Source: Bacteroidetes bacterium MED-G13
GTDB lineage: Bacteria; Bacteroidota; Bacteroidia; Flavobacteriales; Flavobacteriaceae
Assembly: GCA_002457735.1 (NCBI GenBank)
Contig: NTKO01000001.1
Coordinates: 1-64,000 of the forward strand
Direction: 5' to 3'
DNA length: 64,000 nucleotides
A model generated the notes under the pieces. The model saw nothing but the letters and a program-made list of their open reading frames with translations, searched no databases and was not told the DNA's origin. Positions 1 to 64,000 of the stretch are shown in pieces (position 1 is the stretch's first letter; every line of letters begins with the position of its first letter). Both the position numbers and the translations under genes were made by a program.

Positions 1-20
1 ACTAACAAAAAAATTTACTT

Positions 21-1169
21 ATGAAAAAAATTACTTATATATTTCTAGCTTTTTTAAGCTTTCAATTTTCATTTTCACAATGTCCAACCCCATACGTTAC
101 ACAATGGTCAATGACTGGCGATGGTGCCTCATTTGACGGCAATAATCAAAGTGAAGTTATAGGTTATGAAATTCATTACAGTACTAGTGATTTCACCCTA
201 GGAGATCCCACTGTAAGCGTTTATCAATTTATCTCATTCCCTCATGAAATGGCCGGAGTTTTAGAGACAGGTACCACATATTACATGACCATAAGGTCGG
301 TTTGTGGTGATAATGATTACTCCGATTGGGAACAGAATCCAGACAATAATGGTAACGGACCTGATATTTTCACAACAACAAACTGCGCTTCGAGTTATTC
401 ACTTCCTTATTTAAATGATTTTAATGATCCTGTTTTTTGGACTGCATGTCAAGCTTTTGAAGATGTTGATGCAGATGGGAACTTTTGGAATTATATAAAC
501 TATACAGTCGAAGAGGAAGGTGATTATGTTGCAATGTCTGAATCATATTCGAATACTACTGGAGTGTTGTTCCCTGATAACTGGTTGGTTATGGGTCCTG
601 TAGATTTAACATCCTCTAATGATGCAGAGTTAACTTGGAAGGCAAGAGGGATCGATTCATCCTGGTGTGAAGAAAATTATTCAGTTTACGTAAGTGTATA
701 CAGTAATTCCAATGCTATTTTAGGTGATGAAAATGCCGTTGTTTACAATGAAACCATTTCATCATTACTTGGTGACGGATGTGGTGACGCATTTGGAGAA
801 AGATCACTTGATATTTCTGCTGCTGCTGGTAATTTAGTTTACATTGCACTAAGACACCATGATATTGCTGATATGTGGCATTTGAATATTGATGATGTTG
901 CTGTTACCTCATCAACAATGAGTATTGATGATATTGAATTAGGTATTTTACACAGTTATGATAAGACCTCAAAATTACTTAAAATTCAATCAAGTAGTGA
1001 TTTAATTACTGGTGTTGAGATTTACGATCTTAATGGAAGAATGATTCAATCAAACTCTGGAAATGAGCCATCTATGATGATTTCATTTGAGTCATTTGAA
1101 AACGGAATTTATATTGTTAATGTTTCAACTGAAGTTGGACAGAAAAGTATTAAGTTACTTAAACAATAA
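21..1169 (+). CDS. secreted T9SS type A sorting-domain protein (fibronectin III / cleaved-adhesin-like)
   Basis: Signal peptide MKKITYIFLAFLSFQFSFS; MAM/adhesin-like middle region; C-terminal sorting domain ending ENGIYIVNVSTEVGQKSIKLLKQ. Confidence 0.8.
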   Translation: MKKITYIFLAFLSFQFSFSQCPTPYVTQWSMTGDGASFDGNNQSEVIGYEIHYSTSDFTLGDPTVSVYQFISFPHEMAGVLETGTTYYMTIRSVCGDNDYSDWEQNPDNNGNGPDIFTTTNCASSYSLPYLNDFNDPVFWTACQAFEDVDADGNFWNYINYTVEEEGDYVAMSESYSNTTGVLFPDNWLVMGPVDLTSSNDAELTWKARGIDSSWCEENYSVYVSVYSNSNAILGDENAVVYNETISSLLGDGCGDAFGERSLDISAAAGNLVYIALRHHDIADMWHLNIDDVAVTSSTMSIDDIELGILHSYDKTSKLLKIQSSSDLITGVEIYDLNGRMIQSNSGNEPSMMISFESFENGIYIVNVSTEVGQKSIKLLKQ

Positions 1170-1185
1170 TAAAAAAATTTTTAAT

Positions 1186-1216
1186 AAAAAAAGCACCCAA
1201 ATTGGGTGCTTTTTTT
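1186..1216. terminator. bidirectional Rho-independent terminator
   Basis: aaaaaagcaccca-aatt-gggtgcttttttt between convergent genes. Confidence 0.9.
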
Positions 1217-2249
1217 ATTTGTTTGCTAACTGACCACATGCTGCATCAATATCATTACCTCTTGACATTCTTATGGTTGCTGTGATATTATTTTTTTCTA
1301 ATAATGAAATATACTTGGAAAGTGTTTCGTCTGAGGCTTGAATAAAGTTTGGATCATTAATAGAATTATATTGAATTAAGTTTACTTTACTTGGGATTTT
1401 TTTACAAAAATTTACCAGTGCATTGATATCTTCTTCTTTGTCATTGAATCCTTTCCAAACGACATACTCGTAGGTTACCATACTTTTGGTTTTATCATAC
1501 CAATAAACCAAAGAATCCCTTAGCTGAGAAAGATCCATTTTGGCATTAAAAGGCATGATGCTAGTTCTTGTTTCATCTATTGCTGAGTGAAGGGAAACAG
1601 CAAGCTTGAATTTTACTTTGTCGTCTGCCATTTTTTTAATCATTTTTGGTACTCCCGAAGTCGAAAGGACTATTCTCTTTGAGGACATACCAAGTCCTTC
1701 ATTTGAAGTGATCATTTCGATTGCCTTAGTTACATTTTTATAATTCATTAACGGTTCTCCCATTCCCATAAATACAATATTGGTTAAAGGTCTTTTATAA
1801 AAATCTTGACTTTGTTTAGCTATTAAAACAACCTGATCATAAATTTCATCTGCATTCAAATTTCTCATCCTTTTGAGCCTAGCTGTTGCACAAAATTTAC
1901 AATTTAAACTACACCCAACCTGAGACGAAACACAAGCTGTAATCCTTTTTTTTGATGGTATCAAAACACATTCAACAATTAAATCATCAAAAAGCTTAAT
2001 TGCGTTTTTAATGGTTCCATCTTTACTCTTTTGCTGTCTAGAAATCTCAATTTTTCTTATAACAAAGTTGTTTTCTAAAAAAGTTAGTAATTTTTCTGGA
2101 AGGTTGTGCATGGATAAAAAGTCATGAGATGACTTTTTCCATAACCAATGATAAATTTGTTTAGCTCTAAAAGATTGAAAGGAATTTTCTTCTAAAATTT
2201 CTTTTAGTTCATCAATAGTAAGTGATCTAATGTCCTTTTTGGCAGCCAA
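1215..2249 (-). CDS. rlmN: 23S rRNA (adenine(2503)-C2)-methyltransferase RlmN
   Basis: Radical SAM CSLNCKFCATARL motif, VFMGMGEPL, overall RlmN pattern. Confidence 0.95.
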   Translation of the reverse strand: MAAKKDIRSLTIDELKEILEENSFQSFRAKQIYHWLWKKSSHDFLSMHNLPEKLLTFLENNFVIRKIEISRQQKSKDGTIKNAIKLFDDLIVECVLIPSKKRITACVSSQVGCSLNCKFCATARLKRMRNLNADEIYDQVVLIAKQSQDFYKRPLTNIVFMGMGEPLMNYKNVTKAIEMITSNEGLGMSSKRIVLSTSGVPKMIKKMADDKVKFKLAVSLHSAIDETRTSIMPFNAKMDLSQLRDSLVYWYDKTKSMVTYEYVVWKGFNDKEEDINALVNFCKKIPSKVNLIQYNSINDPNFIQASDETLSKYISLLEKNNITATIRMSRGNDIDAACGQLANK

Positions 2250-2251
2250 TT

Positions 2252-3307
2252 TTAAATAATTAGCATCGAGTCTCCATAGCTAAAGAAATTATACTTTTCT
2301 TTGATTGCTTCTTCATATGCTTTTTTGATAAAATCATTTCCCATAAAAGCAGAAGACATCATCAATAGGGTTGATTTTGGCATATGAAAATTTGTGATCA
2401 TGGAGTTTGCGATATTAAACTCGTAGGGTGGAAAAATAAACTTATTTGTCCAACCATCAAACTCATTCAAATTACCCATGGATGAAACTGAACTTTCTAT
2501 GGCTCGCATCACTGTTGTGCCAACTGCGCAAATTCTTCTTTTATTTACAATTCCATTATTTATAATGTCTGCAGAAGCTTGCTCAATAATAACCCTCTCG
2601 CTATCCATCTTGTGTTTAGATAAATCCTCTACTTCAACAGGTGAAAAAGATCCTAATCCAACATGTAAAGTAACCTCTGAAAATTTAATTCCCTTAATTT
2701 CTATTCGTTTCATTAGATGTTTAGAGAAATGTAAACCCGCAGTGGGGGCGGCAACAGCTCCTTCGTTTTTTGCATATATTGTTTGATATCTTTCTTTATC
2801 ATCTGGCTCTACCTCCCTATTTATATATTTTGGAAGTGGTGTTTCTCCAAGTTCTATTAATAATTGTCTAAAATCTTGATAGCTTACATCACATAAGAAC
2901 CTGAGAGTCCTACCTCTAGAAGTCGTATTGTCAATAACCTCAGCAACTAATGTATCATCATTACCAAAATATAACTTATTTCCGATTCTAATTTTTCTTG
3001 CAGGATCAACTAAAACATCCCAAAGCCTTTGCTCTGCATTTAATTCTCTCAGTAAAAAAACCTCAATTCTAGCACCGGTTTTTTCTTTATTACCGTATAA
3101 TCTTGCCGGGAATACTTTTGTATTGTTTAAAATAATAATATCATCTTCATTAAAATATTCAATCATATCCTTAAACTGACGATGTTGAACTGAATAATCT
3201 TTTCTATCAATTACCATAAGCTTGGCTTCATCCCTAACTTTATTGGGATATTCAGCAACAAGTTCCTTTGGTAGTTCATAATTAAAATCAGATAATTTTT
3301 TTCTCAT
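2252..3307 (-). CDS. queA: S-adenosylmethionine:tRNA ribosyltransferase-isomerase
   Basis: [28 protein letters not shown] motifs. Confidence 0.95.
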
Positions 3308-3327
3308 AAAGTAAGTATTAAATGTTG

Positions 3328-3335
3328 CAAATATA
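3328..3335 (-). promoter_or_regulatory. Bacteroidota-type -7 element (TATATTTG) upstream of queA
   Basis: Minus strand TTG-N21-TATATTTG in the aroA-queA gap. Confidence 0.55.
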
Positions 3336-3371
3336 CAATCTGATTATAGGGGATGTCAAGTAAATGAGTAG

Positions 3372-4577
3372 TTAATTTACTCCTATTGAGGCAAGATGAT
3401 CCCAAAACTCAGGGTAAGATTTGGAAACAACTCCAGAATCTTGTATTTCAAGATCTGTCTTTATAGCTAAACATGCGAATGCCATAGCCATTCTATGATC
3501 CTCATAAGTTGAAATTTTCGTTGTATTGAAAATTGCTTTTGAAGCATTAAATTCAATGGACTCATTTGTTACTGTTGGAAATACATTAAACTTCCTGATT
3601 TCATTTTCTAAGGCAATTATTCGATCTGTTTCTTTAATTTTTAAGGTGTGGAGCCCAATTAATTTACAAGACATTTTTAATGCAAGACAGGTTACTGCAA
3701 TTGTTTGGGCAAGATCTGGATTTGCTGAAAGATCTAGATTTATTATTTGTTCTGCTTCTCCAATTTTTTCTACTAGAACAGATTCATCCAAAAATGTAGT
3801 TTTTACACCAAAAAGCTCAAAGATTTCACTTAATCTTTTATCCCCCTGAATACTATAGCTATTAAAATGTGTTAATTCTAAAGAATATCCTATATCAGCC
3901 AATGATACAATTGAATAAAAATAAGAGGCAGATGACCAATCTGGTTCTACTGTAATTTCAATTGCATTTATTTTCTCTTTTTGATTAACAGAAATAATAT
4001 TTTTATGGTATGTTACCATAACTCCAATTTTTTTTAAAAGATCAATTGTCATTTCAATGTATGGCAGTGAAGTATCTTTTGCGGTCATTTCAATTTCTAA
4101 ACCACCCTCAATCTTAGGTGAAATTAATAGTAGAGACGAAATAAATTGACTACTTATTGACGAATCAATTCTAAGTTTTTTTGATTGAAGTTTGTGGCCA
4201 GTTATCCTCAATGGTGGAAAACCACTGTTTTCTAAGTATTCAATTTTAGCACCTATCTTCTTTAATGATTTTACCAAAATAGATATGGGTCTTTTATGCA
4301 TTCTTTTGGAACCGTATATATCAACTATTGAGTTTTTTTTCACAGAAAAAAAAGAAGTTAAAAACCTCATAGCTGTTCCTGCATGCCTAATATTAATTTT
4401 ATTTGAGCTTGATTTTAGAGCATCTGACATGTGTCTTGTATCATCGCTCGTTGACAGATTTTTAATTGTAATATTTGGAAAAATGGATTGTAAAATTAAT
4501 AGTCTGTTGGAAATACTTTTAGATCCACTGATTGTAATTTTTCTTTGAGATATTAAATTTGTACATCTTAAAACCAT
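3372..4577 (-). CDS. aroA: 3-phosphoshikimate 1-carboxyvinyltransferase (EPSP synthase)
   Basis: SGSKSISNRLLIL, NIRHAGTAMRFLTSF, KETDRI, YEDHRMAMAFA motifs. Confidence 0.93.
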   Translation of the reverse strand: MVLRCTNLISQRKITISGSKSISNRLLILQSIFPNITIKNLSTSDDTRHMSDALKSSSNKINIRHAGTAMRFLTSFFSVKKNSIVDIYGSKRMHKRPISILVKSLKKIGAKIEYLENSGFPPLRITGHKLQSKKLRIDSSISSQFISSLLLISPKIEGGLEIEMTAKDTSLPYIEMTIDLLKKIGVMVTYHKNIISVNQKEKINAIEITVEPDWSSASYFYSIVSLADIGYSLELTHFNSYSIQGDKRLSEIFELFGVKTTFLDESVLVEKIGEAEQIINLDLSANPDLAQTIAVTCLALKMSCKLIGLHTLKIKETDRIIALENEIRKFNVFPTVTNESIEFNASKAIFNTTKISTYEDHRMAMAFACLAIKTDLEIQDSGVVSKSYPEFWDHLASIGVN

Positions 4578-4585
4578 CGCCTTAT

Positions 4586-4912
4586 TTATCCTAACTTGGA
4601 ATTAGAGTGATGTCTATCATGATCTCTTTTTGCTTTTTGCTCAAGTCTTTTATCAAAAGACTTTTGTAAATCCACTCCAGTTTGATTAGCCAAACATAAT
4701 AAAACAAATAAAACATCAGAAAGTTCATCATCAAGGCTGATTTTTTCATCTGATTTTTTAAAACTTTGTTCACCGTATTTTCTTGCAATTATTCGTGCAA
4801 CTTCGCCTACTTCTTCAGTAAGTTGCGCCATGTTTGTAAGCTCATTAAAATATCTTACACCATGCTTTTTGATCCAATTATCAACTTTTATTTGTAGATT
4901 TTTTATTTCCAT
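4586..4912 (-). CDS. MazG-like nucleotide pyrophosphohydrolase
   Basis: EEVGEVARIIARKYGEQS...DELSDVLFVLLCLANQTGVDL. Confidence 0.85.
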   Translation of the reverse strand: MEIKNLQIKVDNWIKKHGVRYFNELTNMAQLTEEVGEVARIIARKYGEQSFKKSDEKISLDDELSDVLFVLLCLANQTGVDLQKSFDKRLEQKAKRDHDRHHSNSKLG

Positions 4913-4916
4913 AAAA

Positions 4917-6107
4917 CTAACTTATTAATTTTTTATGATTATATATTAGAAATAGATACCTGATTAGTAATGCAAAAATAAATGAAAAAAGAGTAATATT
5001 AAATGTTTGAACTGAAAGAATCCAATGACTCATCATCAATAGTAGCATTAAAAATATGAATTTCAAATAGCCTAATATCCACTTTCTTTTTTTTCTTGTA
5101 AATAAATCTATAAATAATAGAATATTAAGGGGAGGTGCCCACAGAATATTATAATTTTGAGAAGCAGCTGAGTGATCACTATAAAACCATAAGTAGCTAA
5201 TTAATAGACCAATCATAGTGGTAATTGAAATTAGTAAAATATCTAAAACCTTTGTTTGCTTATTATTCCTAAAATCTAGAAAAGAAACTAGGATTATAAA
5301 TATTGAAATAAACAATATAACAAACAGAGGACTGGTTAAGTTGAAACCAGATTCTTCAAAAATATCTTGGCTTTTTAGCAATAATTTTGACTCTATAATT
5401 TCTGGGTTCACGGATTCAATTGTATCTAAAAAGCTACCGAACTTCGATGGAAGAAAAAATGTTTGCCTATAATTAATATCTTGATCTATAATTGAACCAA
5501 GACATATATCAATTGCTAATGAACCCCATGAATTTTTTGGAATCATTTTATAAATTAATGATCTATAACTATAATTTGATTTACTTGATAAGTTTATTTC
5601 AAAATTATAGATCTCATCATTAAAATTTTCAATAAATAAATCAGCAACTTTTGTGGAGCAATTATCATTAAAATATTCATATACATAAAATTTATTCTCT
5701 TGTCTTGAATTTTCAAATAGTAGTCGAATTAAAGCATCTTTTTTATTTTTTGAGATCTGAATTTTGTGCTCAAGAATTCCTCTTTTTTGATTTTTATAGT
5801 CATTAAAAAATCTATTATAATTATTGATGCCTAAAGAGTAAATTGGCCTGCCTTTAACAAAATTGGAATAAAAGTCCGGAGCTTGAAAATCATAAATTCC
5901 AAAATTAAAAACTATATCATAATTTAATTCGTTATCAACTACTCTGATCCCACTATGTCCAAATGCATCTACTAAGTCTTTTCCAGGCGATACAGTTAAA
6001 ATGCTAATATTATATCGATCAATATCTTGCTCCATTGAAAAAGAGAAACTTGATAAAAAAAAGAAAATTAGAAGTAAAACTTTATTATTTATATTTTTTA
6101 TTTCCAT
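4917..6107 (-). CDS. DUF4105-domain integral membrane protein
   Basis: GKDLVDAFGHSGIRV and NDNCSTKVADL motifs, C-terminal TM segments. Confidence 0.75.
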   Translation of the reverse strand: MEIKNINNKVLLLIFFFLSSFSFSMEQDIDRYNISILTVSPGKDLVDAFGHSGIRVVDNELNYDIVFNFGIYDFQAPDFYSNFVKGRPIYSLGINNYNRFFNDYKNQKRGILEHKIQISKNKKDALIRLLFENSRQENKFYVYEYFNDNCSTKVADLFIENFNDEIYNFEINLSSKSNYSYRSLIYKMIPKNSWGSLAIDICLGSIIDQDINYRQTFFLPSKFGSFLDTIESVNPEIIESKLLLKSQDIFEESGFNLTSPLFVILFISIFIILVSFLDFRNNKQTKVLDILLISITTMIGLLISYLWFYSDHSAASQNYNILWAPPLNILLFIDLFTRKKRKWILGYLKFIFLMLLLMMSHWILSVQTFNITLFSFIFALLIRYLFLIYNHKKLIS

Positions 6108-6113
6108 GATAAG

Positions 6114-6557
6114 TTAGGAATTTTCAATGATAATTGTTACGGGTCCATCATTTACCAATCGAACTTGCATCTTCGCACCAAACTTTCCAGTTTTTATTTT
6201 ATCTCCTAATGCAACATTTAACTTTTCAAGAAACTTATTATAAATAGGCTCGGCATTTTTGGGGTGAGCTGCCTGTATAAAACTTGGTCTATTACCCTTT
6301 TTAGTATCAGCATATAATGTGAATTGACTGACTAATAATATTTCACCACTAATTTCTAAAATATTATAATTCATTTTTGAGTTTTCATCTTCAAAAATCC
6401 TTAATTTCAGTAACTTTTCAATGAGCTTATCAATTATATTCACATTATCAGATTTAGAGATTCCTATCAATACTACTAACCCTTTTTTAATTTGTGAAAT
6501 GAGAGATCCCTCAATGTATAAACTAGAACTTAAAACTCTTTGAATCACTAATTTCAC
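6114..6557 (-). CDS. dtd: D-aminoacyl-tRNA deacylase
   Basis: MKLVIQRVLSSSLYIEG, LLVSQFTLYADTKKGNRPSF, MQVRLVNDGPVTI. Confidence 0.95.
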   Translation of the reverse strand: MKLVIQRVLSSSLYIEGSLISQIKKGLVVLIGISKSDNVNIIDKLIEKLLKLRIFEDENSKMNYNILEISGEILLVSQFTLYADTKKGNRPSFIQAAHPKNAEPIYNKFLEKLNVALGDKIKTGKFGAKMQVRLVNDGPVTIIIENS

Positions 6558-7483
6558 TACCTATATTTTAAATCATTAGAATCTAACATCTGAAGATAAC
6601 TTTTATATCTAGATTGTGAAATATCCCCCTTCTCAACAAGATATTTGATTTTACAGTTTGGTTCATTTAAATGCATACAATTGCTAAACTTACAACCATC
6701 TTTGTTAGATAAAAACTCGGGAAAGTAGTCGCCCAATTCGTAATTGTCATAATTGATTAATCCAAACCCCTTTATTCCAGGGGTATCAATTAGCTCTGTT
6801 TCACTATCTAATTCAAATAACTCGGCATAGGTTGTGGTATGTTTTCCTTGAGAGCGTTGAGAAATACCACTAACTTTTAAATTTAAAGATGGTTTAAGCA
6901 TATTAACTATTGATGTTTTACCAACTCCTGAATGTCCACCAAGCATGATGGTTTTACCCTTAATTAATTGCTTCAAGGCTTCAATATTTGATAAATCCTT
7001 TGTTGATAAGGTCAAACACTGATAACCTATTTTTTTATAAATATTAATTGTTTCATTTAAATTTTTAATTTCGTTTTTTTTGTAAGTATCAAACTTGTTA
7101 AAAATTAATGTTGTTTTAATGGTATATGCTTGTGCGGCTACCAAAAACCTATCAATAAAACTTGTAGTCGTTATAGGATCTTTTAATGTAATTACTAATA
7201 ATAAAAGATCAATATTTGAAGCTAGAATATGAGTTTGTTTTGAAAGGTTAACAGACTTCCTTAAAATGTAATTCTTTCGATCCTTAATTTTTTCGATTAT
7301 CCCTATTTCCCTCTTTTCCTCCTCATGCAAGTTGAAATTTACAATATCTCCTACGACCACAGGATTTGTACTAGAAGCTGCATTTAACCTTAATTTTCCC
7401 TTAATTTTACATTCGTAAAAGTTATCATCTTCAGATTTAACCAAATACCAAGAACCTGTGGATTTATAAACTTTACCTTCCAA
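6557..7483 (-). CDS. rsgA: ribosome small subunit-dependent GTPase A
   Basis: Circularly permuted GTPase: GGHSGVGKTSIVN, DTPGIKGFGL, C-terminal zinc Cys/His cluster. Confidence 0.95.
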   Translation of the reverse strand: MEGKVYKSTGSWYLVKSEDDNFYECKIKGKLRLNAASSTNPVVVGDIVNFNLHEEEKREIGIIEKIKDRKNYILRKSVNLSKQTHILASNIDLLLLVITLKDPITTTSFIDRFLVAAQAYTIKTTLIFNKFDTYKKNEIKNLNETINIYKKIGYQCLTLSTKDLSNIEALKQLIKGKTIMLGGHSGVGKTSIVNMLKPSLNLKVSGISQRSQGKHTTTYAELFELDSETELIDTPGIKGFGLINYDNYELGDYFPEFLSNKDGCKFSNCMHLNEPNCKIKYLVEKGDISQSRYKSYLQMLDSNDLKYR

Positions 7484-7490
7484 TGAATGT

Positions 7491-8573
7491 CTATTTTTTT
7501 AAAATTTGATTTTGGTTGTTAATAGATTCCTGATGAATTGCTTTAAAAACCTTTAATATTAACTCTTCACTCAACCCTTTACTCTTTCCATCTTTTATCA
7601 TTCTTAATAAAATTTCACTCCATCTTCCAGATTGTAGAATAGCAACATTATTTTCTTTTTTTAAAAACCCTATTTTTTTAGCAACCTTCATTCTATTTCC
7701 TAAAACGTTAATTAATTGCTCATCATGCATGTTAATTTGAGCTCTTAAATTTTCTAACTTTGTTTTAAAATCATCATTGTCATTGCTTTTCCGTCTAACA
7801 ACTAATTTTTTAGTTATTTCTTTTAAGAATGAAGGAGTAATTTGCTGTTTGGCATCGCTCCATGCGTTATCAGGATCATTATGCGTTTCAATCATAAGTC
7901 CATCATAATTAAGGTCCAGTGCTGTTTGACACAAGTCAAAAATTAAATCTCTTCTTCCAGCAATATGTGATGGATCAAGAATTAGAGGAAGATCTGGTAA
8001 TTTTGTCTGTAAATCGATAGCAATTTGCCATTCAGGGTTATTTCTATATTTAGTTTTTTCATAGGTCGAAAATCCACGATGAATTGCTCCAATGTTTTTT
8101 ATGTTGGATGTGTAAATCCTTTCAATTGCACCAAGCCATAAAGACAAATCAGGATTTACAGGATTTTTTATCAAAACTATTTTATCTGTACCATTCAGGG
8201 CATCAGCAATTTCTTGAACAATAAAGGGACTGACCGTAGTTCTCGCTCCAATCCATAAAATATCAATATCATTTTTTAGTGCCAAATCTACGTGGTTTGC
8301 ATTAGCTACCTCTGTCGTAGTTAAAATATTCGTTTCACTTTTAACTTTTTTGAGCCAATCCAATGCTAATGAACCAACACCTTCAAAATTTCCAGGTCTT
8401 GTTCTTGGCTTCCAAATACCAGCTCTATAAATAGTTGTATCACTATCTTTTAGCTGATTTGCAATCTCAAGAACTTGATTTTCTGTTTCTGCACTGCAGG
8501 GTCCTGCAATAAGTAATGGATGTGATAAATTAAAATTATCAAGCCATCCTCTTAAGTTTTTATTATTCTTCAT
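7491..8573 (-). CDS. bifunctional DAHP synthase / chorismate mutase
   Basis: N-terminal GPCSAETENQV...AGIWKPRTRPGNFEGVG (DAHP synthase); C-terminal chorismate mutase helix bundle. Confidence 0.92.
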   Translation of the reverse strand: MKNNKNLRGWLDNFNLSHPLLIAGPCSAETENQVLEIANQLKDSDTTIYRAGIWKPRTRPGNFEGVGSLALDWLKKVKSETNILTTTEVANANHVDLALKNDIDILWIGARTTVSPFIVQEIADALNGTDKIVLIKNPVNPDLSLWLGAIERIYTSNIKNIGAIHRGFSTYEKTKYRNNPEWQIAIDLQTKLPDLPLILDPSHIAGRRDLIFDLCQTALDLNYDGLMIETHNDPDNAWSDAKQQITPSFLKEITKKLVVRRKSNDNDDFKTKLENLRAQINMHDEQLINVLGNRMKVAKKIGFLKKENNVAILQSGRWSEILLRMIKDGKSKGLSEELILKVFKAIHQESINNQNQILKK

Positions 8574-9427
8574 AGATTAATGCCATTTAGTATATTCTTA
8601 ATATAATTGATCTTTTTTAGCTCTGTCTCTAATTCATCAAATTTATTATCATTTATTAGTTTTCTAATATTATTCAAATTTAAAATATAGTCATCAAGTG
8701 CCTCAGTTATATTTAGTTTATTATCTTCAAATATGTGTGTCCACATTTTTGGGGAACTTTTTGCTAACCTAACGGTAGATTCAAATCCACTACCTGCCAT
8801 TTCAAAAATATTTTTTTCATTTTTTTCCTCATCAATTACAGTTTTTCCCAACATGAATGAACTTATGTGAGATAGGTGTGATACGTATGCAATATGTTTA
8901 TCATGGGATTCTGGATCCATAAAACTAATATTCATTTTCAAGTCTTTAAATATATTGATAGCGAAATCAACAAGTTTATTATTAGTTTTATTGTTTTCAC
9001 AAATAATCATTGTTTTATTCGTGAATAGGCCCTTTACAGCAGCGTTAGGTCCGGAAAATTCATTTCCTGCTATGGGGTGAGCGGCAAGAAAATTAGATCT
9101 TAACTTATGAGTTTGAAGATTTTTACAAATATTTAATTTTGTTGAACCAAAATCTATAACAAGGGTTTCAGGTAAAATAAAATCTAAGATTTTTGGCAAA
9201 ATCTTAATTATCGCTTTTACAGGCACAGCAATGATTATTATGAAAGCATTGGTAATATCATTTATTTCTGCGTATGAGTCAATAATATTTTTTTGTTTAG
9301 CAATCTTCAGATTTTGTGCAGATTTATCAATTCCGATTATATTATTATCCTTAAAAATATCCTTCAACTCAAGAGCAAAGCTACCTCCAATAAGACCTAC
9401 ACCAACTATATATATATTTTTTTTCAT
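8570..9427 (-). CDS. tyrA: prephenate dehydrogenase
   Basis: GVGLIGGSFAL Rossmann motif, AAHPIAGNEFSGP, operon context. Confidence 0.92.
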   Translation of the reverse strand: MKKNIYIVGVGLIGGSFALELKDIFKDNNIIGIDKSAQNLKIAKQKNIIDSYAEINDITNAFIIIIAVPVKAIIKILPKILDFILPETLVIDFGSTKLNICKNLQTHKLRSNFLAAHPIAGNEFSGPNAAVKGLFTNKTMIICENNKTNNKLVDFAINIFKDLKMNISFMDPESHDKHIAYVSHLSHISSFMLGKTVIDEEKNEKNIFEMAGSGFESTVRLAKSSPKMWTHIFEDNKLNITEALDDYILNLNNIRKLINDNKFDELETELKKINYIKNILNGINL

Positions 9428-10566
9428 AATCGGGAAATTGCCTTCTTAATATTAGCTGTAGTGTTACACAATGATATTCTAATATATCCTTCCCCATTTG
9501 TTCCAAATATTATTCCAGGAGCAACGAAAATTCCGAATTTTTGAAGAAGATTATCAACAAATTCTTTTGATGAAATCGACTTATTAATTTTTGCCCAAAC
9601 AAACATGCCAACATTATCCTTAGAAAAAGTACAGCCTAGTTTTGATGTAAGTTCCCAAACTAATTCACGTCTTTCTTTATATTTCATATTTAGTTTCTCA
9701 AACCAATCATTATTTTGAGACAATGCATGAGCAGCACCCATTTGAACTGGGTAAAACATGCCAGAATCTATATTACTTTTAACCTTCAATATATTTCTAA
9801 TAAAAGTGGAATTTCCGATAACAAACCCCACTCGCCAACCAGCCATATTGTATATTTTACTCATTGAGTTTAACTCAATACAATTTTCCATTGCACCAGA
9901 AATACTCATAATACTTAGGGGATTGTCATTTAAAATAAAGCTGTATGGGTTATCATTAACTATTAATATGTTATTTTCTTTTCCAAATTGAATAATTTTT
10001 TCAAATAACTTTAATGATGCTGTTTGTCCAGTTGGCATATTTGGGTAATTAACCCACATTATTTTTACTTTACTTAAATCCAACTGTTTTAATTTACTAA
10101 AATCTGGTTCCCAATTATTTTTTTCGGTTAGATCATAGTGGATTATTTTATTTCCCATCAATTTTGTGATAGAGGAATAAGTAGGATAGCCTGGGTTGGG
10201 GATTAAAACAGAATCATCATCATTTAAAAAAGACATTGATATATGAAATATACCCTCCTTGCTTCCAATTAATGGTAATATATTTTGATCAGGATGAAGA
10301 TCAACTTTATAATATTTTTTATAAAAAGAAGAAATCTTTGCACGTAATTGGTAAATACCAGAATAACCCTGATACTTATGAGCATGTTTTTGATTCAAAC
10401 TTTTTACAACTGTTTTAATTGAATTTTCAGGTGGCAATAAATCTGGGCTTCCAATTCCTAAATTAACAATATCTTTTCCTTTATCAATTAAGGCTTTTAC
10501 CTCTCTTAACTTCTTGGAAAAATAATATTCAGAAATATGTTCTAACCTTTTGGAATTATCAATCAT
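9424..10566 (-). CDS. pyridoxal-phosphate aminotransferase class I/II (probably aromatic)
   Basis: SMSKIYNMAGWRVGF PLP-lysine motif; lies between pheA and tyrA. Confidence 0.9.
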   Translation of the reverse strand: MIDNSKRLEHISEYYFSKKLREVKALIDKGKDIVNLGIGSPDLLPPENSIKTVVKSLNQKHAHKYQGYSGIYQLRAKISSFYKKYYKVDLHPDQNILPLIGSKEGIFHISMSFLNDDDSVLIPNPGYPTYSSITKLMGNKIIHYDLTEKNNWEPDFSKLKQLDLSKVKIMWVNYPNMPTGQTASLKLFEKIIQFGKENNILIVNDNPYSFILNDNPLSIMSISGAMENCIELNSMSKIYNMAGWRVGFVIGNSTFIRNILKVKSNIDSGMFYPVQMGAAHALSQNNDWFEKLNMKYKERRELVWELTSKLGCTFSKDNVGMFVWAKINKSISSKEFVDNLLQKFGIFVAPGIIFGTNGEGYIRISLCNTTANIKKAISRL

Positions 10567-11389
10567 TTTTTGAGTTTTTATATTCTCCTAAAATTTTAAA
10601 ATCTTTTGCCATAATTTCTATTATTGATTTTGCTTTAAAATAATCATCTAATGATTCAAATGTGATATCTACAAAAAAAGAATATCTCCATGGAGTTTCA
10701 ATTTTTGGCATTGACTGAATTTTAGTCAAATTAATTTTACAATCGCTCAAAACATTTAGTATTGTTGCCAAACTCCCTCTTTTATGATCCAATTCAAATT
10801 TAATAGAAGCCTTGTTAAATACAGATTTACTATTTATAATTGATCTTTTGAGAACAACAAATCTTGTTTCATTATTTTTAATTGTCTGAATATTTTCAGC
10901 TAATACATTTAAACTGTATAGATTAGATGCTAATTCGCTAGCAATTGCAGCTCTACCTTTAACATTGCTAATATAAATTTCTTTAGCAGAGAGTGCAGTA
11001 TCGGTGTCCTCAACTAATTTAATTTTTGGATGTTTTTTAAAAAAATCTCTACACTGAAGTAATGCCATTGGATGTGAGTGGACTTCTTTAATATCATCAA
11101 TGGACTGGTTTTCTAGAGCTAATAAATTATGAGAAATTTTCAAATAATACTCTCCAACAATGGAAAGATTATATTCATCAATCAGTGCGTAATTAGGAAT
11201 GATTGATCCTGCAATAGAATTTTCAATCGCCATTATTGATGCATCAGATTTTCCTTCGGCAAGATGTCTTGACATCATTTCAAAAGTTAAGAATTCATCA
11301 ATATCGATATTACTACCATAATATTCATTCGCCACAATATGGTGAAATGAACCTTGTATTCCTTGTATTCCTATATTTTTTTTACTCAT
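10559..11389 (-). CDS. pheA: prephenate dehydratase (start trimmed to MSKKNIGIQGIQGSF)
   Basis: PDT motifs GIQGIQGSFHHIVA, ENSIAGSI, NNETRFVVL plus ACT domain; ORF-track N-terminus MKSSLELFGTFF is encoded by a terminator hairpin. Confidence 0.92.
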   Translation of the reverse strand: MSKKNIGIQGIQGSFHHIVANEYYGSNIDIDEFLTFEMMSRHLAEGKSDASIMAIENSIAGSIIPNYALIDEYNLSIVGEYYLKISHNLLALENQSIDDIKEVHSHPMALLQCRDFFKKHPKIKLVEDTDTALSAKEIYISNVKGRAAIASELASNLYSLNVLAENIQTIKNNETRFVVLKRSIINSKSVFNKASIKFELDHKRGSLATILNVLSDCKINLTKIQSMPKIETPWRYSFFVDITFESLDDYFKAKSIIEIMAKDFKILGEYKNSKND

Positions 11390-11416
11390 AAAAAAAGTCC
11401 CGAATAATTCGAGACT
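11390..11416 (-). terminator. pheA attenuator terminator
   Basis: Minus strand AGTCTCGAA-TTA-TTCGGGACT-TTTTTT, 9-bp stem (one G-U) plus U tract directly before the pheA ATG. Confidence 0.88.
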
Positions 11417-11453
11417 AGATTTCATTAATATTATGATTACATATTATAGTCTC
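11411..11453 (-). promoter_or_regulatory. pheA antiterminator (GAGACTA pairs with TAGTCTC)
   Basis: GAGACTA (11447-11453) is complementary to TAGTCTC (11411-11417), the 5' arm of the terminator. Confidence 0.75.
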
Positions 11454-11518
11454 TACCTATTCTTAGAATAGAAAAAGAAATAATAAAATCCAAAATTTAT
11501 TGTAATCAAATTGGTCAT
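11453..11518 (-). CDS. Phe/Tyr leader peptide MTNLITINFGFYYFFFYSKNR
   Basis: 21-codon ORF with FGFYYFFFY run immediately upstream of antiterminator/terminator and pheA. Confidence 0.85.
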   Translation of the reverse strand: MTNLITINFGFYYFFFYSKNR

Positions 11519-11560
11519 GGCACGAATGTATATAATATTTATGAGAAAATAAAAAATTGA

Positions 11561-13153
11561 CTAAAGAATATAATCAGTAGAAACAAAATTAGATTGTTTT
11601 GATCCTAATAAATCCTTAATTATTTTGTTGTTGTTATCATTATCTTTAGAGGCAACAAATGTTCTAATTGAAAAAGATCTAAGTGCATCACGAACACTTA
11701 GGGTACTGAAAGCTGAGTCTTTTCTTCCGGTAAAAGGATAAATATCAGGACCTCTTTGACAAGAACTATTAATATTAACTCTACAAACTAAATTAACTAA
11801 AGTGTCAATTAGTGGCCCTAATGTTTTGGTGTCTTTACCAAACAAACTTACCTGCTGTCCATAGTTAGATTCAGCCATATCATTTAATGGTTCATTAATA
11901 TTTTTAAAAGATATAATTGGAATTACAGGTCCAAATTGCTCATCTTTATATACTTCCATATCTTTTGTTACAGGGAATAAAACAGATGGGTAAATATAAT
12001 TTTCACACATTAACCCTCCTTTTTTGTTCATGACTTTTGCACCCTTTTTTAAAGCATCTTGAACAAGTGAGTTAATATATTTTGGTTTATTTGGTTCAGG
12101 AAGTGGTGTAAGCATAACATCAGGCTCCCATGGGTTTCCATACTTCAGATTATCAACTTCTTTTGAAAATTTTTTAATAAAATTATCTCTGATTTTTTCA
12201 TGAATATATATTATTTTAAGGGCTGTACATCTTTGTCCATTGTATGAAAGGGATCCATTAATACATTCCTTTATAACCAAATCTAAATCAGCATCAGGAA
12301 GTATTATTGCTGGATTCTTGGCCTCCAAACCCAGTACCAATCGTAATCTGTTTTTTTTAGGATGAGATTCCTGAAGGGCGTTCGCGGAGGAGCTGTGTCC
12401 GATTAAAGCTAAAACATTTACTTTACCTGTTTCCATAATAGGTGTTGCTAGAGACCTACCTCTACCGAAGAGAATATTTACAACGCCAGGTGGGAAATGG
12501 TTTTTAAAAGCTTCTAATAAAGGAGTAATTAGTAAAACTCCATGTTTAGCGGGCTTGAAAATTACTGTATTCCCCATGATAAGAGCTGGTATTAACAAAC
12601 AGAAAGTTTCATTTAAAGGATAATTATAGGGGCCTAAACACAAAACTACTCCCAAAGGACCTCTTCTAATGTGAGCATTGATACCACTATTTTTTTGGAA
12701 TTTAGCCGAGTCTCTATCAATTTGTTTATATGCTTCAATCGTATCATATATGTAGTCAACCGTTCTATCAAATTCTTTTTTAGAGTCATTAAAATTTTTA
12801 CCAATTTCCCACATTAAAAGATTAACAATAATATCTCTTTTAGTTTTCATCTCAGCTACAAAGTTTTCCATTGCTTTGATTCTGTCTAAAACCTTCATGG
12901 TTGGCCAGATCCCTTTTCCATTGTCAAATGCATTACATGCAGAATCCAGGGCAAGTATAGCTTCTTTTTTTCCTAAACTTGGTATTTCACCTAATTTGGT
13001 TGGTTTATATTTTTTGCTTGAAGAAATTGTAGAATAAACAGGTGATAAATCTCCACTCCAATTTACCAGTTTTCCATTAACTAAAAACTGGTTTTGAACT
13101 ATTTCATTTTTGATCTTATAATGATCAGGTATTTTTTCAAAATTAAAATACAT
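11561..13153 (-). CDS. gapN: NADP-dependent glyceraldehyde-3-phosphate dehydrogenase-like aldehyde dehydrogenase
   Basis: ALDH fold: [31 protein letters not shown], catalytic [19 protein letters not shown]. Confidence 0.82.
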
Positions 13154-13233
13154 ATTTATAATTTATCAATTTTTATTCCAAAAAATGTTATTAATATACT
13201 TAAACAATATTATGTAAAAAAAGAAAAAGTTTT

Positions 13234-13293
13234 TTAACCATTTCTTTCACTTCCATCAAACCTAAAAATTACAGCATTAAATTCAAAATTCAT
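13234..13293 (-). CDS. small ORF MNFEFNAVIFRFDGSERNG overlapping the ilvA stop
   Basis: ATGA overlap with ilvA stop codon, 19 codons plus stop; no homology assessed. Confidence 0.2.
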   Translation of the reverse strand: MNFEFNAVIFRFDGSERNG

Positions 13294-14291
13294 TTTAATG
13301 AATTTTTCCAATTAATTGCTCTTTTAGATATTTCTTTCATTCTAGAATCATCATTATTTCCACCACAAATTATACAAACCACATTTTTTTTAACTATTTT
13401 TTCTTTATACATTCTCAAAGCAGCTGAAGACATCGCCCCTGCAGGCTCAGCGTTAATTTTCTCAATAGATTTCAAATCTAAAATTGATTGACAGATTTCA
13501 CCTTCATTAATTACCAATAAGTCATCTAAGTAATCTTTACAAAATTCAAATGGGATAGTGCCAATTTTGTGCACTGCAGCACCATCCACGAAATTATCAA
13601 TTTTATGGAGTTTTATTATTTTATTTTTGATGATAGATTCCTTCATGGAGGGCGCACCTGCAGGCTCAATACCAATTATCTTTGTTTTTGGACTAAGTTG
13701 TTTGAATATATTTATAGCACCAGAAATAAGTCCACCACCTCCTATTGGAATAAAAATATAATCAATATGATTTTTTATCTGTTTAATAATCTCCAAAAAC
13801 AAGGTAGCCTGTCCTTCAATAACTTTAATATCATCAAATGGATGAATAAATGTTTTTCTATTCCTTGCACAATAATCAAACGCAGCTTTATAAGCTTTTG
13901 AAAAGTTTTCACCGACAAGCTTGGTCTTGATGTTCTTTCCTCCTAACTTTTTTACCAATCTAACCTTTAAACTTGGGGTTGAGTTTGGCATAAATACTGT
14001 TCCATTGTAATCTAAAAGAGAGCAACTAACAGCAAAGCCTTGAGCATGATTTCCAGCACTTGCACATACAAGTCCATTTTGAGCACTCGCTTTTTCAACA
14101 CTGAGAATTTTCGTATATGCGCCTCTTATCTTAAATGATTTAACATCCTGAAGATCTTCTCTCTTAAAAAATATTTTTGAATTATATTTTTGTGAATAAT
14201 TAAGGCTCTCTTGTAAAGGCGTTTTTTTTACAATTCCTCTGATTTTTCTTGTCGCACTTCTAATATGAGCTAAATCAATTAACTTTTGCAC
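13290..14291 (-). CDS. ilvA: threonine dehydratase (catalytic domain only)
   Basis: KREDLQDVKSFKIRGAY PLP motif, CASAGNHAQG, IGGGGLISG; ends at residue 333. Confidence 0.88.
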   Translation of the reverse strand: MQKLIDLAHIRSATRKIRGIVKKTPLQESLNYSQKYNSKIFFKREDLQDVKSFKIRGAYTKILSVEKASAQNGLVCASAGNHAQGFAVSCSLLDYNGTVFMPNSTPSLKVRLVKKLGGKNIKTKLVGENFSKAYKAAFDYCARNRKTFIHPFDDIKVIEGQATLFLEIIKQIKNHIDYIFIPIGGGGLISGAINIFKQLSPKTKIIGIEPAGAPSMKESIIKNKIIKLHKIDNFVDGAAVHKIGTIPFEFCKDYLDDLLVINEGEICQSILDLKSIEKINAEPAGAMSSAALRMYKEKIVKKNVVCIICGGNNDDSRMKEISKRAINWKNSLK

Positions 14292-15760
14292 TAAAATAAA
14301 TTTTTCATCTCAGTCATTGATTTTCTTAATTGCAAACCAATTTTTTCAACCGGATGATTTTTTATTTCAAAGTTAATTTTTTTCACCAATTCATTGTCAA
14401 TTTCATTTATGTTATCTTTTTCAGCCCCGTTTAAATAAAGATTTAGATGTTTAAACTCAGATTCAAATAGTTTTTTTGCCTCATTAGAAAACAAATAACA
14501 ACCATATTCTGCCGTATCAGAGATGATTCTGTTCATCTCATATAGTTTTTTCCTGGAAATCAAATTTGCAATAAGTGGTAATTCATGAAGTGATTCATAA
14601 TATGCTGATTCATCAATTATACCTGCATTTATCATCGTTTCAAATGCTAACTCAACTCCAGATTTTACAAATGCAATCATTGCAATACCTTTTTCAAAAT
14701 ATTCCTTATTTTCAATTTTTATTTCAGTTGATATTGTTTTTTCAAATTCGGTATTTCCAGTTTCCTCTCTCCATTTTAATAGCTTAAAATCATTATTTTT
14801 CCAATCATCCATCATCTCACTTGAAAACTTACCAGAAATAATTTCTTGCATGTGCTTTTCAAAAAGTAACTTCATTTTAACTTTTAGCTCAGCAGCTAAA
14901 TTAAATGTATTTATTTTTGACTGATCACTTAACTGATTCATCATTTTGGTGATTCCACCATGTTTTAAAGCTTCAGTAATTACTTCCCATCCATTCTGAA
15001 TTAATTTTGATGAATAGTTTTTATCCATTTGTGCATCACACATTTTATTGAACAAAAAAATTGAAGCCGATTGAAGAACTCCACATAATATAGTCTGCTC
15101 ACCCATCAAATCACTTTTGACTTCAGCAACAAAGGATGACTCCAAAACACCAGCTTTATGAGAACCAAGAGAGAAAGCATAAGCCTTGGCAAACTCAAGG
15201 CCATTTCCGTGAGGGTCATTTGAGGAATGAACAGCAATTAAAGTAGGAACGCCAAAACCTCTTTTAAATTCTTCTCGCACCTCAGTTCCTGGACACTTTG
15301 GAGCAACCATAATTACAGTAATATCATTCCTAATTATAATACCCTCCTCCACAATATTGAAACCATGGGAATAGGAAAGAATTGATCCTTTTTTCATCAA
15401 TGGGACAACACTATTTATCACATCAGAATGGTTCTTGTCAGGAGTTAAATTAATAACCATATCGGCATCTGGAACTAAATCTTGAATAAGTCCATAAGTA
15501 AAGTTGTTTTCAGTGACATTGATAAAAGATTGTCGTTTCATTTTAATGGCCTTTTCTCTAAGAGCATATGAGACATCTAAGCCAGAATCACGCATATTTA
15601 AACCCTGATTTAGCCCCTGTGCGCCACAGCCAATTATTAAAATTTTTTTACCGATTAAAAATTTATTCTCTTGACTAAACTCATCAAGATTCATAAATCT
15701 ACATTTAGATAACTGATCTCTTTTTTCGGTTTCACTTAGAAAATTAAAATAATTTTTCAT
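14291..15760 (-). CDS. ilvC: ketol-acid reductoisomerase (long class II type)
   Basis: [47 protein letters not shown]; 489 aa. Confidence 0.95.
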
Positions 15761-15761
15761 T

Positions 15762-16295
15762 TTATTTTTTTTTAAATTTTTTCAGAATTTCAGAAATCAT
15801 TAGAGGGGATTTGGTTACTGAGATTCTTGCAGATCTAACGTACTGTAATATTCCATATTTACTTAGCTTTTCGTATAAATCATCTAACTCAAAACTTCTA
15901 CCAGACTTTTCAATAACAAAAAACTCAGAGTTAACCGTTACTATTACTGCATTACTCTCCTTGATTATATTTTGTATTTTCCGATCATCAAAAAGAAGGG
16001 ATGACTTAATTTTAAATAAACATGATTCTTGATAAATTGTCTCTTCATCTGTATGGTAAAAAGACTTAATTACCCCAATCTGTTTATTAATTTGACCAAC
16101 TATTTTTTTTATTTTAATATCAGAGGATTCAACCATTATTGTCCACCTTTTGATATCTTTGATTTCAGTTATTGAGACATTAAAACTTATAATATTTATA
16201 TGTCTTTTTTGAAATATTGCAGAAATTCTGTTCAATAAACCTACACTATCCTCTGAGTAAACCGATACAGTATATTTAATTTTATTTTCACTCAT
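15762..16295 (-). CDS. ilvN: acetolactate synthase small subunit
   Basis: N-terminal ACT domain [28 protein letters not shown]. Confidence 0.92.
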
Positions 16296-16300
16296 ATTAA

Positions 16301-17989
16301 TTAACTTAGCCTTATTTCAGAAACAGATGAGCCAGTAGGAATCATCGGAAAAACATTTGCTTCTTTCTCAACTACAACCTCTAAAAAATAAGGCTCTTTT
16401 GATTTAATCATTTCTTCAATGGCTGAAGCGAGCTCATCTCTTTTATTTACCCTTTTAGCTTTTATGTAATATCCTTCAGCTATTTTAACAAAATCAGGAT
16501 TTACCATTTCAGTAGAAGCATATCTTTTTTCAAAAAATAATTGTTGCCATTGTCTTACCATTCCTAAAAAGTCATTGTTTAGTACTACGATCTTAACTGC
16601 AGCTTTAGTTTGAAAAACAGTTCCAAGCTCCTGAATGGTCATTTGATAACCTCCGTCACCAATTATAGCAACTACCTCCCTATTTGGGGCAGCCATTTTT
16701 GCACCCAGAGCAGCTGGTAATGCAAAACCCATTGTTCCCAAGCCACCCGATGTTATATTACTTTTTGAAATTTTAAAATTTGCATACCTGCAAGCTACCA
16801 TTTGATGTTGCCCGACATCGGAAACAATCGCAGCATTTCCTTTGGTAAATTCATTAATTTGTTTAATTACCTCACCCATAGTTAAACCCTTCTTAGTTGG
16901 GTTTATTTCGGCATTAATTACTTTATTAAATTCAACTTGATATAAATCTGAAAATTCTTTTAGCCAATTTTTATGAGAATTAACATGAACGTACTTTATT
17001 ACTTCTTTTAATGTCTGTTTTGCATTTCCCAAAACAGCTATATCGACTTCAATATTTTTATTCACCTCCGCTGGATCAATTTCAAAATGAATAATTTGAG
17101 CCTGTTTAGCATATCTGGTAACATCTCCAGTTACTCGGTCATCAAATCTCATTCCTATAGCAATTAATACATCGCATTCATTTGTTTTAATATTTGGAGC
17201 ATAATTTCCATGCATTCCGAGCATACCAACATTTAATGGATGTTCTGTTGGAATAGCAGATGCACCTAATATTGTCCATGCTGCAGGAATTCCGGTTTTA
17301 TCAACTAAATTTATTAACTCTTTTTCGGCGTTTCCAAGAATAATTCCTTGCCCCCAAACTATCAGAGGTTTTTTTGCTTGGTTAATTAGTTTTGCTGCTT
17401 CTTTTATTTTGTTGTTGTTGATGTCTGGAATAGGATTATAACTTCTAATACCATTGATTTTACTATATGAAAAATCAAAAAGTTCAAACTGAGCATCTTT
17501 TGTTATGTCTATTAAAACAGGACCGGGTCTTCCGCTTTTAGCAATATAAAAGGCTTTTGCAAAAATTTCAGGTATTTCTGAAGCATTTGTTATTTGATAG
17601 TTCCACTTTGTTATGGGTGTGGAAATGCCAATAATATCAGTTTCTTGAAAAGCGTCACTTCCTAAAAGTTTTGAACTTACTTGTCCAGTTATGCATATCA
17701 TTGGAGTTGAATCAATTTGAGCGTCTGCTAAGCCTGTGACAAGGTTTGTTGCTCCAGGGCCAGATGTGGCAATTGCCACACCAACCTTACCAGAGATTCT
17801 TGCAAATCCCTGAGCAGCATGAGATGCACCTTGCTCATGTCTTGTCAAAACATGGTGGATTTTATCTTGGTACTTAAATAACTCATCATAAACAGGCATG
17901 ATTGCACCTCCAGGGTAACCATATATTATTTCAATGCCTTCATTTATAAGGCACTTAATTACTGCTTCGCTTCCTGAAATTTTTGGCAT
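16301..17989 (-). CDS. ilvB: acetolactate synthase large subunit
   Basis: GYPGGAIMPVYD, HEQGASHAAQGFAR, GDGGYQMTIQEL ThDP motif. Confidence 0.96.
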   Translation of the reverse strand: MPKISGSEAVIKCLINEGIEIIYGYPGGAIMPVYDELFKYQDKIHHVLTRHEQGASHAAQGFARISGKVGVAIATSGPGATNLVTGLADAQIDSTPMICITGQVSSKLLGSDAFQETDIIGISTPITKWNYQITNASEIPEIFAKAFYIAKSGRPGPVLIDITKDAQFELFDFSYSKINGIRSYNPIPDINNNKIKEAAKLINQAKKPLIVWGQGIILGNAEKELINLVDKTGIPAAWTILGASAIPTEHPLNVGMLGMHGNYAPNIKTNECDVLIAIGMRFDDRVTGDVTRYAKQAQIIHFEIDPAEVNKNIEVDIAVLGNAKQTLKEVIKYVHVNSHKNWLKEFSDLYQVEFNKVINAEINPTKKGLTMGEVIKQINEFTKGNAAIVSDVGQHQMVACRYANFKISKSNITSGGLGTMGFALPAALGAKMAAPNREVVAIIGDGGYQMTIQELGTVFQTKAAVKIVVLNNDFLGMVRQWQQLFFEKRYASTEMVNPDFVKIAEGYYIKAKRVNKRDELASAIEEMIKSKEPYFLEVVVEKEANVFPMIPTGSSVSEIRLS

Positions 17990-17999
17990 TATCTAATTT

Positions 18000-19682
18000 T
18001 TAAAATTCATCTGTTACACATCCTTTTGATGCTGAGGACACAAATTTAGCATACTTAAATAAGGAACCATTACTAGCTTTTAATTTGGGCTTTTTCCAAT
18101 TAAGTTTTCTTTTGTTTATCTCAGCTTCTGAAACATGCAAATTTATACTATTTTCATTAGCATCAATTGAAATAATATCACCATCCTCAACTAAAGCAAT
18201 ATTCCCACCAACTTGGGCCTCAGGTGTGATATGACCTACTACAAAGCCATGAGTTCCACCTGAAAATCTTCCATCCGTAATTAAAGCTACGTCTTTTCCC
18301 AAACCAGCACCCATTATCGCAGCAGTTGGTTTTAACATTTCCGGCATTCCTGGACCACCTTTTGGACCTACATATCTTATAACCACAATATTTCCTTTTT
18401 TCACCAATCCTTTCTTAATTCCAAGATTAGCTTCTAGCTCAGAATCAAAAACTTTAGCTTTACCCTTAAAATATAATCCTTCTTTTCCTGATATTTTTGC
18501 AACACTTCCTTTCAGAGCTAAATTTCCATATAATATCTGAATATGACCAGATTTTTTAATTGGGTTTTCTACAGGCATTACTACATCTTGGTCAAATGAT
18601 AATGGCTCCACTGATCTTAAATTTTCTTCTAAACTTTTTCCAGTTACTGTAAGGCAGTCTCCATGTAAAAACCCAGCATCTAACATATATTTTAAAATTA
18701 CCGGAATACCACCGATTTCATGTAAATCCTCCATTAAATATTTGCCACTTGGTTTTAAATTGGCAATATAGGGAGTCTTATCACTAATCTTTTGAAAATC
18801 GTCTAAGTTGAACTCAATATTTGCAGATCTAGCAATTGCTAAAAAATGTAATACAGCGTTTGTAGATCCACCCAAAGCAATAACTACTGAAATTGCATTT
18901 TCTATGGAATTTTTTGAAATAATATCAAGTGGCTTAATATCTCTTACAATTAATTTTTCTATGGATTTTCCCACCTCTTTTGATAAACTCTCTCTATTCA
19001 AATCATTTGCAGGAATGGAGGAAGAAAATGGAAGTGACATCCCTAATGCTTCAATTGCAGAGGCCATTGTATTGGCTGTATACATACCACCACATGCACC
19101 AGAACCAGGACAGGATTTTTTAATAATTTGTTTGTATTCAATTTCATTTATTTTGCCTGAAACCTTACCCCCCCATGCCTCAAATGCAGAGACAATATCA
19201 AGTTTTTTATCATTATGACATCCTGAATCAATAGTTCCCCCATACAAAAGAATAGAAGGTCTATTAAGTCTAATCATTCCCATAAGAGCACCTGGCATAT
19301 TTTTATCGCATCCAACAACAGTAATCAAACCATCATAAGACATGGCTTCAACTACAGTTTCAACTGAGTCTGCAATAATATCTCTAGAGGGTAAGGAATA
19401 TCTCATTCCCGGAGTTCCCATTGATATTCCGTCACTTACTCCAATTGTATTGAAAATTAAACCAACATAATCCATTTCTTGCACACCTTTTTTTACATCT
19501 AATGCCAATTTGTTAAGGTGCATATTACATGGGTTACCCTCATATCCCGTACTCGCAATACCAATTATTGGTTTATTAAAGTCTTCATCTTTAAAACCGA
19601 TCGCATATAGCATTGCTTGAGCAGCCGGCTGAGAGTCATCTTGAGTGATGATTTTGCTGTATTTATTTAATTTTTCTTTCAA
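18000..19682 (-). CDS. ilvD: dihydroxy-acid dehydratase (TTG start)
   Basis: [45 protein letters not shown]. Confidence 0.96.
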
Positions 19683-19767
19683 TCCTTTTTAAAAGTTAAT
19701 TTTTAAATAATTCAACCTATAAAGAAAAACTATTTATCTAATTAAAAAAAAAAAAAGTGGACAAAAG

Positions 19768-22506
19768 TTAAAGACTATATATAAGTCTAAATGTAACAAA
19801 TCTTGGTTGAACAAAGTATTCAGTTGTATTAACAAAAATATTTGAAGTACTTGATTGACTCTGAGAGCTCGTGTTTAGTAAGTTATTTGCTTTTATTTCA
19901 AATTCAAATTTACTTTCTTCATTAGCCCTGTAAGAGGCAGAAGCATCAAAAAACTTGTATTCGTTAATTATATCATCTTCATCACTAAATTTAGAATAGG
20001 AAAAATTGGTTCTAAAAGTAATTTTTTTTAAAACTAGGGCGTCGATTTCGATAAATGGAGTTTCAGTAAAATATTTGGTCTCTAAAGACCCAATGTTTGT
20101 TTCACTAATAGAATACTTTAACCCAGTTTCCAAATTAGGTGCATTTCTAAATAGGGTCCTTAAAGAAATATTATAACCTTGAGAAAAAGTTTCACTTAAA
20201 TTAGGATTTAAATCACTCTGAATGAATTGATTGAACTTTGAAAAATTAAAATTAGAGCCGATTGTTGCCCTAAATTTCCCCATAGATCTCTGATATCTAC
20301 CATACATTGAAAAATTTTCATCAGCAAATGGTGAATTAAATGGAGAGCTCGTAGCTATCACGCTTTCAAAACTCGTTAAATTTCTGATTTGATCAATAGA
20401 TTTATTATAATTTAATCCAGCATATACATTTGTGTAATTGAATAAATTAAAAGAATAATAATTAAGATTTACATTATGTGATACAGCATTTTGAAGGTAT
20501 TGATTTCCAATAAAAATCGAATTGTAATTATTTAAAACTAGGCCTCTCGCAATTTTTGTAATATCGGTAAACTGAGTTCTCATTGAATAATTAAACCTAA
20601 TATTTTCACTGTCTTTCAGTTGAATTATTAAATTGAAATTCGGAAGAAATTTAAAAAACGACTTTTTGTATGAAATATCAGAAACTAAACCCGAGTTTAC
20701 AACATTATATTGATCATTTTTTGAGCTGTAAGAATGTGCTGAAAAGCCAGGAGAAATTGTAAATTTACCAAGCTTAAGTCTGTATCTCATACCTAAATAT
20801 AAATCATCAAAAATATAATTAATATCATTGGAGCCATGTCCGTTATTAATTAAAGGATAAGGATAATATTGATCTGAATTTTCTAGAATTTGAAATATTT
20901 TTGAATCGAAATCTTGCTTACTATATATTGTTCCAAGGGTAATATTCAAATCACTTTTAAGATTTAATATATTCCAATAATCAATCTTAGCATCCAATTG
21001 ATTTGACTTAACTTTTCTATTTTGATTAATGTTAAAATTTAAAAATGAATCATCAAGACCCAACCCGTTAGCAGTTGGTTGAAAATTTTCGTTATTTTCT
21101 AACCTGGCATTGTAAAAAGGATCTTCATTTCTCAATAAATGTTGTGCTTCAAACGCAAATATATTTTTTTCATTCAATGTAAAGTAGTAATTGAAATTTT
21201 GACTTACATTAAATGATTCAGAGTCATCTAATTGCTCAATTTCTCCAATTACAGAAGATAAATAATTTTGATCTTGAAATTCATTAGTTAGCCTTCCTAA
21301 AATTTCATAATCCATTTGATTATTTGCATCTGGAGTATATTTTATACTCAATTTTCCTATACCTAACTCACTGTTTTGAATAGTATTTTGCTGAACAAAT
21401 TCGTCAGGAATTTCTTGAGAACTACCTACATACTGCGTAGTATTGTTTTGTTGAATCTTTATTTGGCTATTTGTTAGAATGATAAATGATGAAAAATCAA
21501 TTTTTTCACTTGGAGAGAAACTGCCATTAATAGCAGCAAACTCTGTATTTATGTCTTTTGCCCTGTTATTTTGAAGCTGTAAAAAACTTAAATTATTGTT
21601 ACCAAGAGAAATATTAGTACCACTTTTTGAGCTTGGTTTATTAAAACCCCCAGAAAAATTCCAGTAATCTCTCCTTGTGAATGCTTGCTCACCAATATTA
21701 TTAAGATCTCCAATTATATTTATACTGTACTTGGGACTATAATAAAATAGTTTTGGTTGAAATATGTGTAAATTAGTAACTGGAGATTCACCTGCTCCAG
21801 CCAAAATATCTCCAAACCAAAATTTATCTTTTCCTTTTTTGAGTTTGATGTTAATGGCAATATTATCTTGATTATTTTGAACTGAACTTAACTGCGATAT
21901 TTCTGAATAATTCTTTAGTATCTGAACTTTATCAACAGCACTTGAAGGAATATTTTTTGAAGCAATTTTTGAATCCCCATCAAAAAAATCTTTACCCTCA
22001 ACCATCACTTTTGAAACAGTTTTTCCTTCAACTTCAATTTCTCCATCGTCATTAATTTCAACTCCTGGTAAATTTTTTAAAACGTCCTCTAATTTTCTTT
22101 CTGTTCCTGTTTTGAAAGAATCAGCATCATAAATTAAAGTATCTCCACTAATTACTACGGGCATCTCATAAGTTAATTGAACGGCATCTAGAATGTTATT
22201 TTCATTTAATCTAACGTTCTTTACTATATCATCCTCTTTGGAAATAATTAATTGAGAAAATGTAGCCATCCCTATATAGCTAACCTGGAAATTATAACTT
22301 TTATTTTTTCTTAATTGTATTTTATATTCTCCCTTTTCATTGGAAGTTCCAAAAGACTCTAATATATCTGTTTCAGCATCAATCAAAATTATATTTGCTA
22401 ATTCTAGAGGATTTCCGATACTGTCTGTTACTTTACCAGACATTTTGATTTGAGAAAATGAGCTTATGGAAAAGAAAAAACATAAAATAATAATTATTTT
22501 ATTCAT
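19768..22506 (-). CDS. outer-membrane beta-barrel / TonB-dependent receptor-like protein with CarboxypepD_reg-like N-terminus
   Basis: Signal peptide, GKVTDSIGNPLELANIIL, plug region LEDVLKNLPGVEINDDGEIEVEGKTVSKVMVEGKDFF, C-terminal barrel. Confidence 0.85.
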   Translation of the reverse strand: MNKIIIILCFFFSISSFSQIKMSGKVTDSIGNPLELANIILIDAETDILESFGTSNEKGEYKIQLRKNKSYNFQVSYIGMATFSQLIISKEDDIVKNVRLNENNILDAVQLTYEMPVVISGDTLIYDADSFKTGTERKLEDVLKNLPGVEINDDGEIEVEGKTVSKVMVEGKDFFDGDSKIASKNIPSSAVDKVQILKNYSEISQLSSVQNNQDNIAINIKLKKGKDKFWFGDILAGAGESPVTNLHIFQPKLFYYSPKYSINIIGDLNNIGEQAFTRRDYWNFSGGFNKPSSKSGTNISLGNNNLSFLQLQNNRAKDINTEFAAINGSFSPSEKIDFSSFIILTNSQIKIQQNNTTQYVGSSQEIPDEFVQQNTIQNSELGIGKLSIKYTPDANNQMDYEILGRLTNEFQDQNYLSSVIGEIEQLDDSESFNVSQNFNYYFTLNEKNIFAFEAQHLLRNEDPFYNARLENNENFQPTANGLGLDDSFLNFNINQNRKVKSNQLDAKIDYWNILNLKSDLNITLGTIYSKQDFDSKIFQILENSDQYYPYPLINNGHGSNDINYIFDDLYLGMRYRLKLGKFTISPGFSAHSYSSKNDQYNVVNSGLVSDISYKKSFFKFLPNFNLIIQLKDSENIRFNYSMRTQFTDITKIARGLVLNNYNSIFIGNQYLQNAVSHNVNLNYYSFNLFNYTNVYAGLNYNKSIDQIRNLTSFESVIATSSPFNSPFADENFSMYGRYQRSMGKFRATIGSNFNFSKFNQFIQSDLNPNLSETFSQGYNISLRTLFRNAPNLETGLKYSISETNIGSLETKYFTETPFIEIDALVLKKITFRTNFSYSKFSDEDDIINEYKFFDASASYRANEESKFEFEIKANNLLNTSSQSQSSTSNIFVNTTEYFVQPRFVTFRLIYSL

Positions 22507-23582
22507 GATTTAGTTTTTAAAGCAATCGAAATCATTTCTTTGGGAATTCTAGGGTTCATTATTTTAAACCACAAAACAGGAATGAATGATATTAAAATAC
22601 TTGTTGGATATCCAAAAGGCAACTGTGGAGAATTGTCAATTGATTTAAGGTTTTGATATTCAATTGTTGATGATCTGTGATGATCGCTATGTCGTGTAAG
22701 CTCATATAAAACAATTCTTCCTAGTATGTGATTTGAATTCCAAGAGTGCTTCTCTTGAACTCTTTCATACCTTCCAGAATTTAGTTTTGTCCTCAGCAAC
22801 CCATAATGTTCAATGTAGTTAACTGACTCAAACATTAAAATTGCAATGATAGCCACTACAATGATTAAAATCAAACCCTTTAATCCAAAAACTATTAAGC
22901 CAGTTACTAAGTAGATAAATTGAATTATTCCGTACCAAAGCATATCATTTTGAAGAGAAAAAAATGGCAGGTTTTTATCTTGTAATCTTTTTCTTTGAAT
23001 TTTCATTGCCCCATTTAACTCTCCACAAACAGCACTTATCCAAAAAGAATATAAAGGTTCGTTGTACTTTGCTGTTACGGGATCATTAGGAGTAGCAACA
23101 TTCAAGTGATGACCAAAGTTATGTTCGAGATAAAAATGCATGTATAAAGATGGAATTAGTAAAAATTTTCCGAGGCATCTTTCAAACAAATTTTTTCTGT
23201 GACATAGTTCATGTGCAACATTAATACCGTTGGAAACAATTACCATTCCAACAGTAAATAAAATTCCAAGAAAATCTAATGAAATCATATTAATAGGAAT
23301 AGATTTAATTAGAGCATAAATTAAAACTCCAAAAACTAAGAGGATGTTTATGTAAAGCATCCAGTTAAAAATCCAGTGAATACCTTTTGATGAACGACTC
23401 TTGAATTTATCGTCTAATTTTAGAAATGTTAAAACAGCTTCAATTACAGGGATCCCGATGAAAATATAAATTGGAGTCAGAAAATAAAAAAAACCTTCAA
23501 TAGTCAAGCCTATAATAGCACTTATTGGTATACTATATGCCATTAAATATTTTAAATCACTTAAATGAAATTTTTTTTGCAT
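22503..23582 (-). CDS. alkB: alkane 1-monooxygenase (AlkB family)
   Basis: His boxes HELCHRKN, EHNFGHHLNVATPNDP, RHSDHH plus NYIEHYGLLR and YERVQEKHSWNSNH signatures. Confidence 0.92.
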   Translation of the reverse strand: MQKKFHLSDLKYLMAYSIPISAIIGLTIEGFFYFLTPIYIFIGIPVIEAVLTFLKLDDKFKSRSSKGIHWIFNWMLYINILLVFGVLIYALIKSIPINMISLDFLGILFTVGMVIVSNGINVAHELCHRKNLFERCLGKFLLIPSLYMHFYLEHNFGHHLNVATPNDPVTAKYNEPLYSFWISAVCGELNGAMKIQRKRLQDKNLPFFSLQNDMLWYGIIQFIYLVTGLIVFGLKGLILIIVVAIIAILMFESVNYIEHYGLLRTKLNSGRYERVQEKHSWNSNHILGRIVLYELTRHSDHHRSSTIEYQNLKSIDNSPQLPFGYPTSILISFIPVLWFKIMNPRIPKEMISIALKTKS

Positions 23583-23597
23583 ATGTAAATTTAAAAT

Positions 23598-24401
23598 TTA
23601 TCTTTTCGACCTTGGTCCTCTGTACATTTCTCTCATCTCCTTAACCTTAACCTCGACAATTTTATCATATTCGTTTTTAGAAACAACCTCTCCTTTCCTA
23701 GGCTCATTTATCTGAATTTTCTTTTCCGGGTTCATTACAACTTTGGTGCATAATATGACCGTTTTTTCATAGTTTAACTCCAAAATAAGTCCCGGTAATC
23801 CATCAAACTCAGAAGGGCCATTTGCAATTGGGATCTGAGGAGAATACCAAGCATTAACTTTTATATAATCATTTTGTATATCAGTAGAATCACTTTTCTC
23901 TAACTTTCTCCATTCACTAGAGATAGTTTTTTTCCTTGGAATCTCAGCAGTAGCTTTAAAACAAAGATAATTGCCTATCATTTTTTGTTCTTTTTCCAAA
24001 ACCCAATTAAATTTATTTACAGAATCAGTTATTAAAAATTTCTTACCCATAAATTCTGAGTCTTGTATGAATTTTTTGGTTTTTAAATTTTTAAAAATAG
24101 GGCCGCTATTCCCTGACATCATTTTACCCCACCCACTTCTGCCACCAGATCCTGGGGCATCTAGTCTTTCCTGCTCTTTGTACACAGATTTTTCTCTTTC
24201 AAAAGTTAATATAAATGTAGGCTCCAAATATGGCCTCATCCTCTCTTTCATCATCTTTTTTCTCTCTGATGACATCTTATCACCCCATGAACCAAAGTCC
24301 ATTGTTGTCTTTGTCTTGTAGTATGCTTTCCCCTGAAAGTCTTGAGCTGTGATTGAAAAGCTGCCTAGGATTAAAAAAAATAATATAAAAGTTCTTTTCA
24401 T
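23598..24401 (-). CDS. GLPGLI family secreted protein
   Basis: Signal peptide; GLPGLILEL motif. Confidence 0.9.
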   Translation of the reverse strand: MKRTFILFFLILGSFSITAQDFQGKAYYKTKTTMDFGSWGDKMSSERKKMMKERMRPYLEPTFILTFEREKSVYKEQERLDAPGSGGRSGWGKMMSGNSGPIFKNLKTKKFIQDSEFMGKKFLITDSVNKFNWVLEKEQKMIGNYLCFKATAEIPRKKTISSEWRKLEKSDSTDIQNDYIKVNAWYSPQIPIANGPSEFDGLPGLILELNYEKTVILCTKVVMNPEKKIQINEPRKGEVVSKNEYDKIVEVKVKEMREMYRGPRSKR

Positions 24402-24424
24402 TTTTTATTGTAAATATAATTGTA

Positions 24425-24442
24425 AGATTAACTTGTTAATCT
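24425..24442. promoter_or_regulatory. 18-bp perfect palindrome AGATTAAC-TT-GTTAATCT, candidate operator
   Basis: 8-bp inverted arms in the divergent GLPGLI / hypothetical intergenic region. Confidence 0.5.
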
Positions 24443-24485
24443 AATTCAGAGTTAAATTAATCATAATATTTTGTACTTTAATAAT

Positions 24486-25265
24486 ATGAGATATTTAATT
24501 GTTTTTTTTCTATTCATATTTTTTTCAAGTACTTCACAGGAAAAGTTTTATTTGGAAATGACAAAAAAATTAATCAAACATGAAGATAAAATTAAATTGC
24601 ACTGTGACAAGTTTGACAACTGTTACTATTTAAGTAATCAAGAGTTAATCAAAAATAATAATGAAAGATTTAATAGTGTTAAGATCGGAGAAATAACAAA
24701 AATTGACTTTTACAATCCAATGGAAATAAAAATATGGTATGAAAAATTTAATATGTTAATATTGTTGGATAATAAACTTAATGAGATTATAAAGCTAGAC
24801 TTCAATAAATTAACCGATAATATTGAAGTAACAAATATCTCAAATTCCAATAAAAACTTTATTTGGATTTTTGACGAAAATAATGACGAGATATTAAAGT
24901 ATGATTTTTTTAAAAAAAGAATTTTAAATAATATTAAAATTAAATTAACAGGGAAATTACATGACATCATTAGTGATTATAATTCCTTATGGATTTTAAC
25001 ATCAAATGAGTTAATGAAAGTTGATTATAATGGTTTGTTAGATTACAAAATCCCAAATTCTACTAACTTTAATAAAATAAGATTTTTTAAAAAAAATATT
25101 TTTTTAGCATCTGATGATAGTGTAGGATATATAAACGAAAAAGAATTAAAAATAAATTTATTCAAAATACCAAAATTATTTATTAAAGATTTTTTTGTAA
25201 TCAATGAATCCTTGTATATTTATGAAGAGGATTTTTATAATAGATTTTTAATTAAAAAAAATTAG
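24486..25265 (+). CDS. secreted hypothetical protein (start probably MRYLIVFF)
   Basis: Signal peptide MRYLIVFFLFIFFSSTSQ; directly upstream of dNK. Confidence 0.6.
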   Translation: MRYLIVFFLFIFFSSTSQEKFYLEMTKKLIKHEDKIKLHCDKFDNCYYLSNQELIKNNNERFNSVKIGEITKIDFYNPMEIKIWYEKFNMLILLDNKLNEIIKLDFNKLTDNIEVTNISNSNKNFIWIFDENNDEILKYDFFKKRILNNIKIKLTGKLHDIISDYNSLWILTSNELMKVDYNGLLDYKIPNSTNFNKIRFFKKNIFLASDDSVGYINEKELKINLFKIPKLFIKDFFVINESLYIYEEDFYNRFLIKKN

Positions 25266-25268
25266 CAT

Positions 25269-25874
25269 ATGCATATAGCAATAGCAGGCAATATTGGTGC
25301 TGGTAAGACAACTCTTACAAAGCTTTTATCAAAACATTATAAATTTAAAAAGGAACTTGAGGATGTTTTAAAAAACCCTTATTTAGATGATTTCTACAAC
25401 CAAATGGAAAGGTGGAGTTTTAATCTTCAAGTATATTTTTTGAATAGTAGATTTAGACAAATTAAGGATATTCAAAAAAAGGGGATTAATGTAATTCAGG
25501 ACAGAACTATATATGAAGATTCAAACATCTTTGCTCCCAATCTTCATGCTATGGGATTAATGACAAATAGAGACTTTAAAAATTATAAATCCCTTTTTAG
25601 TCTAATGGAGGAAGACGTAGCGCCCCCAGATTTACTTATTTATTTAAGAAGTTCAATTCCTAACCTAGTTTCACAAATTCATAAAAGAGGTAGGGATTAT
25701 GAAAACTCTATTAGTATTGATTATTTGAGCAGGCTAAATGAACGATATGAAGCATGGATTCATAACTACAAAAAAGGAAAGTTACTTATTATCGAGATTG
25801 ATAACTTAGATTTTGTTGAAAACAAAAAAAACCTTAACAAAATTATTTCTTTGATAGATGAAAAAATAAAATAA
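25269..25874 (+). CDS. deoxynucleoside kinase
   Basis: P-loop GNIGAGKTTLTKLL, DRTIYEDSNIFA, RGRDYE lid. Confidence 0.92.
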   Translation: MHIAIAGNIGAGKTTLTKLLSKHYKFKKELEDVLKNPYLDDFYNQMERWSFNLQVYFLNSRFRQIKDIQKKGINVIQDRTIYEDSNIFAPNLHAMGLMTNRDFKNYKSLFSLMEEDVAPPDLLIYLRSSIPNLVSQIHKRGRDYENSISIDYLSRLNERYEAWIHNYKKGKLLIIEIDNLDFVENKKNLNKIISLIDEKIK

Positions 25875-25936
25875 ATAAAAGCCTTTATTTATTAGGTATT
25901 TCTAAATCTTGATCTTATATAAACTGATCAATTTCG

Positions 25937-28303
25937 TTAATACCCCTTTTTTACCTCACTAATTATTTCCTCTTGTGAACCATTTATTGTTTCGGCGTTG
26001 CTCATCGATCCAGAATTTGCTTGATCAGTTGTTATTGTCCAAACATCATTTTGTGCTTCAGTTGGAACTTCTTTATTATGCTGATGGTCAATAGTAGTGT
26101 GACTAGAATCCATAGAGTGACCGCCAAGAATTGGTGCAATTACAAGCCCAATCAAACATGTAAGTTTAATGAGTATATTCATGGATGGGCCAGAGGTATC
26201 TTTGAAAGGATCTCCAACTGTATCACCAGTGACTGAAGCTTTGTGTGCTTCAGACCCCTTGAAAGTCATTTTTCCATTTATTTCAACACCTGCTTCAAAA
26301 GATTTTTTTGCATTATCCCATGCTCCACCAGCATTGTTTTGAAAAATAGCCCATAAAACTCCACTTACTGTAACTCCTGCCATATATCCACCAAGCATCT
26401 CAGCAATCTGCTGATTTTCAATTCCGATTAACATTGGTAAAGCTGTTATAATTATTGGAGTACCAATTGCTAAAACACCAGGCAACATCATTTCTCTTAA
26501 GGATGCTTTAGTTGATATATCAACACATTTATCGTATTCGGGTTTTGCCTTTCCTTTCATGATTCCAGGGATTTCTTTAAATTGTCTTCTGACTTCATAT
26601 ACCATTTCCATAGCTGCTTTACCAACTGCATTCATTGCAAGAGCTGAGAAAACAACTGGTACCATACCTCCAATGAATAACATGGCCAAAACCGGTGCTT
26701 TAAAAATATTAATTCCCTCAATTCCAGTGAATGTAACATATGCTGCGAATAAAGCGAGTGAGGTAAGCGCTGCAGAGGCAATAGCAAAACCCTTACCAGT
26801 AGCAGCCGTTGTATTACCAACAGAGTCGAGAATATCAGTTCTTTCCCGAACAATTGGTTTTTGACCACTCATTTCTGCAACACCACCCGCATTGTCAGAG
26901 ATTGGGCCAAAAGCATCGATTGCTAGTTGCATTCCTGTGGTAGCCATCATAGCAGATGCAGATAATGCAACACCGTAAAATCCAGCAAATGCATATGCTG
27001 CCCAAATTGCAGCTGCAAATAATATGACAGACCCAAATGTTGAGATCATTCCAGTGGCAAGGCCAGCAATAATGTTTGTGGCTGCACCAGTACTTGATTT
27101 TTGAACAATTTCCAAAACTGGCCTTTTACCCAAACCAGTATAATATTCAGTGATAGCTGAAATAAACCAACCAACAATTAATCCAGTTAATGCAGCAAAA
27201 AATACGTTTAAAGATGAAATATCCTTGACTCCTTCACCGAAAAACTCCATCTGTAAGGTTTCTGGTAACATATAGTCAATAAGGAAATATGAAGAAATTG
27301 CAACTAAAATTATCGAGATTCCATTTCCCTTATTAAGCGCACCCATAACTTCTGCTTCTTTGGCATTATTAGAATTAATTTTTACAAATAATGTCCCAAT
27401 TAATGATATAATTATTCCAAGTCCAGCAATAGCCATTGGTAATAAAATTGGACCAATTCCACCAAAGGAATCGTCAATCGATCCACCCATATCAATAATT
27501 ACGTAATTACCTAATACCATTGCTGCTAAAACTGTAGCAACATAAGATCCAAATAAATCTGCACCCATTCCTGCGACATCCCCAACGTTATCCCCTACAT
27601 TATCAGCAATAGTAGCTGGATTTCTAGGATCATCTTCAGGAATACCTGCTTCAACTTTACCAACCAAATCAGCCCCTACATCGGCTGCTTTAGTATAAAT
27701 TCCACCTCCTACTCTAGCAAAAAGTGCTATCGATTCTGCACCTAATGAAAAACCTGCTAGAGTTTCTAAAACAACAATCATGGTATCACTAGCTGAGCCA
27801 TAGTCACTAGATGACCAAACTCCACCCATGAAATAATTAAAAAATATTATAAAAAATGTGGTTAGACCCAAAACAGCAAGACTTGCAACACCTAACCCCA
27901 TGACTGTGCCGCCAGCAAAAGAAATTTTTAAAGATTCTGGAAGTGATGTTTTAGCAGCCTGCGTTGTTCTAACATTTGTTTTGGTAGCTATTTTCATCCC
28001 TATGTTTCCTGCAAATGCAGAAAAGAATGCCCCAAAAATAAATGAAACTACAATTAAAATATGTGTTGTTGGAACAACAAATGATATACCTGCTAAAACA
28101 ATACTGACAATCAGAACAAAGATTGACAGTAATCTGTATTCAGCATTCAAAAAAGCAAGGGCTCCCTGATAAATATGATCAGAAATTTCTTTCATTTTAC
28201 CGTCACCAGAATCTTGCTTAAGTACCCAAGATCTTCGAATAAAAACATAAATCAGTCCTAAAACTGACATAATTATAGGCATGTAAATCATCATAGCATC
28301 CAT
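25937..28303 (-). CDS. hppA: membrane-bound sodium-translocating pyrophosphatase
   Basis: [62 protein letters not shown]-terminal [22 protein letters not shown]. Confidence 0.95.
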
Positions 28304-28326
28304 AGGTATTTTTTTTAAATTGGACG

Positions 28327-28334
28327 CAAAAATA
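28327..28334 (-). promoter_or_regulatory. -7 element TATTTTTG upstream of hppA
   Basis: TAnnTTTG match 24-31 nt upstream of the start. Confidence 0.5.
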
Positions 28335-28368
28335 GTGAAATAGTGTTAATTTCCGAAAACTCTTCTAA

Positions 28369-29346
28369 TTATTTGTAAAGCACTTTTTTTACAGCATTTA
28401 TAACGTCATTGCTGTTTGGCAACCACTCCTTCAGTAAAACTGGGGAATATGGAGCAGGAGTATCTGCTGTATTTATCTTTTCAATAGGGGCATCTAAAAA
28501 ATCAAATGCTTGCGATTGAACTTGATAAGTTATTTCAGTTGAAACATTTCCAAAGGGCCATGCCTCTTCTAAAATCACTAATCTATTTGTTTTTTTAACT
28601 GAATCAATAATTGTTTTGTAATCCATTGGACGCACAGTTCTGAGGTCAATAATTTCGCACTCAATTCCTTCGCTTGATAAAAGCTCAGCTGCCTTGTAAG
28701 CCTCCTTTATAATTTTTCCAAACGAAACAACCGTAACGTCATTGCCTTCTCTCTTAATATCAGCTAAGCCAATGGGTATTGTATATTCTCCCTCTGGAAC
28801 CTCACCTTTATCACCATACATTTGTTCACTTTCCATAAAAATTACGGGATCATCGTCTCGAATTGCTGATTTTAGTAATCCCTTTGCATCATATGGATTT
28901 GATGGAACTATTACTTTTAAACCTGGTGTATTGGCAAACCAATTTTCAAAAGCTTGTGAATGTGTAGCAGCTAACTGGCCAGCAGAACCCGTTGGACCCC
29001 TAAAAACAATTGGGCATTTAAATTGACCACCTGACATTTGTCGAATTTTAGCAGCATTATTAATTATTTGATCAATGCCAACTAGAGAAAAATTGAATGT
29101 CATATACTCTACAATCGGACGATTTCCCGTCATGGTTGAACCAATTGCAATACCAGCAAATCCTAATTCAGAAATAGGTGTGTCAATAACTCTTTTAGGG
29201 CCAAATTCATCCAACATTCCTTTAGATGCTTTGTAAGCCCCATTATATTCAGCAACTTCTTCACCCATGAGAAAAATACTTTCATCTTTTCTCATCTCCT
29301 CACTCATTGCTTCACAAATAACTTCCCTGAACTGCAGAGTCCTCAT
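28369..29346 (-). CDS. pdhB: pyruvate dehydrogenase E1 component beta subunit
   Basis: MRTLQFREVICEAMSEEMRKDESIFLMGEEVAEYNGAYKASKG. Confidence 0.94.
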   Translation of the reverse strand: MRTLQFREVICEAMSEEMRKDESIFLMGEEVAEYNGAYKASKGMLDEFGPKRVIDTPISELGFAGIAIGSTMTGNRPIVEYMTFNFSLVGIDQIINNAAKIRQMSGGQFKCPIVFRGPTGSAGQLAATHSQAFENWFANTPGLKVIVPSNPYDAKGLLKSAIRDDDPVIFMESEQMYGDKGEVPEGEYTIPIGLADIKREGNDVTVVSFGKIIKEAYKAAELLSSEGIECEIIDLRTVRPMDYKTIIDSVKKTNRLVILEEAWPFGNVSTEITYQVQSQAFDFLDAPIEKINTADTPAPYSPVLLKEWLPNSNDVINAVKKVLYK

Positions 29347-29360
29347 AATTAAAATTTTTA

Positions 29361-29368
29361 CAAAAATA
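29361..29368 (-). promoter_or_regulatory. -7 element TATTTTTG upstream of pdhB
   Basis: TAnnTTTG match in divergent pdhB-etfB gap. Confidence 0.5.
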
Positions 29369-29441
29369 GTAAAGCATTAATAATAAATTATTATTAAGCT
29401 AAAAATATTTGGCAAATAAAGTTTATTGAATGACAAATTCG

Positions 29442-29449
29442 TAAATTTG
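29442..29449 (+). promoter_or_regulatory. -7 element TAAATTTG upstream of etfB
   Basis: TAnnTTTG match 23 nt upstream of ATG. Confidence 0.5.
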
Positions 29450-29471
29450 CAGTGTAACATTTATTTTTCTT

Positions 29472-30218
29472 ATGAAGATTTTGGTTTGTATTAGCCATGT
29501 CCCTGACACAACTTCAAAAATTAATTTTTCTGAAAATAATACACTATTTGATAATGATGGTGTGCAATTTATCATTAACCCAAATGACGAGTTTGGACTT
29601 ATTAGAGCAATCTGGTTTAAAGAAAAAATGGGTGCAACTGTAGATGTTATTAATGTAGGAACAAAAAATACTGAGCAAACATTGAGAAAAGCTTTGGCAA
29701 TTGGTGCAGATAAAGCTATCAGAATTAACACTATTTCAAAATGCTCAAAAGTGGTTGCCAAATCAATATCAAAATATTTAGAATTGAATCAATATGACTT
29801 GATTATCGCTGGTAGAGAATCTATTGATTATAATGGAGGTATGATTCCCGGGATGATCTCTGCGCTATCTAAAATTAATTTTATTGATAAATGCACCCAT
29901 ATAGAAATTTCCAATAATAATGTTAAGGCAGTCAGAGAAATTGAGGGTGGTGTAGAAAATATTTCAACAACATTGCCGCTCATAATCAGCTCACAAAAAG
30001 GTCTAGTTGAGGAAAAAGATTTAAGGATTCCGAATATGAGAGGTATTATGATGGCTAGAAAAAAAAAGCTGATTGTTATTGAAGATTACGGATTTAAAAC
30101 ATCTTCTCAAACAATTAAATTTGAAAAACCTTTATCCAAAAATAAGGTTACATTAATTCCTAGCGATAACGTTGATAAATTGATTGAGCTATTAAATAAA
30201 GAGGCTAAAGTTATATGA
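29472..30218 (+). CDS. etfB: electron transfer flavoprotein beta subunit
   Basis: MKILVCISHVPDT, AGRESIDYNGGMIPGM. Confidence 0.93.
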   Translation: MKILVCISHVPDTTSKINFSENNTLFDNDGVQFIINPNDEFGLIRAIWFKEKMGATVDVINVGTKNTEQTLRKALAIGADKAIRINTISKCSKVVAKSISKYLELNQYDLIIAGRESIDYNGGMIPGMISALSKINFIDKCTHIEISNNNVKAVREIEGGVENISTTLPLIISSQKGLVEEKDLRIPNMRGIMMARKKKLIVIEDYGFKTSSQTIKFEKPLSKNKVTLIPSDNVDKLIELLNKEAKVI

Positions 30219-30219
30219 T

Positions 30220-31179
30220 ATGGGCATTTTAATATACGCTGAAGTTGAAAAAGGGAAACTTAAAAAAGACTGTTTTGAGTTGGCCTCATATGCCTCTCAA
30301 ATTGCAGATATTTTTAGTTTTGAAGTACATGCCGTGTGCTTCAATGCGGACAACCCTGAAGAACTTTCAAACTATGGTATAAAAAAAATATATAACTACA
30401 GAAATAAAAATTACTTTAATTTTGATGCTACTATTTATTCAGATTATATATCGAAAATTTTTATTAAAAAATTTAGATTTTTAATTTTGAGCTCGAGTTC
30501 TAACTCAAGATATCTTGGGGGAATTCTTTCAATTACGTTAAATGCATCGTACATTTCAAATGTAATTTCAAAATTTGAATCTAATTCTTCAATTAAAGTC
30601 ATTAGAAACTCATTTACAAACAAAGCATTTGAAACAGTTGAAGCATTAGAAAAAAATGTAATACTTTCCATTGCAAAAAATTCGTTTGAAATAATAAAAA
30701 AATCTTTCACAGCAGAAATTGAGGAAATAAATTTTGAAATGATTAATCCAATGAATAATGTTACATCAATTGAAAAATCTGAAAATAAAGTTTCTATTTC
30801 TGATGCAGATATAGTAGTTTCTGGGGGCAGAGGTCTTAAAGGACCTGAAAACTGGCATTTAATTGAGGATTTAGCAAATGTTCTAGGAGGTGCTACCGCT
30901 TGTTCAAAACCCGTTTCAGACCTGGGATGGAGACCACACAGTGAACACGTTGGGCAGACCGGAAAGCCCGTTTCATCCAATCTTTATGTAGCAATTGGTA
31001 TTTCTGGAGCTATACAACATCTTGCTGGAGTTAATGCTTCTAAAACTAAATTAGTAATTAATACTGATCCTGAAGCCCCATTTTTTAAAGCTGCAGATTA
31101 TGGGATTGTTGGGGATGCATTTGAAGTTGTCCCTGATTTAATTAATAAAATAAAAGAATTTAAATCCTTAAACTCATAA
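30220..31179 (+). CDS. etfA: electron transfer flavoprotein alpha subunit
   Basis: VVSGGRGLKGPENW, GQTGKPVSSNLYVAIGISGAIQHLAG, INTDPEAPFFKAADYGIVGD. Confidence 0.95.
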   Translation: MGILIYAEVEKGKLKKDCFELASYASQIADIFSFEVHAVCFNADNPEELSNYGIKKIYNYRNKNYFNFDATIYSDYISKIFIKKFRFLILSSSSNSRYLGGILSITLNASYISNVISKFESNSSIKVIRNSFTNKAFETVEALEKNVILSIAKNSFEIIKKSFTAEIEEINFEMINPMNNVTSIEKSENKVSISDADIVVSGGRGLKGPENWHLIEDLANVLGGATACSKPVSDLGWRPHSEHVGQTGKPVSSNLYVAIGISGAIQHLAGVNASKTKLVINTDPEAPFFKAADYGIVGDAFEVVPDLINKIKEFKSLNS

Positions 31180-31181
31180 AT

Positions 31182-31766
31182 ATGAGCCTCATTGAATTAC
31201 ATATTAATGGTATTTCGTATAGTCAAACAGAGAACGGTGCATACGCATTAATTCTTAGCGAAACCGAGGGAGAAAGAAAATTACCTATTGTAATCGGAAC
31301 TAATGAAGCACAATCCATTGCTATTGCAATTGAAAAAGAGATTAAGCCTCCTCGTCCATTAACCCACGATCTGTTCAAAAATTTCTGCAATATTTTTGAT
31401 ATAAAAATTATAAAAGTTATTATTTACAAGTTAGAGGACGGAGTATTTTTTTCAAGTGTTATTTGCGAGAAAGATGGCAAGGAAGAAATAATTGATTCAA
31501 GATCAAGTGATGCAATAGCATTAGCAATTCGATTTGAAGCACCAATATATACTTATGAAAAGATATTGAAAAAGGCAGGAATCATAATAAAAATTGAAAA
31601 AGATGTTGAAGAAAAATCATTAATTAACGATTTGCTTGAAGATAAAAAAATTGAAACCAATAAGAAATCTTTGGAAGAACTCAAAGAGCTTTTGAATTCA
31701 GCAATAAATAATGAGGATTATGAATCAGCAGCAAAAATAAGAGATGAGATATCTAAAAGAAAATAA
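31182..31766 (+). CDS. bifunctional nuclease family protein with C-terminal UVR-like motif
   Basis: LPIVIGTNEAQSIAIAIE, PRPLTHDL, DSRSSDAIALAIRF; C-term LNSAINNEDYESAAKIRDEISKR. Confidence 0.88.
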   Translation: MSLIELHINGISYSQTENGAYALILSETEGERKLPIVIGTNEAQSIAIAIEKEIKPPRPLTHDLFKNFCNIFDIKIIKVIIYKLEDGVFFSSVICEKDGKEEIIDSRSSDAIALAIRFEAPIYTYEKILKKAGIIIKIEKDVEEKSLINDLLEDKKIETNKKSLEELKELLNSAINNEDYESAAKIRDEISKRK

Positions 31767-33144
31767 AATATTTTTAATCACACTAATATTAACATTCTTT
31801 AGTATTAATTCATATTCCCAAACGAGTGAGATTTATCCAAGTCAAGGATTTGGATTAGAGAGTTTTTACAGAGGTTGTTTAGGTATTACTTTTTTAATGT
31901 TGTTAACTTATTTTTTAAGTGCAAACAAGAAGGCAATTAATTGGAAAACTGCTATTACTGGACTGCTACTTCAATTGGTTCTTGCTATAGGTGTATTAAA
32001 GGTTTCATGGATCAAAGCTGTTTTTGAAAGTGCAGGAAAAGTATTTGTAAAAATTTTGGACTTTACCATGGAGGGAACAAGATTCCTTTTTGGAGATCTA
32101 GTTAGTCCAGAGAACTTTGGAAATGTATTTATTTTTTCAATTTTACCTACTGTAATATTTTTTGCAGCTCTTACATCAATACTATTTTATTTAGGTGTTA
32201 TTCAAAAAATTGTAAAAGCAATGGCTTTTCTGCTTTCCAAGCTATTAGGTGTTTCAGGGCCAGAAAGTTTGAGTGTTGCTGGTAATATATTTTTAGGGCA
32301 AACAGAATCACCATTAATGATTAAGGCCTATTTAGAAAAAATGTCCAAATCGGAAATCTTATTGGTAATGATTGGAGGGATGGCCACTGTAGCTGGTGGA
32401 GTTTTAGCTGCATATATTGGTTTCTTGGGTGGTGATGATCCTGAAATGAAAATTTTTTATGCTAAGCATCTTTTAACAGCCTCTGTGATGGCAGCACCTG
32501 GAGCAATAGTAATTTCCAAGATATTATACCCTGAAACAGAAAAAATTAATACTGATATTAAAATTTCACAAAATAAAATTGGTACTAATTTTTTAGATGC
32601 AATTTCAATTGGAACCTCAGAAGGGCTAAAACTTGCCGCAAATATCGCTGCAATGCTTCTTGTGTTTATTGCTTTTATTGCACTTATAAATTATTTGCTC
32701 AATGGGTTTGGGTCCATAACAAATATTAATGATTGGATTTCTAAAAACACTGTTTATAGCAATTTATCCCTTGAGCTAATTTTAGGATATATTTTCTCAC
32801 CTTTTATGTGGCTAATTGGTGTTGCAAAAGAGGATTGTACTCTAATGGGACAATTATTAGGAATTAAACTTGCCGCAAGTGAATTTATAGGATATATCCA
32901 ATTATCTGGATTAAAAGATGCCACAAGTGTTATTCATTTAAATTATCAAAAATCAATTATTATAGCAACTTATATGCTGTGCGGCTTCGCAAATTTTGCC
33001 TCCATAGGAATTCAAATTGGAGGAATTGGAGCATTGGAACCAAAGCAAAGAAAAAATCTTTCAAAATTTGGGTTTAAAGCTTTAATTGGTGGAACATTAG
33101 CATCATTATTATCAGCAACAATTGCAGGGATGATAATTGGCTAA
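31744..33144 (+). CDS. concentrative nucleoside transporter (NupC/CNT family)
   Basis: VAGNIFLGQTESPLMIKAYLEKMSKSEI, GFANFASIGIQIGGIGALEPKQR. Confidence 0.92.
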   Translation: MRYLKENKIFLITLILTFFSINSYSQTSEIYPSQGFGLESFYRGCLGITFLMLLTYFLSANKKAINWKTAITGLLLQLVLAIGVLKVSWIKAVFESAGKVFVKILDFTMEGTRFLFGDLVSPENFGNVFIFSILPTVIFFAALTSILFYLGVIQKIVKAMAFLLSKLLGVSGPESLSVAGNIFLGQTESPLMIKAYLEKMSKSEILLVMIGGMATVAGGVLAAYIGFLGGDDPEMKIFYAKHLLTASVMAAPGAIVISKILYPETEKINTDIKISQNKIGTNFLDAISIGTSEGLKLAANIAAMLLVFIAFIALINYLLNGFGSITNINDWISKNTVYSNLSLELILGYIFSPFMWLIGVAKEDCTLMGQLLGIKLAASEFIGYIQLSGLKDATSVIHLNYQKSIIIATYMLCGFANFASIGIQIGGIGALEPKQRKNLSKFGFKALIGGTLASLLSATIAGMIIG

Positions 33145-33214
33145 AAAGTTAATAACTTTTCATTACGTAATTTACTTAACCTCTATCTATTAATTATTTT
33201 TACTTCACAACTTT

Positions 33215-34039
33215 ATGAAGCAATATTTAGAATTAGTAAGACATGTCCTCCAAAATGGGGAAGTAAAAGAAGATAGAACGGGAACAGGAACAAAAAGCAT
33301 TTTTGGATACCAAATGAGATTTGATTTAAGTAAGGGTTTTCCAATGGTAACCACAAAAAAATTACACTTAAAATCGATTATTTACGAATTATTATGGTTT
33401 TTAAAAGGGGATACTAATATTGACTATTTAAAAGAAAATGGTGTAAATATTTGGAATGCATGGGCTGATAAAAATGGAGATCTTGGGCCGGTTTATGGCT
33501 TTCAATGGCGAAATTGGAATAATGATGGAATTGATCAAATAAAAATTTTGATGGAAGATTTAGTTAATAATCCAAACAGCAGAAGACATTTAATTTCGGC
33601 ATGGAATCCTTCAGTCCTACCTGACACAAGTATATCATTTGAATCAAATATTGCAAACGGGAAAGCAGCATTACCACCATGCCATGCTTTTTTTCAATTT
33701 TATGTATCCAATCAAAAACTTTCATGTCAATTATATCAAAGAAGCGCAGACGTTTTCTTGGGTGTTCCTTTTAATATTGCATCTTATTCCTTACTCACCA
33801 TGATGATTGCCCAAGTATGTAATCTAAAATTAGGTGATTTTGTGCATACCTTTGGAGACGCTCATATCTACAGCAACCATTTTGAACAAATGAATATTCA
33901 ATTAAAAAGAGAACCCAGGTCACTTCCAACTATGAAATTGAACCCGTCAGTAAACGATATTTTTGATTTTAGATTTGAAGATTTTTCTCTAGAGGACTAC
34001 GACCCACACCCTCATATTAAAGGAAAGGTTGCAGTCTAA
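33215..34039 (+). CDS. thyA: thymidylate synthase
   Basis: [50 protein letters not shown]. Confidence 0.97.
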
Positions 34040-34048
34040 TCTATTTCT

Positions 34049-34555
34049 ATGACTCAATCAAATCAAATTATCACAATTATAGTCGCTGCATCTGAAAATA
34101 ATGTTATTGGCAAAAACAATGACTTAATTTGGCGACTTCCAAACGACTTGAAAAGATTCAAAGAGCTAACTTCAGGTCATAGTATAATAATGGGTAGAAA
34201 AACATTTGAATCATTACCAGGAATTTTACCCAATAGAAAACACATTGTCTTGACAAGAAAACGCAAAGATGAATTTGCAGAAAATATTTCAGTTGTAAAT
34301 AACTTTGAAGAAGCTTTACATGAAGCTAGAAACGATTTAAATCCATTTATAATTGGAGGAGGTGAAATCTATAAAAGTGGAATCAAATTTGCGGAAAAAA
34401 TCGAACTAACCAGAGTTCATAAGAATTTTGATGGAGATACTTTCTTTCCCGAAATTGATTCAGATATATGGACTTTAATTAATAAAGTGGAAAATAATTC
34501 TGACGAAAAACATCTATATAACTATACTTTTGAAACTTATATTAAGAAATTATGA
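34049..34555 (+). CDS. folA: dihydrofolate reductase
   Basis: IVAASENNVIGKNNDLIWRLPNDLKRFK, IIMGRKTFESLP, IIGGGEIY. Confidence 0.96.
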   Translation: MTQSNQIITIIVAASENNVIGKNNDLIWRLPNDLKRFKELTSGHSIIMGRKTFESLPGILPNRKHIVLTRKRKDEFAENISVVNNFEEALHEARNDLNPFIIGGGEIYKSGIKFAEKIELTRVHKNFDGDTFFPEIDSDIWTLINKVENNSDEKHLYNYTFETYIKKL

Positions 34556-35433
34556 AAGCATATATATTTCCAGGGCAGGGAGCTCAATTTGTCGGAATGG
34601 GTAAAGAATTATATGATGGAAATTCCTATGCTAAAGAACTTTTTCAAAATGCCAATAATATTTTAGGTTTTAATATTACAGAAATAATGTTTGAGGGTGA
34701 TAGTGAGAGTTTAAAAAAAACAAATGTAACACAACCTGCTATATTTATTCACTCTACAATCCTTGGAAAAATCAATGATGATTTGATAAAACCTGACATG
34801 GTTGCAGGGCATTCATTAGGTGAATTTTCAGCACTTGTGATTAATAAATGTATCTCTTTTGAAGATGGTTTAGAGTTGGTAAAGTTACGTGCTAATGCAA
34901 TGCAAAGGGCTTGTGAATTAACACCTGGAACCATGGCAGCAATACTTGGAATTAGTTTTGAAGAAGTTGAGAAAGTTTGTAACTCTATTGCTGAGATCGT
35001 TGTTCCTGCAAATTATAATTGTCCAGGACAATTAGTAATTTCTGGATCTATTAATGGTATAAACTTAGCTTGTGATAAATTGAAAAATCTAGGTGCGAGA
35101 AGAGCAATAATATTACCTGTTGGAGGAGCATTTCACTCACCGTTGATGGAGCCTGCAAAAAAGGAATTAGAGTCAGCAATTAATAAAATTAATTTTTCAT
35201 CTCCAATATGTCCTATTTACCAAAATGTAAATGCCAAAGCATCCATTGATAAAAATGAAATTAAAAAAAATTTAATTTTACAATTAACTAGTCCAGTACT
35301 ATGGTCGCAATCGGTTGAAGCGATGTGTACAAATTCAGCTACTACATTTATTGAAGTTGGTCCTGGAAAAGTTCTTCAGGGATTAGTTAAAAAAATTAAT
35401 CCTGATGTTTCACTTGAATCTTTTGATATTTAA
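34552..35433 (+). CDS. fabD: malonyl CoA-ACP transacylase
   Basis: FPGQGAQFVGMGKELYD, GHSLGEFSAL. Confidence 0.96.
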   Translation: MKAYIFPGQGAQFVGMGKELYDGNSYAKELFQNANNILGFNITEIMFEGDSESLKKTNVTQPAIFIHSTILGKINDDLIKPDMVAGHSLGEFSALVINKCISFEDGLELVKLRANAMQRACELTPGTMAAILGISFEEVEKVCNSIAEIVVPANYNCPGQLVISGSINGINLACDKLKNLGARRAIILPVGGAFHSPLMEPAKKELESAINKINFSSPICPIYQNVNAKASIDKNEIKKNLILQLTSPVLWSQSVEAMCTNSATTFIEVGPGKVLQGLVKKINPDVSLESFDI

Positions 35434-35436
35434 ATT

Positions 35437-35919
35437 ATGTTAAAAAACAATAGATACTACAAAATCTCTTCATTAATAATATTAAGTATCTTTTTTGATC
35501 AGTACTCAAAATTTTGGATAAGGAATAATATTGAAAGCTATAATGAAATAGAGCTTATTGGTAGTTTTTTCACCTTAATCAGAGTTGAGAACTCAGGAGC
35601 TTTTTTAGGGATGGGTAGTGAATTATCTTATATTCCTAAATTAATTTTATTAATTATATTTCCAATTCTCGTATTAGTTGCTGTAAGTATATATACTTAT
35701 GTGGATAAAAAGCTTGATAATTTATCATTAGTTGGATTTTCTTTGATTATAGGTGGAGGAATCGCGAATATTTTTGACCGAATTGTTTATGGGTCCGTTA
35801 CTGATTTTTTATACATAAACTTAGGTTTTTTTAAAACGGGGATCTTCAACATTGCTGATCTTTCTGTCACCACAGGAATGATTTTAATTTTAATTGCTAG
35901 CTTTAAAAAAGGTACTTAA
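35437..35919 (+). CDS. lspA: prolipoprotein signal peptidase II
   Basis: FFDQYSKFWI, VENSGAFLGMG, GGGIANIFDRIVYGSVTDFL, FNIADLSVTTG. Confidence 0.94.
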   Translation: MLKNNRYYKISSLIILSIFFDQYSKFWIRNNIESYNEIELIGSFFTLIRVENSGAFLGMGSELSYIPKLILLIIFPILVLVAVSIYTYVDKKLDNLSLVGFSLIIGGGIANIFDRIVYGSVTDFLYINLGFFKTGIFNIADLSVTTGMILILIASFKKGT

Positions 35920-35960
35920 TTTTAAATATTAGGGAAGTATACATAAAATTCTTTAGTGAG

Positions 35961-36725
35961 TTAAGATGTAATTCCTTTAACAAAAGATCTAATTGAAGAA
36001 ATACCATTTTTTTGTATATGTTTAATAAAAGCACTCCCAATTATAGATCCATTTGCATACTTATTCACTGTTAAAAAGGTTTCCCTATTTGAAATACCAA
36101 ATCCAATTATTTTTGGGGTTTTTAATTTTAAATTCTTTATTCTTTTAAAATAATCAATATTTTTCTTGTTAAAATTATTTTCACCACCTGTTATACTTGA
36201 TGAACTTACCATATAAATAAATCCATCTGAGATTGAGTCAATGTACCTTATTCTATCCTCTGACGTTTGAGGAGTAATTAAAAATATATTGATTAAATTA
36301 TTTTGTTGGAAAAAAAATTTATAATCACTTATATATATTTCAGGCGGTAAATCAGGAATAATCAATCCGTCAATACCTACCTCTTTACATTTTTTACAAA
36401 ATAAATCAATCCCATATTGAAAAATAGGATTAAAGTACCCCATTATTATTAATGGTATATCAGTATGATTTCTTATATCAATAAGCTGTTCAAATAATAA
36501 TTGTGTAGACATTCCATTAGCTAAAGCAATTTTTGAACTATTTTGAATTGTTTGACCATCAGCTAATGGATCACTAAATGGTAACCCTAGCTCAATCATA
36601 TCAACTTTACTAGCATCTAGTTTTTTGATGATCTGCACTGTATCATTTAAACAAGGAAACCCAACGGTAAAATAAATAGAAAGAATATCTTCCGATTGTT
36701 TTAATTTTTTTTTAATTCTATTCAT
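35961..36725 (-). CDS. trpA: tryptophan synthase alpha chain
   Basis: DMIELGLPFSDPLADGQTIQ, LIIPDLPPEI. Confidence 0.96.
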   Translation of the reverse strand: MNRIKKKLKQSEDILSIYFTVGFPCLNDTVQIIKKLDASKVDMIELGLPFSDPLADGQTIQNSSKIALANGMSTQLLFEQLIDIRNHTDIPLIIMGYFNPIFQYGIDLFCKKCKEVGIDGLIIPDLPPEIYISDYKFFFQQNNLINIFLITPQTSEDRIRYIDSISDGFIYMVSSSSITGGENNFNKKNIDYFKRIKNLKLKTPKIIGFGISNRETFLTVNKYANGSIIGSAFIKHIQKNGISSIRSFVKGITS

Positions 36726-37906
36726 TAAATTTTAAAATAATCTGTATAATTTTCTAAATCTTTATCTCCTCTACCTGATAGGTTTACCACTACTACGTCC
36801 TTTGGTTTAAATTTTTTATTTTCAAAAATAGCAAATGCATGAGCAGTTTCAATAGCTGGTATAATGCCCTCAGTTTGCGATAACATCAAGCCTGCGGCCA
36901 TTGCCCCATCATCATCAATAGAAATAAATTGCCCTCTATTTGAAGTAAAAAGATTAGCATGCATAGGTCCTATACCTGGGTAATCTAAACCAGCAGAAAT
37001 TGAGTATGGCTCAGTTATTTGCCCATCATCAGTTTGCATCAGCAGAGTTTTACTTCCATGGATAATTCCAAGTTTTCCAAGCTTTGTAGTAGCAGCTGAT
37101 TTTCCAGAATTTATTCCTTTTCCTGATGCTTCAACACAAATTATTTTAACTCTTTTGTCATCCAAATAATCGTAAAAAGTTCCCGCAGCATTACTTCCAC
37201 CTCCGACACAGGCAACTAGATAATCAGGATAATCTCTTCCTTCAACCTGCATAAGTTGTTCTTTAATTTCTTTTGATATTACAGATTGGAATCTTGCAAC
37301 CATATCAGGAAATGGGTGTGGTCCAACTACACTTCCAACAATATAATGTGTATCAATTGGATTATTTATCCAATCTCTCATTGCCTCATTCGTTGCATCC
37401 TTCAAAGTTGAACTTCCAGAGGTGACTGAAATTACCTCAGCTCCTAACATTTTCATTCTTGCAACATTTGGAGACTGTCTTTTAATATCTGTGGCACCCA
37501 TATAAACAATACATTTTAAGCCCATTAATGCACATACAGTTGCAGTAGCTACTCCATGTTGACCTGCACCAGTTTCAGCGATAATCCTAGATTTCTTTAA
37601 TCTTTTTGCAAGAAGTATTTGACCAATAGTATTATTAATTTTATGTGAACCAGTGTGATTTAAATCTTCTCTTTTTAAATAAATTTTAGCTGAATATTTT
37701 CGAGACAAATTTTTTGAAAAATATAATGGAGAGGGTCTGCCTACATAATCCTTTAAAAGTTCGTTAAATTCTTTTAAAAAACTCTGATCATTAATAATTT
37801 TTAAATAATTATCATTCAGTTCTTCTATATTATGTAATAACATTTCTGGAATGTAAGCACCTCCAAAACTTCCATAGTATCCCTTAGAATTTATATTATA
37901 ACTCAT
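36725..37906 (-). CDS. trpB: tryptophan synthase beta chain
   Basis: KREDLNHTGSHKINN, ETGAGQHGVATATVCALMG, VGGGSNAAG. Confidence 0.97.
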   Translation of the reverse strand: MSYNINSKGYYGSFGGAYIPEMLLHNIEELNDNYLKIINDQSFLKEFNELLKDYVGRPSPLYFSKNLSRKYSAKIYLKREDLNHTGSHKINNTIGQILLAKRLKKSRIIAETGAGQHGVATATVCALMGLKCIVYMGATDIKRQSPNVARMKMLGAEVISVTSGSSTLKDATNEAMRDWINNPIDTHYIVGSVVGPHPFPDMVARFQSVISKEIKEQLMQVEGRDYPDYLVACVGGGSNAAGTFYDYLDDKRVKIICVEASGKGINSGKSAATTKLGKLGIIHGSKTLLMQTDDGQITEPYSISAGLDYPGIGPMHANLFTSNRGQFISIDDDGAMAAGLMLSQTEGIIPAIETAHAFAIFENKKFKPKDVVVVNLSGRGDKDLENYTDYFKI

Positions 37907-38504
37907 TAATAAAATTTTTAATTAATTGAAAATCTTTTATACCATAGTCAATTTCAAATTGACTATTAATGTCTACTGCAACACAATTTTTTGAAACAAC
38001 AGAATTTAAAAATATCTTAAGATTTTTAAGAGATTTAATTCCAATACCACCACTTAAAAAAAATTGTTTATTTATTTTATAATTACTTAATATATTCCAA
38101 TCAAAGGATATGCCATTACCACCTGGTAAATTACCTGCAGTGTCAAACAAAAAGTAATCACAGCTTAAATAGTTTTTGAGAACATTAAAATTAAAGTTTG
38201 CATCAACAGCAAAAGCTTTAATAATTTTAATGTCCTTAATTTTAGAAATAAATTTTGGTGTTTCATTTCCATGTAATTGAATGAAATCTAATTTGTGTTT
38301 ATTTACCATTTTATTTATGTATTCAATTTCAGGATCAACAAAAACACCAACTTTCTTTATATTTTTATTTATTGTTGGGATGTTGTGTTTATTGATATAC
38401 CTTTTTGAGTTGTTGTAAAAAATAAATCCCATAAAATCAGGCCCTAATTCTGCAATCAATTTGATATTTTCTGCATATTTCATACCACAAACTTTTAGTT
38501 TCAT
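37896..38504 (-). CDS. trpF: phosphoribosylanthranilate isomerase
   Basis: LKVCGMKYAENI, FIQLHGNETP, LSGGIGIKSL. Confidence 0.94.
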   Translation of the reverse strand: MKLKVCGMKYAENIKLIAELGPDFMGFIFYNNSKRYINKHNIPTINKNIKKVGVFVDPEIEYINKMVNKHKLDFIQLHGNETPKFISKIKDIKIIKAFAVDANFNFNVLKNYLSCDYFLFDTAGNLPGGNGISFDWNILSNYKINKQFFLSGGIGIKSLKNLKIFLNSVVSKNCVAVDINSQFEIDYGIKDFQLIKNFINEL

Positions 38505-39286
38505 TGCTCTATTTTTTTTATTAAATTCTTTGCAGCTGTTCCAGGATCTGCTGATTTCATGAAATATTCTCCAATTAAGAAACCCTCAAATCCATACAAT
38601 CTCAAATCATTAATCGATTCATAGCTATGAAACCCACTTTCTGAAATTTTTATAAAATCATTAGGGATTTTTTTTGAAATATTTTTTGAAATATTAATAT
38701 CTGTTTTAAATGTTTTCAAATCTCTATTATTTACTCCAATCAGATCAACATATTGGCATAGTGCCTTATCTAATTCCCTCTCACAATGGATTTCAACTAA
38801 CACTTCTAAATTTAATTCTTTTGCTAGTTTTGATAGATTATTTATTTCTTTTTTCGATAAGATTGAGGCAATTAATAATACTACATCAGCTCCCAATGAT
38901 TTTGATTCAATAATTTGAAATTCATCTATAATAAAATCCTTTCTTAAAACTGGACCTGAGAAAATTTCTTTGGAAATTTTTAAATCTTGGTTAGATCCAC
39001 CAAAAAAATGGTAATCCGTTAAAACAGAAATACCGGAAACTTTCGCTTTTTTATAGCCATTAATTACATCCTCTACATACAAATAATCATTAATTATATT
39101 TTTTGAGGGAGACTTTCTTTTGTGTTCAGCAATGATTCCTGATTTACTAGATTTTAAATTTTTTTTTAGGGAAACCGTAAGCTTTTCAAATAGTTTTGTG
39201 GATTGTAAATCATTGATTGTATAATTAGATTTGAGAATATTTATCTCATTTTTTTTATACTTAATTATTTTATTTAGGATATTCAT
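38501..39286 (-). CDS. trpC: indole-3-glycerol phosphate synthase
   Basis: IIAEHKRKSPSK, VLRKDFIIDEFQIIES, GVNNRDLKTF. Confidence 0.95.
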   Translation of the reverse strand: MNILNKIIKYKKNEINILKSNYTINDLQSTKLFEKLTVSLKKNLKSSKSGIIAEHKRKSPSKNIINDYLYVEDVINGYKKAKVSGISVLTDYHFFGGSNQDLKISKEIFSGPVLRKDFIIDEFQIIESKSLGADVVLLIASILSKKEINNLSKLAKELNLEVLVEIHCERELDKALCQYVDLIGVNNRDLKTFKTDINISKNISKKIPNDFIKISESGFHSYESINDLRLYGFEGFLIGEYFMKSADPGTAAKNLIKKIEQ

Positions 39287-40302
39287 TTACTCATACCTAT
39301 TAGTTTATTAAATGAATTGAGTGCTTTTTTGCTAAACAAAGAATCTTTAGCAAGCTCACAAGCTTGATTAAGGTCTACCCCTTTTGCAATAGAAATTGCT
39401 AATGCAGAATTTGCCAATACCACATTGATTTGTTCTTTAGTCCCATTTAGATTTAAAATATCATAAAAAATCTTTGCAGCTTCCTTGACAGAGTTTCCTC
39501 CAAAAATTTTATCGGGAGATATTTTCCCGAAATTAAGATCACTTGGTTTTAATAAAAACTCTTTATTATTAAAAGCAACTTTAGTTTCAGAAGTAAGAGA
39601 AATTTCATCATAGCCATCCAAAGAATATACTATAGAATATTGAAGTTTAGTTGTTTTTTCAAAGACAGACTTATATAATCGAAATACATCTAATCCATAA
39701 ACACCTACAAGCTGAAAATCAGGTTGACAAGGATTCACCAATGGGCCCAGAATATTAAAAAATGTTTTTAACCCTAAGGCTTTTCTAACAGGTGCAACAT
39801 TTTTCATTGCTGGATGAAATAAAGGTGCATGTAAAATGCATATGTTTGCTTTATCTAAACAATCGTTTAGAAAATTAAAATCATTACTAAATTTGATCCC
39901 AAAATATTCTAAAAGGTTTGATGAACCACAAGCTGATGAAACAGAGTAATTTCCATGTTTAGTTACATGGATACCTGCACCAGCTGTAACGAATGAAGCC
40001 AATGTTGATATATTAAAGGTATTTTTATTATCTCCACCAGTTCCACACAAATCAATTGTTTGAAAATCCTTGAAATCTATTTTCACACATAATTCAAGAA
40101 GGGCACTTTTAAAACCAATTATTTCCTCTGAAGTAACACCTCTCATCATAAAAATAGTCAAGAAAGATGCTATTTGTTCATCGTTATATTTACCACTTGA
40201 AATTTCAATTAGTATATTTCTAGATTCTATTTGATCTAGATTTTCGTGATTGATAAGTCGCTGAATTATTTCTTTCATTTTAGCTCTTGACCCAATTCTC
40301 AA
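39283..40302 (-). CDS. trpD: anthranilate phosphoribosyltransferase
   Basis: DLCGTGGDNKNTFNISTLASFV, KHGNYSVSSACGSSNLLE. Confidence 0.96.
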   Translation of the reverse strand: MRIGSRAKMKEIIQRLINHENLDQIESRNILIEISSGKYNDEQIASFLTIFMMRGVTSEEIIGFKSALLELCVKIDFKDFQTIDLCGTGGDNKNTFNISTLASFVTAGAGIHVTKHGNYSVSSACGSSNLLEYFGIKFSNDFNFLNDCLDKANICILHAPLFHPAMKNVAPVRKALGLKTFFNILGPLVNPCQPDFQLVGVYGLDVFRLYKSVFEKTTKLQYSIVYSLDGYDEISLTSETKVAFNNKEFLLKPSDLNFGKISPDKIFGGNSVKEAAKIFYDILNLNGTKEQINVVLANSALAISIAKGVDLNQACELAKDSLFSKKALNSFNKLIGMSK

Positions 40303-40843
40303 TTAATTTTTTTCCATGGGGAGTTAGTATTGATTCCGGATGAAACTGCACACCTTTTACATCATATTTTTTATGTCTAATTGACATAATTTGGTTGTTG
40401 TTATCTATTGATGTGATTTCTAAATCTTCAGAAATTGTATCAACAACCCATGAATGATACCTTGCAGCAAGGAAGTTATTTTTGATTCCTTTAAAAATTA
40501 ATTCATCCCCAACACAGATATTTATTTCAGTTGAAACACCATGAAAAACATCATCTAAGTTTTTAAGAGTTCCTCCGTATACCTCTGCAATTGCTTGTTG
40601 ACCCAAACATACTCCTAGAATACTTTTCGTTGACCCATATTTTGAAATAACTTCTTTTAAAAGACCAGCTTCATCAGGAATTCCAGGACCAGGAGAAAGT
40701 AAAATTTTAGGAAAGTTTACAATATCTTCTATTATAAACTTATCATTTCTAAACACAGACACATCACAATTTAATTCCTTTAACAAGTGAACCAAATTAT
40801 AAGTAAAACTATCATAATTGTCTATAACTAATACTTTTTTCAT
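40280..40843 (-). CDS. trpG: anthranilate synthase component II (glutamine amidotransferase)
   Basis: NYDSFTYNLVHLL, SPGPGIPDEAG, GVCLGQQAIAEVYGG, GVQFHPES. Confidence 0.95.
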   Translation of the reverse strand: MKKVLVIDNYDSFTYNLVHLLKELNCDVSVFRNDKFIIEDIVNFPKILLSPGPGIPDEAGLLKEVISKYGSTKSILGVCLGQQAIAEVYGGTLKNLDDVFHGVSTEINICVGDELIFKGIKNNFLAARYHSWVVDTISEDLEITSIDNNNQIMSIRHKKYDVKGVQFHPESILTPHGKKLIENWVKS

Positions 40844-42243
40844 ACCTGTAAATTATTTGCTATTTCTATTGACTTTGTTAGGGCGTTTAATTTGTTATAA
40901 ACTTCCTGTAATTCATTTTCATTTTCTGACTTATCTACAATACCTGCACCCGCTTGCCAATACAAATAATTGTCTTTACTTAAAAAAGTTCTTATCATTA
41001 TTGCGTGATTATAATTTCCGTGGAAATCCAATAAACCAATTGCTCCTCCGTAGTATCCCCTATTTGTTTTTTCATATTTTTCAATTAAATTCATTGCCAT
41101 ATGCTTTGGCGCACCGGACAGGGTTCCTGCAGGAAAAGTGTCAGCAATAATTTTTAAATTATTATTAAGGGTTTCTAGTTCACCTGTTACTTTACTTACA
41201 AGGTGTATAACATGAGAGAAATACTGTACTTCTTTGAACTTATCAACTCTAACAGTTGAACAATTTCTACTTAAATCATTCCTCGCTAAATCTACTAGCA
41301 TTACATGCTCACTTCCTTCTTTTGGATCATTGATTAGTTGCTTGGCAAGTAATTTATCTTCAGCTTCATTTCCGGTTCTCTTGAAAGTTCCAGCAATTGG
41401 ATGGATTTCAGCAAACTTATCATTGATTACTAATTGAGCTTCTGGTGAGCTACCAAATATTTTATAACTACCAAAATCAAAATAAAATAAATAAGGTGAT
41501 GGATTTATACTTCTTAATGCTCTATAGACGTTAAAATCATCACCCTTAAATTGTTGTGAGAACCTCCTGGACAAGACTAATTGGAAAACATCTCCTCTTT
41601 TACAATGTTGCTTCGCATCAGTAATATGCTTAAGAAATTCTGTATCTGTTAAATTTGATTTGATTTTATCAATTGATTCAAAGCTGAAATTGTAGGAATT
41701 GGATACTTTAATAAGCTGGTATACTTCATCGATATTATTACTTTCATCCAAAGAATGACAAAAAATATATGCTTCATTTTTGAAATGATTAATGGCAATT
41801 ATATTTTTATATACGCCGTAATACATTTCTGGGATTTTAATGGAATTTTCTTTTTCTATAATATTTACATCTTCAAAATATTGTACAGCATCATAGGATG
41901 TAAATCCAAAAAGACCATTATTTATAAACGAAAATTTACTTTTTTCAACTTTAAATGAATTAATGAAGTTCTGCAGCTCTTCAATTACATTTTTTTTGGA
42001 ACAAGGAATATTTTTATATGAATTGTTTGGCAATTTTGATGAAATAATATTATTGGAAACTTCAAATGAAGCAATCTGATCAAAACATATATAAGAGAAG
42101 CTATTATTAATGGAATTATAATCACTGCTCTCTAATAATAGACTTTTTGGGAATTTATCTCTTACCCTTAAATAGATACTAACAGGTGTTATTGTATCAA
42201 CTAAAAAATTTTTATATGTGGTTTTTAATTCTATTTTTTCCAT
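40840..42243 (-). CDS. trpE: anthranilate synthase component I
   Basis: LLLESSDY Trp-feedback motif, GDVFQLVLSRRFSQQF, FPAGTLSGAPKHMAM, YWQAGAGIVDKSENENE. Confidence 0.95.
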   Translation of the reverse strand: MEKIELKTTYKNFLVDTITPVSIYLRVRDKFPKSLLLESSDYNSINNSFSYICFDQIASFEVSNNIISSKLPNNSYKNIPCSKKNVIEELQNFINSFKVEKSKFSFINNGLFGFTSYDAVQYFEDVNIIEKENSIKIPEMYYGVYKNIIAINHFKNEAYIFCHSLDESNNIDEVYQLIKVSNSYNFSFESIDKIKSNLTDTEFLKHITDAKQHCKRGDVFQLVLSRRFSQQFKGDDFNVYRALRSINPSPYLFYFDFGSYKIFGSSPEAQLVINDKFAEIHPIAGTFKRTGNEAEDKLLAKQLINDPKEGSEHVMLVDLARNDLSRNCSTVRVDKFKEVQYFSHVIHLVSKVTGELETLNNNLKIIADTFPAGTLSGAPKHMAMNLIEKYEKTNRGYYGGAIGLLDFHGNYNHAIMIRTFLSKDNYLYWQAGAGIVDKSENENELQEVYNKLNALTKSIEIANNLQV

Positions 42244-42249
42244 TTTTCA

Positions 42250-42278
42250 AAAGAGAGCCACTTAATGTGACTCTCTTT
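42250..42278 (-). other. 12-bp stem-loop 6 nt upstream of the trpE start codon
   Basis: Minus strand AAAGAGAGTCAC-ATTAA-GTGGCTCTCTTT then TGAAAA-ATG. Confidence 0.85.
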
Positions 42279-42310
42279 GATTTAATCAACAAACTAAACT
42301 AACTATTATG

Positions 42311-42343
42311 AAAAAAAAAAGCTTATCGTGATGATAAGCTTTT
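42311..42343 (-). terminator. trp attenuator terminator
   Basis: Minus strand AAAAGCTTATC-ATCAC-GATAAGCTTTTTTTTTT, 11-bp stem plus U tract between leader peptide and trpE. Confidence 0.92.
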
Positions 42344-42376
42344 AATTTTTTTTTACAAATAGCAGTTACATCACGA
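42326..42376 (-). promoter_or_regulatory. trp antiterminator (TCGTGATG pairs with CATCACGA)
   Basis: TCGTGATG (42369-42376, spanning the leader stop) is complementary to CATCACGA (42326-42333) in the terminator loop and 3' arm. Confidence 0.8.
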
Positions 42377-42427
42377 AATAGGTATTTCATGCATCCACCA
42401 CCATTTATTTGTAATTCTTTTAATCAT
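42371..42427 (-). CDS. Trp leader peptide MIKRITNKWWWMHEIPIS
   Basis: 18-codon ORF with three consecutive TGG codons, upstream of an antiterminator/terminator and trpE. Confidence 0.9.
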   Translation of the reverse strand: MIKRITNKWWWMHEIPIS

Positions 42428-42462
42428 TTCTTAAATATAATAATCTATTTACTATAAAAAAA

Positions 42463-43035
42463 TTATTTTTTAATGAATCTTTTGTACGAGGTAGATTCAC
42501 TGTTAGAAACTTTTAAAATGTAAACTCCTGTAGCAAATTCAGAAATATCTATCGATAAACTCTCTGCATTTAAATCATAAGATTTTTTCATAACAACTTT
42601 ACCTAACATATTGTAAATCTCCAGGTCAGCATCTTCATTAAGTGTATTTAACTTAATGTTCACTATATCAAATGCAGGGTTTGGATAGACATCAAGCTGT
42701 ATAATATTATAATCATTTACAGAAAGTGGATCCGTAACATTTACTACACCATACATTGATGCATGAGGACTACATGTAAAAGTAGTACTGCCAACGAGGT
42801 TGAATGTATGTGAGAAAACATGTCCTTGTCCATTATAACCACTATCAAAAGATTCGACACCTCCAGTTGATATTAAGTTGTGTGTTCCTGATCCCCAAGT
42901 CCAAACAACTGTATCCCCAATTTCAATATTGATTGTTTGATTCGTACTTTGCATATTCCAAGGATATTGATGCGTTGTCTGGGAAAATACAAATGAAGAA
43001 ATAAGGAAAAATAAAAAAAGTAATTTTTGTTTCAT
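42463..43035 (-). CDS. secreted amicyanin-like type I copper protein with T9SS type A sorting domain (start trimmed to MKQKLLF)
   Basis: GTHN and TFTCSPHASMYGVVNV copper-site motif; C-term YPNPAFDIV...GVYILKVSNSESTSYKRFIKK. Confidence 0.85.
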   Translation of the reverse strand: MKQKLLFLFFLISSFVFSQTTHQYPWNMQSTNQTINIEIGDTVVWTWGSGTHNLISTGGVESFDSGYNGQGHVFSHTFNLVGSTTFTCSPHASMYGVVNVTDPLSVNDYNIIQLDVYPNPAFDIVNIKLNTLNEDADLEIYNMLGKVVMKKSYDLNAESLSIDISEFATGVYILKVSNSESTSYKRFIKK

Positions 43036-43097
43036 AATATTATTGTTTTGTATAAAGTTAACAATTTCTGTTCCAAATCTTAGCAATTAGTTAAAAC

Positions 43098-43127
43098 AAA
43101 AAACCCGTAATGTTTATTACGGGTTTT
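43098..43127 (-). terminator. tRNA operon terminator
   Basis: AAAACCCGTAAT-loop-ATTACGGGTTTT perfect 12-bp stem with T tract. Confidence 0.92.
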
Positions 43128-43128
43128 G

Positions 43129-43214
43129 TACTGAAGGCGGGACTTGAACCCGCACGGATATTACTATCCATTGGATTTTAAGTCCAACGTGTCTACCAAT
43201 TCCACCACTTCAGC
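43129..43214 (-). tRNA. tRNA-Leu (TAA)
   Basis: GCTGAAGTGGTGGAATTGGTAGACACGTTGGACTTAAAATCCAA...GGTTCAAGTCCCGCCTTCAGTA; long variable arm. Confidence 0.95.
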
Positions 43215-43226
43215 ATTATTGTGTGG

Positions 43227-43298
43227 AGCGAAAGACGGGATTTGAACCCGCGACCCTCACCTTGGCAAGGTGATGCTCTACCCCTGAGCTACTTTCGC
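43227..43298 (-). tRNA. tRNA-Gly (GCC)
   Basis: GCGAAAGTAGCTCAGGGGTAGAGCATCACCTTGCCAAGGTGAGGGTCGCGGGTTCAAATCCCGTCTTTCGCT. Confidence 0.95.
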
Positions 43299-43334
43299 TT
43301 ATTTTAATGAACATTTTACCCTAAAGCAGGGATG

Positions 43335-43342
43335 CAAATTTA
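43335..43342 (-). promoter_or_regulatory. -7 element TAAATTTG of the tRNA-Gly/tRNA-Leu transcript
   Basis: Minus strand TTG-N19-TAAATTTG upstream of tRNA-Gly. Confidence 0.65.
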
Positions 43343-43374
43343 AAATTTTATTTTTATTAAGCAAGAAAATAGAA

Positions 43375-46029
43375 TTATGAATTATTTGCTTTTCTTTTCA
43401 AATCATTTAATATAACTAAAGCTTCAATTGGAGTTAACTTATCTGAATCTATTTTCATTAATTCTAGTTTTATTTCTTGTGAAATGGGGTCTTGAATAGT
43501 GAAAAAATCTAATTGATTTTTTTCACTTGTTTTATTGCTTATTTTATCATGCCCTCTGTCTTTTTCTAAATTTAATAATATTTTATTAGCATTCTTGATA
43601 ACACTTTTAGGTACACCTGCCATCTTAGCAACATGAATTCCAAAACTATGTTCACTACTTCCCGGGATTAATTTCCTGAGAAATAATATTTGATTACTTT
43701 CCTCTTTAATAGAAACATTAAAATTTTTAATTCTTTCAAATAAACCCTGCATTTGATTTAACTCATGATAATGAGTTGCAAATAATGTTTTGGGTCTGGC
43801 GCTGTGATTATGTAGGTACTCAGTTATTGCCCATGCAATTGAAATTCCGTCATAAGTACTTGTTCCTCTACCAATCTCATCTAATAAAATAAGACTCCTT
43901 GGGGATATATTATTTAAAATTAAAGCTGTTTCGTTCATTTCAACCATAAAAGTTGATTCACCCATACTAATATTATCCGACGCCCCAACTCTGGTGAAAA
44001 TTTTATCAACTATACCCATTCTTAATTTTTTTGCAGGAACAAAACTACCTATTTGGGCCATTAGACTTAAAATTGCCGTTTGTCGTAATATTGCTGATTT
44101 TCCAGACATATTTGGTCCTGTGATCATTATGATTTGCTGATTCCTTGGTGTGATCAAAATATTATTAGGAATGAACGGTTTTTCACTTGATAATTGAGAT
44201 TCAATTACCGGATGTCTTGCTTCCAAAATTTCTATGTCATAAGAATCATCAAAAATAGGTCGACAATATTTTTTTGAAATAGCAAGATTACAAAATGACA
44301 ATAGACAATCTAATCTAGAAATAACAAAAGAGTTTTTTTGGATTTTTTTTATGTAGGATTGACTCCAATTCAATAGTTCATCATAAATTTGTAATTCAAG
44401 ATTAAGTATTTTCTCTTCAGCACCTAAAATTTTTGACTCATATTCTTTTAATTCTTCTGTTATATATCTTTCAGCATTCACCAATGTCTGTTTCCTAATC
44501 CATTCTGATGGTACTTTTTCTTTATGTGTATTTCTAACCTCAATATAATATCCAAAAACATTATTAGATGAAATCTTAAGTGAAGGAATATTAGTTTTTT
44601 TAGATAAATCCTGTAGCATTTTTTCCAAAAATTCTTTATTATTTTTGGAAATTTCTCTAAGTTCCAAAAGCTCACTAGAAACTGCTGAAGAAATAGTATT
44701 TCCTTTGCTGATACTTACAGGTGGATCTGAATTTAAAGTATTACTAACTTTTGAAATAAATTCTGTACAATTTGCAATCAAATAAATAAGATGATTTAAT
44801 TCCTTGCAATCAGTCTTAGATATATCATTTTTTAAGTTTTCAATTAATTCAACAGAATCCTTTAAATTAAAAATTTCCCTAGGATTAATTTTCTTTGTTG
44901 CTACTTTTGAAGTTAATCTTTCAATATCACTAAGTTTCGAAATTACATTATAAATTAATGCATTCGTTTTTTCATCACTTATCAAAAATTCAACGATATT
45001 ATGTCTTGATATAATTACTTCTTTTTCACATGATGGTAAAGCTACCCATCTTTTTAGAAGTCTTCCTCCCATTGGAGATAATGTTTGATCAATTACATCA
45101 ATCAAGCATTTACCCTCTACTGAGTTAGGTCTAAATAACTCTAAATTTCGTATTGTAAATCTATCAAGCCAAACATGCCCTTCTTTTGGTATTCTTTTTA
45201 TCGATGTAATATGGCTCAATCGCTCATGCTGAGTTTCATTTAAATAATGCATTATAGCGGAAGAGGCTATAATACCATTATTCAGATCATTAATGCCAAA
45301 GCCTTTGAGGGATGAAATTTCAAACTGTTTTTTTAATAAATCATTAGCATAATCTATATTAAAAACCCACTCGTCTAAAAAAAATAGGTTAAATGACTCA
45401 CCATATGAGTTAACAAAAAGTTTCTTATTTTCTTTGGTAATCAAAACTTCATTTGGAGAAAAATTATCTAGCAACTTAGCAATATATTCAATATTTCCCT
45501 CTGCAATTAAGAATTCCCCAGTTGAAATATCCAGTAAGGATAAACCGACTGTTTTCCCAAAATATAAAGATGCAAGAAAGTTATTAGATTTAGGATTCAC
45601 AACACCATCCACAGTAGCAAGACCAGGCGTTATAATTTCAGTTACCCCTCTTTTTACAATTTTTTTTGTTTTTTTAGGGTCCTCTAATTGATCACAAACT
45701 GCGACACGTAATCCTGCTTTTACAAGTTTTGGCAAATATAAATTCAAGGAATGATATGGAAATCCTGCAAGCTCCGTTTCACTTTGACTTCCAGCACCTC
45801 TTTTTGTTAAAACTATATCTAAAATTTTGGAAGCATTAATTGCATCCTTGCCAAATGTTTCATAAAAATCTCCAACTCGGAATAAAAGAAGTGCATCAGG
45901 GTATTTAACCTTTATAGAATTATATTGCTTCATCAAAGGAGTTGTTTTTTTTACTTCTTTTTCCAAATGCTTGAGTTTAATAGTATTTTTACCACTTAGT
46001 TTTACTAATGTAATGAATATAAAACACAA
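43375..46029 (-). CDS. mutS: DNA mismatch repair protein MutS (true start likely near KTTPLMKQYNSIK)
   Basis: PLMKQYNSIKVKYPDALLLFRVGDFYETFG, TGPNMSGKSAILRQ, LDEIGRGTSTYDG. Confidence 0.96.
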   Translation of the reverse strand: MCFIFITLVKLSGKNTIKLKHLEKEVKKTTPLMKQYNSIKVKYPDALLLFRVGDFYETFGKDAINASKILDIVLTKRGAGSQSETELAGFPYHSLNLYLPKLVKAGLRVAVCDQLEDPKKTKKIVKRGVTEIITPGLATVDGVVNPKSNNFLASLYFGKTVGLSLLDISTGEFLIAEGNIEYIAKLLDNFSPNEVLITKENKKLFVNSYGESFNLFFLDEWVFNIDYANDLLKKQFEISSLKGFGINDLNNGIIASSAIMHYLNETQHERLSHITSIKRIPKEGHVWLDRFTIRNLELFRPNSVEGKCLIDVIDQTLSPMGGRLLKRWVALPSCEKEVIISRHNIVEFLISDEKTNALIYNVISKLSDIERLTSKVATKKINPREIFNLKDSVELIENLKNDISKTDCKELNHLIYLIANCTEFISKVSNTLNSDPPVSISKGNTISSAVSSELLELREISKNNKEFLEKMLQDLSKKTNIPSLKISSNNVFGYYIEVRNTHKEKVPSEWIRKQTLVNAERYITEELKEYESKILGAEEKILNLELQIYDELLNWSQSYIKKIQKNSFVISRLDCLLSFCNLAISKKYCRPIFDDSYDIEILEARHPVIESQLSSEKPFIPNNILITPRNQQIIMITGPNMSGKSAILRQTAILSLMAQIGSFVPAKKLRMGIVDKIFTRVGASDNISMGESTFMVEMNETALILNNISPRSLILLDEIGRGTSTYDGISIAWAITEYLHNHSARPKTLFATHYHELNQMQGLFERIKNFNVSIKEESNQILFLRKLIPGSSEHSFGIHVAKMAGVPKSVIKNANKILLNLEKDRGHDKISNKTSEKNQLDFFTIQDPISQEIKLELMKIDSDKLTPIEALVILNDLKRKANNS

Positions 46030-46038
46030 ATAAATCTA

Positions 46039-46569
46039 GTGAAAAAATTAAAAAATAGTGAGCTTGATAGAATTTCCATTGAAGAATTTAAAAAGTCAAA
46101 AAAGATTGCAATTACAATACTTCTGGAGAATATTAGAAGTGCTCATAATATTGGCAGTATTTTTAGAACAGCTGACTCCTTTTTAATAAATGAGATAATA
46201 TTGTGTGGTATTTCTGCTCAACCTCCAAATAAAGATATTAGAAAAACAGCTCTAGGAAGTAGTGAATCAGTTGAATGGAGATATGAAAAGAATATTGATA
46301 AAGCTATCGAAAAATTGAAGAATGAAGGAAACAAAATAATATCAATTGAACAAACAACCAATTCTATTTCTCTTGAAAATTTCAAGCCACAAAAAAATGA
46401 TAAATATGCCATTATTTTTGGAAATGAGGTAAACGGAATAGAACAAAGAACGATTAACTTAAGTGATATGGCTATTGAAATTCCTCAATTTGGAACTAAG
46501 CATTCTTTAAATATTTCGGTTGCAGCAGGAATTATTATTTGGGATTTATTTTCAAAAATTAATCATTAA
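46039..46569 (+). CDS. TrmH/SpoU family RNA 2'-O-methyltransferase (GTG start)
   Basis: NIRSAHNIGSIFRTADSF, IIFGNEVNGIEQ, SLNISVAAGIIIWDL. Confidence 0.92.
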   Translation: MKKLKNSELDRISIEEFKKSKKIAITILLENIRSAHNIGSIFRTADSFLINEIILCGISAQPPNKDIRKTALGSSESVEWRYEKNIDKAIEKLKNEGNKIISIEQTTNSISLENFKPQKNDKYAIIFGNEVNGIEQRTINLSDMAIEIPQFGTKHSLNISVAAGIIIWDLFSKINH

Positions 46570-47689
46570 TGATCTCTGTTAAGATTGATAAATAATCCAA
46601 CCTATTTTCAACAAAATCAATATCTGAAACATCAATATATTTAACTTTTAAATCAGGTCTTGATTTGAAAAAATCAGAATAACTTGAATTAATATTAATT
46701 AAATAGTCATCTGATATATTTGATTCATAACTTCTGCCCCTTTTTTTTATATTTTTTTTCAAGTTTTCAATTGAGTTTTTAAGAAAAATTATCAAGTCAG
46801 GCTTTACTATACTTTTGTGTAAAGAATAAAATAATTTTCGATATAAATTAAATTCATCAATATTCAAATTAATTTTTGAAAAAATTAAGGATTTATGAAT
46901 ATCATAATCGCTTATTGTTATACTATTGAAGAAATTTAATTGTGATAAATCATCAACTGTTTGTTGATACCTGTCAGCTAAAAAAGACATTTCTAATTTA
47001 AATGCATATTGTTTCTTGTCATCATAAAACTTTTCTAGGAAAGGATTGTCAATAAATCTTTCAAGGATTAATTTGGAATCAAAATCATTTGCAATTTGAT
47101 TTGAGAGTGATGTTTTTCCTGAACCAATATTTCCTTCAACAGCTATATAATTATACTTATTTAAAATTTCAGGATTTCTTGGATTATTTAACACAAGAGT
47201 TGTTTTTTTTACACCATCATTTTTTTTGATTTTATTTAATATTTCTCGACAGGAAAGGTTTAGGATTGGGTGTAATAAATTTGGTTCAATTTCAACAAGT
47301 GGAAGCATTACAAAAAGTCTATCAGTCATTCTTGGATGCGGTAAAGAAAGTGTTTGGTTTTCAATTACAAGATCACCAGCAATTAGTATATCAATGTCAA
47401 TTATCCTTGATTCATATGTATTAGTATTTTTTCTAATTCTACCCATGGAAATTTCAATTTGTAATAATTCATTCATTAAATTTTCAGGTTCAATTCTTGA
47501 GTTAAATGAAGCACATATATTAAAAAAATTATCCCCTTTAAAACCAACTGCCTTAGTTTCATAAACAGCAGAAATTGATATAAAAGAGGCAATCTTTGTA
47601 TGTATTATATCCAATGCAGTTTGGATATTTTTAAACCTATCACCTATATTTGATCCAATGGAAAGATAATATTTTTGGAATGTATTCAT
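46559..47689 (-). CDS. fusion: HPPK (FolK) domain plus deoxynucleoside kinase domain
   Basis: N-term YLSIGSNIGDRFKNIQ...RIIDIDILIAGD...LPHPRMTDRLFVMLPL; C-term VEGNIGSGKTSLSNQIA...RGRSYESNI. Confidence 0.92.
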   Translation of the reverse strand: MNTFQKYYLSIGSNIGDRFKNIQTALDIIHTKIASFISISAVYETKAVGFKGDNFFNICASFNSRIEPENLMNELLQIEISMGRIRKNTNTYESRIIDIDILIAGDLVIENQTLSLPHPRMTDRLFVMLPLVEIEPNLLHPILNLSCREILNKIKKNDGVKKTTLVLNNPRNPEILNKYNYIAVEGNIGSGKTSLSNQIANDFDSKLILERFIDNPFLEKFYDDKKQYAFKLEMSFLADRYQQTVDDLSQLNFFNSITISDYDIHKSLIFSKINLNIDEFNLYRKLFYSLHKSIVKPDLIIFLKNSIENLKKNIKKRGRSYESNISDDYLININSSYSDFFKSRPDLKVKYIDVSDIDFVENRLDYLSILTEIIND

Positions 47690-48454
47690 AAAAGGATTGG
47701 TAAATTAAATAAAAGAAATGATTTATTATATTTGATTAAAGACAATTTAGTGAATCCTGAAAAAAAAATACTTGCTAGAAAAATTTATCTACTACTAGCA
47801 TCACTGTTTATTACGTCCTTAGTAGTTTCAAATCTAATTTTTCAAAAATTCTTTTATTGGTATCCATTTGAAATTGAAATTTTTGGTGAAAAGTTATTTA
47901 ACCTTTCTGTAGGAATACTACCCTATCCAATAACATTTTTAATTACAGACTTAATTAGTGAAATATATGGAAAGAAAAAAGCAAATCAAGTAGTAACATT
48001 GGGAATTTTTGCAGCAGTTTTTTCAATTCTAATAGTTTATGTTGCAGACTTAATGCCAGCAATTCCTAATTCACCCGTTAATGATGAAATATTCAGTAGG
48101 GTTTTTGGGAGTACATTTATAGCAGTCTTTGCTAGTATGTTAAGCTATTTATTTGCACAATACATTGATATTCATATATATCATTTTTGGAAAAAACTTA
48201 CAAAAGGAAAAATGCTATGGCTTAGAAATAATTTTTCAACTTTCTTTTCACAGTTTATAGACACTTTTACCATAATTTTTTTGTTATGTGTTACAAACGT
48301 GTTACAATGGGATCAATTCCTCGGACTACTTCTTTCAGGTTTTTTATTTAAAGTTTTAGTGGCCCTAATTGATACCCCATTCTTATATATTGGTGTATAT
48401 GCCTTTAGAAAAAAGTTTAATTTAGAAATCAATGAAGAGATAAATATAGATTAA
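47675..48454 (+). CDS. queuosine precursor transporter, YhhQ family (start uncertain, possibly GTG at 47750)
   Basis: Multi-TM; LVVSNLIFQKFF, PYPITFLITDLISEIYGKKKANQVV, SQFIDTFTIIFLL. Confidence 0.85.
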   Translation: MECIHKRIGKLNKRNDLLYLIKDNLVNPEKKILARKIYLLLASLFITSLVVSNLIFQKFFYWYPFEIEIFGEKLFNLSVGILPYPITFLITDLISEIYGKKKANQVVTLGIFAAVFSILIVYVADLMPAIPNSPVNDEIFSRVFGSTFIAVFASMLSYLFAQYIDIHIYHFWKKLTKGKMLWLRNNFSTFFSQFIDTFTIIFLLCVTNVLQWDQFLGLLLSGFLFKVLVALIDTPFLYIGVYAFRKKFNLEINEEINID

Positions 48455-49248
48455 AAATCTATTTCAATTTTAAAAATGTGCCCTTCATGTGCCCGGTAAT
48501 TTAGAACTTGGTTGTTTTCAAAAATTAAATATTGACCCTTGACTCCTTTTAGAGTTCCAGAAAAAACTAAATCTTTATTTAGTTTAATTGATTTTGGATT
48601 ATCTGGAAACTCCATAACAGGAAAATCAATACTTACAACATTTGAAGTATCATTAAAATAATGCAACAAATTGCTGGGTAAAAAATTTTTAGCTTGGTCC
48701 TTTGAACTTTTGATATTACTTGAATCTCTTTCATTCTTGAGCATTGACCTCCAATTAGTTTTATCGCTCATATATTTTTTTAAAGCTACCTCAGCCTCTC
48801 CTGCCAGAAACCGATTTGGAGTTTGTAAAAGTTCTATAGCCTCATGTGCCCCTTGGTCAATCCACCTGTAGGGAATTTGCGATTTTCTAGTAACTCCAAC
48901 TTTAATCCTACCGGTATTTGATAGGTAAACTACATGTGGTTGTAGCTGGATTTTCTTCTCGTAATCCAAGTCTCTGTCACCAATATTTAAATGGGCTTTG
49001 CTTAGCTCGGGTCTCATGATCCAATCACCTGCTAAAGGAGTTTCAAAAAAACATGATTTGCAAAAACCTTGCCTGTATATGTTCACGCTATCAGAACATG
49101 ATAAACAGGAATAACCAATACACTCAAATTTAAATGACTTTTCAATAAATTGGTTAAGATGGATGAAATTATCCTCAAATTCAATAAAATAATTTACAGG
49201 CTTAGCTAATTCTGTAACCATTTTTTTTACTACCCCTTGAAAATGCAT
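48451..49248 (-). CDS. DUF2797 family protein
   Basis: CIGYSCLSCSDSVNIYRQGFCKSCF zinc-ribbon-like, VYLSNTGRIKVGVTRKSQIPYRWIDQGA. Confidence 0.82.
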   Translation of the reverse strand: MHFQGVVKKMVTELAKPVNYFIEFEDNFIHLNQFIEKSFKFECIGYSCLSCSDSVNIYRQGFCKSCFFETPLAGDWIMRPELSKAHLNIGDRDLDYEKKIQLQPHVVYLSNTGRIKVGVTRKSQIPYRWIDQGAHEAIELLQTPNRFLAGEAEVALKKYMSDKTNWRSMLKNERDSSNIKSSKDQAKNFLPSNLLHYFNDTSNVVSIDFPVMEFPDNPKSIKLNKDLVFSGTLKGVKGQYLIFENNQVLNYRAHEGHIFKIEIDF

Positions 49249-49289
49249 AAAAATTTATTATTTTAAAGAAATTAAATTACGAAAAAAAC

Positions 49290-50804
49290 ATGCCAATTCC
49301 ATTAGTTAATTCAATTGCTTCGTGGTTCCTTAAAAAAAGAATGCATCAAATTGAATTATTTATAAAATATCCTACAGAAGTTCAAAGCGATGTTTTATCA
49401 AAACTAATTGCAATTGCAAAGAATACAGTAATTGGAGAAAAATATGACTTTGGAAGCATAAAAAATTATAAACAATTTTCTGAAAGAGTTCCAGTGTTTA
49501 GCTATGAACAATTTTCAGACAAAATTGAGTTAGCCAGACAAGGCAAAAAGAATATTTTCTGGCCATCAAAAATTAAATGGTTTGCTAAATCCAGCGGAAC
49601 TACCAATTCTAGAAGTAAATATATTCCGGTGAGTGATGAATCTTTAGAAGATTGTCACTATGCTGCAGGAAAAGATCTCTTGTGTATGTATTTTAATAAT
49701 AACCCTAACTCTCAACTTTTTACAGGAAAAAGTTTAAGGTTAGGTGGCAGCAAAACTCCTTATGAGAAAAATGGTACCTTTTATGGTGATCTCTCAGCAA
49801 TTTTAATTGACAATATGCCATTTTGGGCGGAGTTCAGTAGTACACCCAGTAATAAAACTTCATTAATGGAAGATTGGAATTATAAAATTAATGCAATAAT
49901 AAATGAAACTAAAAATGAAAATGTAACTAGCCTTGCAGGAGTTCCATCATGGATGTTGGTGTTGTTAAATAGAATTTTGAAAGAAACAAATACAAATCAA
50001 ATTTTTGAGGTGTGGCCAAATATTGAAGTTTATTTTCATGGTGGAGTTAGTTTTAAACCTTATTTAAACCAATACAAAAAGTTGATTGGTAAACATGAGA
50101 TGAGATATTATGAAATTTATAATGCTTCGGAAGGATTTTTTGCAATACAATATGAAAATAACTCTGACGAATTATTATTAATGTTAGATTATGGTATCTT
50201 TTATGAATTCATAGAAATGGATAAATATGGAACTAAAGATGAGAGAGTTATTTCTCTGGCTGAAGTGAAATTAAAAACGAATTATGCAATACTAATTACT
50301 ACCAATGCTGGATTGTGGAGATATAAAATTGGAGATACCGTAAAATTTACTTGTTTATCTCCATTCAAAATTATTGTTTCTGGAAGAACAAAGCATTATA
50401 TCAATGTTTTTGGTGAAGAAGTAATTATTGAAAATACCGATAATGTTATTAACAGAATATCTTCAAAATATAATTTAGAACTTGTTGATTATACAGTTGC
50501 TCCAGTATTTATGAAAAATAAAAAAAAGGGTGCGCATGAATGGTTCATAGAATTCAAAACCAAACCAACAGAGAGTATAAATTTATCTGCAATTATTGAC
50601 AGGGAACTAAGACGTGAAAATTCTGATTATGATGCTAAAAGATATAACAATTTTACTTTGAATAAACCAAAAATTACAATTGGAAAGCCAGGTGTTTTTT
50701 TAAAATGGCTTGAAAAAAATAATAAAATGGGAGGACAAAATAAAATTCCCAGATTATCAAATGGTAGAAAGTTTATGGAAAGTATTAAAAAATTAAATAC
50801 TTAA
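49290..50804 (+). CDS. GH3 auxin-responsive promoter family acyl-adenylating-like protein
   Basis: [44 protein letters not shown]. Confidence 0.88.
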
Positions 50805-52033
50805 GATGCAGCTTTTAGCTTTTCCAAATTAATTCTAGCAATTTGTTCGGTAGCATATTTTCTAGTTACTACTAATTTTTTTGTTTCACTTCCGGGTAAG
50901 CTAAACATTGCATCATTTAATATTTCTTCACATAATGATCTTAGGCCTCGAGCGCCTAGCCCATAGTCAACTGCTTTATCTACGATAAAATCAAGGGCAC
51001 TTTCATTAAATTCCAATTTAATATTATCTAATTCAAATAATTTAACGTACTGCTTAATTAAAGCATTTTTAGGTTTTGTTAAAATATTTAACAATGTATT
51101 TTTATCTAATGGTTCCATGTAAGTAACTACCGGTAAACGACCAATAATTTCAGGGATTAATCCATATTCCTTTAAGTCTTTTGGATTAATATACTTTAAT
51201 ATATTTTTAGAAACTATTGGATTATTTTCGGCACTTTTATATCCGATTACATTTAAATTTAATCTCCTTGAAATATACCTTTCAATTCCAACAAATGCAC
51301 CACCAGCAATAAATAATATATTTTCAGTATTTATTTCAATAAATTTTTGATCAGGATGTTTTCTTCCACCTTTTGGGGGGACATTAACGATTGTTCCTTC
51401 TAATAATTTAAGTAATGCCTGTTGAACTCCTTCGCCAGAAACATCTCTTGTAATTGATGGATTATCACTTTTTCTTGCAATTTTATCAATTTCATCTATA
51501 AAAACAATTCCCTTTTCAGCCTTTTCAACATTATAACTGGCTGATTGTAATAGCTTTGTCAAAATACCTTCAACATCCTCTCCAACATAACCAGCCTCAG
51601 TTAAGACAGTTGCATCTACGATTGCTAAAGGAACATCAAGCATTTTAGCGATTGTTTTAGCAATTAATGTTTTTCCAGTCCCTGTTTGACCAACCATAAT
51701 TATGTTACTCTTTTCTATTTCAATTTCATTTTCAACTTGTTGCGAAATTCTTTTGTAATGGTTATATACTGAAACTGCAATTATTTTTTTCGTATAATCC
51801 TGTCCAATGACATAATCATCCAAAAAAAGTTTTATTTGTTGAGGTTTAATAAGTTTTTGATCCGAACTTTTGTTAGAAATAGATTCCTCAGAATTGTTCT
51901 CTTGAATGATAATCCCATTTGCCTGCTCTATGCATACATCACAAATATGGGCATCAATTCCAGCGATTAAAAGTTTTGTTTGGTCTTTTTTCTTACCACA
52001 AAATGAGCATTGTAAATCTGACTTGGACATCAA
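50801..52033 (-). CDS. clpX: ATP-dependent Clp protease ATP-binding subunit ClpX
   Basis: [10 protein letters not shown] zinc finger, [33 protein letters not shown]. Confidence 0.97.
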
Positions 52034-52035
52034 AT

Positions 52036-52710
52036 TTAATTTTTAGTAAGTATTTCGTCAATCATACCATATTCTAAAGCTTTTTGAGCTTTCATCCAAT
52101 AATCCCTATCACTATCGGCATATACTTTCTCATAATCTTGACCAGTGTGTTTACTTATTATTTTATATAACTCCTCTTTAAGCGAAAGAATTTCTCTTGT
52201 AGTGATTTCAATATCACTTGCTTGACCTTGAGCGCCACCCAATGGTTGATGAATCATTACTCTGGAATGAGTCAACCCACTTCTTTTACCTTTTTGACCA
52301 GCACATAATAACACAGCACCCATTGAAGCGGCCATTCCTGTACAAATAGTTGCAACATCTGGTTTAATAAGCTGCATTGTATCATAAATTCCTAAGCCAG
52401 CATAAACGCTGCCTCCTGGTGAATTAATATAAATTTGAATATCTTTTGAAGAGTCTGTACTTTCTAAGAATAATAATTGCGCTTGAATTATATTAGCAAC
52501 TTGATCATTAATGGCAGTACCTAAAAATATAATTCTATCCATCATAAGTCTTGAGAAGACATCAAATATGGCAATATTCATTTGTCTTTCTTCAATAATA
52601 TTTGGGGTTAAAGCCGAAGGAAACATACTACTGATAATATCATTGTAATATGTACTACTTATGCCCTTTTCTTTTGTTGCAAATTTTTTAAATTCTCTTC
52701 CTAAATCCAT
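52036..52710 (-). CDS. clpP: ATP-dependent Clp protease proteolytic subunit
   Basis: [48 protein letters not shown]. Confidence 0.97.
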
Positions 52711-52744
52711 GTCTAATGTTTCTGGTTATAAATATAACAAATAA

Positions 52745-54067
52745 TTATGCTTGATATGCCACTTTAATAAACTGATCGTAAGTTAATTTTTTTGATTTAT
52801 ATGAAATATTTTCTTTAAAGAAATTAAGTATTCTTTCTCCACTTAGTTGTTCTGTAAGTCTCTTTACTTCCTCTTTATTGCTCATAACCCTTGCAACTGT
52901 TTGCTCAATATTTTTTTCATCAGCAGAAGATTGACCATATTGCTGCATTTGTATTTTTATTAAATCAGAGGTGTATTTTTTTAAGTCTTCAAAATTAACT
53001 TGCAGATTATTTTCAACAATTATTTTACTTTCAATCAGCTGATATTTCATCCCCTTCTCAGATTTTTCGTACTCCACTTTTGCTTCATCTGAATTAATTT
53101 TTTTATCACTATTTAGTTGAATCCATCTAGTTAGAAAATCTTTTGGTAAATCTATTTTTGTAGAACTAACAAGAAATTCAATTGTGTCATTCATTAATTT
53201 TTGGTTTGTCTGGGTTTGAAATTGTTTTATGAAATCCTCAGATAGTTTATTTTTCATTTGAGAAACATTTTTAACTACATCTTTTCCAAAAATTTTATCG
53301 AATAAATCTGGATTTAGCTTTGCAGGTTCTCTTTCATTTATCTCATTAATTCTGACTTTAACAACTTTCTTAAGCTTTTCTTTATCCGTTGATTCAATTT
53401 TTAATTTTGATGAAATACCTCTGGAATCCTTAAAAATTTTTGAGGCTTGCTCCTCAATTTCTTTTCCAACTGTAAGACCTAAAACTTTTTTTCTAAAAGA
53501 TGGTTTTAAAATATCAGTTTTAAAAACTATAGACTCGTTGATCATATTATCATCTGAGAAAAATGAACCGGCAATTTCATATTTTTCTTTGATTTTGGAC
53601 TTGTTGATCAATTTTCCATATCTATCCTGAATATTTTTAATCTGATCATTTATATTCTTTTTATCAGGGATAATGTCATACTGAATAATCTGTTTTTTGG
53701 GCTTAAAATTTAATTTGAATTTAGGTGAGTAACCAATTTGAAAATCAAAGCTTATGCTGTCTGACGTCCAATCTAAATTGTTGTTTTCGCTTGGTATTGG
53801 TCCACCAAGTAAATCCAATTTTTCATCATTTATAAATTTCTTTAAGCTTGAATCAACTAGCTTATTGATTTCATCAACTTTTACTGCACTTTCATATTGT
53901 TTTTTTATGAGTGATAAAGGAACAAAACCTTTTCTAAAACCTGGAATACTTGCTGTCTTTGAATATTTTTTCAAAACACCAGCAACTTTCTGTTCATAAT
54001 CATCCTTTTCTATGACTATGGTTATTATTCCATAAAGTTTATTTTTTTTTGCTGAGGATATTTTCAT
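52745..54067 (-). CDS. tig: trigger factor
   Basis: VAGVLKKYSKTASIPGFRKGFVPLSLIKKQY; directly upstream of clpP-clpX. Confidence 0.92.
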   Translation of the reverse strand: MKISSAKKNKLYGIITIVIEKDDYEQKVAGVLKKYSKTASIPGFRKGFVPLSLIKKQYESAVKVDEINKLVDSSLKKFINDEKLDLLGGPIPSENNNLDWTSDSISFDFQIGYSPKFKLNFKPKKQIIQYDIIPDKKNINDQIKNIQDRYGKLINKSKIKEKYEIAGSFFSDDNMINESIVFKTDILKPSFRKKVLGLTVGKEIEEQASKIFKDSRGISSKLKIESTDKEKLKKVVKVRINEINEREPAKLNPDLFDKIFGKDVVKNVSQMKNKLSEDFIKQFQTQTNQKLMNDTIEFLVSSTKIDLPKDFLTRWIQLNSDKKINSDEAKVEYEKSEKGMKYQLIESKIIVENNLQVNFEDLKKYTSDLIKIQMQQYGQSSADEKNIEQTVARVMSNKEEVKRLTEQLSGERILNFFKENISYKSKKLTYDQFIKVAYQA

Positions 54068-54132
54068 TTTAAAAGAATTGGTCTGCGAAATTAATCTTTT
54101 TTTAAATGTATCAAAAACAATGATGTTAATAC

Positions 54133-54897
54133 TTAGATGTTTGCTAGTAAATGTCTCAATACATCAAACATATTGTCTCTATGAAGCCAATGACCAGCAT
54201 TTTTAATTTCTATAACCTCTGCATTTGGAAATAAAGAATATATTAGTGAGTGGTCAGATGAATTTATATAGCTAGATTTTTCGCCTTTGAAAAAAAATAT
54301 TCTTTTAAAAAATTTATGAGATGATGAAATCTCTTCTCCGACAATTTCTACATTTTTGGAAAGCGATTCTAAATTGAACCTAATCCCAAACTTATTATTA
54401 GATTTTCTAAAAATACTTTTCATTATAAATCCTCTAATTTCTGGCATAGTTATAGATTTCGAAAGCATCTTCTCGATTTCTTTTCTACGATCAAATTTCT
54501 CTAAATCTATTTTTTTTAAGGCATCGATAATGTGCTGATTATGATTTGGATAGAATTTGGGGGATATATCCATTATGAAAACCCTTGAAATTAGTTCGGG
54601 GTACTTTAAAGAAAACAGCATTGCAGTCTTACCACCCATGGAGTGACCCAAAAGAACAGGTTTGGTAATTTTATAATGTTTGATGTAGTAAAGCAAATCA
54701 TTGCACATGTCGTCATAGTTAAATGATTCTGCATGAAAACTTCTACCATGATTTCTTTGATCAATTAAATGAACTTTAATATTTTTTTTACATAATTCCC
54801 TTGCAACTGAAAGCCAGTTATCACCTGAACCCAAGAATCCATGAAGAATCAAAACTTCTGTAGATGACTCACCTAAAATTTTTGAGTGTAGCAACAT
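54133..54897 (-). CDS. alpha/beta hydrolase (YbfF-like esterase)
   Basis: LHGFLGSGDNW, DQRNHGRSFH, LLGHSMGGKTAM. Confidence 0.9.
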   Translation of the reverse strand: MLLHSKILGESSTEVLILHGFLGSGDNWLSVARELCKKNIKVHLIDQRNHGRSFHAESFNYDDMCNDLLYYIKHYKITKPVLLGHSMGGKTAMLFSLKYPELISRVFIMDISPKFYPNHNQHIIDALKKIDLEKFDRRKEIEKMLSKSITMPEIRGFIMKSIFRKSNNKFGIRFNLESLSKNVEIVGEEISSSHKFFKRIFFFKGEKSSYINSSDHSLIYSLFPNAEVIEIKNAGHWLHRDNMFDVLRHLLANI

Positions 54898-54899
54898 AA

Positions 54900-55613
54900 T
54901 TATGATAAAAAGTACAAATATTTCTTGATTGTTTTTTCTAAACCGTTATATAAGCTCTCACTTATGAGCGCATGTCCAATTGACACCTCTAATAAATTTT
55001 CTATGTTGTCAGCAAAATACTTTATGTTTTTTAATGAAAGGTCATGACCTGCATTAATCCCTATATTCTCTTTGGATATTTTTTCTGCGCAAACTTTGTA
55101 TTTGTCAATAATGGAAAAATTACCAATTAAAAATTCTTTTGCGAATTCTTCTGTATATAATTCCACCCTATCAGGGTTAATTTCTAAGAGTGAATCAATA
55201 TATTTGATTTCAGGATCCAAAAAAATTGAAGTTCTTATACCGTAAGACTTTAATTCATTAATAATATCCTTTAACATGTTTTTATACTTAATAGTATTCC
55301 ACCCAGAATTTGAGGTAATAGCATCTACTTTATCAGGAACTAGAGTTACTTGAGTTGGCTGTACATCAATAACCAATTTCATAAACTTATCAATTGGATT
55401 ACCTTCAATATTAAATTCTGTATAAACCTCATTTTTTAAGGCAAATACATCATCATACTTTATGTGTCTTTCATCGGGTCTTGGATGTATAGTTATTCCA
55501 TCAGCACCAAAACTTTGAATGTCTGCTGCAAAATCGACTATATTTGGTTCATTTCCACCTCTTGAATTTCTTAAAGTAGCTATTTTATTTATGTTAACAC
55601 TTAGCTTAGTCAA
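54900..55613 (-). CDS. pdxJ: pyridoxine 5'-phosphate synthase
   Basis: SVNINKIATLRNSRGGNEPN, GITIHPRPDERHI, GINAGHDL, SIGHALISES. Confidence 0.96.
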   Translation of the reverse strand: MTKLSVNINKIATLRNSRGGNEPNIVDFAADIQSFGADGITIHPRPDERHIKYDDVFALKNEVYTEFNIEGNPIDKFMKLVIDVQPTQVTLVPDKVDAITSNSGWNTIKYKNMLKDIINELKSYGIRTSIFLDPEIKYIDSLLEINPDRVELYTEEFAKEFLIGNFSIIDKYKVCAEKISKENIGINAGHDLSLKNIKYFADNIENLLEVSIGHALISESLYNGLEKTIKKYLYFLS

Positions 55614-55702
55614 TGATAATATTTTAAGTAGATTTATTTGGGCAAAACTAATTTATTTTTACTTAATTTTGAAACTAATAATTTCATTTTTTCCAGATTG
55701 TT

Positions 55703-56575
55703 TTGAAAATCGCCCTTTACACAAAATCTAATTCTACCGAAAATTTTCAGCACATTTTTTCTCTGATCAAAGTTCTTGAAAAGAATAAAATAATTTGTGA
55801 AATTGATGAAAACATGTTTAAATTAATTTCAAAAAATAAAGACTGCAAAATTAATCTCTTAAACACAAGAAAATTTATTCAGCTAGATAAAAGTTTTGAC
55901 TATGTAGTTACCGTGGGAGGAGATGGAACATTTCTGAGAGCTGCAAAAGAAATTGCTGATTTTAATATTCCGATCATTGGAATTAATAAAGGAAGACTTG
56001 GATTCTTAGCTAGCTCGAATATTGAAAATATAGACCAAATAGTAAAAAAACTGGTAAATAAAGAATATGAAATTTCAGAAAGGACTTTGATTGAAGTTGA
56101 AATTGATGGAAGTAAAAAATATGCTTTAAATGAAATAGCTATTAGCAGAAAAAATACTACTTCACTGATATCGATAAAAACAATGATTGATAATCAATAC
56201 TTGAATACTTACTGGGCTGATGGATTAATTATTTCAACTCCAACTGGATCTACTGGATACTCACTAAGTTGTGGTGGTCCAATTATTTTACCTGATGCAG
56301 AAAGCTTAGTTTTTACTCCAATTGCTCCACATAATTTAAATGCTAGACCTCTAGTTGTTCCTGACAATAAAAAAATTGATCTTGAAATCTACAGTCGAGA
56401 GAAAGAATGCCTTTTATCTGCAGATTCAGAAATTTTTTCAATTCCTGTAAAAACAAAGTTATCAATTAATAAATCAAAACATAAATTACAATTAATTGAC
56501 ACTGGTGATTTAGATCCCCTTAACACGCTTAGGGAAAAACTTCTATGGGGAAAAGATAAAAGAACAGAACAATAA
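55703..56575 (+). CDS. nadK: NAD kinase (TTG start)
   Basis: VTVGGDGTFLRAAKE, GINKGRLGFLA, STPTGSTGYSLSCGGPI. Confidence 0.96.
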   Translation: MKIALYTKSNSTENFQHIFSLIKVLEKNKIICEIDENMFKLISKNKDCKINLLNTRKFIQLDKSFDYVVTVGGDGTFLRAAKEIADFNIPIIGINKGRLGFLASSNIENIDQIVKKLVNKEYEISERTLIEVEIDGSKKYALNEIAISRKNTTSLISIKTMIDNQYLNTYWADGLIISTPTGSTGYSLSCGGPIILPDAESLVFTPIAPHNLNARPLVVPDNKKIDLEIYSREKECLLSADSEIFSIPVKTKLSINKSKHKLQLIDTGDLDPLNTLREKLLWGKDKRTEQ

Positions 56576-56611
56576 TACGGTTTCATTTAAGTTTTATGTT
56601 AAAGAAAAAAA

Positions 56612-57304
56612 TTGAAAATTAATCATTTAATATTATTATTTTCATTATTGTGTAATAGTTTATTTTGTCAAATTTATGAAGTTGGCTACATACATGGGAA
56701 ATCTAATTTTATAGGTGATATTGGTGATACTAAATTTATTAATCCATTCCAAAAAGACATAAGTGATAATAATGTTTCAGGCTTTTCACTGAAATGGAAT
56801 AGAAGTCCTAGACATTCAATCAAATTAACTTTTATAAAATCCAATTTAATTGCAAATGATATAAATTCAAAAGACCCCAGGAGAATTGAAAGAGGCTACA
56901 GTTTTTCAACACCAATCTCTGAAGTTTCTGCTGGAATTGAGTTTAATATGCTTGATTTCAACCTTCATGAAGACTATGATATCTTTAGCCCTTACATGTA
57001 TACAGGGATATCCTATTCAAAATTTAATGAAATTTTGTTAGAAGGAGATAATTTTATTTCAGGAAATAAAAAAAATAAATCTTTTGGCATTCCAATGATT
57101 GTTGGCTTAAAAACAAGGATTCTTGAAAAATTTATTTTTTCAATAGAAGGTGGCGCTAGATACTTATTTTCGGATGATATTGACGGAAATTCGTCTTTAA
57201 ATCATAATTTTGGAAATATTAATAACAATGACTGGTATTTTTTTAGTTCTTTAGGAATTTCATACACATTTGGAAGAAGACCATGTTATTGCAATATTAA
57301 ATGA
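56612..57304 (+). CDS. outer-membrane protein, DUF6089-like
   Basis: Beta-barrel-like; YEVGYIHGKSNFIGDIGDT; nadK-uppS synteny; ends ISYTFGRRPCYCNIK. Confidence 0.75.
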   Translation: MKINHLILLFSLLCNSLFCQIYEVGYIHGKSNFIGDIGDTKFINPFQKDISDNNVSGFSLKWNRSPRHSIKLTFIKSNLIANDINSKDPRRIERGYSFSTPISEVSAGIEFNMLDFNLHEDYDIFSPYMYTGISYSKFNEILLEGDNFISGNKKNKSFGIPMIVGLKTRILEKFIFSIEGGARYLFSDDIDGNSSLNHNFGNINNNDWYFFSSLGISYTFGRRPCYCNIK

Positions 57305-58044
57305 TGAAGAAAGTTGAAATTGATAAAAACAAAATTCCTAACCACGTTGCTGTGATAATGGATGGGAATGGAAGATGGGCAAAAAATAAAGGTTTAAGTA
57401 GGGAATTTGGTCACAAGGCAGGCAAAAAAGCGGTAAAAAATATTATTGAAGCATGTATTGAGTTGAATATTAAAAATCTAACTCTCTATGCATTTTCTAC
57501 AGAGAATTGGAAAAGACCAAAATTAGAAATTGATTTTTTAATGGAACTTCTACTGCTTTCTCTAAAAAATGAACTAAAAAATCTCAACAAAAATGATATA
57601 AGATTTACAACAATTGGAACGCTTAAAAAATTACCTAGAAAAATTGGCGATTATCTGATTAAGGTAAAGGAGGAAACTAAAAACAATAAAAGCTTAACCC
57701 TAACTTTAGCATTAAGCTATGGTGCAAGAAGTGAAATAATTGATGTTGTAAAAGAAATTTCTGACAAAGTTAAAAATAATATAATTTCCACTAAAAATAT
57801 TGATGAATCAGTTATAAATGACCATCTTTACACTCGATTTTTACCGGATGTAGATTTATTAATCAGAACAAGTGGTGAAAAAAGAATAAGTAATTTTTTA
57901 TTATGGCAAATAGCATATTCTGAACTATATTTTTCAAAAAAACTATGGCCAGATTTCAAGAAAAAAGACCTGTACAAAGCAATTATTAACTACCAAAGCA
58001 GAGAAAGAAGATTTGGAAAAATCAGTGAGCAAATCAAAAATTAG
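57301..58044 (+). CDS. uppS: isoprenyl transferase (undecaprenyl diphosphate synthase)
   Basis: HVAVIMDGNGRWAKNKGL, LTLYAFSTENWKRP, DLLIRTSGEKRISNFLLWQIAYSELYF. Confidence 0.96.
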   Translation: MMKKVEIDKNKIPNHVAVIMDGNGRWAKNKGLSREFGHKAGKKAVKNIIEACIELNIKNLTLYAFSTENWKRPKLEIDFLMELLLLSLKNELKNLNKNDIRFTTIGTLKKLPRKIGDYLIKVKEETKNNKSLTLTLALSYGARSEIIDVVKEISDKVKNNIISTKNIDESVINDHLYTRFLPDVDLLIRTSGEKRISNFLLWQIAYSELYFSKKLWPDFKKKDLYKAIINYQSRERRFGKISEQIKN

Positions 58045-58055
58045 TTTTAATCAAT

Positions 58056-60602
58056 ATGAAAACATATAGGTTTTATTTAATACTATTTTTACTATTTTTT
58101 GGAAATAAAATTCATCCACAGGACGGTATTGAAAAATATGAAATTGGTGAAATTACTGTTTCCGGTAATACATCTTTTAGCCCATTGACCATTATTACAT
58201 ATTCTGGCCTTGAAAAAGGGGAAAACATTTCGATCCCAGGAGAAAAATTAAGTAATGCTATAAAAAAGCTTTGGGCATCAAACTTATTTAGTTCAGTAAA
58301 TGTTTACAAGAGAAATATCTCTGATAATAAAATTGACCTTGAAATTGAATTATTTGACCTGGCAGAATTGAAAGAATTAGAAATAAATGGTATTAAAAAG
58401 AGAAAAGTTGAAGAGGTTATAAAAGAAAATAAATTACAAATTGGGGTTAAAGTCACCGAAAACTTAATTACAACAACAAAAAATTACCTTGAAAATAAGT
58501 ACAGGGAAAAAGGATTTTTAAAAGCGAAAGTAAATATTTTTTCTGAAGATTATACTGATTCTACAGGCAAGGCAAAAGTAAATATGAAAATTAATATTGA
58601 TAAAGGCCCAAAAATTAAGATAAAAAAAATAAACATCCTGGGAAATGAAAAATTGAGCTATAGAATGATTGAAAAGTCAATGAAAAATACTAAAAGAAAA
58701 AAATTCTACAGGGTTTTTAAGAGATCAAAATATATTCCTGAAGACTTTCAGGAAGACCTTTCTAGTATTATTGAAAAATACAAGGAAAGAGGTTATCGTG
58801 ACGCTAGAATAATTTCTGATTCAATATATGATGAAAATAAAAATGAAATAAATATTGAAATTTCCTTAACTGAGGGTGAAAAGTATTCATTTGGAAAAAT
58901 AGAATATTTAGGTAACACAATTTACACTGATCAACAACTCAATCAAATTCTCAAGATTAAAGAAGGTGACACTTATAATGGTGTTGAGCTTGAAAAGAGA
59001 ATTGCAGATAGATCAGACCCTGATGCTAACGATTTAAGTAATTTATATCAAAACAATGGATACTTATTTTCATCTGTAACACCTGTTGAAGTTAATGCTG
59101 ATGGAAACGAAATAGACTTAGAAATTAGAATAAACGAAGGCAAACCAGCATATTTTAACAAAATTACCGTTGTCGGAAATAATAAAACAAATGACCACGT
59201 AATTTATAGAGAAATAAGAACTCGACCGGGTCAACTGTATAGTAAGGCTAATGTGTTTAGATCTTTAAGGGAACTAGGTCAATTAGGGTTTTTTGATCCT
59301 CAACTTATTACACCTGATTTTAAAAATATTAACCCTACTACTGGAACCGTTGATTTAGAGTATTCACTAGTTGAAACTGGTTCGAGCACCATTGAATTAC
59401 AAGGGGGGTATGGTGGTGGAGGTTTTATTGGAACTCTTGGTTTTTCTTTTAATAATTTTTCTGTGAAAGATATCTTTAAAAAAGAAGCATATAAACCTGT
59501 ACCAATGGGTGATGGGCAAAGATTAGCACTTAGATTGCAGGCAAGTAGATTCTACACAGTAAATAGCTTCAACTTTACTGAACCATGGCTTGGAGGTAAA
59601 AAACCTGTTCAATTTTCTGTTCAACTATCTCAAACCAAGCAATTCATGTTTAATCCCTACAGCTACACAGCTGATAAATCAAGATATTTTAATATTTCAG
59701 GGCTATCGATTGGAATTGCAAAGAGACTAACTGTACCTGATGATTATTTTACCCTTGCTCAATATATTGGATTTCAATATTACGACTTAAATGACTATAG
59801 AACCGGTCTATTTACATTTGGTAATGGTTCTTCCAGTAATTTTTCTTACACAATCGCGTTGAGCAGAAATAACACATATACCGATCCAATTTATCCGACT
59901 GGCGGTTCTAACTTTAGTATTTCAGCTAAGTTGACACCTCCATATTCAGCATTTAATAATGTAGACTATAATGCATTAAAAGAGGAAAGATCAAGTATGG
60001 TTGAAATACTTTCAGAAGATCCAACGAATTCTGATGCGTCTGATAGAATAGCTGATATTGATCAGGAAAGATATAAGTGGCTCGAATTTTATAAAATAAA
60101 ATTTAAAGGGGAATGGTTTACCGCACTCACAGAAAAGCTTGTCTTAAGACCATCCTTTGATTTTGGATTTCTTGGCGCATACAATAATGATAGAGGAATA
60201 ATTCCTTTTGAAAGATTTTTCTTGGGTGGAGATGGAATGGGAATGTATAATCTAGATGGAAGAGAGAATGTACCGCTTAGAGGATATCCAAACTCATCAC
60301 TTTCTACTCAGGATGGAGGCTCTATTTTCAATAAATATTCGTTAGAACTTCGATATCCTATCAGCTTGGGTGAGCAAGCTAAAATTTTTGCTTTATCATT
60401 CATTGAGGGAGGTGCTTCATACAATAGCTTTAGAGATTTCAACCCCTTTTTATTAAACAGATCAGCTGGCGTAGGAATTAGACTTTTTATGCCCCAATTT
60501 GGCTTATTAGGTATTGATTTTGGTCATGGTTTTGATCCTATACCTGGGCAATCAACAAAACATGGATGGGAAACACATTTTATATTTGGACAAAATTTTT
60601 AA
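58056..60602 (+). CDS. bamA: outer membrane protein assembly factor BamA
   Basis: POTRA repeats and C-terminal Omp85 barrel; RFFLGGDGMGMYNLDGRENVPLRGY. Confidence 0.95.
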   Translation: MKTYRFYLILFLLFFGNKIHPQDGIEKYEIGEITVSGNTSFSPLTIITYSGLEKGENISIPGEKLSNAIKKLWASNLFSSVNVYKRNISDNKIDLEIELFDLAELKELEINGIKKRKVEEVIKENKLQIGVKVTENLITTTKNYLENKYREKGFLKAKVNIFSEDYTDSTGKAKVNMKINIDKGPKIKIKKINILGNEKLSYRMIEKSMKNTKRKKFYRVFKRSKYIPEDFQEDLSSIIEKYKERGYRDARIISDSIYDENKNEINIEISLTEGEKYSFGKIEYLGNTIYTDQQLNQILKIKEGDTYNGVELEKRIADRSDPDANDLSNLYQNNGYLFSSVTPVEVNADGNEIDLEIRINEGKPAYFNKITVVGNNKTNDHVIYREIRTRPGQLYSKANVFRSLRELGQLGFFDPQLITPDFKNINPTTGTVDLEYSLVETGSSTIELQGGYGGGGFIGTLGFSFNNFSVKDIFKKEAYKPVPMGDGQRLALRLQASRFYTVNSFNFTEPWLGGKKPVQFSVQLSQTKQFMFNPYSYTADKSRYFNISGLSIGIAKRLTVPDDYFTLAQYIGFQYYDLNDYRTGLFTFGNGSSSNFSYTIALSRNNTYTDPIYPTGGSNFSISAKLTPPYSAFNNVDYNALKEERSSMVEILSEDPTNSDASDRIADIDQERYKWLEFYKIKFKGEWFTALTEKLVLRPSFDFGFLGAYNNDRGIIPFERFFLGGDGMGMYNLDGRENVPLRGYPNSSLSTQDGGSIFNKYSLELRYPISLGEQAKIFALSFIEGGASYNSFRDFNPFLLNRSAGVGIRLFMPQFGLLGIDFGHGFDPIPGQSTKHGWETHFIFGQNF

Positions 60603-60637
60603 ATAAAATAAATTACAACATCAAACGTTAGAAAAAT

Positions 60638-61381
60638 ATGAGAAAAGTATTCATTTTAATTTTATGTTTTTTAACCACTAATGCCATTGTTTCTCAAAAA
60701 GGAGTAAAAATCGGATATATAGACACCGAATACATTCTTGAAAATTTATCTGAATACTCTGAAGTTTCTGAAAGACTTGAGAGCCAAGCACAAAGATGGA
60801 ATTCAGAAATTCAAAAGAAAAAAAGAGAAATTTTAGGAATGAAAGAAGCATTAAATGCAGAAAGAATACTTCTAACTAAAGAGTTAACTGATGAAATGGA
60901 ACAAGAAATTTTGATTGAGGAAATTGATTTAGAAGAGTTTCAACAAAAAAAATTTGGACCTAATGGAGATCTGATTATTCAAAAAACACAATTAATTCAA
61001 CCAATTCAAGATCAGATTTTTAATGCTATAAGAGAAATTGCCAAATCAAAAAAATATGATTTCATTTTTGACAAATCATCAGACTTAGTAATGCTCTACT
61101 CAGATAAAAGGTATGATATAAGTGATCAAGTAATTCAGACTATTTCACGATCTAATAACAGAAAAAAATTGGATTCAAGAAAAGAAAAAAAAGAATTTGA
61201 TCAGCAGAAAAGGCAAGAAATTCAAAAAAATAACGATGAAAATGCTAAATTCAATTTGAGAGACAAAAAACAAGAAAATAAAATACAAGAAAAAGATAAC
61301 TCTAATAGAAAGCTCTCCGTTAAAGAATTATTAGAGCAAAGAAAACAAAAAAATAGTGCTAATAAAAAAGGAAAAGATTAG
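60638..61381 (+). CDS. OmpH/Skp family periplasmic chaperone
   Basis: KIGYIDTEYILENLSEYSEV; directly after bamA. Confidence 0.92.
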   Translation: MRKVFILILCFLTTNAIVSQKGVKIGYIDTEYILENLSEYSEVSERLESQAQRWNSEIQKKKREILGMKEALNAERILLTKELTDEMEQEILIEEIDLEEFQQKKFGPNGDLIIQKTQLIQPIQDQIFNAIREIAKSKKYDFIFDKSSDLVMLYSDKRYDISDQVIQTISRSNNRKKLDSRKEKKEFDQQKRQEIQKNNDENAKFNLRDKKQENKIQEKDNSNRKLSVKELLEQRKQKNSANKKGKD

Positions 61382-61389
61382 TACATTTG
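61382..61389 (+). promoter_or_regulatory. -7 element TACATTTG upstream of the second ompH
   Basis: TAnnTTTG match 26 nt upstream of the ATG at 61416. Confidence 0.5.
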
Positions 61390-61415
61390 CCAAGACATTA
61401 ATAAAATTAAAAATT

Positions 61416-61922
61416 ATGAATTATATCAATAAAATCTTCCTAACTCTAATATTAGGTTTTGTATGCGTAAATATTTCTGCTCAATCAAATATTGCTCACA
61501 TAAATACTACTGAATTAGTAGGAGCTATGCCAGAAATGAATGATGCTAAAGCTGAGCTTGAAAAACTTGCAAAAACTTATGAAACTGATATTCAAACAAT
61601 GGCTTCTGAACTTCAAAGCAAGGTAAAACAATATGACTCTGAAGCTGCATCACAATCTGAGGAAGAAAATGCCAAAAGATTGCAGGAGGTTCAAGGGATG
61701 GAGCAAAGTATTAGACAATATCAAGCTCAAGCTCAACAAGAGTTACAAAAAAAAGAATTTGATCTTTTAAAGCCAATTACTGAAAAGGCTCAAGAGGCAA
61801 TTAATCAAGTAGCTGCTGATCTTGGATTTGATTATGTTTTAGATTCAACTCAGGGACAAGGGTTGATCGTTGCTAGCGGTAAGGATTTAATGGAAGAAGT
61901 AAAGAAAAAACTAAATTTTTAA
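61416..61922 (+). CDS. OmpH/Skp family protein (start trimmed to MNYINKIFLTL)
   Basis: Signal peptide, NIAHINTTELVGAMPEMNDAKAELEKL. Confidence 0.92.
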   Translation: MNYINKIFLTLILGFVCVNISAQSNIAHINTTELVGAMPEMNDAKAELEKLAKTYETDIQTMASELQSKVKQYDSEAASQSEEENAKRLQEVQGMEQSIRQYQAQAQQELQKKEFDLLKPITEKAQEAINQVAADLGFDYVLDSTQGQGLIVASGKDLMEEVKKKLNF

Positions 61923-61942
61923 TTTAATTGTCAATAAAATTA

Positions 61943-61971
61943 GAAAGCTGTCAATAGACAGCTTTTTTTTT
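61943..61971 (+). terminator. terminator after ompH, 4 nt before the murI ATG
   Basis: GAAAGCTGTC-AATA-GACAGCTTTTTTTTT. Confidence 0.88.
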
Positions 61972-61975
61972 ACTC

Positions 61976-62758
61976 ATGGATAATAGACCTATAGGTATTT
62001 TTGACTCAGGGATAGGAGGTATTTCAATCCTAAATGAACTATTCAAAGAACTAAAAAATGAACAATTTATTTATCTAGCGGACAATAAAAATTGTCCTTA
62101 TGGAAATAAGTCAAAAAAAATTATTACAGAGTTAAGCATTAAGAACTGTAAAGAATTAATAAAACTAGATTGTAAAATCATCGTTATTGCTTGCAATACC
62201 TCAACAACAAATTCAATTGAATCATTAAGAAAAATTTTTAATTGTCCAATTATCGGAATTGAACCAGGCATAAAACCTGCAATTTTAGAAACAAAGACAA
62301 AAAAAATAGGCGTTTTAGCAACTAAAAAAACATTAAGTAGTGATATTTTTTGTAAAACACAGTATGCTAATAACAGAGAAAAAATTAAAATTTACGAGCA
62401 GCCTGGATTTGGTTTGGTAGAGAGTTTAGAAAAAGGCGTTAAAGTAAAATCAATAATTTTTAAGCAAAAATTACATCAATATTTATTTCCTATGATAGAA
62501 AAAAATATAGACCATCTTGTTTTAGGCTGTACACATTATAATTTTTTAAAAGATGAAATAAAGAAAATTATCGGTAATAAAATTACAATAGTTGATTCTA
62601 TTATTCCCGTGGTTAATCAAACAAAAAAAATATTAAACGAATTTAACTTAAGCTCTGGAAAAACTACACATGGAAGTGTCAAGTTATTTTATAATTCTAA
62701 AAAAATTCCAAAAGATTTTATTAATGAAATATTTAAGATAGAAAGAAAAGAATTCTAA
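61976..62758 (+). CDS. murI: glutamate racemase
   Basis: IGIFDSGIGGISILNEL, ACNTSTTNSIE, LGCTHYNFLK. Confidence 0.96.
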   Translation: MDNRPIGIFDSGIGGISILNELFKELKNEQFIYLADNKNCPYGNKSKKIITELSIKNCKELIKLDCKIIVIACNTSTTNSIESLRKIFNCPIIGIEPGIKPAILETKTKKIGVLATKKTLSSDIFCKTQYANNREKIKIYEQPGFGLVESLEKGVKVKSIIFKQKLHQYLFPMIEKNIDHLVLGCTHYNFLKDEIKKIIGNKITIVDSIIPVVNQTKKILNEFNLSSGKTTHGSVKLFYNSKKIPKDFINEIFKIERKEF

Positions 62759-62763
62759 GATAT

Positions 62764-63777
62764 TTACTTAATCCAAGGGCATTTACAGTCCATTCTATCT
62801 TTTCTACATCCTAAATCAAATCCCAAAGTTAATTGGTGGTAACCACCATTATCAAATACTACAGAATTTGATTGGTAAGAGTATGTGTAAGCAAATACAA
62901 AACTGTTAAACTTCATACCAATCAAAGGAGTAACATATTGTAGTTTTTGATTGGTCAACTGATTAGCATTATTTACATAATTTGCACCATCAAAGGATGT
63001 TCTATATGAAATTCCACCCCAAATCCTTCCAAAATTAAAATCTTTATACAATTTAAAATTTAAATCTGCAAAGGTTTCTTTAGTTGCGTCTTTATGTACA
63101 AACATTAGAGATGGTTCAAAATACCAAGAATCTGAGTTATTCGAAAACAAATAGCCAGAAGACATAATATAGGTTCTCAAATTATTGTAGCTCAAACCTT
63201 GTTCATTAAAATTAATACCATCATTTTTCAAAAGGTTTTTTATTGAAGTATGAATGTAGAAATCAAGATATTGATATGAAAAACCAAAATCAATATTGAA
63301 ATTAGTGGCACTTTGCTCAACACCAGAAATGAGTGGATCAAAACCTGCTGAAAGGAAAGATGATTCATCTAACTTATATTGAATTAATCCAGCACTCAGC
63401 CCAAAGGAAAGCATATCAAGATCCAATTCACTTCTAGAAAACATAATATGATGAGCATATGTTAAGTAGCCTCCAGATTGCGAATGATACCCATTTTGAT
63501 CATTGTATGCAATAGCACCTAGTGCAGATCTAGAATCTCCAAGCCTGCCATTAAAACTTATTGTCTGTAAATTAGGAGCTTTATCTGTATCAACCCATTG
63601 TTGTCTACCAGTAAATCTAATTTTTGAACAACTTGAAGCACCTGCCATTGAAGGAAATAATAAATAATAATTATCAGTCAAATAATCAGAATATATTGGT
63701 AATCCTTCTTGAGAAAAAGACCTATTGTTAAAAAAAACAATAATTAAAAAAAACAAGATTGGTATTTTATATCTCAT
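62764..63777 (-). CDS. PorP/SprF family type IX secretion system membrane protein
   Basis: QEGLPIYSDYLTDNYYLLFPSMAGASSCSKIRFTGRQQWV. Confidence 0.9.
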   Translation of the reverse strand: MRYKIPILFFLIIVFFNNRSFSQEGLPIYSDYLTDNYYLLFPSMAGASSCSKIRFTGRQQWVDTDKAPNLQTISFNGRLGDSRSALGAIAYNDQNGYHSQSGGYLTYAHHIMFSRSELDLDMLSFGLSAGLIQYKLDESSFLSAGFDPLISGVEQSATNFNIDFGFSYQYLDFYIHTSIKNLLKNDGINFNEQGLSYNNLRTYIMSSGYLFSNNSDSWYFEPSLMFVHKDATKETFADLNFKLYKDFNFGRIWGGISYRTSFDGANYVNNANQLTNQKLQYVTPLIGMKFNSFVFAYTYSYQSNSVVFDNGGYHQLTLGFDLGCRKDRMDCKCPWIK

Positions 63778-63823
63778 AATTAAAATAAAACTATTATTTA
63801 CAACTGATATTATCCAGCACGAC

Positions 63824-63831
63824 CAAATATA
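63824..63831 (-). promoter_or_regulatory. -7 element TATATTTG upstream of porP/sprF-like gene
   Basis: TAnnTTTG match 47 nt upstream of the start. Confidence 0.5.
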
Positions 63832-63884
63832 TAAATTTTAATAGACATATACTGATTAATATTTCCTTAAAGAATAATATTTAT

Positions 63885-63892
63885 TATTTTTG
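63885..63892 (+). promoter_or_regulatory. -7 element TATTTTTG upstream of truncated ORF
   Basis: TAnnTTTG match 18 nt upstream of ATG at 63911. Confidence 0.45.
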
Positions 63893-63910
63893 CCAAAGGC
63901 TTTATAATCA

Positions 63911-64000
63911 TGAAATACAAGGTAAAAATCGAAAAAACAGTTAACAAATTTATAAATAAATTTGAAATAAATAATTTTATAACTAATCACAAGAACTATG
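63911..64000 (+). CDS. 5' end of a CDS truncated by the window edge (MKYKVKIEKTVNKFINKFEINNFITNHKNY...)
   Basis: Open frame from ATG to window end with an upstream promoter-like element. Confidence 0.4.

Follow-up and report, generated by a model that had tools for sequence, protein, structure and literature searches.

In the trp leader of Escherichia coli, Trp codons in a short leader peptide govern the choice among the mutually exclusive 1:2, 2:3, and 3:4 hairpins, and the stop codon adjoins strand 2. For Bacteroidota, a dedicated Rfam family, Bacteroid-trp (RF01692), is already known, having been catalogued among the probable cis-regulatory RNAs of Bacteroidetes (Weinberg 2010, PMC2864571). 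The family has been linked to Trp attenuation as a trp leader in Flavobacterium psychrophilum (PMC6414381), in which leader-peptide attenuation upstream of amino-acid operons has also been inferred (PMC9723704). In the open literature searched, we found no prior account of this antiterminator in Bacteroidota. In Sinorhizobium meliloti, the 5' end of the trpL attenuator (rnTrpL) lies at the leader ATG, and the terminated RNA acts in trans (PMC7298713). Because RF01692 already exists, the attenuator described here is not a new kind; it adds a member to that family, and the additions to prior knowledge are the class-wide evidence for an antiterminator and the orphan leaders.

The leader ORF and the trp operon in the window

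The window, i.e., the whole stretch of DNA analyzed, comprises 64 kb of a 1.06-Mb assembly that is 82% complete. The closest named relatives of this genome are single-cell and metagenome Flavobacteriaceae, presumably marine to judge from the isolate names. A previous sequence-only reading had placed a WWW leader peptide on the minus strand, as part of an attenuator directly upstream of trpEGDCFBA, and both the peptide and its position were borne out:

42439..42432, minus strand: -7 promoter-like box TATATTTA, TAnnTTTG with one mismatch, 4 nt upstream of the leader ATG
42427..42371, minus strand: leader ORF MIKRITNKWWWMHEIPIS with its stop, read from the sequence, with orthologous WWW leaders
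42403..42395, minus strand: three tandem Trp codons (TGG x3), the putative sensor, WWW being nearly invariant in the family alignment
42373..42371, minus strand: leader stop UGA, read from the sequence
40840..42243, minus strand: trpE, the first controlled gene; best match TIGR00564 with 418 bits, below the TIGR00564 equivalog cut-off
35961..40843, minus strand: trpG, trpD, trpC, trpF, trpB, and trpA

The operon thus runs in the order trpE-G-D-C-F-B-A from 42243 to 35961, downstream of the attenuator. The leader is the only short ATG-started ORF with WWW in the window, compared with 0.05 expected per shuffled window. The stretch TGGTGGTGG occurs twice (0.09 expected), with a short ATG-started ORF for one copy only; the other copy, at 59411-59419 on the plus strand, lies outside any such ORF.

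As to the transcription start, for which the earlier reading had named a downstream position as a refutation, a predicted Bacteroidota -7 box precedes the leader. Of the 168 distinct leaders, 135 have a perfect copy of the consensus TAnnTTTG, as given in PMC9723704, in the 45 nt that precede them, against 7.6 expected from shuffles. Judging from this box, the 5' end of the window attenuator would lie at or near the leader ATG, as in the Trp attenuator rnTrpL of S. meliloti.

Terminator, antiterminator, and anti-antiterminator

Downstream of the Trp codons, the following elements were located:

42397..42408, minus strand: outer anti-antiterminator helix, 5' arm, holding the Trp codons (MFE fold)
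42372..42391, minus strand: inner hairpin CATGAAAT-ACCT-ATTTCGTG, sequestering part of the antiterminator strand (MFE fold)
42369..42376, minus strand: antiterminator 5' strand TCGTGATG, with the leader UGA inside
42355..42366, minus strand: outer anti-antiterminator helix, 3' arm (MFE fold)
42326..42333, minus strand: antiterminator 3' strand CATCACGA
42311..42343, minus strand: intrinsic terminator with an 11-bp stem, a 5-nt loop, and a T tract (folding, covariation)
42253..42275, minus strand: second hairpin GAGAGTCAC-ATTAA-GTGGCTCTC, 9 nt before the trpE ATG (-14.3 kcal/mol, z -5.1)

The terminator stem-loop spans 42343..42317 with the T tract reaching 42311 (-11.3 kcal/mol; z -7.7 for the 31-nt core). 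As had been claimed, the leader-stop region is perfectly complementary to the loop and 3' arm of the terminator: TCGTGATG (42376..42369) pairs in full with CATCACGA (42333..42326), which takes in the whole loop together with the last 5'-arm base before it and two 3'-arm bases after it, and the antiterminator region folds better than shuffles with z -4.8. At the level of sequence and comparison, the leader ORF with three Trp codons is accompanied by an intrinsic terminator and a mutually exclusive antiterminator pairing. The motif TCGTGA followed by YTTRTC-loop-TCACGAYARR has a single match in the 1.06-Mb assembly and occurs in relatives only at the trp leader, with zero matches to the reversed control pattern in the window genome and relatives.

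The predicted fold of the 83-nt leader (-18.9 kcal/mol, z -4.3) contains an anti-antiterminator hairpin, in which a 12-bp helix encloses an 8-bp hairpin of CATGAAAT and ATTTCGTG. The small hairpin GAAAT-ACCT-ATTTC described previously is therefore present, but it is larger than claimed, having 8 bp and lying inside the 12-bp helix 42408..42397/42366..42355. This outer helix matches the long hairpin of the RF01692 consensus. The position of the second hairpin before trpE is kept within the genus in the alignment, and its sequence is not. Sister species have a GGGGG/CCCCC hairpin of unrelated sequence at this place, and genomes without trp genes have a true terminator there.

Ribosome-masked folding and the proposed switch

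The width of a ribosome footprint is known in general terms, and on this basis our masking model covered 12 nt, starting at the first nucleotide of the codon in the A site. When a ribosome occupied W1, W2, or W3 and the RNA had emerged as far as the last antiterminator base, the antiterminator was the most favorable fold (-12.4). With the ribosome at the UGA, the terminator alone formed (-11.5), and without a ribosome the anti-antiterminator formed together with the terminator (-30.4). In these models, stalling at the Trp codons thus favors the antiterminator and arrival at the UGA favors the terminator, as the sequence-only reading had proposed. At equilibrium with the entire terminator emerged, the terminator beats the antiterminator for stalls at W1 and W2, and hence the antiterminator would have to form first, during transcription, as it does in other attenuators. 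The window antiterminator overlaps the terminator chiefly in the loop, and the degree to which it would block the lower terminator stem is a kinetic assumption.

We propose that RNA polymerase initiates just upstream of the leader ATG with a ribosome behind it. When charged tRNA-Trp is abundant, the ribosome would reach the UGA, inside the antiterminator strand, and cover that strand, so that the terminator folds. When Trp-tRNA is scarce, the ribosome would stall on the TGG codons, opening the anti-antiterminator hairpin and releasing TCGTGATG, which would pair with CATCACGA while the terminator's 3' arm has yet to emerge, and the polymerase would read into trpE. In the event of no translation, the anti-antiterminator would form and the terminator would fold.

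Comparison with described leader families

Against RF01692, the window scored 40.6 bits (E 0.001) and did not reach the gathering score of 49, even though it is the top match to this model in its own genome. A leader from the same genus (L009) lies above the cut-off with 51.2 bits, and the Flavobacterium leaders tested also pass it, with up to 86.3 bits. In total, 171 of 201 Flavobacteriaceae genomes have a match at E ≤ 0.1, of which 124 are above the cut-off. We filed the window leader as a divergent member of Bacteroid-trp by homology rather than by score, because it is orthologous by locus and alignment. It shares with the family the position upstream of trp genes, the Trp-codon leader, and the helix joining the Trp-codon region to the sequence past the stop (12 bp in the MFE fold). 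However, the RF01692 model stops in the 5' arm of the terminator, without the complete terminator and the antiterminator pairing found here.

The Rfam Trp_leader model (RF00513) was expected by the earlier reading to miss this element, and it does: the window reaches 20.9 bits against a cut-off of 41, which rules out this identity. The proposed mechanism resembles that of the E. coli trp leader in its Trp codons and exclusive hairpins. Unlike in E. coli, to which there is no sequence homology, the window leader has three Trp codons, the stop codon lies inside the antiterminator strand, and the antiterminator is centered on the terminator loop.

Conservation and covariation across Bacteroidia

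We collected 199 trpE upstream regions from Flavobacteriaceae and the wider class Bacteroidia. A few same-genus loci are counted twice among them, being present in two collections; the permutation tests used distinct terminators only. A W-rich leader ORF followed by a terminator was found in 176 of the 199 regions; the remaining 23 lacked a leader or a terminator by our simple finder, some of them on account of contig ends or finder thresholds. WWW leaders occur upstream of trpE throughout the family, and nearly all leaders within it read WWW, confirming that the Trp codons are kept in orthologues. These codons are also kept across Bacteroidia, where the flanking peptide varies.

To assess the antiterminator, we scored at each locus the longest-favored uninterrupted pairing that the leader-stop region can form with the upper part of the terminator behind it, and compared this best score with those obtained for terminators of other species. 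The mean own pairing was 16.20 versus 12.83 ± 0.31 for mismatched species (z = 11, 0 of 20,000 permutations, 76 distinct terminator cores), in a permutation that breaks phylogenetic relatedness along with the pairing. The z remained at 9.6 when the TCACGA type was left out. Control regions gave z values of 0.5 (upstream of the Trp codons), 1.6 (upstream of the leader), and -1.1 (downstream of the terminator). Taken locus by locus, shuffles gave p ≤ 0.05 in just 28 of the 76. The pair reads TCGTGA/TCACGA in Flavobacteriaceae and GAACAGC/GCTGTTC, GAGAAGC/GCTTCTC, CGGGG/CCCCG, AACGTGA/TCACGTT, and others elsewhere, and its position is tied to the leader stop across the class. In the family alignment of 52 sequences, double (compensatory) changes were observed at 7 of 11 terminator pairs and 3 of 8 antiterminator pairs. 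The covariation that the earlier reading had asked for is thus seen both within the terminator and between the leader stop and the terminator loop, and sequence comparison supports the leader-terminator pairing across Bacteroidia.

Column-wise tests on the MAFFT family alignment gave zero signal for the anti-antiterminator helices, and the inner hairpin is not kept column by column. We therefore used single-sequence folds compared with shuffles. Among 163 loci, the anti-antiterminator region outperformed its shuffles in the majority (median z -2.3), and the Trp codons pair past the leader stop in 121. Support for the predicted anti-antiterminator comes from folding and from the RF01692 consensus rather than from the alignment. 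Class-wide covariation indicates that the little-studied Bacteroid-trp element carries a full antitermination switch, one that is absent from the Rfam model. In two genomes (L023 and L024, from G037 and G052), two tandem WWW leaders, each followed by a terminator-like hairpin, precede a single trpE.

Alternative explanations

The WWW peptide could be incidental, and trpE could be controlled by another sensor acting on the leader RNA, such as a T-box, a TRAP-like protein, or a riboswitch. UAG repeats (TAGTTAGTTTAGTTTG) between the terminator and trpE recall TRAP sites, and a second hairpin follows. Control by TRAP would call for about eleven (G/U)AG repeats and an mtrB gene, whereas just three to four UAG repeats are found here (three in the window between terminator and trpE), and a TRAP-controlled leader was rejected on the repeat count; likewise, a T-box leader was rejected, as matches of the leader up to E = 10 include zero T-box or riboswitch families. 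Furthermore, the WWW codons are kept within a variable peptide and the antiterminator keeps its place relative to the leader stop, which makes any such sensor very unlikely. Control at the level of trpE translation by ribosome reinitiation, or by Rho, with hairpins shaping only mRNA stability, appears more improbable still. Reinitiation has been proposed for short leader genes of Bacteroidota with gaps of 11-14 nt (PMC4833913), whereas the trpE ATG lies 127 nt past the leader stop, with an intrinsic terminator between them that co-varies.

The upstream T9SS gene has the same orientation, its end lying some 35 nt short of the leader ATG, so the leader ORF and hairpins might be its tail or a chance arrangement. 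The probability of this is practically nil: the leader is kept in other genera behind different upstream genes, the architecture is unique in the window genome, and WWW ORFs are rare in shuffled windows. Conservation of the leader already refutes it. We conclude that the window very likely encodes a classical ribosome-mediated transcription attenuator for trpEGDCFBA. The claim of a full trp attenuator in a Bacteroidota genome finds support in sequence, folding, and class-wide covariation.

Orphan leaders in genomes without trp genes

By a strict search, trpE is present in 9 of 21 genomes of the genus. Seven same-genus genomes, 65-86% complete, lack trpE, trpB, and trpC and keep the leader, a persistence in relatives that lost the trp genes that was unexpected:

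L231-L237 (G001, G002, G003, G004, G007, G011, G012) and L211: orphan Trp leaders, followed by two terminators but by no gene

The orphan leaders occupy the same locus, flanked by kdtA (or a T9SS gene) on one side and by rhlE on the other. Behind them come terminator 1, a stretch rich in U, and then another hairpin or terminator. The predicted promoter, the WWW codons, and the antiterminator pairing are likewise retained. In the seven genomes, zero ORFs of 80 aa precede the convergent neighbor. Among G001, G004, and G007, the four-fold sites of rhlE differ by 0.55-0.63, i.e., they are near-saturated; identity is 91-93% from the leader to terminator 1 and 90-95% over the remainder to terminator 2, although recombination could homogenize the locus. 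As judged by eye, TTCATGA replaces TTCGTGA in the antiterminator strand of G002, G003, and G012, and the terminator loop has followed by two different routes: G002 has a shifted ATCATGA, and G003 and G012 have TCATGA at the original position. Provided that loss of the trp genes preceded the split of these three genomes, the pairing would have been selected without trp genes in cis.

It is conceivable, though we regard it as doubtful, that in this genus the attenuator also serves as a stand-alone Trp-gated noncoding RNA, in which a short leader RNA would give way, under Trp starvation, to a longer, trans-acting one, and that the same leader provides homology for gain and loss of a trp cassette. 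Action in trans would parallel S. meliloti rnTrpL; in the present genus the leader persists without trp genes in cis.

A conserved U-rich block of UAG repeats (TTAGTTTTAGTTTG) lies between terminator 1 and hairpin 2, both in the window (42276-42310, minus strand) and at the orphan loci. In six genomes (L249, L250, L252-L255), a 13-14 nt complement of this block is found just behind another gene. The conserved TTAGTTTTAGTTTGTTT block was considered as a mark of further regulated genes; its recurrent second match is oppositely oriented behind another gene, beside the terminator of that gene, and has no leader.

Probable cassette exchange and re-targeted leaders

One genome, G017 (L238), carries the arrangement leader1-trpEGDCFBA-leader2, with leaders at about 5385 and 11882 on the minus strand. 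For trpE, trpD, trpC, and trpA, its identity to G005, G006, and G015 is 91-98%. Its flanks resemble those of the trp-less G004 (rhlE 98%, lspA 96%, kdtA 89%) rather than those of G005, G006, and G015 (rhlE 83-90%, lspA 80-89%, kdtA 64-66%). As the trp genes and flanks point to different relatives, the locus most plausibly holds a leader-trp cassette that arrived horizontally next to an orphan leader already resident there. In trp-bearing genomes, hairpin 2 upstream of trpE may be a relic of terminator 2 of the orphans, at whose position it stands.

In trpE-less genomes of three genera, the leader and terminator immediately precede a trpB2-like gene, an arrangement that would be expected for a Trp sensor:

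L239:3620-4978 (G020, same genus), L256, and L258: leader before trpB2

The gene of G020 matches TIGR01415 with 623 bits; those of G501 and G390, from other genera, were named by N-terminal similarity. The same leader is thus re-used before trpB2 (indole salvage) and persists after loss of the pathway. Together, re-use and persistence offer a testable case of an attenuator turning into an independent regulatory RNA, and of a leader as a docking site for swaps of biosynthetic operons among small-genome marine flavobacteria.

Among 40 relatives, no attenuators of exactly the same build were found besides trp leaders. An RF01692 match in G358 (L257, minus strand, about 1465-1650) lies upstream of an aspartokinase-like gene; its leader NKKDKKVHLRRTS, for which a TTG start is assumed, contains Lys and ends at a stop codon, and its terminator has TCGTGA/TCATCACGA as in the trp leaders. 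This element would probably act as a Lys attenuator with the same architecture.
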